From positions 1 through 32,615 of the forward strand of contig JAFRVI010000074.1 in NCBI GenBank assembly GCA_017438525.1: a DNA stretch of 32,615 nucleotides, written 5' to 3'. The DNA is from Clostridia bacterium (lineage in GTDB: Bacteria; Bacillota; Clostridia; Oscillospirales; RGIG8002). How positions within the stretch are numbered: the first letter of the stretch is position 1; each line of letters starts with the position of its first letter. The position numbers were made by a program, and so were the translations under genes. A model generated the notes under the pieces. It was not told the DNA's origin and did no database searches. It was given only the letters and a program-made list of their open reading frames with translations. Shown here one piece after another: positions 1-32,615 of this stretch.

Positions 1-44
1 ATGTGGGCGATTATGCAGAAGTTTCTGATTTTGCTCTTATCCAT
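1..44 (-). CDS. lepA: Elongation factor 4 (LepA), 5' end only
   Basis: Read on the minus strand, an ATG at 44-42 opens MDKSKIRNFCIIAH, which runs off the window edge. This is the start of the LepA family, where the conserved N-terminus continues into the GTPase P-loop; the P-loop itself lies outside the window. A strong ribosome binding site (AAGGAGAG) sits about 10 bases upstream of the ATG. LepA is a ribosome-associated translational GTPase that acts on stalled or back-translocated ribosomes. The gene starts 43 bases after the stop of the acyl-CoA synthetase fusion on the same strand, with no terminator seen between, so the two may be cotranscribed. Only 14 residues are visible, so the call rests on a short but characteristic motif. 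Confidence 0.82.
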   Translation of the reverse strand, partial: MDKSKIRNFCIIAH

Positions 45-87
45 CGGATAAGCTCTCCTTTACGGGAGTATTTGGTCGCGGAGCGGT

Positions 88-2619
88 TTACGCGGTCTCG
101 ATGGAGTTAGCCTCCTGGAGCTTCAGCAGCTCCACCGCCTGCTCGCGCATCTTGTATTTGAGTATCTTGCCGGCGGCGTTCATCGGGAAGCTGTCTACGA
201 AGACGACGTAGCTCGGCGTCTTGTGCTTCGCCATGTGGGTGCGGACGTAGTCCTTTATCTCCTCGGCGTCGGCGGTCTCGCCCTCCTTGAGGATGACGCA
301 GGCCATTATCTCCTCGCCGTAGTCCTTGCTCGGAACGCCGATGACCTGCACGTCGCTCACCTTCGGATGGGTGTAGATGAAGTCCTCGATCTCCTTCGGG
401 TAGATGTTCTCGCCGCCGCGGATGATCATATCCTTTATGCGGCCGGTGATCTTGTAGTTGCCGTCGGGCAGCTTGCGGGCGAGGTCGCCGGTGTGGAGCC
501 AGCCGTCCTCGTCTATCGCCGCGGCGGTCGCCTGCGGCATCTTGTAGTAGCCCTTCATTATGTTGTAGCCGCGCGCAACGAATTCGCCGTCGACTCCGAC
601 GGGCACTTCCTTGTTCGTTTCCGGATCGACTATGCGGCAGGAAACGCCGTAGATGTCGCCGCCGACGGTGTTTACGCGCGTTTCGATGCTGTCGGTCGTC
701 TTGCTCATCGTGCAGGCAGGGGACGCCTCCGTCTGCCCGTAGGTGATGCAGATCTCGGGCATATGCATCTTCTCGATGACCTCGCGCATGACCTTTATCG
801 GGCAGGGGCTGCCCGCCATGATTCCGGTGCGCATATGTGAGAAGTCGGTGGTCGGGAAGTCCGGGTGCGCGAGCATGGTTATGAACATCGTCGGCACGCC
901 GTGGAAGGCGGTTATCTTCTCCTTGTTGATGCAGTTGAGTCCCTTCCGCGGCGAGAAGGCGGGGATGGGCGACATCGTGACGCCGTGGGTGATGCTCGCG
1001 GTCATCGCCAGCACCATACCGAAGCAGTGGAACATCGGCACCTGTATCATCATTCTGTCGGCGGTGGAGAGATCCATGCAGTCGCCGATCGCCTTGCCGT
1101 TGTTGACTATGTTGTAGTGGGTGAGCATAACGCCCTTCGGGAAGCCGGTCGTGCCGGAGGTGTACTGCATATTGCAGACGTCGTCCTTGTGGACGGCGGC
1201 GGCGCGGCGGAAGACTTCGGAAACGGAGACCTGTTCGGAGAGCGCGTTTGCCTCCTCCCAAGTATAGCACCCTTTCATCGAATAATCAACCGTAATTATG
1301 TTGCGCAGGAAGGGCAGACGGCGCGCGTGCAGCGGCTTGCCCTTCTCGTGATTTTCAAGCTCGGGGCAGAGCTCGCGGATGATCCCCGCGTAGTCGCAGT
1401 CCTTCATCGATTCAATCATGACGAGGGTGTGGGTGTCCGACTGGCGCAGCAGGTATTCGATCTCGTGTATCTTGTAGGCGGTGTTGACCGTGACGAGCAC
1501 GGCGCCGATCTTTACCGTCGCCCAGAAGGTTATATACCACTGAGGAACGTTCGTCGCCCATATCGCGACGTGGTCGCCGGGCTTGACTCCGAGCGCGATC
1601 AGCGCACGCGCGAAGGTGTCGACGTCCTCGCGGAACTCGGGGTAGGTGCGCGTGTAGTCGCATTCGGTGTAGCGGAAGGCGTACTGCTCCGGGAACTCCT
1701 CGCAGATGCGGTCGAGCACCTGCGGGAAGGTCAGGTCTATCAGCGTTTCCTTCGGCCAGATATACTTGCCGGCGTGGCGGTTGTCGTCCTGAAGGCGGCC
1801 GGTGACGCCCGCGCCGTCCATATACTGCGACATGAAGTTGGCGAAGTGCGGGAAGACGATGCCCGCGTCGCTCAGGTAGGGCGCGTAGCGCTTGAGCCAT
1901 TCGAGGGAGATATAGCCCTCGTAGTTGACCGAGCGCAGCGCGAGCATTATATCCTCGATCGGCAGGTCGCCCTCGCCCATAAGGCGGTATTCGACCTTGC
2001 CGTCTACCATGACGGAGTCCTTTATGTGGGTGTGCTTGATGAAGGCGCCGAGGTTCTGCACCGTCGTTTCGGGGCTTTCGCCGAAGAAGCGGTAGGGGTG
2101 GTGGATATCCCACAGCGCGCCGACGTTGTCGCTCTCGATGCGCGCAAGCAGGCGCGTCAGGCGCGCGGTGTCGGCGTAAACGCCGTTCGTTTCGACCAGC
2201 AGCGTTACGCCCTTTTCCTCCGCCAGCGGTATCAGCTCGGTCAGCGCGGAGAGCACGACCTCGTCGTCGACCTCGCCGTCGGGGAACGCCTTTTCGTCGC
2301 CGAGTATGCGGATATAGGGGCAGCCGAGCCGTCCGGCGAGCTCGATATACTGCGTCAGCTCGTTTATCGCTTCTTCGCGGCGTTCGGGATATTTCAGAGC
2401 GCAGCCGGAGGAGATGCAGCATATCTCCAGCCGCAGCTTTTTCAGCTGCTCGATAGTCACGTCGACGTTTTCGGCGCGGAAGGGCTTGGCGTTGACCGAG
2501 AAGATGTCCGCGCCGAGTCCGCGCAGCTCGATTCCCGCGAAGCCGAAGTCCTTCGCCGTCGAGCAGATGTCCGACCAGTCGAAGTCGGGGCATCCGAGCG
2601 TTGAGAATGAGAGTTTCAT
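88..2619 (-). CDS. TIM-barrel sugar isomerase/epimerase-like domain fused to acyl-CoA synthetase
   Basis: An 843-residue protein with two enzyme domains in one frame. Residues about 1-270 form a xylose-isomerase/AP-endonuclease-2-type TIM barrel with the usual metal ligands: Glu143 in LVETNG, Asp171 in WDIHHP, His196/198 in KHTHIK and Glu240 in ISLEW. Residues about 295-843 form an AMP-dependent acyl-CoA synthetase: P-loop YTSGTTGFPKG at 486-496, YGQTE at 627-631, TGD at 710-712, and the adenylation lysine in NAAGK at about 818. Both domains look intact. The ligase half resembles medium/long-chain fatty acyl-CoA ligases; neither substrate can be read from the sequence. The ATG at 2619 is chosen because AAAGGA lies about 8 bases upstream, and any longer reading would run through the terminator hairpin of the upstream T-box leader. 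It is followed by lepA. Confidence 0.85.
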   Translation of the reverse strand: MKLSFSTLGCPDFDWSDICSTAKDFGFAGIELRGLGADIFSVNAKPFRAENVDVTIEQLKKLRLEICCISSGCALKYPERREEAINELTQYIELAGRLGCPYIRILGDEKAFPDGEVDDEVVLSALTELIPLAEEKGVTLLVETNGVYADTARLTRLLARIESDNVGALWDIHHPYRFFGESPETTVQNLGAFIKHTHIKDSVMVDGKVEYRLMGEGDLPIEDIMLALRSVNYEGYISLEWLKRYAPYLSDAGIVFPHFANFMSQYMDGAGVTGRLQDDNRHAGKYIWPKETLIDLTFPQVLDRICEEFPEQYAFRYTECDYTRTYPEFREDVDTFARALIALGVKPGDHVAIWATNVPQWYITFWATVKIGAVLVTVNTAYKIHEIEYLLRQSDTHTLVMIESMKDCDYAGIIRELCPELENHEKGKPLHARRLPFLRNIITVDYSMKGCYTWEEANALSEQVSVSEVFRRAAAVHKDDVCNMQYTSGTTGFPKGVMLTHYNIVNNGKAIGDCMDLSTADRMMIQVPMFHCFGMVLAMTASITHGVTMSPIPAFSPRKGLNCINKEKITAFHGVPTMFITMLAHPDFPTTDFSHMRTGIMAGSPCPIKVMREVIEKMHMPEICITYGQTEASPACTMSKTTDSIETRVNTVGGDIYGVSCRIVDPETNKEVPVGVDGEFVARGYNIMKGYYKMPQATAAAIDEDGWLHTGDLARKLPDGNYKITGRIKDMIIRGGENIYPKEIEDFIYTHPKVSDVQVIGVPSKDYGEEIMACVILKEGETADAEEIKDYVRTHMAKHKTPSYVVFVDSFPMNAAGKILKYKMREQAVELLKLQEANSIETA

Positions 2620-2670
2620 AATGATCAATCCTTTCCGGAGGGATAGAAGGTTTGCCGTGACCGGTCTAAC

Positions 2671-2933
2671 AAAAAACGCTTTCATCCCTTATCATAAGAG
2701 ACGAAAGCGCAGCTTCCGCGGTACCACTCTTATTGACGGCTTCCGCCGCCCGCTCAGGCCATACAGCCGTACCGCTGTAACGGGCGGACCCGACCGGCTT
2801 TACTCGGCTTTCGCCTTTCGTCCGGCGGCTCGGGAGCGAGCGCGGAAAAACGCGCCGTGCCGCCTCGCACCTTCCGGCGGCTCTCTGTAACGGTTATGCG
2901 TGTTCCTTTTTCTCCGTCGTTGCCTTTATAATA
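2671..2933 (-). promoter_or_regulatory. T-box riboswitch leader (possible Leu specifier)
   Basis: The minus strand shows the hallmarks of a tRNA-sensing T-box leader. There is an AGAGAG bulge followed by a GC-rich distal stem-loop containing GGTGCGA. A Stem III-like region reads CGGTCGGGTCCGCCCGTTA. The T-box sequence AAGAGTGGTACCGCGG lies at about 2717-2734, and a long intrinsic terminator hairpin at 2677-2709 is followed by six U (2676-2671). By position relative to the downstream GAGC of Stem I, the specifier triplet could be CUC (Leu) at 2840-2838, but the usual preceding GAA is absent, so the amino acid is uncertain. The leader ends about 50 bases before the isomerase/acyl-CoA synthetase start. 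Confidence 0.9.
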
Positions 2934-2938
2934 AAAGG

Positions 2939-2967
2939 ATAATAGCAGAAAAACTCCCGCTTGTCAA
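2939..2967 (-). promoter_or_regulatory. Sigma-A promoter of the T-box/acyl-CoA synthetase transcript
   Basis: On the minus strand, TTGACA (2967-2962) and TATTAT (2944-2939) are separated by 17 bases. Transcription would start near 2932, just before the T-box leader. It is divergent from the lipoprotein promoter at 3015-3043. Confidence 0.85.
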
Positions 2968-3014
2968 GCGTTTTTTGCGTTTGGGCGCGCAAAACGGGGA
3001 ATTTGCTCCCGCTA

Positions 3015-3043
3015 TTGATTTTCGCGCGCGGTTTTGATATAAT
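3015..3043 (+). promoter_or_regulatory. Sigma-A promoter of the plus-strand lipoprotein run
   Basis: TTGATT (3015-3020) and a perfect TATAAT (3038-3043) are separated by 17 bases and lie about 35 bases before the lipoprotein start at 3078. It is back-to-back with the T-box promoter. Confidence 0.8.
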
Positions 3044-3077
3044 ATACACGAGAAAAACCGGAGCGGAGGTGACGCCG

Positions 3078-3710
3078 ATGAAGAACACGCGAACGCTCGC
3101 AGTACTGCTTGCGGCGGTCCTGCTCGTTTTCGCCGCGCTCGGCGGCTGCGGCAAGGCGGCGGAGCCGGCTTCGTCCGCGCCCGCTTCGTCCGAGCCGGAG
3201 AGCAGCTCGAGCTGCTGCGTCGACCCGACTTACACTGTCGACGCCGAAGGCGAATTGCCCGAGGTGCCGGAGGGCTTCTTCGGTAAAGCGATGGAGGCGT
3301 ACTCCTGGTTCGAGCTGAATTTGCTCGGCTGGATCTATGACATCCCCGCGAAACATACCGAAAACGCCTATCTCGTTGAGGATGAGGAGTTCCGCAGATA
3401 TGACGACTTCCGCGATTATCTGCTCGGGATATTCAGCCCCGCGATAGTCAACGAGCTGCTTTCCCGCGGGTACTACATCGAGGAAGACGGCTACCTTTAC
3501 ACGCGGCACTTCCCGCGCGGCGCGGACAAGGCGGTCATCAGAGCGGATATCGACAAGGGCAGGATCGAGGGCAGGAAGCTGATATACACCGCGTCCGTGA
3601 CCTTCGCCGATCCGGTCACGCTCGAGCCGACCGGGGACGCGACGTTCGAGTTCATCGCGGAGCCGGTGGGAGGCAGATTCGTTTTCACCGAGTTCCCGTA
3701 TTTCTATTGA
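3078..3710 (+). CDS. Lipoprotein, IseA-like (putative DL-endopeptidase inhibitor family)
   Basis: A 210-residue protein with a lipoprotein signal peptide: a charged start, a hydrophobic Leu/Ala/Val core, then the lipobox LGGC near residue 24. A Ser/Pro/Glu-rich linker follows, and then a folded domain from about residue 65. The domain has a helical stretch (AYSWFELNLLGW), a segment FRDYLLGIFSPAIVNELLS, then DGYLYTR and a beta-rich C-terminus. This order resembles the IseA/YoeB family, which inhibits cell-wall DL-endopeptidases, but the similarity is judged by eye. The ATG at 3078 has GGAGGT seven bases upstream, so the longer in-frame reading is not used. The protein would be anchored on the outer face of the membrane. 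It is followed 22 bases later by a second lipoprotein gene. Confidence 0.6.
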   Translation: MKNTRTLAVLLAAVLLVFAALGGCGKAAEPASSAPASSEPESSSSCCVDPTYTVDAEGELPEVPEGFFGKAMEAYSWFELNLLGWIYDIPAKHTENAYLVEDEEFRRYDDFRDYLLGIFSPAIVNELLSRGYYIEEDGYLYTRHFPRGADKAVIRADIDKGRIEGRKLIYTASVTFADPVTLEPTGDATFEFIAEPVGGRFVFTEFPYFY

Positions 3711-3732
3711 CGGTTAACGGAGAGGTGATCAT

Positions 3733-4707
3733 ATGAAAGTTATGAAAAGACATATTTCGGTCATACTGCTCTGCGCTATTACCCTGTCGCTGCTCGCGCT
3801 TTCCGGCTGTATGAGCAAACGCGAACGCAGGATACGCGACGATCTCAACGCCGACGGCAGAGTCGTCAGCGCGGTGTTCGAGTGGGTGGATCGCAGCTAT
3901 ATCGGAGTTGACGGTTTTGCGGTCACGGAGGTCGACAGCAAAGAAACGACGGAGCTTGCGGACGGCAGCGTGTATTCCTGCGACGTGACCGTCAGCAACG
4001 ATTACGTCGCGGTGACTCTGCCGTGCACCGTTGTTTATGACGCGCAGGACGTTTTCGCAGGTGTGGTTATCTCCGAGCATACCGAATGGACCGCGAAGGC
4101 GGTATCCGGCGTCGATCAGACAAAGGTCGGCTACGAAGACCTGCCCAACCACGAGAGCGTGCCTTACGGCGAATGCACCGTCAAAAAGGTGGAGTTCAGC
4201 AAGCGCGATCAGACCTCCGTCGTCAGCGTCGATATCAAGGCGGACGCCGGCTACGTCATCGCCTCCGGCGAGCTGCAGATAAAGTTCGCTTACGCGGGCG
4301 GCAAATGGGCGGTCGACGGTTACTCATACGGCAAGGATTTCAGCATGAGCTGGGATATCGGCGGTCTCTGGCGCGGCGACGAATGGAAGTGGAGCAAAAC
4401 CTCCACGATGAATCTTCGCATCGAATTCAGCATCGACTCGATCTCGGCGGACGGCAAGATTTCTTCCACGATACATTCGCATATCAGGATCGGCAAAAAG
4501 GATCAGGAGAATCTTTATCCCGCGACCGGCACGCTCGACTTCGCGACAATGACGCTGACGCTGGATTACGTGAACGACGCCGGTCCCTGCCGCATCACCG
4601 CGAAGTTCGTCAAGGAGGGCGACTTTGCCGCGCGCTTCGAGGGCGAGGTCGTCGGTACCGAGGATAACTTCAAATACTACAAGGGCAGGTTCAAGCGCGA
4701 TAACTGA
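3733..4707 (+). CDS. Lipoprotein of unknown function
   Basis: A 324-residue secreted lipoprotein with a basic N-terminus (MKVMKRH), a hydrophobic core and the lipobox LSGC at about residues 24-27. The mature part begins with a charged stretch (MSKRERRIRDD) and continues as a mostly beta-rich region without transmembrane segments. The C-terminal 100 residues carry alternating polar/hydrophobic strands (for example ATGTLDFATMTLTLDYV). No family is recognised. The ATG at 3733 is supported by GGAGAGG about seven bases upstream; a second ATG three codons in is less well spaced. It follows the IseA-like lipoprotein closely and is probably in the same transcript. Confidence 0.75.
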   Translation: MKVMKRHISVILLCAITLSLLALSGCMSKRERRIRDDLNADGRVVSAVFEWVDRSYIGVDGFAVTEVDSKETTELADGSVYSCDVTVSNDYVAVTLPCTVVYDAQDVFAGVVISEHTEWTAKAVSGVDQTKVGYEDLPNHESVPYGECTVKKVEFSKRDQTSVVSVDIKADAGYVIASGELQIKFAYAGGKWAVDGYSYGKDFSMSWDIGGLWRGDEWKWSKTSTMNLRIEFSIDSISADGKISSTIHSHIRIGKKDQENLYPATGTLDFATMTLTLDYVNDAGPCRITAKFVKEGDFAARFEGEVVGTEDNFKYYKGRFKRDN

Positions 4708-4731
4708 CGCTGCCCGGGGGACGTAACGTAA

Positions 4732-5415
4732 TTGAAACGCATAAAACTTAAAGAACGCAAGCTGCCGGATTACACCCGCGGCGAAGAAATATTCAATATG
4801 GTCTCGCACATAGTCGGCGGCGGATTCGGAATTGTCGCGCTCGTTACCTGCGTGCTGAAGGCGGCGGCTTACGGCGGCGCGATCGACGTAGCCGGAGCGG
4901 CGGTCTACGGTGTCTCGCTTATCGTGCTTTACACGATGTCGAGCTTGTATCACGGGCTGAAGCCGCTGACGGCGAAAAAGGTCTTTCAGATAATCGACCA
5001 CTGCACGATATACCTGCTCATCGCGGGAACGTACACGCCGATCTCGCTTACCGGACTTATGCGCGAGTCGGTATGGCTCGGCTGGGGGATATTCGGAGGC
5101 GTGTGGGCGTGCGCGGCGCTCGGCATCGTATTCAACTCCATCGACCTGAAACGCTACCGCGCGGTGTCGATGGTGCTGTATATCCTGATGGGCTGGTGCA
5201 TCGTCTTCACCGGACCGGTCGCGATACGCGCGCTGACTCTTCCGGGGTTCCTGTGGATACTCGCCGGCGGAGTTATGTATACGGTAGGCACGATATTCTA
5301 CGGCGTCGCCGCGCTCGGCAAGAAGCCGCACAGATATATCCACTCGGTGTTCCATCTGTTCGTCGTCGCCGCGAGCGTGCTGCAGTATATCGGGATCATA
5401 TTTTATCTGTATTGA
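4732..5415 (+). CDS. trhA: Hemolysin III / TrhA (PAQR-like) membrane protein
   Basis: A 227-residue integral membrane protein with about seven hydrophobic segments. It carries the family signatures: EEIFNMVSHIVGG near the N-terminus, SSLYHGLKP, then DHCTIYLLIAGTYTP, and the C-terminal HSVFHLFVV. The conserved His and Asp residues of these motifs form the metal site of the PAQR/CREST superfamily. Bacterial members are called hemolysin III or TrhA and have been linked to membrane lipid homeostasis; the hemolysin name is historical. Translation appears to start at a TTG (4732), preceded by a G-rich Shine-Dalgarno stretch about 12 bases upstream. The start MKRIKLKERKLPDYTRGEE fits the family. It lies 24 bases after the preceding lipoprotein gene and 12 before the next gene. 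Confidence 0.88.
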   Translation: MKRIKLKERKLPDYTRGEEIFNMVSHIVGGGFGIVALVTCVLKAAAYGGAIDVAGAAVYGVSLIVLYTMSSLYHGLKPLTAKKVFQIIDHCTIYLLIAGTYTPISLTGLMRESVWLGWGIFGGVWACAALGIVFNSIDLKRYRAVSMVLYILMGWCIVFTGPVAIRALTLPGFLWILAGGVMYTVGTIFYGVAALGKKPHRYIHSVFHLFVVAASVLQYIGIIFYLY

Positions 5416-5427
5416 TGAGGTGAGGGC

Positions 5428-5835
5428 ATGCTTTATTATTTAGCGTTTGAATACGTTGATTCCGATGAGCGTAATGCACCCGTTGAAAACGGTTTTGCGC
5501 TCGGCGTTTTCAATTCGATGGAAAGAACAGAGCGCGCGATAGAGCATTATAAAAAGCAAAGCGGGTTTTCTGAATACGATAACGGTTTTTATATCAGGCT
5601 GCTAGATTATCCGGATAACTGTGACACACTTTATTCTCCTTATTACTCACATATCGGGAAGTTTCCTTCAGAAGATATAGAAGGTTATTTGGGTTTTTAT
5701 GATACTATAGAAGAGGCCCAAAGAGTTTTGGAAACGAGCGCCGAAAAATATGATTATTTGGACAGAGACGATTTCGGCATTACCGAATGGATAATAAATA
5801 AGATGGGTTGGACAGAAGGATTTGACAGGGATTAA
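5428..5835 (+). CDS. Small acidic protein, possibly DUF7336-like
   Basis: A 135-residue soluble, acidic protein with no signal peptide or membrane segment. The pattern is a short N-terminal strand (MLYYLAFEYVDSDE), then FALGVFNSMERTERAIEHYKK, then FYIRLLDY. This resembles small DUF7336-type proteins, in which a strand, an EKAEEAI-like helix and a GFY strand recur; the match is tentative and no activity is known. The ATG has GAGGTGAGG just upstream. Base composition stands out: many AT-rich codons (AAA, TTT, TAT, ATA), visibly lower in GC than both neighbours. That suggests recent acquisition. It is the last gene before the terminator at 5857-5886. Confidence 0.65.
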   Translation: MLYYLAFEYVDSDERNAPVENGFALGVFNSMERTERAIEHYKKQSGFSEYDNGFYIRLLDYPDNCDTLYSPYYSHIGKFPSEDIEGYLGFYDTIEEAQRVLETSAEKYDYLDRDDFGITEWIINKMGWTEGFDRD

Positions 5836-5856
5836 CGGAGTTGTAAATATATGATG

Positions 5857-5886
5857 AAAAGAGCGTTCCGATCGGAACGCTCTTTT
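5857..5886. terminator. Bidirectional intrinsic terminator
   Basis: A perfect 30-base palindrome: AAAAGAGCGTTCCGA followed directly by its reverse complement ending in TCTTTT. It gives a strong hairpin with U-runs on both strands and sits between the convergent orphan gene (plus) and spoVAE (minus). Confidence 0.9.
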
Positions 5887-5893
5887 GCTGTCT

Positions 5894-6250
5894 TTATTTC
5901 TTCTCGCGCGGCTTAAAGAGCAGCGCGGCGAGCAGCGCGAATAAAACGACCGCGCCGAGCCCTCCGGCGACGGAGGTGAAGCCGCCGGTCAGCGCGCCGA
6001 GCAGGCTGTACTGCCGCACCGCTTCCTGCGTGCCCTTCGCGAGCGCATAGCCGAAGCCGGTTATCGGCAGCGTCGCGCCGCAGCCGGAGAAGTCGACGAG
6101 CGGCGCGTAGACGCCGACCGCGGTCAGCGCCAGCCCCGCAACTACGAAGCTGACGAGTATCCGTGCCGGAGTCAGCTTCGTGAAGTCTATCAGCAGCTGC
6201 CCGACGGCACATATCGCCCCGCCGATGAGAAACGCGTATAAAAAGACCAT
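5894..6250 (-). CDS. spoVAE: Stage V sporulation protein AE (SpoVAE/SpoVAEb)
   Basis: A 118-residue membrane protein with about four hydrophobic helices. It contains the family signature: LIGGAICAVGQLLIDFTKLTPARILV near the N-terminus (helix 1 and the following loop), then GCGATLPITGFGYALAKG in the middle. It is part of the SpoVA channel complex that moves dipicolinic acid through the inner spore membrane during sporulation and germination. The ATG at 6250 has GGAGGTG directly upstream and gives the usual family length; the longer upstream reading would run through repeat DNA. It follows spoVAD after about 195 bases that contain repeat elements, which is wider than usual for this gene cluster. 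Confidence 0.9.
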   Translation of the reverse strand: MVFLYAFLIGGAICAVGQLLIDFTKLTPARILVSFVVAGLALTAVGVYAPLVDFSGCGATLPITGFGYALAKGTQEAVRQYSLLGALTGGFTSVAGGLGAVVLFALLAALLFKPREKK

Positions 6251-6291
6251 ATCCACCTCCAAAGCGTGCCGTTTCGAAAAAAGCGCCGTAA

Positions 6292-6310
6292 GGGCGATTA
6301 TCAATCGCCC
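6292..6310. repeat. Short palindromic unit between spoVAD and spoVAE
   Basis: GGGCGATT, a three-base loop (ATC) and AATCGCCC form a perfect 8-bp hairpin, followed directly by a smaller hairpin (GCG...CGC). It looks like a dispersed palindromic intergenic repeat. It has no U-run and so is not an obvious terminator. Confidence 0.6.
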
Positions 6311-6337
6311 GCGAATTATCGCGCCTGCGCCGCGATC

Positions 6338-6430
6338 TGTCATCCCGAGCCCGAAGGGCGAGGGACCCCCTTCCTTTCGCAGTAGTGGTATGGAGGGGGA
6401 TTCCTCGTCGCTTTGCTCCTCGGAATGACA
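6338..6430. repeat. 93-bp REP/MITE-like inverted-repeat element
   Basis: The ends TGTCATCCCGAG and CTCGGAATGACA are near-perfect inverted repeats. Between them lie further complementary blocks (GGGACCCCC against GGGGGATTCC). No coding potential is seen. It sits in the spoVAD-spoVAE gap, directly beside the palindromic unit at 6292-6310. The composition and termini resemble short non-autonomous intergenic repeats common in Firmicutes. Confidence 0.7.
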
Positions 6431-6445
6431 GGCGTCGGCGCTCCG

Positions 6446-7441
6446 CTAACTCTCAAAGCAAACCAGATGCGCGATCGCGGGGATCGTTTCGCCCTGATTG
6501 ACGCGCAGCGGACTCATCAGCGCGCCGGTGGCGGCGAAGACGACGCGCTTGAGCTTTCCCCGCGCCAGCAGCGGCAGGAAATACGCCGCCGCGACCGCCG
6601 CGGAACACCCAGCGCCGCTGCCACCCGCGTGGACGTCCTGCTTTTCGCGGTCGTAGAGCATCGCGCCGCAGTCGTAATGCCTGCCCGCGAGGCCGAAGCC
6701 CTCTTCCTTCATCAGCTCCGCGAGAAGCTCCGAGCCGACGGCGCCGAGGTCGCCGGTGACTATCGCGTCGCATTCGGAGGGCGCGATCCCGCTCGCGCGG
6801 AAGAAGCGGCACAGCGTGTCCGCCGCCGCGGGCGCCATCGCCGCGCCCATGTTCGCCATATCCGTCACGCCCATGTCGATTATCCTGCCGGGCAGCGCGG
6901 AAACCGCGTACGGCGGCTCCGAGTGCGGCGAAAACAGAAACGCTCCCGCCGCCGTCGCCGTCCACTGCGCCGTGGGCGTGCGCTGCCCGCCGTATTCGAG
7001 CGGGAAGCGGAACTGCCGCTCCGCCGAGCAGAAATGCGACGAGGCGACGGAAGCGGCGTGCGCCGCGTATCCGGCGTCCACAGCCGCGGCGGCGAGCATA
7101 TGCCCCTCCGCGCAGGTGGAGCAGGCACCGTAAAGCCCGAAGAAGGGCAGCGACGTGCCGCGCACGGCGTAGGAAGTCGCGGTGCACTGGTTCAGCAGGT
7201 CGCCGCCGAAAACGCAGTCGACCTGTTCCGCGTCGAGCCCCGCCTTCGCGAAGACGCCGTCAAGCGCGAGCTGCTGGATGCGGCTTTCCCCCTCCTCCCA
7301 GGTGTCCTCGCCCGCGAGCGGGTCGTCGCAGACGACGTCAAACAGGGAGCCGAGCGGGCCTTCGCCCTCCTTTTTGCCTACGACGGAGAAGCCCGCTACC
7401 GAGGGCGCGGAGCGAAATCTCATAAGTTCGTTTCTTCCCAT
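6446..7441 (-). CDS. spoVAD: Stage V sporulation protein AD (SpoVAD)
   Basis: A 331-residue soluble protein with the thiolase/FabH-like fold. Recognisable blocks are VVGKKEGEGPLG and DTWEEGES near the N-terminus, GDLLNQCTATSY, FFGLYGACSTCAEG, MGVTDMANMGAAMAP, and the C-terminal HAGGSGAGCSA. SpoVAD is the subunit of the SpoVA complex known to bind dipicolinic acid. It acts at the inner membrane of the forespore. The start at 7441 lies seven bases after the spoVAC stop, with GAGGCGG close upstream. A second ATG six codons in (7423) also has a purine-rich upstream and cannot be excluded. No defect is visible. Confidence 0.92.
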   Translation of the reverse strand: MGRNELMRFRSAPSVAGFSVVGKKEGEGPLGSLFDVVCDDPLAGEDTWEEGESRIQQLALDGVFAKAGLDAEQVDCVFGGDLLNQCTATSYAVRGTSLPFFGLYGACSTCAEGHMLAAAAVDAGYAAHAASVASSHFCSAERQFRFPLEYGGQRTPTAQWTATAAGAFLFSPHSEPPYAVSALPGRIIDMGVTDMANMGAAMAPAAADTLCRFFRASGIAPSECDAIVTGDLGAVGSELLAELMKEEGFGLAGRHYDCGAMLYDREKQDVHAGGSGAGCSAAVAAAYFLPLLARGKLKRVVFAATGALMSPLRVNQGETIPAIAHLVCFES

Positions 7442-7448
7442 ATCCGCC

Positions 7449-7904
7449 TCAATAAAGCCCGAAGGCGTAAATTATCACGCCGTAGACGACGCTCGCGCCG
7501 ACGCCGAAGACGATGACCGGACCGGCGATCGAAAACATCCCCACCGCCGTGCCGGTGACTATCCCTTCGCGGCGGTACTCCATCGCGGGGGAGGTGACGG
7601 CGTTGGCGAAGCCGGTTATCGGCACGAGCGTGCCCGCGCCGGCGAACTTCGCCATATCGTCGTAAAGTCCGGCCGCCGTCAGCGCGCAGCCGGCGAAGAT
7701 CATGATTATCGTCACCCACTTGCTCACCGCGCTTTCGTCCGCGATGAAGGAGGAGAGCAGCGTCTTTACTCCCTCCGCGGCGGCGCAGAGCGCGCCTCCG
7801 ACGGCGAAAGCGCAGAGCGTGTTCTTCACCTTCGGCGACGGCGGCGACCCGCGCTTGACGAGCTCCCCGTAACGCTGTTTATCCGTAAAACCACCCCGTT
7901 TCAT
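7449..7904 (-). CDS. spoVAC: Stage V sporulation protein AC (SpoVAC)
   Basis: A 151-residue membrane protein, the usual length for the family. It has a charged N-terminus of about 25 residues, then several hydrophobic helices. The family block FAGAGTLVPITGFANAV is followed by EYRREGIVTGT and VIVFGV. SpoVAC forms the mechanosensitive dipicolinate channel component of the SpoVA complex in the spore inner membrane. It is the first gene of a spoVAC-spoVAD-spoVAE set. The ribosome binding site is poor: no clear GGAGG precedes the ATG at 7904. Upstream there is a possible forespore sigma-G/F-type promoter (7912-7942) placed so close that the transcript would have almost no leader. Confidence 0.92.
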   Translation of the reverse strand: MKRGGFTDKQRYGELVKRGSPPSPKVKNTLCAFAVGGALCAAAEGVKTLLSSFIADESAVSKWVTIIMIFAGCALTAAGLYDDMAKFAGAGTLVPITGFANAVTSPAMEYRREGIVTGTAVGMFSIAGPVIVFGVGASVVYGVIIYAFGLY

Positions 7905-7911
7905 TCAAAGG

Positions 7912-7942
7912 TAGTTTTCGCCGCCGAGCGTTTGAATATACA
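7912..7942 (-). promoter_or_regulatory. Possible forespore sigma-G/F-type promoter for spoVA
   Basis: On the minus strand, a TGTATA element (7942-7937) fits the sigma-G -35 core GHATR. It is followed after 18 bases by AAAACTA (7918-7912), a partial match to CATNHTA. The placement is right for spoVAC, but the -10 is imperfect and the start codon is only a few bases downstream. Confidence 0.3.
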
Positions 7943-7972
7943 AAAAACACCCCCGACCGAAATCGGAGGTGT
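7942..7972 (-). terminator. Intrinsic terminator of the rpsF-ssb-rpsR operon
   Basis: On the minus strand, ACACCTCCGA pairs with TCGGGGGTGT across a TTTCGG loop region and is followed by six U (7947-7942). It lies 18 bases after the rpsR stop. Confidence 0.85.
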
Positions 7973-7989
7973 TTGCGTTTTGCTTTCGC

Positions 7990-8235
7990 TCAGTTGTTGA
8001 CGTAGGGGAGCAGCGCGCAGTGGCGGGCTCTCTTGATCGCGGTGGTCAGCTGAGTCTGATGATAAGCGCAGGTGCCGGTGGTCCTGCGGGGCAGGATCTT
8101 CGCTCTCTCGGAAATGTACTTGCGGAGCTTGCCGACGTCCTTATAGTCGATGTAATCGACGCGGTCGACGCAGAAGGCGCAGACCTTTTTGCGGGGCTTC
8201 TTGGAGAAGCGCGGCGCGGTGTTCTCTTTTTCCAT
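7990..8235 (-). CDS. rpsR: 30S ribosomal protein S18, zinc-ligand-containing form
   Basis: An 81-residue S18. The core [26 protein letters not shown] and the C-terminal [16 protein letters not shown] are typical; the core spans residues about 26-51. S18 pairs with S6 on the platform of the 30S subunit. It carries Cys19-x2-Cys22 and Cys56-x2-His59, the arrangement expected of the zinc-binding (C+) variant of this ribosomal protein. The ATG at 8235 has AAGGAG upstream. It is the last gene of rpsF-ssb-rpsR, 36 bases after ssb, and ends at an intrinsic terminator. Confidence 0.97.
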
Positions 8236-8271
8236 TTATAACACTCCTTGGTTGTAGAATGTGGGGCTGCC

Positions 8272-8715
8272 TCAGAAGGGCAGCTGGCTGTCGTCGTCGA
8301 CTTCCTCGAAGTCGTCGCCGCCGGGAGCGCTGAACTCCGGAGCGGGCGAATCCTGACGGGGCGCGTAGCTTCCGCCGGCGGCGGGAGCGTTGTTGGCTCT
8401 TTCGCCGGTGAAGGATACCTGATCGCAGACGACCTCATAGGCGGTACGCTTCTGACCGTCCTTGGTCTCGAACTGGCGGCTCTGCAGCGAGCCGACGACG
8501 GCGATCATGTTGCCCTTGCGGAAATAGCGGGAGACGAACTCCGCTCTTTCGCGCCAGCATACGATATCGATGAAATCGGCCTGACGCTCGCCGCTCGCGG
8601 ATTTGAAATCGCGGTCAACGGCGATGCGCGTGGAGACGACGGGCACGTCGCTCTGCGTGCGCTTGAGCTCGGGATCGGCCACGAGGCGGCCCATGAGAAT
8701 GACCTTGTTAATCAT
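8272..8715 (-). CDS. ssb: Single-stranded DNA-binding protein
   Basis: A 147-residue SSB. The N-terminal OB fold (residues about 1-108) begins MINKVILMGRLVADPEL and contains DFIDIVCWRERAEFVSRYF and the GSLQSR strand. A flexible Gly/Pro/Ala-rich linker follows. The protein ends with the acidic tip DDDSQLPF, which recruits replication and repair partners. The ATG at 8715 has GGGAGGAAA upstream. The gene lies between rpsF and rpsR, the classic arrangement in Firmicutes, 14 bases after rpsF. Confidence 0.97.
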   Translation of the reverse strand: MINKVILMGRLVADPELKRTQSDVPVVSTRIAVDRDFKSASGERQADFIDIVCWRERAEFVSRYFRKGNMIAVVGSLQSRQFETKDGQKRTAYEVVCDQVSFTGERANNAPAAGGSYAPRQDSPAPEFSAPGGDDFEEVDDDSQLPF

Positions 8716-8729
8716 TATCGTTTCCTCCC

Positions 8730-9035
8730 TTATTTCTCAAGCTTGATGACGAGATAGCGGATGATGTTCTCGTTGATGTTGAAGTTACGCTCCAGCTCGG
8801 CGGGGAACTCGGTCTCGCTGGTGAATCTGCAGACGCAGTAATAGCCGCTGTCCTTGTAGTTGATCGGATAAGCGAGCTTGCGCATGCCCCACTCCTCGAG
8901 CTCGACGTTCTCGGCGTTCTCCTCGATGAAGGATTTGAATTTCGCCACCAGATTGGCGGTAGCGTTTTCTTCCTTGCTGTCGAGATCGCAGTCGATGACG
9001 AACATAGCTTCGTAGTTGTTCTTGATCTTTGACAT
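8730..9035 (-). CDS. rpsF: 30S ribosomal protein S6
   Basis: A 101-residue S6 with the family blocks NYEAMFVID near the start, WGMRKLAYPINYKDSGYY in the middle, and NINENIIRYLVIKLEK at the end. S6 forms a heterodimer with S18 in the 30S platform. The ATG at 9035 is preceded by AAAGGAGGTG at ideal spacing; the longer open frame upstream would include the leader and is not used. It is the first gene of rpsF-ssb-rpsR. The promoter is at 9109-9137, and a tight GNRA-capped hairpin lies in the leader. Confidence 0.97.
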   Translation of the reverse strand: MSKIKNNYEAMFVIDCDLDSKEENATANLVAKFKSFIEENAENVELEEWGMRKLAYPINYKDSGYYCVCRFTSETEFPAELERNFNINENIIRYLVIKLEK

Positions 9036-9060
9036 AATTGCACCTCCTTTTGGACTTATG

Positions 9061-9076
9061 GCTTCCTTTCGGAAGC
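9061..9076 (-). other. GNRA-capped hairpin in the rpsF leader
   Basis: The minus-strand transcript reads GCTTCC-GAAA-GGAAGC, a perfect 6-bp stem with a GNRA tetraloop, 26 bases before the rpsF start. It could be part of an S6:S18 autoregulatory structure, but the known CCG-bulge motif was not confidently recognised. Confidence 0.4.
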
Positions 9077-9108
9077 AAGGATACCGTGGTGTTTTCCACA
9101 GCCAGAGT

Positions 9109-9137
9109 ATTATATCGCAAAGAAACCGATTTGTCAA
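9109..9137 (-). promoter_or_regulatory. Sigma-A promoter of rpsF-ssb-rpsR
   Basis: Minus-strand TTGACA (9137-9132) and TATAAT (9114-9109) with a 17-base spacer, both perfect consensus, as expected for a ribosomal-protein operon. Divergent from the antiporter promoter. Confidence 0.9.
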
Positions 9138-9176
9138 CGATTTTTTTCAAATAATATAACGGATTTACACGCCGTC

Positions 9177-9205
9177 TTGACAAAACGGCGGCGAGCGGTT
9201 ATAAT
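9177..9205 (+). promoter_or_regulatory. Sigma-A promoter of the Ca2+/Na+ antiporter
   Basis: TTGACA (9177-9182) and TATAAT (9200-9205) with a 17-base spacer, both perfect. Transcription would start near 9212 and leave a leader of about 107 bases before the ATG at 9319. Confidence 0.9.
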
Positions 9206-9211
9206 ACTACC

Positions 9212-9318
9212 GAAATAACCCACGGAATTAAAATCGGTGGCAACAGGCATCGGGGGCGGCGCGTAAGCGCCCGCCGCAGAGTCTCACCTTGCCGTGCGGC
9301 TTGAGAAAGGGAAACTGT
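9212..9318 (+). other. Structured GC-rich leader of the antiporter gene, unassigned
   Basis: The leader contains several pairing options. GGGCG/CGCCC frames a small hairpin around GCGCGTAAGCGC, and GGTGGCAA near 9236 can pair with either CACC or TTGCC near 9285-9296. Mutually exclusive pairings of this kind suggest a switch, but no known riboswitch consensus was recognised and no terminator hairpin with a U-run is seen. Confidence 0.3.
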
Positions 9319-10293
9319 ATGCTTGTTGCCGTTTTACTGTTTATTCTGGGGCTCGTGATGCTGATATTCGGAGGCGACTGGTTCGTCGACGGCGCCGTCG
9401 GCGTCGCGCGGCGGCTGAAAATGTCGGAGCTCGTCATCGGCGCGACGGTCGTTTCGATAGGCACCACGCTGCCGGAGGTGATGGTCTCCGTCACCGCGGC
9501 GTTCGAGGGACACAGCGCCACCGCCTACGGAAACGCCATCGGCTCGATAATCTGCAACACCGCGCTTATCTCCGCGGTGACTATGGCGGTGCGTCCGTCG
9601 GACGTCGATAAGAAGACGCTCCGCCTGCCGCTCGCGTTCTTCTTCGCGGCCGCGGCGGCTTACGCGGCGGTCGCGTACACGACCGGGTATTTCTCGCGTC
9701 TGATGGGCATAGGCCTGCTGCTCGTCTTCGTCGCGTATATGTTCGCGCTGATAATCACCTCGCGCAAGGCGGGCAGGAAGCTCGAGGCGCAGAAGGATGA
9801 GCCGGAGCCGGCTCCGGAGGGCAAGGCGTGGAAGGATATCCTGCTGCTCGTCGTCGGCGCGGCGCTGATCGCGGTCGGCGCGCGTCTGCTCGTCGATAAC
9901 GGCACGAAGATCGCCACCGAGCTCGGAGTGCCTGAAACGGTCATCGCGCTGACCTTCGTCGCGCTCGGCACGTCGCTGCCGGAGCTCGTCACGGCGATAA
10001 CCTCGCTCGTCAAGGGGCACAGCGCCCTTTCGCTCGGCAACATAATAGGCGCGAACCTCTTCAACCTCGTGCTCGTCAGCGGCGCGGCGATGACGGTCAG
10101 ACCGTTCGGTGTGCCCGCGGAAAAGCTGATCGGCGGCATGAACGCCTCGCTCGTCGTGGATATTCCGGTCATGGGCGCGGTGATGCTGATAATGGCGCTT
10201 CCGGCGCTTATCCGCGGCAAGGTAAGCCGCTGGCAGGGGATACTGCTGCTGTGTATTTACGCGGGATATTGCGTGTTCCAGTTTGCATTATAA
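9319..10293 (+). CDS. Calcium/sodium antiporter, CaCA family (YrbG type)
   Basis: A 324-residue membrane protein with about ten hydrophobic segments in two homologous halves. Each half has the CaCA alpha-repeat: VIGATVVSIGTTLPEVMVS with GNAIGSIICN in the first, and VIALTFVALGTSLPELVTA with GNIIGANLFNL in the second. The acidic Glu residues in the two TLPE/SLPE motifs coordinate the cation. The halves are joined by a charged loop around residues 150-170. The family exchanges Ca2+ (or related cations) for Na+ or K+ across the cytoplasmic membrane. The ATG at 9319 is preferred over an earlier frame because GAAAGGGAAA lies just upstream and helix 1 then starts directly. It has its own promoter and is followed by a hairpin element and a terminator. 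Confidence 0.92.
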   Translation: MLVAVLLFILGLVMLIFGGDWFVDGAVGVARRLKMSELVIGATVVSIGTTLPEVMVSVTAAFEGHSATAYGNAIGSIICNTALISAVTMAVRPSDVDKKTLRLPLAFFFAAAAAYAAVAYTTGYFSRLMGIGLLLVFVAYMFALIITSRKAGRKLEAQKDEPEPAPEGKAWKDILLLVVGAALIAVGARLLVDNGTKIATELGVPETVIALTFVALGTSLPELVTAITSLVKGHSALSLGNIIGANLFNLVLVSGAAMTVRPFGVPAEKLIGGMNASLVVDIPVMGAVMLIMALPALIRGKVSRWQGILLLCIYAGYCVFQFAL

Positions 10294-10299
10294 TTGACC

Positions 10300-10401
10300 A
10301 AAGCGGGTCTTTTCGGCCCTTTGCGGCTTGTCGTCCTCGGCAGGCAATAGCCTAGCCGTCGTCCTTCCGCACCGCAAATCATCCGAAAATCCCTCGCTTT
10401 T
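10300..10401. repeat. Imperfect long-hairpin element of about 100 nt
   Basis: Complementary blocks face each other in order: AAAGCG with CGCTTT, TTTTCGG with CCGAAAA, and TTTGCGG with CCGCAAA. In the centre GGC-a-GGC-aata-GCC-ta-GCC forms an inner stem, flanked by a direct repeat GTCGTCC. No reading frame and no U-run are present. It looks like a non-coding structured RNA or a short non-autonomous repeat. It starts seven bases after the antiporter stop. Confidence 0.55.
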
Positions 10402-10443
10402 GTGTTGTTGATGCGTGAGTAAATGAATAAATAGAAAAAGCGA

Positions 10444-10475
10444 AACGCCCCGAGGATGACCTCGGGGCGTTTTTA
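10444..10475. terminator. Intrinsic terminator, probably bidirectional
   Basis: ACGCCCCGAGG and CCTCGGGGCGT form an 11-bp stem with a four-base loop (ATGA), followed by five T on the plus strand. The minus strand has a broken U-run, so it may also serve the convergent lipoprotein gene. Confidence 0.88.
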
Positions 10476-10486
10476 TATGCGCGGTA

Positions 10487-11536
10487 TTACGGATAGCCGA
10501 TCCCGTTGGAATGGTAATAGATATAAACCGACTCGGTCTTCAGCTCATCGTCGAAGTTAATACATACCGTCGGCCACCAGCCGCAGCTGATCAGTAGCTC
10601 GTAGTTTCCCTCCTCCTGTGTGAGCACGTTGTAATTAAGAAGCTTTGCGAAGGGGCCGGCGTATTTATCCATAGGATCACCGTACATCACTTCCGAGCGG
10701 TAATCGCGCTCCTGCGGGAAGTTCGCTACGACGTCGTAGAGCGAATCGCCGAGTTTTATCCCTCTCGGATAAGTCAGGTCGTCTCTCGTGAACTCCGCGA
10801 GGTATAGTTCGGTAGAGGTGAACGGTTCGCCGTATAGTTTTTCGATAAACGTAAACCTCATGCCGTCATAGACGAGTATGCTTTTCTCATACCCTTCTTC
10901 GTCGCCTTCCTTGATCGTTTCTTTCGGTTCGCCGAGTATTTTTACAAGGTCTTCCTGAGTCGTTTTATCCGTCAGCCCGAACAGGTTGACCTCATCGACG
11001 GCGAGCTTCTGCGATTTGGCGCTCGGCACCACGGCGTAGAGCTTGTTGTATATGACCATGTCGCTCGGTCCCTCTCCGAGATAGTGGGGCACGGTGTCCA
11101 TCTCCATTATATCCTCGATGGTGAAGTTGAATTTCATATCCAGCAGCGTATGCAGTCTGCCCGTCGTCAGCCCGAGCTCGTTGAACTTCGCGAGATTCGC
11201 CGCGGTGTATTCCCGCTCAAGGAGGTGGGCATTGCCGCGCAGGCACTCCTCGGCTTGGCCGTTCGTCCAGTCGCGATACTCGTCCTCGTAGACCTGGCAG
11301 CGGATGAGATATTCGATATACTTTTCATACATCGGATCGCCGGAGCCGTCGAACTCCGAATCGGGGTGCAGCTCGAGCACCTTGTAATACATCTGTCCTG
11401 CCCCGCGGTCCGCGAGGATATAAAGCTTCGGCCCGCCGAGCCCGCTCGAAGACGCGGTCGGATCCGGCGCCTTCGCGCAGGCGAAAAGCGTCAGCGCCAT
11501 CGCCAATGCAAGTGTGAACGCAAGCAGTTTTTTCAC
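10487..11536 (-). CDS. Lipoprotein of unknown function, long paralogue
   Basis: A 349-residue lipoprotein. The signal peptide MKKLLAFTLALAMALTLFAC ends in the lipobox LFAC (Cys20). Residues about 30-135 (from GGPKLYILADRGAGQMYYK to the LGLTTGRLHTLL region) are closely related to the whole mature part of the next gene upstream (11604-12095). The remaining 210 residues form an extra C-terminal region with no recognised family; a stretch around LVKILGEPKETIKEGD recalls small lipoprotein repeats that recognise helices, but this is weak. Translation starts at GTG (11536) with AAGGAGGAG upstream. It would be tethered outside the membrane. Confidence 0.75.
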   Translation of the reverse strand: MKKLLAFTLALAMALTLFACAKAPDPTASSSGLGGPKLYILADRGAGQMYYKVLELHPDSEFDGSGDPMYEKYIEYLIRCQVYEDEYRDWTNGQAEECLRGNAHLLEREYTAANLAKFNELGLTTGRLHTLLDMKFNFTIEDIMEMDTVPHYLGEGPSDMVIYNKLYAVVPSAKSQKLAVDEVNLFGLTDKTTQEDLVKILGEPKETIKEGDEEGYEKSILVYDGMRFTFIEKLYGEPFTSTELYLAEFTRDDLTYPRGIKLGDSLYDVVANFPQERDYRSEVMYGDPMDKYAGPFAKLLNYNVLTQEEGNYELLISCGWWPTVCINFDDELKTESVYIYYHSNGIGYP

Positions 11537-11603
11537 GGTGACTCCTCCTTCAAAACGTATAGTATATTATTCGTAAATGACGGCCGTTCGACCGCTTCAG
11601 GAG

Positions 11604-12095
11604 TTATTCGCCGTCCCATTGTCCTTTCTCGAACATCTCCTGCACCTGCGCGGCAGTCAGCGTCATTATATCTTCAACGAGGTGGCTCGTATTCAACAGC
11701 GTATGCAGTTTATTCACGGTCAGCCCGAGCTCGTTGAACTTCTGCAGCTGCGCGGCGGTGTACTCACGCTCGAAGCGATAGGCCTTGCCGGAGAGGAATT
11801 CTTCCGCCTGCGAATTCGTCCAGTCGCGGAAGTTATCCTCCTTCAGCTGACAGCGGATAAGGTAATCGTAATACTTCTCGTCGGTTTTTTCGTCCGCACC
11901 GTCGAAATCGGCGTCCGGATGGAGCTCGAGCACCTTGTAATACATCTGACCTGCTCCACGGTCCGCGAGGATATAAAGCTTCGGTCCGCCGAGCTCGCTC
12001 GAAGACGCGGTCGGCTCCGCCGCCTTGCCGCAGGCGAAGAGCGTCAGCGCCATCGCCAATGCAAGTGTGAACGCAAAAAGTTTCTTCATATTCAT
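11604..12095 (-). CDS. Lipoprotein of unknown function, short paralogue
   Basis: A 163-residue lipoprotein with signal peptide MNMKKLFAFTLALAMALTLF followed by the lipobox Cys. The mature part from GGPKLYILADRGAGQMYYKV onward matches the first 100 or so residues of the gene at 10487-11536: the same VLELHPD, YLIRCQ, RDWTN, REYTAA and KFNELGLT blocks. It then ends about 30 residues later (EMFEKGQWDGE), so it is either a minimal form or a truncated duplicate. The ATG at 12095 has AAAGGAGCG upstream at good spacing. It lies between its longer paralogue and a third lipoprotein with the same signal peptide. Confidence 0.75.
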   Translation of the reverse strand: MNMKKLFAFTLALAMALTLFACGKAAEPTASSSELGGPKLYILADRGAGQMYYKVLELHPDADFDGADEKTDEKYYDYLIRCQLKEDNFRDWTNSQAEEFLSGKAYRFEREYTAAQLQKFNELGLTVNKLHTLLNTSHLVEDIMTLTAAQVQEMFEKGQWDGE

Positions 12096-12124
12096 ACTGT
12101 CGCTCCTTTCTGCATGATCGGCGA

Positions 12125-12790
12125 TCAATCTCCGTAATCGTCGTTCGATACCGCGCGGGCGTATTCGAGCTTTTGCTCGTAATCCTTGATGATGGTCGCC
12201 CTCAGCTCATCGTCGCTTCTCGCGATTATCTCCTCGTCGGATTCGTATTCGTAGAACTTGCGAAGGCGTATGAAATCGTCTTCGGTTATCCCGCGGCGCT
12301 CGAGCTCGGCGCGGATCTCTTCGCTCGGCCTCAAGCTTTCATGCGTTTTCGCGTAGCTGTACGCCTCATAATCGTCAAATGTCCAGTTAAGGAGCACGGA
12401 GTAGGGTACTTCCGGGAAGAGAGTTCTCATATTGTTGATCGAGGCGCTGTCGAGCTTTTGTTTTCCTTCGAATTCTTTGAATTCACTTTCCGTCATTGCT
12501 TTCGCTTCCGCTTTGGTCTTGCCGTATTGGATGGCTAATTCGACCGCTACGTCCGTCAGATGCCGGTCGTCGCGGACGGCCATGAGATTGACGTTTTTCA
12601 TCTCTATGCCGAGCGAGGTCGGCAGGTACTTGTCGTAGACGCGGATGTCCTCGAAGGTGAACGCGGGTTCGGCGTCATCCTGCGTATCCGTGACGGGCTC
12701 CGAGCTGCCGACCGGCTCCGCCGCCTTGCCGCAGGCGAAAAGCGTCAGCGCCATCGCCAATGCAAGTATGAATGCAAACGTTTTTTTCAT
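12125..12790 (-). CDS. Lipoprotein of unknown function with shared signal peptide
   Basis: A 221-residue lipoprotein. Its signal peptide MKKTFAFILALAMALTLFAC and the following GKAAEP are almost identical to the two genes downstream, but the mature part is different. After a Ser/Asp-rich linker it is highly charged and mainly helical, with Glu/Lys/Arg-rich stretches such as KTKAEAKAMTESEFKEFEG and a C-terminal helix ending in KLEYARAVSNDDYGD. No family is recognised. The ATG at 12790 has AAAGGAGGAA upstream. A TACAAT -10 element lies at 12867-12862 on the minus strand without an obvious -35; direct repeats occupy that position instead. It is first of the three-lipoprotein run. Confidence 0.75.
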   Translation of the reverse strand: MKKTFAFILALAMALTLFACGKAAEPVGSSEPVTDTQDDAEPAFTFEDIRVYDKYLPTSLGIEMKNVNLMAVRDDRHLTDVAVELAIQYGKTKAEAKAMTESEFKEFEGKQKLDSASINNMRTLFPEVPYSVLLNWTFDDYEAYSYAKTHESLRPSEEIRAELERRGITEDDFIRLRKFYEYESDEEIIARSDDELRATIIKDYEQKLEYARAVSNDDYGD

Positions 12791-12889
12791 TTTAGATTCC
12801 TCCTTTAAAAGATGATCATATGTTTTTCGCGCTCGCGGGCGCGGTATCTCGCTGCAATTACATTGTATCATAAAATAACGTAAAAAACG

Positions 12890-13008
12890 GTTACAAATAA
12901 GTTACAGTTTTGTAACCGTTTTGTAACTTTTAGGGCGTTTTTGTAACTTTTTTGTTACTTTTACGGCTGTTTTGTAACTATTTTGTAACTTTTACGGTTT
13001 TTTGTAAG
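12890..13008. repeat. 31-bp tandem repeats with 11-bp internal period (GTAAC/GTTAC array)
   Basis: GTNAC cores start at 12890, 12901, 12912, 12923, 12943, 12954, 12974, 12985 and a variant (GTAAG) at 13004. The first four are exactly 11 bp apart. From 12912 onward the pattern repeats every 31 bp (11 + 20), giving three units and a partial fourth. The region is T-rich on the plus strand. The array lies between the carB-dapF terminator and the promoter of the lipoprotein gene at 12790, with its nearest core at the -35 position. An array of regulator sites is a likely explanation. Confidence 0.8.
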
Positions 13009-13012
13009 CATA

Positions 13013-13045
13013 CAAAAAAGAGCGTGCGGCGGCACGCTCTTTTTA
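13013..13045 (-). terminator. Intrinsic terminator of the arginine operon
   Basis: On the minus strand, AGAGCGTGCC and GGCACGCTCT-type arms (13019-13040) form a GC-rich stem with U-run at 13018-13013. It lies 14 bases after the carB-dapF stop. A T-run on the plus side also exists. Confidence 0.88.
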
Positions 13046-13058
13046 TATACGCGTTTGA

Positions 13059-16000
13059 TTATATTTCGACCTCGCCCTCATACACGAAGGCGGCGTCGCC
13101 GGTCAGCAGTACGCGGCCGTTCTCGACGCGGACGTTCAGATCGCCGCCGGGGAGCTTGACGGTCACGTCGCCGTCCGGACGGCAGAGCCCGAGGCGTATC
13201 GCGGCGGCGGCTCCGGCGCAGGCGCCGGTACCGCAGGCGAGCGTTTCGCCGTTGCCGCGCTCCCAGACGCGCATTTTCAGCGTCGTGGGGTTGACGACGC
13301 GGACGAACTCGACGTTTATCCTGTCGGGGAACATATCCGCGTGCTCGAATATCTGACCGACGCGCGGGACGTCAACGGCGTCCACGCGGTCGCAGAAGAT
13401 GACGCAGTGCGGGTTGCCTACCGAGAGGCAGGTTATGCGGCGCTCCTCGCCCGCGACGTTCACAGGTCTGTCGATTATCTCGCCGCCGAGGGAGGAGGGC
13501 AGGGAGGCGGCGTCGAAGTCGGCTTCGCCCATGTCGACGGTGACGGAGGTCACGCGCCCGTTGGTAAGATACAGCCGCAGCTTCTTTATTCCGCTCGCGG
13601 TCTCTACGGAGATCTCGTCGCCGGCGACAATCCACTTGTCGTGCAGATATTTGCCGACGCAGCGGATGCTGTTGCCCGCCATAAGTCCCTCGCTTCCGTC
13701 GCGGTTGAAGATGCGCATCTTCGCGTCCGCGACGTCGGAGCGTTCGATATAAACGATCCCGTCGCCGCCGACGCCGTAGGCGCGGTCGCAGAGGGTGACG
13801 CAGAGGGATTCCGGCGCGGGCAGCGCGCCGTCGAAGTTCTCGAAGAAGATGTAGTCGTTGCCGGAGCCCTGCATCTTCGTGAAGCGCAGGCGCGGACGCT
13901 CCCTGCGCATATGCGCTATGTCCACCAGCTCGGTGTTGAAGGCGTTGTAGCGGCTCGCGATTATGTCCGCTACGGCGTTCGCGGTGTCGAGCGACGTGAA
14001 GCACGCCACCGAATGCGCGAGCGCGCGGCGGTGCAGCGCGATATAGTCCTCGATGGTGTCGTCGTAGACGGCGCCGGTGTAGACGACGTAGCTGACCGCG
14101 CCGCTCTCGATGAGGTTGAAGACCTCGCCGCTTTCACGCACTCCGGGCACGCGCTCGACGTCGATGCCGAGCGAGGCGATGGAGTCGGCGGTGTCGGCGG
14201 TCGCATAGAGCTTCATGCCGAGATCGTCAAACTTCTTTGCGAGCCCGACGACTTCGTAGAGGTCGTGCGCGTCGACGCTGAGGAAGACGCCGACGTCGGC
14301 GTTCGTATCGTGCGGCGAAACGACCTTGATGCCCGCGGCGGTCAGCCCCTTGAAGAGCGCTTCCGGCAGAGTCCTGCCGATGCCGAGCGCTTCGCCGGTG
14401 GACTTCATCTCGGGCCCGAGGTATGCGTTGACGTCGGTCAGCTTCTCGAAGGAGAATACAGGCACCTTGACGGCGTAGTAGGGCGGAGTCGGGCAGAGCC
14501 CCGTTCCGCAGCCGAGCTCGCGCAGCGTCGCTCCGCACATGACGCGGGAGGCGATATCCACCATCGGCACGCCGGAGACCTTGCTGATATACGGCACGGT
14601 GCGCGACGCGCGGGGGTTGACTTCGATAACGTAGAGCTCGTTTTCGTATATGAGATACTGTATGTTGACAAGGCCCTTCGTGCCGAGCGCGAGGGCGAGC
14701 TTCGTCGAGTAGTCGACGAGCTTTTTCAGCATTATGTCGCCGATGTTGTAGGTCGGGTAGACGGCGATGGAGTCGCCGGAATGTACTCCGGCGCGCTCGA
14801 TGTGCTGCATTATGCCGGGGATGAGCACGTCCGTGCCGTCGGAGATGACGTCCACCTCGAGCTCGGGCCCCATCATGTATTTGTCGCAGAGCACGGGCGC
14901 GGAGATGCCTCCGGCGAGTATGCGGCGCATATAGACCGATACGTCGCGCTCGTCGTGCGCGATGGTCATATTCTGGCCGCCGATGACGTAGCTCGGGCGG
15001 AGCAGCACGGGATAGCCGAGCTCCTTCGCAGCGGCGAGCGCGCCTTCCTCGGTGGTGACGGATTCGCCCTTCGGGCGCCTTATCGAGAAGCGCTCGAGCA
15101 GCGCGTCGAAGCGTTCGCGGTCCTCGGCGGTGTCAATGCCGTCGGCGGAGGTGCCGAGTATCTTCACTCCGTTTTCGTCAAGGAACTTCGCGAGGCGTAT
15201 CGCGGTCTGGCCGCCGAAGGCGACGACGACTCCGACGGGGTTCTCGGCGCGGATGACGTTCATCACGTCCTCCTCGCAGAGCGGCTCGAAGTAGAGGCGG
15301 TCGGCGGTGTCGTAGTCGGTGGAGACGGTCTCGGGGTTGTTGTTGATTATGACGACGTCGTAGCCGATCTCCTTGAGCGTTTTGACGCAGTGGACGGAGG
15401 AATAGTCGAACTCGATGCCCTGACCGATGCGTATCGGACCGGAGCCGAGCACGATTATGACCGGCTTGCCGGAGCGGACGAAGCGGCGCGAATCGCAGGC
15501 GTCGTCGTAGGTCGAGTAGAAATACGGCGTTTCCGCGTCGAACTCCGCGGCGCAGGTGTCGACCATCTTATAGACGGCGTCGCGGTGCGGCGGAAGAGGG
15601 TGCGCGGAGAGCCGCGCCAGCGCCTTGTCGGTGTAGCCGAGGCGCTTTGCGCGGAGGTATTCCTCCTCCGTCAGCGCGCGCCCCTCGATTTCGTTCTCGA
15701 AGTCGGCGAGCTTCTTCAGGCAGCCGATGAAGTATTTGTCGATGCGCGTCGCGGCGTTTATCTCGTCGGCGCCGACTCCCTTGCGGAGCGCCTCGAATAC
15801 GGTGAAAAGGCGGTGGTCGTCCATGCGCTTCAGCCGTTCCTCTACCGGCTCGCCGCCGCCGGAGCGGTCGAGCGTGTCGAGAGAGATCTCCGCGCCGCGC
15901 ACCGCCTTCATTACGGCGGCCTCGAAGGAGTGGGCGATGGCCATGACCTCGCCGGTCGCCTTCATCTGCGTGCCGAGCGTGCGGTCGCTGCCGGGGAACT

Positions 16001-17090
16001 TGTCGAAGGGCCACTTCGGGAACTTGACGACGACGTAGTCGACCGTCGGCTCGAAGCAGGCGCAGGTCTTTCCGGTTATTTCGTTGGGTATCTCGTCGAG
16101 CGTGTAGCCGAGCGCGAGCTTCGTGGTGATCTTCGCGATCGGGTAGCCCGTCGCCTTCGACGCGAGGGCGGAGGAGCGCGAAACGCGCGGGTTTACCTCG
16201 ATGACGGCGTATTCGAAGCTGTCGGGATCGAGCGCGAACTGGCAGTTGCAGCCGCCGACGATGCCGAGCGCGGAGATTATGTCGAGCGACGCCGTGCGGA
16301 GCATCTGGTATTCCTTGTCGGAGAGCGTCAGCGCGGGCGCGGCGACGATGCTGTCGCCGGTGTGGACGCCGACGGGGTCGAAGTTTTCCATGCTGCAGAC
16401 GGCGATGGCGTTGCCGGCGCTGTCGCGGACGGTCTCGAACTCGATCTCCTTCCAGCCGTAGATGTAACGCTCCACGAGTATCTGGCGTATCGGGGAGGTG
16501 TCGAGCCCTATCGCCGCGACGGAGCGCAGCTCGTCTGCGTTATATGCGATGCCGCCGCCGCTTCCGCCGAGGGTGAAGGCGGGGCGCACGATGACGGGGT
16601 ATTTAATCCTGTCAGCGATATCAAGCGCGGTTTCGACGTCGTTGGCGATGTCGGAGGGTATCGTCGGCTGGCCGAGCTCCTCCATCGTCTGCTTGAAAAG
16701 CTCGCGGTCCTCGGCGCGCGAAATGGCTTCCGCGTCGGTGCCGAGCAGGCGCACGCCGTGCGCGGCGAGCCAGCCGTCGCGGGAGAGCTTCATCGCGAGC
16801 GTAAGGCCGGTCTGTCCGCCGAGGGAGGCGAGCAGACTGTCGGGCTTCTCCTTTTCGATGACGCGCTTGAGCGTTTCTTCGTTGAGGGGCTCGAGGTATA
16901 TTTCGTCGGCGAGCGCGGCGTCGGTCATTATCGTGGCGGGGTTGGAGTTGACCAGCACGGTGTCCACTCCCTCCGCGCGAAGCACGCGGCAGGCCTGGGC
17001 GCCGGCGTAGTCGAACTCGGCGGCCTGCCCGATAACGATGGGGCCGGAGCCGATGACGACGACTTTTTTGATTTCGGGATCGCGCGGCAT
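13059..17090 (-). CDS. carB: Carbamoyl-phosphate synthase large subunit fused to a diaminopimelate epimerase-like domain
   Basis: A 1343-residue protein. Residues 1 to about 1060 are a complete CarB: N-terminal VVVIGSGPIVIGQAAEFDYAG, ATP-grasp site 1 (FTLGGSGGGIAYN), then the second half starting VIVLGSGPIRIGQGIEFDYSS, ATP-grasp site 2 (PVLLRPSYVIGGQNM), and the C-terminal MGS-like allosteric domain. It makes carbamoyl phosphate from bicarbonate, ammonia (from CarA) and two ATP. Residues 1068-1343 are a DapF domain: FTKMQGSGNDY, GVGGDG, NRDGSEG, SVGNPH and ACGTGACAG. In DapF two cysteines act as acid and base. Here the second (Cys1286) is present, but the first is Ala1138 (codon GCG) in LMAGNSIRC. 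The frame shows no stop between the domains. The ATG overlaps the carA stop (TAATG). Last gene of the arginine operon. Confidence 0.93.
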   Translation of the reverse strand: MPRDPEIKKVVVIGSGPIVIGQAAEFDYAGAQACRVLRAEGVDTVLVNSNPATIMTDAALADEIYLEPLNEETLKRVIEKEKPDSLLASLGGQTGLTLAMKLSRDGWLAAHGVRLLGTDAEAISRAEDRELFKQTMEELGQPTIPSDIANDVETALDIADRIKYPVIVRPAFTLGGSGGGIAYNADELRSVAAIGLDTSPIRQILVERYIYGWKEIEFETVRDSAGNAIAVCSMENFDPVGVHTGDSIVAAPALTLSDKEYQMLRTASLDIISALGIVGGCNCQFALDPDSFEYAVIEVNPRVSRSSALASKATGYPIAKITTKLALGYTLDEIPNEITGKTCACFEPTVDYVVVKFPKWPFDKFPGSDRTLGTQMKATGEVMAIAHSFEAAVMKAVRGAEISLDTLDRSGGGEPVEERLKRMDDHRLFTVFEALRKGVGADEINAATRIDKYFIGCLKKLADFENEIEGRALTEEEYLRAKRLGYTDKALARLSAHPLPPHRDAVYKMVDTCAAEFDAETPYFYSTYDDACDSRRFVRSGKPVIIVLGSGPIRIGQGIEFDYSSVHCVKTLKEIGYDVVIINNNPETVSTDYDTADRLYFEPLCEEDVMNVIRAENPVGVVVAFGGQTAIRLAKFLDENGVKILGTSADGIDTAEDRERFDALLERFSIRRPKGESVTTEEGALAAAKELGYPVLLRPSYVIGGQNMTIAHDERDVSVYMRRILAGGISAPVLCDKYMMGPELEVDVISDGTDVLIPGIMQHIERAGVHSGDSIAVYPTYNIGDIMLKKLVDYSTKLALALGTKGLVNIQYLIYENELYVIEVNPRASRTVPYISKVSGVPMVDIASRVMCGATLRELGCGTGLCPTPPYYAVKVPVFSFEKLTDVNAYLGPEMKSTGEALGIGRTLPEALFKGLTAAGIKVVSPHDTNADVGVFLSVDAHDLYEVVGLAKKFDDLGMKLYATADTADSIASLGIDVERVPGVRESGEVFNLIESGAVSYVVYTGAVYDDTIEDYIALHRRALAHSVACFTSLDTANAVADIIASRYNAFNTELVDIAHMRRERPRLRFTKMQGSGNDYIFFENFDGALPAPESLCVTLCDRAYGVGGDGIVYIERSDVADAKMRIFNRDGSEGLMAGNSIRCVGKYLHDKWIVAGDEISVETASGIKKLRLYLTNGRVTSVTVDMGEADFDAASLPSSLGGEIIDRPVNVAGEERRITCLSVGNPHCVIFCDRVDAVDVPRVGQIFEHADMFPDRINVEFVRVVNPTTLKMRVWERGNGETLACGTGACAGAAAAIRLGLCRPDGDVTVKLPGGDLNVRVENGRVLLTGDAAFVYEGEVEI

Positions 17091-18145
17091 TACTTATTAT
17101 CCTCCATCAGCTGAATAAAGCGGTCGAACATGAAGCCCGCGTCGTGCGGACCTGCGCTCGCTTCGGGGTGGAACTGCACGGAGAGCGCCTGCAGGCCGGG
17201 GTAGGCGAGGCCCTCGTTCGTGCCGTCGTTGGCGTTTTTGAAAAGCTCCGTCGCGCCGGGGATGCTTCCGTCGGCGGCGTAGCCGTGGTTCTGGCTCGTG
17301 ATGTAGACGCGCCCGCTTTCAAGGTCGCGGACGGGCTGGTTCGCGCCGCGGTGTCCGTAGGGGAGCTTGACGGTGCGTCCGCCGGCGGCGAGCGCGAGAA
17401 GCTGATGCCCGAGGCAGATGCCGAAGATCGGCAGCTTTCCGAGCAGCTTTTTCAGCTCCGCGACGGCGGCGGCGTTCTCCGCCGGATCGCCCGGGCCGTT
17501 TGAGAGCATCACGCCGTCGAAGCCGTTTGAAAGTATATACTCCGCCGTAACGTCGAAGGGCAGCTCGGTCACGGAGCATCCGCGTTCGCGCAGGCACTGC
17601 ACGATGTGCCCCTTCGCGCCGTAGTCGATGAGCGCGACCTTGAAGCGTTCGCCGTTCAGCGCGGGGAAGACGGCGGAGTCGCGGCGGCTGACCGCGGCGA
17701 CGGCGTCTTTGACTGAATACGCCTTTATCGCGGAGAGGTCGGCGGGGACTTCGGAGCACATCGCGGCGTTCATCGTGCCGCTTTCGCGTATGCGGCGGGT
17801 GATCTCGCGCGTGTCGACTCCGCAGATCGCGGGGATGCCGCTTTCGCGCAGGAAGGCGTCGAGCGTGCCGCCGCAGCGGAAGTTTGAGGGCGCGTCGCAG
17901 TATTCGCGCGTAACGTAGCCGAAAAGGGCGGGCTTCCCTTCGAAGTCCTCCCTTATGACGCCGTAGTTGCCGATCTGCGGAAATGTCTGCATGACGATCT
18001 GCCCGTAGTAGCTCGGGTCGGTCAGCGTTTCTATATAACCGCAGACGCCGGTGGTGAAAACGAGCTCGCCGACCGCGTCCCTGTCGGCGCCGAAGCCGAC
18101 GCCCTCGAAGACCGAGCCGTCGGCAAGCACGAGAAATTTCTTCAT
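17090..18145 (-). CDS. carA: Carbamoyl-phosphate synthase small subunit
   Basis: A 351-residue glutamine amidotransferase subunit. The N-terminal CPSase small-chain domain (residues about 1-150) has FTTGVCGYIETLTDPSY and CGVDTREITRRIR. The class I amidotransferase domain has SNGPGDP and the triad Cys244 (GICLGHQ), His326 and Glu328 (QFHPEAS). It hydrolyses glutamine and channels ammonia to CarB. Its start is about 20 bases after the argF stop and its stop overlaps the carB start by one base, so the two subunits are translationally coupled. Placement in the arginine operon suggests an arginine-regulated synthase; a pyrimidine copy could exist elsewhere. Confidence 0.97.
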   Translation of the reverse strand: MKKFLVLADGSVFEGVGFGADRDAVGELVFTTGVCGYIETLTDPSYYGQIVMQTFPQIGNYGVIREDFEGKPALFGYVTREYCDAPSNFRCGGTLDAFLRESGIPAICGVDTREITRRIRESGTMNAAMCSEVPADLSAIKAYSVKDAVAAVSRRDSAVFPALNGERFKVALIDYGAKGHIVQCLRERGCSVTELPFDVTAEYILSNGFDGVMLSNGPGDPAENAAAVAELKKLLGKLPIFGICLGHQLLALAAGGRTVKLPYGHRGANQPVRDLESGRVYITSQNHGYAADGSIPGATELFKNANDGTNEGLAYPGLQALSVQFHPEASAGPHDAGFMFDRFIQLMEDNK

Positions 18146-18166
18146 AGTAAAAACCCGCTTTTCGCG

Positions 18167-19075
18167 TTATTCTGCGCCGAGGCAGCGCACGAGCACCGCC
18201 TTCTGCGCGTGCAGGCGGTTCTCCGCCTCGTCGAAGATCTCGCCGGCGTGCGCCTCGAAGACTTCGGCCGTGATCTCCTCCCCGCGGTGCGCGGGCAGGC
18301 AGTGCTGCACCATCGCGTCGCTCTTGGCGACCGCCATGACGGCATCGTCGACGCAGTATCCGGCGAAGGCGAGCTTGCGCTCGTCCGCTTCGCCCTCCTG
18401 GCCCATCGAAGCCCACACGTCGGTGTAGAGCACGTCCGCGCCCTCGGCGGCTTCAAGCACGCTCTCGGTGCAGGTGAAATCGCCGTTTTCCGCCGCCCAC
18501 TTCATAAGCGCCGCGTCCGGCTTGTGCGTGGAGGGGCAGGCGATCGCGACCTTCATCCCGGTCTTTATGCCGCCTACGATGAGGGAGTTGGCCATATTGT
18601 TCCCGTCGCCGACGAAGCAGAGCTTGTTGCCGGCGAGCGCGCCGCGGTGTTCGCGTATCGTCATCAGGTCGGCGAGCACCTGGCAGGGATGGCAGTAGTC
18701 GGTCAGCCCGTTGATTATCGGGATGCTGCCGTACTTCGCGAGGTCCTCGACCTCCTTCTGTTCGAAGGTGCGTATCATTATCCCGTCGAGGAAGCGCGAA
18801 AGCACGCGCGCGGTGTCTTCGACCGGTTCTCCGCGCCCGATCTGCAGGTCGTGGGAGGAGAGGAAGAGCGCGCTGCCGCCGAGGTCGTACATTCCGACCT
18901 CGAAGGAAACGCGGGTACGCGTGGACGCCTTCGAGAATATCATTCCGAGCGTTTTTCCCGCGAGGACGTGGTGGGGAACGCCGGCTTTCTTTTCCTTTTT
19001 GAGCTTATCCGCGAGGTCGAGCGTTGCGATTATTTCTTCGCCCGACCAGTCGGCGAGTTTGAGCAGATGTTTCAT
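18167..19075 (-). CDS. argF: Ornithine carbamoyltransferase
   Basis: A 302-residue transcarbamylase. The carbamoyl-phosphate site STRTR is at 51-55, HPCQ at 129-132, and the ornithine-side HCLPAHRG is near residue 260. It converts ornithine and carbamoyl phosphate to citrulline in the cytoplasm. The length and its place between argD and carA support an anabolic role. The ATG at 19075 overlaps the argD stop (ATGA), so it is probably translated by coupling. Confidence 0.96.
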   Translation of the reverse strand: MKHLLKLADWSGEEIIATLDLADKLKKEKKAGVPHHVLAGKTLGMIFSKASTRTRVSFEVGMYDLGGSALFLSSHDLQIGRGEPVEDTARVLSRFLDGIMIRTFEQKEVEDLAKYGSIPIINGLTDYCHPCQVLADLMTIREHRGALAGNKLCFVGDGNNMANSLIVGGIKTGMKVAIACPSTHKPDAALMKWAAENGDFTCTESVLEAAEGADVLYTDVWASMGQEGEADERKLAFAGYCVDDAVMAVAKSDAMVQHCLPAHRGEEITAEVFEAHAGEIFDEAENRLHAQKAVLVRCLGAE

Positions 19076-20232
19076 TTTGCGCAGACCTCCTTGAGCGTTC
19101 TGACGGCGGCTTTAAGCAGCTCCGTCGGTATGTTCAGCGCCGGCAGCAGCCGGACCTTGTTTTTCGCTTTTATCACGAGCACGCCCTCCGCCATGCAGTC
19201 GGCGATGACGTCGGCGGCGGGACGGACGGTCTCGACTCCGATCATCAGCCCCATACCGCTGACGGAAACGACGCCCTTCGCGCCGGAAAGCTCGGAGAAG
19301 ATATACTCGCTCCGTTCGCGGACTCCGGCGAGGAGCTTATCGTCGATGCGCTTGATTATCGAGAGCGCGCCGGCGCAGCAGACGGGGTTGCCGCCGAAGG
19401 TGGAGCCGTGGGAGCCGGGGGTGAGGGTGTCCTTCACCTTTTCGCCCAGCAGCGTCGCGCCGATGGGAAGGCCTCCGCCGAGTCCCTTCGCGGTGGTGAC
19501 GATATCGGGCTTCAGCCCGTAGTTCATGTAGCCGTAAAGCGCGCCGCTGCGGCCGTTGCCGATCTGCACCTCGTCGCAGATGAGCAGGATATCGTTTTCC
19601 GCGGCGAGCGAAGCGGCCTTCGCCGCGAACTCGGGCTTCAGCGGCACTACGCCACCCTCGCCCTGCACGACCTCTATCATTATCGCGCATACGCCGCCTT
19701 CGGCGACGGCGGCTTCGAGCGCTTCGGGCGATGCCGGATCGACGTACGCGAAGCCGGGGGTGACGGGCAGGAAGTCCTTGTGGAAGGAATCCTGTCCGGT
19801 CGCGGCGAGAGTCGCGAGGGTGCGGCCGTGGAAGCTGTTTTTCAGCGTGATTATCTTCGCTCCGGCGTTGCCCTTATCCTCCGCGTACTTCCGCGCGGTC
19901 TTTATCGCGCATTCGTTCGCCTCGGCGCCGCTGTTGGAGAAAAAGACCTTTTTCATCCCGGTGCGCTTGCAAAGCTCCTCGGCGAGCTCGGCGCAGGGGG
20001 CGGAGTAGTAGAGGTTCGACGTATGCGGCAGGGTGTTGAGCTGCATCGTCACCGCGCCCGCCCAGACGGAGTCGGCGACGCCGAAGCCGTTGACCGCGAT
20101 GCCGGTGCCGAGGTCTACGTATTCTTTCCCGTTTTCGTCATATAAAAGGGAACCCCGCCCGCGCGTCAGCGTGAGCGGAAAGCGCGAGTAGGTGTTCGCG
20201 ATATATTCGTTATCCTTGCGTACGGTATCCAT
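19072..20232 (-). CDS. argD: Acetylornithine aminotransferase
   Basis: A 386-residue class III aminotransferase dependent on pyridoxal phosphate. The PLP lysine is Lys249 in TTAKGLGGGLPIGA; the preceding ICDEVQIGNGRSG carries the conserved Asp220 and Gln223. SNSGAEANECAIK at about 99-111 binds the cofactor phosphate. It transfers an amino group from glutamate to N-acetylglutamate semialdehyde, giving N-acetylornithine. The similar succinyl-diaminopimelate activity reported for some ArgD proteins is possible but cannot be read here. It starts 11 bases after the argB stop and overlaps argF by four bases. Confidence 0.95.
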   Translation of the reverse strand: MDTVRKDNEYIANTYSRFPLTLTRGRGSLLYDENGKEYVDLGTGIAVNGFGVADSVWAGAVTMQLNTLPHTSNLYYSAPCAELAEELCKRTGMKKVFFSNSGAEANECAIKTARKYAEDKGNAGAKIITLKNSFHGRTLATLAATGQDSFHKDFLPVTPGFAYVDPASPEALEAAVAEGGVCAIMIEVVQGEGGVVPLKPEFAAKAASLAAENDILLICDEVQIGNGRSGALYGYMNYGLKPDIVTTAKGLGGGLPIGATLLGEKVKDTLTPGSHGSTFGGNPVCCAGALSIIKRIDDKLLAGVRERSEYIFSELSGAKGVVSVSGMGLMIGVETVRPAADVIADCMAEGVLVIKAKNKVRLLPALNIPTELLKAAVRTLKEVCAK

Positions 20233-20243
20233 GGCTTCACCCG

Positions 20244-21095
20244 TCAGATTATCATAGTGCCGACGCCTTCGTCGGTGAGTATTTCTATCAGTATCGCGTG
20301 CGGAACGCGGCCGTCGATGATGAAGACCTTGCGGACGCCCTTGTTTATCGCCTCTATGCAGCAGTCGATCTTCGGGATCATGCCGCCGGAGATGACGCCG
20401 TCCCTGACGAGCTGCGGCGCCTCGGCGACCGTGACCTGCGGAATAAGCGTGGAGGGGTCGTCCTTATCGCGCAGAATGCCGCTGATGTCGGTCATGGAGA
20501 TGAGGCATTCGGCGTTCACCGCGCCCGCTATCGCGGCGGCGGCGCTGTCCGCGTTGATGTTGTAGACGTTGCCGTCCTCATCGCAGCCGACGGAGGAAAC
20601 GACCGGGATATAGCCCTTTTCGAGCAGGTCGTTTATCGGCTTGATATCCACCTCGGTTATCTCGCCGACGTAGCCGAGCTCGGCGCGTATCGGCCTGGCG
20701 CGGAGCATGTGTCCGTCTATGCCGCAGAGTCCCATCGCGCGGCCGCCCTTGCCTTCGAGCAGGTTGACGAGGTTCTTGTTTATCTTGCCCGCCAGCACCA
20801 TCTGCACGACGTCGACGGTTTCCTTGTCGGTGACGCGCAGGCCGTTGACGAACTCGCTTTTCTTACCGATCTTTGCGAGCGTTTCGGTTATCTCCGGCCC
20901 GCCGCCGTGGACGAGCACGACCTTTATTCCGATAAGCGAAAGCAGAACGAGGTCGCCCATGACGGCCTCCTTCAGCTCTTCGTTTATCATCGCGTTGCCG
21001 CCGTATTTGACGACGACGGTCTTATCGTAGTATTCGCGGATGTAGGGGAGCGCCTGAGTAAGTATCTCGGCGCGCGCGGCGTTTGAAATGTTCAT
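20244..21095 (-). CDS. argB: Acetylglutamate kinase
   Basis: A 283-residue amino-acid kinase. The N-terminal VVVKYGGNAM provides the phosphate-binding lysine and glycines; LVHGGGPEI binds the substrate; NINADSAAAAIAGA is the C-terminal active-site block. The N-terminal helix before the core (residues 1-25) is present, as in hexameric arginine-inhibited forms, and this suggests feedback control. It phosphorylates N-acetylglutamate. The ATG at 21095 overlaps the argJ stop (TGATG); the longer open frame upstream is inside argJ and is not used. Confidence 0.96.
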   Translation of the reverse strand: MNISNAARAEILTQALPYIREYYDKTVVVKYGGNAMINEELKEAVMGDLVLLSLIGIKVVLVHGGGPEITETLAKIGKKSEFVNGLRVTDKETVDVVQMVLAGKINKNLVNLLEGKGGRAMGLCGIDGHMLRARPIRAELGYVGEITEVDIKPINDLLEKGYIPVVSSVGCDEDGNVYNINADSAAAAIAGAVNAECLISMTDISGILRDKDDPSTLIPQVTVAEAPQLVRDGVISGGMIPKIDCCIEAINKGVRKVFIIDGRVPHAILIEILTDEGVGTMII

Positions 21096-22318
21096 CACGT
21101 TCTGTAATCTCCGTTGATCTTCACGTAGTCGTAGGTCAGGTCGCAGCCCCACGCGACAGCGGAGGCGTTTCCGTCGCCCAGCGACACGGTTATTTTTATC
21201 TCGCTCTGCGAGAGTATCTCTTTGGCTTTCTCTTCCGAAAACTCCACGCCGGCGCCGTTTCTGCAGACTTCGATCTCTCCGGCGCCGGAGGCGAAGGAAA
21301 CGCCTATCTTTGAAACGTCGGTATCGACTCCGCTGTAGCCGACGGCGCAGAGCACGCGGCCCCAGTTGGCGTCGGCGCCGAACATCGCGGCTTTCAGCAG
21401 GGAGGAGCATATCACGCTTTTCGCGACCGTCTTCGCGGAAGCGGCGTCCGCGGCGCCGGTGACGCTGCATTCAAGCAGCTTCGTCGCGCCCTCGCCGTCG
21501 CCGGCGATCATTTTGCAGAGCGAAACGGTGACTTCCGCGAGCGCGGCGCGGAAGGTTTCGAACTCCGCGCCTTCGGCGTCGATGACGGGGTTGCCCGCCG
21601 CGCCGTTTGCCATGACGCTGACCATGTCGTTGGTGGAGGTGTCGCCGTCGACGCTTATCATATTGAACGAATCCTTGACGTCTTCGCTCAACGCCTTCTG
21701 AAGCATCGCGGGTGTTATCGCGCAGTCGGTGGTGACGAAAACGAGCATCGTCGCCATATTCGGATGTATCATTCCGCTGCCCTTCGCGATGCCGCCGATG
21801 CGGCATTCGGTTCCGCCGATATCGAACGAAACGGCGACGGATTTCAGCTTCGTGTCGGTGGTCATTATCGCTTCGGCGGCGAGGTCGGAGCCGTTGCCGG
21901 CGAGCCCTTCGCAGAGGGCGGGGATGCCGGATGCGATCGGCGCTATATCGAGCGGCTGACCGATGACGCCGGTGGAGGCGACGATGACGTCGGAGGCGGA
22001 AACGCCGAGCTTTTCGGCGAGCAGCGCGCAGGTCTGCTCCGCGATCTCGACTCCGTTCGCGTTGCAGGTGTTGGCGTTGCCGCTGTTGCAGATGACCGCT
22101 CTGGCGAAGCCGTCGGATATATTCGCCTTCGTGACCGCGATAGGCGCGCCTTTCACGAGGTTGGTCGTGTAGACGGCGGCGGCCGCGGCGGGAGTTTCCG
22201 ACCAGATCAGCGCGAGATCGCGCTTACTCTGACTGCGGCGGATGCCGCAGTGTACTCCGTTTGCCTTAAAGCCCTTAGCGGCGCATACGCCGCCCGGTAT
22301 ATGCTTGAAATCACTCAT
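21095..22318 (-). CDS. argJ: Glutamate N-acetyltransferase / ornithine acetyltransferase
   Basis: A 407-residue ArgJ precursor. The self-cleavage motif is HPNMATML, with the nucleophile Thr190; cleavage before it would give alpha (about 189 residues) and beta chains. It moves the acetyl group from N-acetylornithine to glutamate, closing the acetyl cycle. Whether it also uses acetyl-CoA cannot be told from the sequence; no argA-like gene is seen nearby, which is compatible with a bifunctional enzyme. The ATG at 22318 has CGGAGGCAG upstream and starts inside the end of argC (8-base overlap). Confidence 0.96.
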   Translation of the reverse strand: MSDFKHIPGGVCAAKGFKANGVHCGIRRSQSKRDLALIWSETPAAAAAVYTTNLVKGAPIAVTKANISDGFARAVICNSGNANTCNANGVEIAEQTCALLAEKLGVSASDVIVASTGVIGQPLDIAPIASGIPALCEGLAGNGSDLAAEAIMTTDTKLKSVAVSFDIGGTECRIGGIAKGSGMIHPNMATMLVFVTTDCAITPAMLQKALSEDVKDSFNMISVDGDTSTNDMVSVMANGAAGNPVIDAEGAEFETFRAALAEVTVSLCKMIAGDGEGATKLLECSVTGAADAASAKTVAKSVICSSLLKAAMFGADANWGRVLCAVGYSGVDTDVSKIGVSFASGAGEIEVCRNGAGVEFSEEKAKEILSQSEIKITVSLGDGNASAVAWGCDLTYDYVKINGDYRT

Positions 22319-23267
22319 AACTGCCTCCGATAACGAGTCCCGCGGTCTCATCGGCGCCGCGCATGACGTTCAGACACTGCACGGCGGCACCGGAAGCGCC
22401 CTTGCCGAGGTTGTCGAACCTCGCCGTGAGCAGTATCCGCTCGCCGTTGCCGAAAACGCTTACCGCCATGTCGTCCCTGCCCGAGAACGCCGCGGCGGAA
22501 AGGAATCCGTCGGCGTCGGGGCTGTCCGTATAGTTGACGACGGGCCCGCGGTACTTAGATTTATAAATCTCTTTTATCCCGTCGACCCCGCCGTTTATCG
22601 CGTCGGCGAAGAGCGGGACGGTGACCTCCATGCCGCTGTAGAAATCCGCGACGATCGGGCAGAAGGCGGGGGCTTTTTCCAGCCCCGTGACCGCCGCCAT
22701 CTCCGGCAGGTGCTTGTGCGTCTGCCCGAGCGCGTACTGCCTCGGCGCGCCGTAAAGCGCGGAGCGCGCTCCGGACTGATACTCGGCGATCATCTTCTTG
22801 CCGCCGCCGCTGTATCCGGTCAGCGAAAACGCCGTCAGTTCCGCGTCCGCCGGTATGACGCCCGCCTCGACGAGGGGGAAGACCAGCGCGACGAAGCCGC
22901 TCGCGTGGCAGCCGGGAACGGCGACGCGGTTCGAGCTTTTAACGGCGCTTCTGTGCGCGGCGGAAAGCTCCGGGAAGCCGTACGCCCACCCGGGCGCGAC
23001 GCGGTGCGCGGTGGAGGCGTCGATCACCGCGGTGCCGACGGAATCGGCTATCGCGGCGGCCTCCCTCGCGGCGTCGTCCGGCAGGCAGAGCACCGCGACG
23101 TCCGCGGCGGCTATCGCCTCCGTGCGCGCGGAAACGTCCTTGCGCAGCTCCTCGGGGAGCGTCAGCGGTTCGACTCCGCCGAGCCCGCGCAGGCGTTCGT
23201 TGATGCGCAGTCCCGTCGTTCCGGCGCTGCCGTCTATGAATACTTTTATGACCGGTTTGTTCAGCAT
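22311..23267 (-). CDS. argC: N-acetyl-gamma-glutamyl-phosphate reductase, type 2
   Basis: A 318-residue reductase. The NADP-binding N-terminus is FIDGSAGTTGLRI, and the catalytic Cys120 lies in VPGCHASGF. GYSGGGKKM and the HLPEM segment form the active-site region. The short length and these motifs fit the type 2 branch of the family. It reduces N-acetylglutamyl phosphate to the semialdehyde. The start is 18 bases after the argG stop, and the end overlaps argJ. Confidence 0.94.
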   Translation of the reverse strand: MLNKPVIKVFIDGSAGTTGLRINERLRGLGGVEPLTLPEELRKDVSARTEAIAAADVAVLCLPDDAAREAAAIADSVGTAVIDASTAHRVAPGWAYGFPELSAAHRSAVKSSNRVAVPGCHASGFVALVFPLVEAGVIPADAELTAFSLTGYSGGGKKMIAEYQSGARSALYGAPRQYALGQTHKHLPEMAAVTGLEKAPAFCPIVADFYSGMEVTVPLFADAINGGVDGIKEIYKSKYRGPVVNYTDSPDADGFLSAAAFSGRDDMAVSVFGNGERILLTARFDNLGKGASGAAVQCLNVMRGADETAGLVIGGSYE

Positions 23268-23285
23268 GGATTTTCGCTTTCCGTG

Positions 23286-24515
23286 TTATTTCTGGTATTT
23301 CGCCTTCGCCTTGGCGGCGACCTTCACGGGCAGTCCGAAGAGGTTGATGAAGCCCGCGCTGTCCGCCTGGTTATAGACCTCGTCCTCGTCGAAGGTGGCG
23401 ATCTCCGGATCGTAGAGGGAGTAGGGGGAGGTGACTCCGGCGTTGATGATGTTGCCCTTGTAGAGCTTGAGCTTGACGTCGCCGGTGACGGTCTCCTGCG
23501 TCTTGTCGACGAAGGCGGAGAGCGCCTCGCGCAGCGGCGTGAACCACTGGCCGAAGTAGACGAGCTCGGCGAACTTCTGCGCGACGAGCTCCTTATAATG
23601 CTGGGTGTCGCGGTCGAGGGTGATCGTTTCGAGCACCTGATGGGCGCGGAAGAGGATCGTGCCGCCGGGAGTTTCGTAAACGCCGCGGCTCTTCATTCCG
23701 ACGAGGCGGTTTTCCACGAGGTCGGCGAGGCCGATGCCGTTCTTGCCGCCCAGCTCGTTGAGTTTCTCCACGAGCTCGACGGGGCCGTACTCAACGCCGT
23801 CTATCGCGGTGGGGATACCCTTCTCGAAGTGAAGCGTCATATAGGTCGGCTCGTCGGGCGCCTGCTCGGGCGAAACGCACATTTCGAGGAAGCCGGGCTT
23901 GTTGTACTGCGGCTCGTTGGCGGGATCCTCGAGGTCGAGTCCCTCGTGCGAGAGGTGCCAGAGGTTTTTGTCCTTGGAATAGTTCGTCTCGCGGTTGATC
24001 TTCAGCGGTATGTCGTGCGCTTCGGCGTATTCGATCTCTTCCTCGCGGCTCTTGATGTCCCATTCGCGCCAGGGGGCGATGACCGCCATATCGGGAGCGA
24101 ACGCCTTTATCGTCAGCTCGAAGCGGACCTGGTCGTTGCCCTTGCCGGTGCAGCCGTGGCAGATGGCGTCCGCGCCCTCCGCCTTCGCGATCTCGACGAT
24201 GCGCTTGGCGATGGAGGGACGGGCGAAGGAGGTGCCGAGCAGGTAGTCGCCCTCGTATACGGCGCCCGCCTTGACGGTCGGGAAGATGTAATCCTCGACG
24301 AACTCCTTGCGCAGATCCTCGATATAGAGCTTGGAAGCGCCGGTCTTCAGCGCTTTCTCCTCGAGGCCGTCGAGCTCGGTGCCCTGGCCGACGTTGCCGG
24401 AAACGGCGATAACTTCGCAGTTGTTGTAATTCTCTTTCAGCCACGGAATGATTATCGAAGTATCAAGTCCGCCGGAATATGCAAGAACTACCTTTTTGAT
24501 GTCTGATTTTTTCAT
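23286..24515 (-). CDS. argG: Argininosuccinate synthase
   Basis: A 409-residue ATP-pyrophosphatase family enzyme. The signature AYSGGLDTS is at residues 12-20 and the second block [13 protein letters not shown] is near 120. It joins citrulline and aspartate with ATP to argininosuccinate. It is the promoter-proximal gene of the arginine operon. The ATG at 24515 has GGAGGCAA upstream. argH, the next enzyme of the pathway, is not adjacent and not in this window. The promoter region carries an ArgR-type palindrome. Confidence 0.97.
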
Positions 24516-24530
24516 TTTGTTGCCTCCGAA

Positions 24531-24570
24531 TGTGTAAATTATTCAAATTATGTGAATAATTATACTCGCA
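24531..24570 (-). promoter_or_regulatory. ArgR-type operator (tandem ARG boxes)
   Basis: Two ARG-box-like sequences lie next to each other: TGTGTAAATTATTCAAAT (24531-24548) and TGTGAATAATTATACTCG (24551-24568). Together they include a perfect palindrome ATTATTCA-7 bp-TGAATAAT (24538-24560). They cover the -10 element and the region just downstream, the expected place for repression by arginine-bound ArgR. No argR gene is in the window. Confidence 0.7.
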
Positions 24571-24586
24571 TATTCGGATTTGTCAA
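24559..24586 (-). promoter_or_regulatory. Sigma-A promoter of the arginine operon
   Basis: Minus-strand TTGACA (24586-24581) and TATAAT (24564-24559) with a 16-base spacer. The -10 lies inside the ARG-box region. Confidence 0.87.
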
Positions 24587-24684
24587 TAGTAAAAATGAAA
24601 AAATTTACACTAAATCGTCTCAATATATACCGAAGTTATGGAATATTTGACCAAAAGTGTATATTTACGTTCAAAAAATGAATA

Positions 24685-24710
24685 TAAACACGGACGCCCG
24701 TGTTTTTATC
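24685..24710 (-). terminator. Probable terminator after hisIE
   Basis: AACACGG and CCGTGTT arms form a short GC-rich hairpin about 20 bases after the hisIE stop. The U-run on the minus strand is weak (TATATT), and the plus strand has five T, so its efficiency is uncertain. Confidence 0.55.
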
Positions 24711-24726
24711 GCATATTTCGGGAAGG

Positions 24727-25380
24727 TCAGACCATCTTCTCCTGCTTGACCTTTTTATCGATGACGTGGCGCGAAGCGAGCTCGCGGAGTATTTCGTCGT
24801 TGGAGATGCCCATTTCCGCCATCAGCACCATGACGTGGTAGCAGAGGTCGGCGATCTCGTATATCGTTTCGGCGCGGTCGCCGCCCTTGCCGGCGACGAT
24901 GACCTCGGTGGATTCCTCGCCGATCTTTTTCAGTATCTTGTCTATGCCTTTTTCGAAGAGGTAGGTGGTGTAGCTGCCTTCCTTTTTGTCGGTCTTGCGT
25001 CCCTTGATGAGCTCCATAAGCGCGTCGAGGGAGAAGGCGGAGTTTTCGTCGGAAACGTAGACGGCGTTGAAGAAGCAGCTGTCGCTGCCGGTGTGGCAGG
25101 CGGGCCCCTCCTTTTTGACGCGTACGAGCAGCGCGTCGAGGTCGCAGTCGGCGGTGATATCGACGACGCGTTGAACGTTGCCGGAGGTCTCGCCCTTGCG
25201 CCAGAGCTCGCCGCGCGAACGCGACCAGAAGCAGGTGCGCCCCTCCTTCATCGTGATTTCGAGCGATTCGGCGTTCATATAGGCGACGGTGAGCACCTTG
25301 CCGGTCTCGGCGTCGACGACGACCGCGGGGATCAGACCGTCGGCGCCGTATTTCAGTTCGTTTGCGTTTATCAGTTTCAT
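24727..25380 (-). CDS. hisIE: Bifunctional phosphoribosyl-AMP cyclohydrolase / phosphoribosyl-ATP pyrophosphatase
   Basis: A 217-residue fusion of HisI (residues about 1-115) and HisE (about 120-217). HisI shows [27 protein letters not shown] and the metal-binding [10 protein letters not shown] with [13 protein letters not shown]. HisE shows [20 protein letters not shown] and the following [16 protein letters not shown]. The enzyme performs steps 2 and 3 of histidine synthesis. The ATG overlaps the hisF stop by four bases (ATGA). Last gene of the his operon. Confidence 0.96.
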
Positions 25381-26144
25381 ACTTTTACCCTCCGGACGTT
25401 CACGCCCGCTTCGGCGAGCGCGTTTTTAAGATCGGGGATCGTCACTTCGCGGAAGTGGAATATCGAAGCGGCGAGTCCCGCGTCGACGTTCGGCGCTTCG
25501 CGGAAGAGGGTGACGAAGTCCTCTATGCTGCCCGCGCCGCCGGAAGCGATGACCGGAACGCCGGCGTCGCCGCAGACGTCGCGGAGCATTTCGATATCGA
25601 AGCCGCCCTTGACTCCGTCGGTGTCGATGGAGTTGAGCACTATCTCGCCCGCGCCGGACGCGACTCCGCGCTTTACCCATTCGATCGCGTCGATGCCGGT
25701 GTCGTCGCGGCCTCCGCGCGCGAAGACGACGAATCTGCCGCCGACGCGCTTGCAGTCGACGGAGAGGACGACGCACTGGTCGCCGTAACGCTTCGCCGCC
25801 TTTTCGATGAGCGAGGGATCGCGGATCGCGCCGGAGTTGACGCTGACCTTGTCCGCGCCGCATTTGAGCACGCGGTCGAAGTCGTCGAGTGTGTTTATCC
25901 CGCCGCCGACGGTGAGCGGAATGAAAACCTTGCCTGCGGTTTCGCGCAGCGCGTCGGTGAAGAGCGAACGCCCCTCGGCGGAAGCGGTGATGTCGTAAAA
26001 GACCAGCTCGTCCGCGCCGTTTTTGTCGTAGTATTCAGCCAGCTCGACAGGGGAGGAAACGTCTCGCAGCCCCTCGAAGTTGACCCCCTTGACCACGCGC
26101 CCGCCGCGGACGTCGAGGCAGGGAATGATGCGTTTCGTTATCAT
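25377..26144 (-). CDS. hisF: Imidazole glycerol phosphate synthase, cyclase subunit
   Basis: A 255-residue TIM barrel. The catalytic aspartates are in [16 protein letters not shown] (near residue 11) and [12 protein letters not shown] (near 130). Phosphate-binding loops are TVGGGI and ASGGAGS. With HisH it turns PRFAR and ammonia into imidazole glycerol phosphate and AICAR. The ATG at 26144 overlaps the hisA stop (ATGA). A longer frame upstream is inside hisA and is not used. Confidence 0.97.
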
Positions 26145-26854
26145 TTGACCGCCTCCAATGCCTCGGCGACCGTCAGCCGCCCCTCGTAGAGAGCGCGGCC
26201 GAGTATCGCGCCGTAAACGCCCGTTTCCGCGAGCTTTTTCAGCTCGCCGGCGCTCGAAACGCCGCCCGAGGCGACGAAATCCATATCGTATTCGGCGGTC
26301 AGCCGGCGGTAAAGTTCGGCGTTCGAGCCGCCGAGCATACCGTCGCGGGAAACGTCGGTGCAGATGACGCAGCGCACTCCGGCGTCCTGCAGCTCGCCGC
26401 AGAACTCGAAGCATTCGCGCCTGCTGACCTCGCGCCAGCCGCGCACCGCGACGAAGCCGTCCTTGACGTCGACGCCGACGGCGACGCGTTCGCCCCATTT
26501 GGAAACGAGCTTCCGCAGCAGGCCGGGGTCGGAGACCGCGGCCGTGCCGAGTATCACGCGCCACACGCCCGCCTCGAGGTACTTCTCGGCGACCTCGGCG
26601 GAGCGGATGCCGCCGCCGATCTCGACCTTCAGACCGGAGGTCGCGGCGAGGCGCTTTACGACCGCGAAGTTCGGCGTGCCGCCGTCCCGCGCGCCCTCGA
26701 GGTCGACGGCGTGCAGGAACTTCGCCCCCTGCGCCGCGAACTTTTTCGCGAACGCGGGCGGGTCGTCGGAGTAGACGGTCATCTTATCGTAGTCGCCCTG
26801 CATGAGCCGGACGACTTTGCCGCCGTATATGTCGATGGCGGGAAAAATCTCCAT
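26141..26854 (-). CDS. hisA: ProFAR isomerase (HisA)
   Basis: A 237-residue TIM barrel, with the family start FPAIDIYGGKVVRLMQGD, the catalytic Asp near residue 8, EIGGGIRS, GVDVKDG and TDVSRDGMLGG (second catalytic Asp). It isomerises ProFAR to PRFAR. The ATG at 26854 is 16 bases after the hisH stop; it has a modest AAAGGGC ribosome binding site. It overlaps hisF by four bases. Confidence 0.96.
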   Translation of the reverse strand: MEIFPAIDIYGGKVVRLMQGDYDKMTVYSDDPPAFAKKFAAQGAKFLHAVDLEGARDGGTPNFAVVKRLAATSGLKVEIGGGIRSAEVAEKYLEAGVWRVILGTAAVSDPGLLRKLVSKWGERVAVGVDVKDGFVAVRGWREVSRRECFEFCGELQDAGVRCVICTDVSRDGMLGGSNAELYRRLTAEYDMDFVASGGVSSAGELKKLAETGVYGAILGRALYEGRLTVAEALEAVK

Positions 26855-26870
26855 AAAAGAAATGCCCTTT

Positions 26871-27497
26871 CTATTTCAGCTCCGCGAAGGCGGAGAGTAT
26901 CGCGAGCCCCACGCGGCCGCTTTTTTCGGGGTGGAACTGCATGCCGTAGACGCTGCCGCGCTCCGCTGAAGCGGTCAGCTCCGCGCCGTACTCCGTGTAC
27001 GCGGAGACGTACTGCGGCTCGGTCGCTGCGTAGTAGGAGTGGACGAAGTAAACGCAGTCGCCCTCGTTTATTCCGGCGAAGAGGCGGCTTTTCGGCCTGC
27101 CGGCGGGGAAACGCAGCGCGTTCCAGCCGATCTGCGGGATTTTCAGGTCGGCGCCTTCGGGAAGCGCCGAGGCGATCGGCACGATCTCGCCGGGGATGAG
27201 CCCGAGCCCTTCGTGTTCGCCGTATTCGCGGCTGCGGTCAAACAGAAGCTGCATACCGAGGCAGACGCCGAGCAGCGGCTTGCCAGCGGCGGCCTGCTCG
27301 CGGATGACCGCGTCCAGTCCGCTTTCGCGCAGCTTCGCCGCCGCGTCCGCGAACGCGCCGACTCCGGGGAGCACCACGCGGTCGGCGGAGCGTATGACCT
27401 CCGCGTCGCCGGTGACGACCGCGTCGGCGCCGACGGCCTTGAAGGAGCAGGCGAGGGAAAAGAGGTTGCCCACGCCGTAGTCTACTATCGCTGTCAT
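26871..27497 (-). CDS. hisH: Imidazole glycerol phosphate synthase, glutaminase subunit
   Basis: A 208-residue class I glutamine amidotransferase, starting MTAIVDYGVGNL. The nucleophile Cys is in LLGVCLGMQLLF near residue 80, and the His/Glu pair is in MQFHPEKSG near the C-terminus. It supplies ammonia to HisF. Its ATG at 27497 overlaps the hisB stop by four bases. This is the only junction downstream followed by a gap (16 bases to hisA). Confidence 0.96.
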   Translation of the reverse strand: MTAIVDYGVGNLFSLACSFKAVGADAVVTGDAEVIRSADRVVLPGVGAFADAAAKLRESGLDAVIREQAAAGKPLLGVCLGMQLLFDRSREYGEHEGLGLIPGEIVPIASALPEGADLKIPQIGWNALRFPAGRPKSRLFAGINEGDCVYFVHSYYAATEPQYVSAYTEYGAELTASAERGSVYGMQFHPEKSGRVGLAILSAFAELK

Positions 27498-28081
27498 AAA
27501 ATGCCTTTCGTCGACGGAATGCGTCCGCCGAGCCGTTCGTCGAGCGCGCAGGCCGCGCAGAGCGTTCTGCCGAACGCCTTGAACGCCGCCTCCGCGATGT
27601 GATGCGAGTTGCGCCCGTCGAGCTTCTTTATGTGAAGCGTGACGGGGCAGGCGCGCGTGAAGCCGTGGAAAAACTCCTCTATAAGCTCCACGTCGAAGTC
27701 GCCGATGCGCTTCGCCCGTATGCCGAGGTCGAGCGCGAGGAAGGTGCGGCCGGAGATATCGAGCGCGCAGAGCACGAGCGCCTCGTCCATCGGCAGAATG
27801 ACGCTTCCGTAGCGCGTGATTCCCGTCTTGTCGCCGAGCGCCTGCCCGAACGCCTTGCCGATGCAGATTGCGACGTCCTCGACGGTGTGGTGGAAGTCGA
27901 CGTTGAGGTCGCCCTTGCACTTTACGTCGAGGTCGAAGCGGCCGTGCTTCGCGAAGAGCGTCAGCATGTGGTCGAGGAAGCCGACTCCGGTGGAAACGGC
28001 GGCGTTGCCGCTGCCGTCTATATTCAGCTTAACGGCGATATCGGTCTCTGCGGTCTTTCTTTTGATTTCAGCGGTCCTCAT
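27494..28081 (-). CDS. hisB: Imidazoleglycerol-phosphate dehydratase
   Basis: A 195-residue dehydratase, the standard single-domain length. The metal-binding motifs are FLDHML, DFHHTVEDVAICIG and HHIAEAAFKAFGR. It removes water from imidazole glycerol phosphate using manganese. There is no fused histidinol-phosphate phosphatase domain, unlike in enterobacteria. The ATG at 28081 overlaps the hisC stop (ATGA). Confidence 0.97.
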   Translation of the reverse strand: MRTAEIKRKTAETDIAVKLNIDGSGNAAVSTGVGFLDHMLTLFAKHGRFDLDVKCKGDLNVDFHHTVEDVAICIGKAFGQALGDKTGITRYGSVILPMDEALVLCALDISGRTFLALDLGIRAKRIGDFDVELIEEFFHGFTRACPVTLHIKKLDGRNSHHIAEAAFKAFGRTLCAACALDERLGGRIPSTKGIL

Positions 28082-29145
28082 TTTGCACCTCCGAGTATTT
28101 CGGTCAGCGCGGAGACGAGTGTTTCGCATTCGCTCCGTGAGCCGACGGTTATTCTCAAATGATCTTTTATTTTCGGTACGTTGAAATGCCTGACGAGCAC
28201 GCCGCGCGCCTTCAGCTTCGCGCAGAGCTCCGCGCCGTCGCAGCCGGGGAAGCGGACGAAGACGAAGTTCGCCTCCGACGGAGTCGTTTCGCCGCCGAGC
28301 GCCTTCAGCTCGCCCGAAAGATATTCGCGTTCGCGGATTATCTTCGCGCAGCAGTCGCGATAGTAGCCGCCGTCCTTGAGCGCGGCCGCGCCGCAGAGCT
28401 GCGTCAGGCGGTTGACGTTGTAGGGGTTGAAGGAGTATTTCAGCTTCTCCAGGTCGGCTATGATCTCCGGCGGGCCGAAGGCGAAGCCGAGCCGCGCGCC
28501 CGCCATCGAGCGCGACTTGGAGTAGGTGCGCACGACGAGCACGTTCGGCAGCTCCTTTATCAGCGGCAGGGCGCTTTCCGCGCCGAAGTCGACGTAGGCC
28601 TCGTCGACGCAGAGGACGCGGTCGGGAATGCTTTCCGCGATCTCGCGCAGCTGCGAAACGGGCAGCGCGATCCCCGTCGGCGCGTTCGGGTTGGCGATGA
28701 CGACGTTTCCGTCGACGCCGAGGAAGCGGCGGTAGTCTATCGACAGGTCGTCCTCCATCGGCACTGCCTTGTACGGCGCGCCGTAAAACTGCGCGAAAAC
28801 GGGGTAGAAGCCGTAGCTTATCTCCGGGCAGTACGCCGCGGTCTCGCCGCCGCAGTAGGCGGCGAAGAAGAAGGAGAGCGTTTCGTCCGAGCCGTTGGAA
28901 ACGAAGACGTTTTCGGGCTTCACGCCGTACTCGTCCGCCAGCGCGGCCTTCAGCGCGGCGCAGGTCGGGTCTGAGTATAGGCGCAGGTCTTCAAGCTCGC
29001 CGCGGCTCACCGCTTCGAGCACGGAGGGCGACGGCGGATAGGGCGATTCGTTCGTATTCAGCTTTACGTATTTGCGGTCGCGCGGCTGTTCGCCGGGGAC
29101 GTACGCCTCGAGCGCTTCGAGGCGCGGCAGCATGAAACGGCTCAT
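28078..29145 (-). CDS. hisC: Histidinol-phosphate aminotransferase
   Basis: A 355-residue class I/II aminotransferase. The substrate-side LNTNESPYPPSP is near the N-terminus; VSNGSDE and ANPNAPTG follow; the PLP lysine is Lys210 in RTYSKSRSMAGARLG. It converts imidazole acetol phosphate to histidinol phosphate. The ATG at 29145 has GGAGGGAG upstream and overlaps the hisD stop by four bases. Confidence 0.95.
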   Translation of the reverse strand: MSRFMLPRLEALEAYVPGEQPRDRKYVKLNTNESPYPPSPSVLEAVSRGELEDLRLYSDPTCAALKAALADEYGVKPENVFVSNGSDETLSFFFAAYCGGETAAYCPEISYGFYPVFAQFYGAPYKAVPMEDDLSIDYRRFLGVDGNVVIANPNAPTGIALPVSQLREIAESIPDRVLCVDEAYVDFGAESALPLIKELPNVLVVRTYSKSRSMAGARLGFAFGPPEIIADLEKLKYSFNPYNVNRLTQLCGAAALKDGGYYRDCCAKIIREREYLSGELKALGGETTPSEANFVFVRFPGCDGAELCAKLKARGVLVRHFNVPKIKDHLRITVGSRSECETLVSALTEILGGAK

Positions 29146-30419
29146 TCTTTCTCCCTCCGCGCAAGCGCCGAACGCGCGTGCGCTTCAAGTCCCTCGGCGC
29201 GCGCGAAGTACGCGATGTCGTCGCATACCGCGTCGAGCGCTTCGGGCGTGTAGTATGTATAGGATGACTTTTTGCAGAAATCGTCGACGGAGAGCGGGCT
29301 CGAGAAGCGGGCGGTGCCTCCGGTCGGGAGCGTGTGGTTGGTGCCGGAGAAGTAGTCGCCGAGCGGCTCCGGGCAGCTCCTGCCGAGGAAGACCGAGCCG
29401 GCGTCGCGCACCAGCGGGAGCAGGGCGAAGGGGTCCTCCACCGCGAGCTCCAGATGCTCCGGCGCGAGCGCGTTGGACATTTCCACCGCCGCCTCAACGT
29501 CGGATACGAGTATTATCTTGCCGTTGCCGTCTATTGACGCGCGGGCGATCTCGGCGCGCGGGAGCAGCGGTATCTGACGCTCCAGCTCCGCGCTGACCGC
29601 CTCGGCTTCTTCGCGGCTGACGGTGACGAGCGCCGCGGTCGCGTTCCTGTCGTGCTCCGCCTGCGAGAGCAGGTCGGCGGCGAGCACGCGGGGGTCGTTC
29701 TTCCCGTCGGAAACGACGAGTATCTCGCTCGGTCCGGCGATCATGTCTATCGCGACGAGCCCGTAGACCTGCCGCTTGGCTTCGGCGACGAAGGCGTTGC
29801 CCGGTCCGACGATCTTATCGACCCGCGGCGCGCTTTCGGTGCCGTAGGCGAAGGCGGCGACCGCCTGCGCTCCGCCGAGCTTGAAAACGCGGTGCACGCC
29901 CGCTATCTTCGCGGCGGCGAGTATCGCCGGCGGAACGGTGCCGTCAGCGGAGGGCGGCGTGGTCATTATTATCTCGCCTACTCCCGCGAGGGAGGCGGGT
30001 ATCGCGTTCATCAGCACGGAGGAGGGATACCTCGCCGTGCCGCCCGGAACGTAAAGCAGCACCTTCGCGAGCCCCGCCACGCGCTGCCCGAGCACGATGC
30101 CGTCGCGCTCCTTGACTACGCTCGACCCGCGCACCTGCGCGGAGTGGTATTCGCGTATGTTGGCCGCCGCCTTTTCCATGACGGCGACGAGCCGCGGATC
30201 CGCCTTCGCGGCGCCGCCGGCGTACTCCTCCGCGGTCAGCTCGAAGGAGTCGAGCCGCGTGCGGTCGAAGCGCTCGGTGAATTCGCGCACGGCTTCGTCG
30301 CCGCGTTCGCGCACCTCGCGCAGTATGTTCGCCACCGCGTCGGTCACGCCGGAAACGGCGTTTTCGCGAAGCAGTATCTCGCTGAGCGGCACGGAGGCGC
30401 TGTCGAGTATCCTTATCAT
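29142..30419 (-). CDS. hisD: Histidinol dehydrogenase
   Basis: A 425-residue zinc dehydrogenase. Family blocks are YVPGGTARYPSSVLMNAIPA, GGAQAVAAFAYGT, KIVGPGN, DMIAGPSEILV, SQAEHD and APEHLEL, which include the zinc and catalytic residues. It oxidises histidinol to histidine in two NAD-dependent steps. The ATG at 30419 overlaps the hisG stop (ATGA); the longer upstream frame lies inside hisG. The intact motifs suggest an active enzyme. Confidence 0.97.
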   Translation of the reverse strand: MIRILDSASVPLSEILLRENAVSGVTDAVANILREVRERGDEAVREFTERFDRTRLDSFELTAEEYAGGAAKADPRLVAVMEKAAANIREYHSAQVRGSSVVKERDGIVLGQRVAGLAKVLLYVPGGTARYPSSVLMNAIPASLAGVGEIIMTTPPSADGTVPPAILAAAKIAGVHRVFKLGGAQAVAAFAYGTESAPRVDKIVGPGNAFVAEAKRQVYGLVAIDMIAGPSEILVVSDGKNDPRVLAADLLSQAEHDRNATAALVTVSREEAEAVSAELERQIPLLPRAEIARASIDGNGKIILVSDVEAAVEMSNALAPEHLELAVEDPFALLPLVRDAGSVFLGRSCPEPLGDYFSGTNHTLPTGGTARFSSPLSVDDFCKKSSYTYYTPEALDAVCDDIAYFARAEGLEAHARSALARREKE

Positions 30420-31048
30420 TTCAGGCCTCCTTCCAGCCCGCTGACGAGGGCGTTTATCAGGTCCGTCTTGAATTTGCAGCTGACCTTGTTTGCGATCAGC
30501 CGCGCGCTTATCGGAACGATGTCCTCGAACGGCTCGAGGTCGTTTTCCAGCAGGGTCTTGCCCGTTTCGACAATGTCGACGATGACGTCGGATATGCCGA
30601 GTATCGGCGCGAGCTCGATGGAGCCGTTGAGGCGGATGATGTCTATCTGCCTGCCCTTTTTCATGTAGAAATCGCGGGCGATGTTGGGGAATTTGGTCGC
30701 GACGCGCAGGGCGCGCTCGGTGTTGTCGGCGAAGCCCTTTTTGCCGGCGACCGCCATCCGGCATTTACCGAGCCCGAGGTCGAGCAGCTCATAGACGTCG
30801 GGGGAGTACTCCAGCAGGATATCGCTGCCGGCGACTCCGCAGTCGGCAGCTCCGCGCTCGACGTAGATCGCGACGTCGGAGGGCTTTACCCAGAAGTAGC
30901 GCACCCGCGTTTCGGGATTCTCGAATATCAGCTTGCGGTTTGCCTCGCGTATCGACGGACAGCCGAAGCCGGCCTTCTCGAAGCGCTCGTAGACGGCTTC
31001 GCCGAGCCGCCCCTTCGGCAGCGCGACGTTAAGCATCTCATTCGGCAT
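30416..31048 (-). CDS. hisG: ATP phosphoribosyltransferase, short form
   Basis: A 210-residue HisG of the short (HisGS) type, lacking the C-terminal regulatory domain of the long form. Family blocks are LNVALPKGRL at the N-terminus, GAADCGVAGSD and the PRPP-binding VDIVETGKTL. It commits PRPP and ATP to histidine synthesis and needs HisZ for activity and feedback control; hisZ lies directly upstream. The ATG at 31048 has AAAGGAGCG upstream and overlaps the hisZ end by 11 bases. Confidence 0.96.
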   Translation of the reverse strand: MPNEMLNVALPKGRLGEAVYERFEKAGFGCPSIREANRKLIFENPETRVRYFWVKPSDVAIYVERGAADCGVAGSDILLEYSPDVYELLDLGLGKCRMAVAGKKGFADNTERALRVATKFPNIARDFYMKKGRQIDIIRLNGSIELAPILGISDVIVDIVETGKTLLENDLEPFEDIVPISARLIANKVSCKFKTDLINALVSGLEGGLK

Positions 31049-32123
31049 CGGTTATCGCTCCTTTCACGAGCTTTTTGACCTCGCGGCAGCGGAGTCCCGC
31101 GCCGTCGCGCGAAACGCGCACGCTCTTTCCGGCGCCGTTCAGCGCCTTCACGGCGCGCATCGTTTCCTCCGGCGCGGCGTCGCCGCAGAGGAGCAGCACA
31201 TCCGCGTCGTATTCCGGCGCGCAGTCGAGGTCCGCGAGCGTGTCGCGGTAGACGGCGAAGCCGATCGCCTGCGCGTTTTTGCCCAGTTTCTTCAGAAGGT
31301 TATCGTAGCGGCCGCCGGAGATTACCGCGCGGGTGACGCCCTTGACGAAGCCGCGGAAGATTATCCCGTTGTAATAACTCATGTCGCTGACGACGGAGAA
31401 ATCGAGCCGCAGCTTATCCGCTTCGCCGGCGGCGTCCATCACGGAGTATACGCGCTCGAGCTCCGCCAGCGCCGGCTGCGCGGCTTCGGGCAGGAGCGAA
31501 CGCAGGCGCGGCAGCAGCTCGGCGAAACCGCCGTAGAGCTGCGCCAGCTCCGCGAGCGCGTCCGCCTTCGCGGCGGGAACGCCGCTTTCCGCGCAGAGCG
31601 CGCGAAGACCGTGCGCGTTTTTCGCGGCGAGCAGCTTCAGCGCGGCGTCGCGGTCGAGCCCCGCATCGTCGATGACCGCCTGCGGTATCCCGACGTGCGA
31701 AACGTCCAGCACGCAGTCGCCGCTTATCAGCTCAAGACTTTTTACCGCGAGCGAAAGCACCTCGCATTCGGAGTAAAGGTCGATCGCGCCCATGCATTCC
31801 AGGCCGGACTGCATTATCTCGCGGAACTCGCCGGAGGCGTCGTCGAGCCGGTAGACGTTTTCGTCGTAGTAAAACTTCGACGTGCCGCCGTCGTCGCGGC
31901 AGCTTTTGGCGATGGAGAGCGTGACGTCGGGCTTCAGCGCCATGAGGCGCCCGCGCCTGTCGTTGAAGGTTATCACGCTGTCGCAGACGAGAAAGCTGCG
32001 GTTCTCGGCGTAGAGCGAATATTCCTCAAAGCGGTTCATGCGGAACGGCTTGTAGCCGAGCTTGCGGTAAAGCGCGCCGAAGTCGCGTCCGTTTATTCCG
32101 TTTTCATAAGCGTCGGAGATCAT
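31038..32123 (-). CDS. hisZ: ATP phosphoribosyltransferase regulatory subunit (HisZ)
   Basis: A 361-residue paralogue of histidyl-tRNA synthetase without the anticodon-binding function. The class II core motifs are recognisable: LKPDVTLSIAK (motif 2 region), SGLECMGA, YYNGIIFRGF and SGGRYDNLL. It forms an octamer with the short HisG and mediates histidine inhibition. The ATG at 32123 is favoured over a TTG two codons earlier because GAGAGG is nine bases from the ATG and too near to the TTG. First gene of the his operon. Confidence 0.93.
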   Translation of the reverse strand: MISDAYENGINGRDFGALYRKLGYKPFRMNRFEEYSLYAENRSFLVCDSVITFNDRRGRLMALKPDVTLSIAKSCRDDGGTSKFYYDENVYRLDDASGEFREIMQSGLECMGAIDLYSECEVLSLAVKSLELISGDCVLDVSHVGIPQAVIDDAGLDRDAALKLLAAKNAHGLRALCAESGVPAAKADALAELAQLYGGFAELLPRLRSLLPEAAQPALAELERVYSVMDAAGEADKLRLDFSVVSDMSYYNGIIFRGFVKGVTRAVISGGRYDNLLKKLGKNAQAIGFAVYRDTLADLDCAPEYDADVLLLCGDAAPEETMRAVKALNGAGKSVRVSRDGAGLRCREVKKLVKGAITDAE

Positions 32124-32189
32124 AGACAAGTACCTCTCGCAGCGCGTTTCCGCGCGGTTTTCGTTAATATGTTCGGAAGTATATGACGT

Positions 32190-32218
32190 ACTATATCACA
32201 CTTTATCAATTTAGTCAA
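32190..32218 (-). promoter_or_regulatory. Sigma-A promoter of the histidine operon
   Basis: Minus-strand TTGACT (32218-32213) and TATAGT (32195-32190) with a 17-base spacer. The leader to hisZ is about 60 bases; no T-box, terminator or leader-peptide histidine run is visible. The 32124-32446 stretch otherwise holds only the divergent tRNA promoter and the partial tRNA repeat. Confidence 0.82.
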
Positions 32219-32321
32219 GTAAAGTGATGAAAAAATTTCAAAAATTCTCAAATCCCGCGTTTCGGGCATGAGAAAAAGCAAAAAAACGGAACTCCGGCGG
32301 AGAGGAAAAGCGTAAAAACAC

Positions 32322-32350
32322 TTGACAACCGGCGGGGTATAAAGTAAAAT
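32322..32350 (+). promoter_or_regulatory. Sigma-A promoter of tRNA-Ser
   Basis: TTGACA (32322-32327) and TAAAAT (32345-32350) with a 17-base spacer, about 95 bases upstream of the tRNA. Confidence 0.8.
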
Positions 32351-32382
32351 AGGTCGTGGTCGCGCGGAAAGCGCGGCGGATA

Positions 32383-32400
32383 ATACGGAAGCGTATCGAA
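32383..32400 (+). repeat. Partial copy of the tRNA-Ser 5' region
   Basis: ATACGGAAGCGTATCGAA here is identical to 32443-32460, which spans four bases before and the first 14 bases of tRNA-Ser. The copies are exactly 60 bp apart. The segment also forms a small hairpin (ATACG-GAAG-CGTAT). Confidence 0.8.
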
Positions 32401-32446
32401 GCGGGGACGTTTGCGAGCGCCGCCGGAGGATGAAAAGTTAATATAC

Positions 32447-32535
32447 GGAAGCGTATCGAAGTGGTCATAACGGGCCTGACTCGAAATCAGGTAGACCGCA
32501 AGGTCTCGTGGGTTCGAATCCCACCGCTTCCGCCA
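32447..32535 (+). tRNA. tRNA-Ser (anticodon CGA), CCA encoded
   Basis: An 89-nt class II tRNA. The acceptor GGAAGCG pairs with CGCTTCC; the anticodon stem CCTGA/TCAGG carries the loop CTCGAAA with anticodon CGA. The long variable arm AGACC-GCAA-GGTCT is typical of serine tRNA; the T arm is GTGGG-TTCGAAT-CCCAC; G73 and CCA follow. It reads UCG codons. It has its own promoter and terminator. Confidence 0.97.
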
Positions 32536-32572
32536 AAAGCGCACGGCGCCCAAATGGGCGCCGTGCGCTTTT
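32536..32572 (+). terminator. Intrinsic terminator of tRNA-Ser
   Basis: AAAGCGCACGGCGCCCA and TGGGCGCCGTGCGCTTT form a very stable perfect stem ending in TTTT, directly after the CCA end. Confidence 0.92.
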
Positions 32573-32574
32573 AA

Positions 32575-32615
32575 TGTAGAATCGGAGGGATTCGAAAAGG
32601 AGGGAGCGAGCGAAG
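32575..32615. repeat. Possible edge of a dispersed repeat, cut by the window end
   Basis: The last 41 bases (GAATCGGAGGGATTCGAAAA, then a purine-rich GGAGGGAGCGAGCGAAG) carry no gene. The first part resembles a tRNA T-loop/acceptor end read on the minus strand, but the T stem does not pair. It may be an intergenic repeat continuing outside. Confidence 0.3.

Follow-up and report, generated by a model that had tools for sequence, protein, structure and literature searches.

A helically phased array of WalR-type repeats within a shared promoter module of surface-protein genes in a genus of uncultured Clostridia

The repeats at 12890-13008 of the window (the whole stretch of 32,615 nucleotides of a Clostridia bacterium that was analysed here) are real and evolutionarily conserved, and the lipoprotein promoter to which they belong is more aptly seen as one copy of a promoter module shared by several genes than as an isolated oddity. 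We regard the array as probably a compound operator read by an OmpR-family response regulator, the WalR-like one encoded on contig C21 being the best candidate. Computation brought out the motif, its phasing and conservation, its fixed spacing from the promoter, the shared regulon and the co-occurrence with that regulator; from these sequence features we infer binding and activation, and control of the promoter by an OmpR-family activator is well supported.

Results

Eight exact TGTWAC cores, arranged as four direct-repeat pairs of the form TGTWAC-N5-TGTWAC, make up the array (Table 1), together with one degenerate core that was read directly. The preliminary description had counted nine GTNAC-like cores; eight is the safer number, since the ninth, TGTAAG, lies 19 rather than 20 bp from its neighbour and is missing from the orthologous array of a second genome of the genus (G002). 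The eight cores follow one another at start-to-start steps of 11, 10, 11, 20, 11, 20 and 11 bp and do share one helical face, as had been proposed (vector length 0.96 at a 10.5-bp repeat, 0.49 at 11.0); the proposed 31-bp superrepeat was likewise recovered by TRF. With one mismatch allowed, the window holds six WalR-type pairs against 0.44 expected, a number that none of 100 shuffles reached. Exact pairs, four of them in the window, number 13 genome-wide, while the reversed control pattern gave none. Pair 1 is inverted relative to the other three, so that it and pair 2 face in opposite directions, away from each other.

Table 1. Coordinates of the array, its promoter and the neighbouring genes in the window
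Feature	Position	Strand	Remarks
Exact TGTWAC cores	12890-12895, 12901-12906	-	
Exact TGTWAC cores	12911-12916, 12922-12927, 12942-12947, 12953-12958, 12973-12978, 12984-12989	+	12953-12958 reads TGTTAC
Pair 1, TGTAAC-TTATT-TGTAAC	12890-12906	-	Promoter-proximal; reads towards promoter, about -51 to -35
Pair 2, TGTAAC-CGTTT-TGTAAC	12911-12927	+	Inverted relative to pair 1, 4 bp from it
Tetrad (pairs 1 and 2), GTTACA-N5-GTTACA-N4-TGTAAC-N5-TGTAAC	12890-12927		38 bp
Pair 3, TGTAAC-TTTTT-TGTTAC	12942-12958	+	31 bp past pair 2
Pair 4, TGTAAC-TATTT-TGTAAC	12973-12989	+	31 bp past pair 3
Degenerate ninth core, TGTAAG	13003-13008	+	Not conserved in G002
31-bp tandem repeat, 3.3 copies	12908-13007	+	TRF; three helical turns per unit
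Extended -10 element, TGATACAAT	12862-12870	-	Matched at identical place in 17 of 17 genus promoters
22-bp spacer, last core to -10	12868-12889	-	Conserved CGnTTTT at would-be -35
Lipoprotein gene behind promoter	12125-12790	-	221 aa, lipobox LFAC, no Pfam family
Second lipoprotein gene	11604-12089	-	Signal peptide near-identical to that of first
Third lipoprotein gene	10487-11536	-	Paralogue of second, 71% identity over 146 aa
Terminator-like hairpin of upstream carB-dapF gene	13014-13045	-	Read directly; separates carB-dapF from array

The -10 element TACAAT at 12862-12867 had been placed correctly and proved, moreover, to be extended. It had also been held that the promoter lacks a -35 and that the nearest core fills its place. 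The first part stands: no TTGACA-like hexamer was found within the spacer, and the hexamer at 17-bp spacing from the -10 reads CCGTTT. The second does not, as the core at 12890, 22 bp upstream of the -10 and at about -40 to -35, abuts the 17-bp-spaced position rather than occupying it. Promoters activated by OmpR/PhoB-type regulators typically have direct repeats at a 10-11-bp step that overlap or abut a poor -35, in front of a good -10; the window promoter conforms to this, with its 11-bp step, no -35 and an extended -10.

The second of the three lipoprotein genes probably lies on the same transcript as the first. Signal peptides are nearly identical across the trio (10487-12790), while the mature part of the first has no match to the other two, which suggests duplication or gene conversion at the shared signal-peptide end. 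Upstream of the array, carB and dapF form a single frame of 1343 codons (13059-17090, minus strand) with no stop between them; G002 keeps this fused frame open as well (in L107, 1066 codons precede dapF), which makes a true CarB-DapF fusion, rather than an assembly error, the probable reading.

Conservation is concentrated in the array itself. In the orthologous promoter of G002 all four pairs recur with unchanged steps and 48 of 48 core bases are identical; the array segment agrees at 105 of 118 positions, against about 43% upstream, where the intergenic DNA does not align. The more distant orthologue of G003 (79% protein identity) has eight cores in another layout. The random variation in repeat number and sequence that had been named as evidence against a function was not seen.

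A search of the genome for further repeats, as had been advised, returned, besides the 13 pairs, four exact copies of the 38-bp tetrad (C33, C40, C50 and C74) and none of its reversed control. With up to two mismatches, the tetrad is present in all three other genus genomes compared and in 0 of 36 genomes of the same order. Its copies precede genes for exported or membrane proteins. These are lipoproteins and a large membrane protein with A2M/MG2 domains, encoded divergently from argH; in the window genome (C57), each half of the tetrad before the latter gene lacks 1 bp. We considered and rejected a divergent use of the upstream half by argH, which has its own TTGACA-type promoter at another distance. 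When we aligned 17 genus promoters from four genomes, all located before lipoprotein or A2M-like surface genes, the distance from the last core to a TGn-preceded -10 was exactly 22 bp in every one, and none had a TTGACA-like -35 at 17 bp. TTTGTAA-n-CG-n-TTTT is invariant across the alignment, and the cores and flanking T-tract are strongly conserved. The preliminary description was incomplete in this respect, having missed the inverted tetrad, its recurrence before other lipoprotein genes and the exact spacing.

The five target genes of the window genome have differing products and no common Pfam family, which argues that the module was not simply inherited with its gene. The tetrad is its constant part and the outer pairs its variable part, as judged from the layout kept in G002, the different one in G003 and several other genus promoters that have the tetrad alone. 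Units that are 85% alike and a TRF score of 144, the highest in the window, would also suit a functionless, slippage-prone 31-bp tandem repeat, yet we give this reading practically no weight given the same tetrad before unrelated genes, the fixed 22-bp spacing and the identical cores of G002. For the tetrad this already refutes slippage; the outermost two pairs may still be neutral expansions.

The inverted arrangement of the tetrad with its fixed N4 centre might instead point to an operator outside the OmpR family, such as one for a dimeric or tetrameric repressor bound to the central palindrome GTTACA-N4-TGTAAC. We consider this quite unlikely, as the sites outside the tetrad are direct pairs and not palindromes (pairs 3 and 4, the G002 and G003 arrays and the order-level sites described below), and a site upstream of a promoter without a -35 suits an activator. 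More improbable still is a promoter boosted by curved A-tract DNA or an extended UP element with no specific regulator involved. The A/T tracts do recur at the helical repeat and are well conserved themselves, but across unrelated genes the cores vary almost as little in their G and C as the tracts do, and the order-level copies are located past the -10, a position from which an UP element cannot work.

Scanning all species genomes for the exact tetrad yielded 35 stretches, with the window architecture only in L042, whose sequence matches contig C15 of G001, a member of the genus; the remainder are mostly runs of an 11-bp GTWACA repeat from unrelated phyla. Genomes of Kiritimatiellae (L035, L037, L059 and L060) carry inverted GTTACA/TGTAAC tetrads with exactly the same spacing, apparently a dispersed repeat unrelated to the window promoter. 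Two further candidates were set aside: the pair at C48:2908, which is without the promoter layout and looks like a chance or repeat-type match, and a role of the array at the RNA level, rejected because the array sits upstream of the -10 in the genus.

Cores also occur in other layouts within the genus. The LysM-G5-M23 peptidase gene of the window genome (C75) has them, and before this gene in L099 (4038-4250), L109 and L116 an inverted core group lies about 100 bp upstream in a conserved layout, with one core inside the -35/-10 spacer. A lipoprotein-like gene of G002 and G003 (L106 4250-4297; L115 1796-1842) has a TTGACT/TATAAT promoter with three cores upstream and one in its spacer, which looks like a combination of activator and repressor positions; the pair search did not find a promoter of this type in the window genome.

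The window genome encodes only three OmpR-family regulators (C21, C23 and C75). That of C21 belongs to an operon of lipoprotein, response regulator and histidine kinase, three genes that stay together across the order as in a wal-type operon, and its kinase has HAMP, HisKA and HATPase matches and no PAS match. The DNA-binding domain scores highest, and about equally, against the structures of E. coli OmpR and WalR/YycF (2zxj, 2d1v), and its recognition helix is near-identical to that of WalR, VVDVNIRRLRMKVEDDPSDP aligning opposite S. aureus WalR. Since none of the three regulators reaches the NCBIfam YycF cut-off (NF040534, 340 bits; they score 208, 192 and 138), we call the C21 regulator WalR-like rather than WalR. 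The TGTAAC pair was not seen before any of the three response-regulator genes, which gives no support to autoregulation; published Wal operons are likewise not autoregulated (PMC9210968). The preliminary description had suggested an OmpR/PhoB-family activator such as PhoP. The family is borne out by the direct-repeat geometry and the -35-less promoter, whereas, judging from the sequence, the WalR-like C21 regulator fits better than PhoP as the reader of the array; no phosphate gene was found among the targets examined.

Co-occurrence was assessed in 55 genomes of the order outside the genus, an orthologue of the C21 regulator being defined by at least 209 bits. TGTAAC-NNNTT-TGTAAC is present in 13 of the 33 genomes with the orthologue and in none of the 22 without (p = 0.0004), or by family in 9 of 15 against 0 of 10 (p = 0.002), with the qualifications that the genomes are related, so that the tests are not independent, and that the TT restriction, although it derives from the genus consensus, was settled on only once the order-wide list had been seen. 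Dropping it weakens the association (22/33 against 9/22, a hand count). These data also bear on whether another regulator reads the OmpR-family operator, namely that of the C23 response regulator-kinase pair, which is PhoB-like, or of the C75 pair. This seems unlikely to us: the geometry is indeed also used by PhoB, MtrA and RpaB (PMC4168254, PMC13189361, PMC9241938), and the best NCBIfam match of the C23 kinase is WalK, but the motif shows no link with the C23 regulator (present in 2 of the 12 genomes that have a strong orthologue and in 11 of the 43 that do not; p = 0.85 or more), whose DNA-binding domain is closer to SaeR/PhoB than to WalR, and the C75 regulator, with 138 bits, stands far from WalR. 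A point that counts against the C21 regulator, for its part, is that the tetrad is limited to one genus though this regulator is order-wide.

Among the order-level sites examined, where the downstream gene is clear it is mostly a peptidoglycan gene (M23 peptidases that carry G5, often also LysM; one 3D/G5 protein). Nine of the 12 sites examined sit 5 to 23 bp past a TTGACA-17-TAnnnT-like promoter, and just downstream of the -10 is where repression would be expected. In L153 and L154 (G014 and G036), a small conserved protein of about 98 amino acids with no Pfam match has several TGTAAC/TGTAAT cores across the stretch from the -10 to the start codon.

Discussion

What we infer for regulator binding, the direction of control, cooperativity and the cell-wall signal can be put as follows. 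Each TGTWAC-N5-TGTWAC pair would bind one head-to-tail dimer of the phosphorylated regulator. The dimer at about -51 to -35 would sit just upstream of a sigma-A RNA polymerase held by the extended -10, and its contact with the polymerase may replace the missing -35. With an extended -10, no -35 and a dimer in this position, transcription of the lipoprotein gene, and probably of the two behind it, should depend on the regulator. Extra dimers on the same face of the DNA, bound at the inverted pair and at the outer pairs in three-turn steps, could bring cooperative binding, higher occupancy or greater sensitivity to the level of the regulator. Where relatives have this pair directly past the -10, at genes for peptidoglycan peptidases, it should repress. 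The signal might be the state of the cell wall, as it is for WalK in B. subtilis (PMC7299342).

We propose only tentatively, and with slightly more doubt than confidence, a genus-specific operator architecture for an OmpR-family regulator: back-to-back dimer sites, extendable at three-turn steps and locked 22 bp from an extended -10, may have reached five or more unrelated genes for surface proteins and shifted an ancient cell-wall regulon in the direction of lipoproteins.

For uncultured Clostridia, the analysis supplies a candidate regulator together with a regulon that can be tested. It suggests that a wal-type operon for envelope control that includes a lipoprotein gene, like the one described in C. 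difficile, is common across this order. The genus further offers a natural promoter series, with two to four dimer sites at fixed spacing, in which the number and orientation of sites can be set against the response to an OmpR-family activator.

Among known systems, the closest comparison is with the WalR/YycF/VicR box of Firmicutes, whose consensus in B. subtilis, S. aureus, S. mutans and C. difficile is TGTWAH-N5-TGTWAH (PMC4168254, PMC9210968); the window pair matches its core and 5-bp spacer exactly. Both are linked to envelope genes, at lipoprotein, A2M-like and LysM-G5-M23 peptidase genes in the genus and at M23/G5/LysM and 3D/G5 genes in the order, and both have sites either upstream of the promoter or over the start, which by the rule discussed for VicR would activate and repress, respectively (PMC4168254). 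The C21 operon resembles walA-walR-walK of C. difficile in gene order and in a kinase without PAS, and the two regulons are alike rich in exported proteins (PMC9210968). It differs in that the next gene is not truA2 and that the regulator falls below the YycF cut-off; its lipoprotein has a sub-threshold FG-GAP match alone, and the comparison does not establish homology to WalA.

More distant systems share part of the picture. The MtrA box of Actinobacteria, a direct repeat of GTnAC 5-6 nt apart, has the same GTnAC cores, and MtrAB-LpqB likewise combines an envelope regulon with an associated lipoprotein (PMC13189361); it belongs, however, to another phylum, and the C21 regulator, at 175 bits, falls short of the MtrA cut-off of 300. 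HLR1 of cyanobacterial RpaB, two (G/T)TTACA(T/A)(T/A) repeats 2 nt apart (PMC9241938), has the same half-site, GTTACAAA, and a 10-bp rather than an 11-bp step. The sites were rightly described as unusually many: the published WalR sites compared are single boxes, or two in lytE, whereas here an inverted tetrad is joined by up to two more pairs, giving eight cores. Unlike those sites, the genus tetrad keeps one fixed position and has mainly lipoprotein targets. What is known is the kind of element, a WalR-type box; what is new is the genus-specific compound form of a WalR-like operator.
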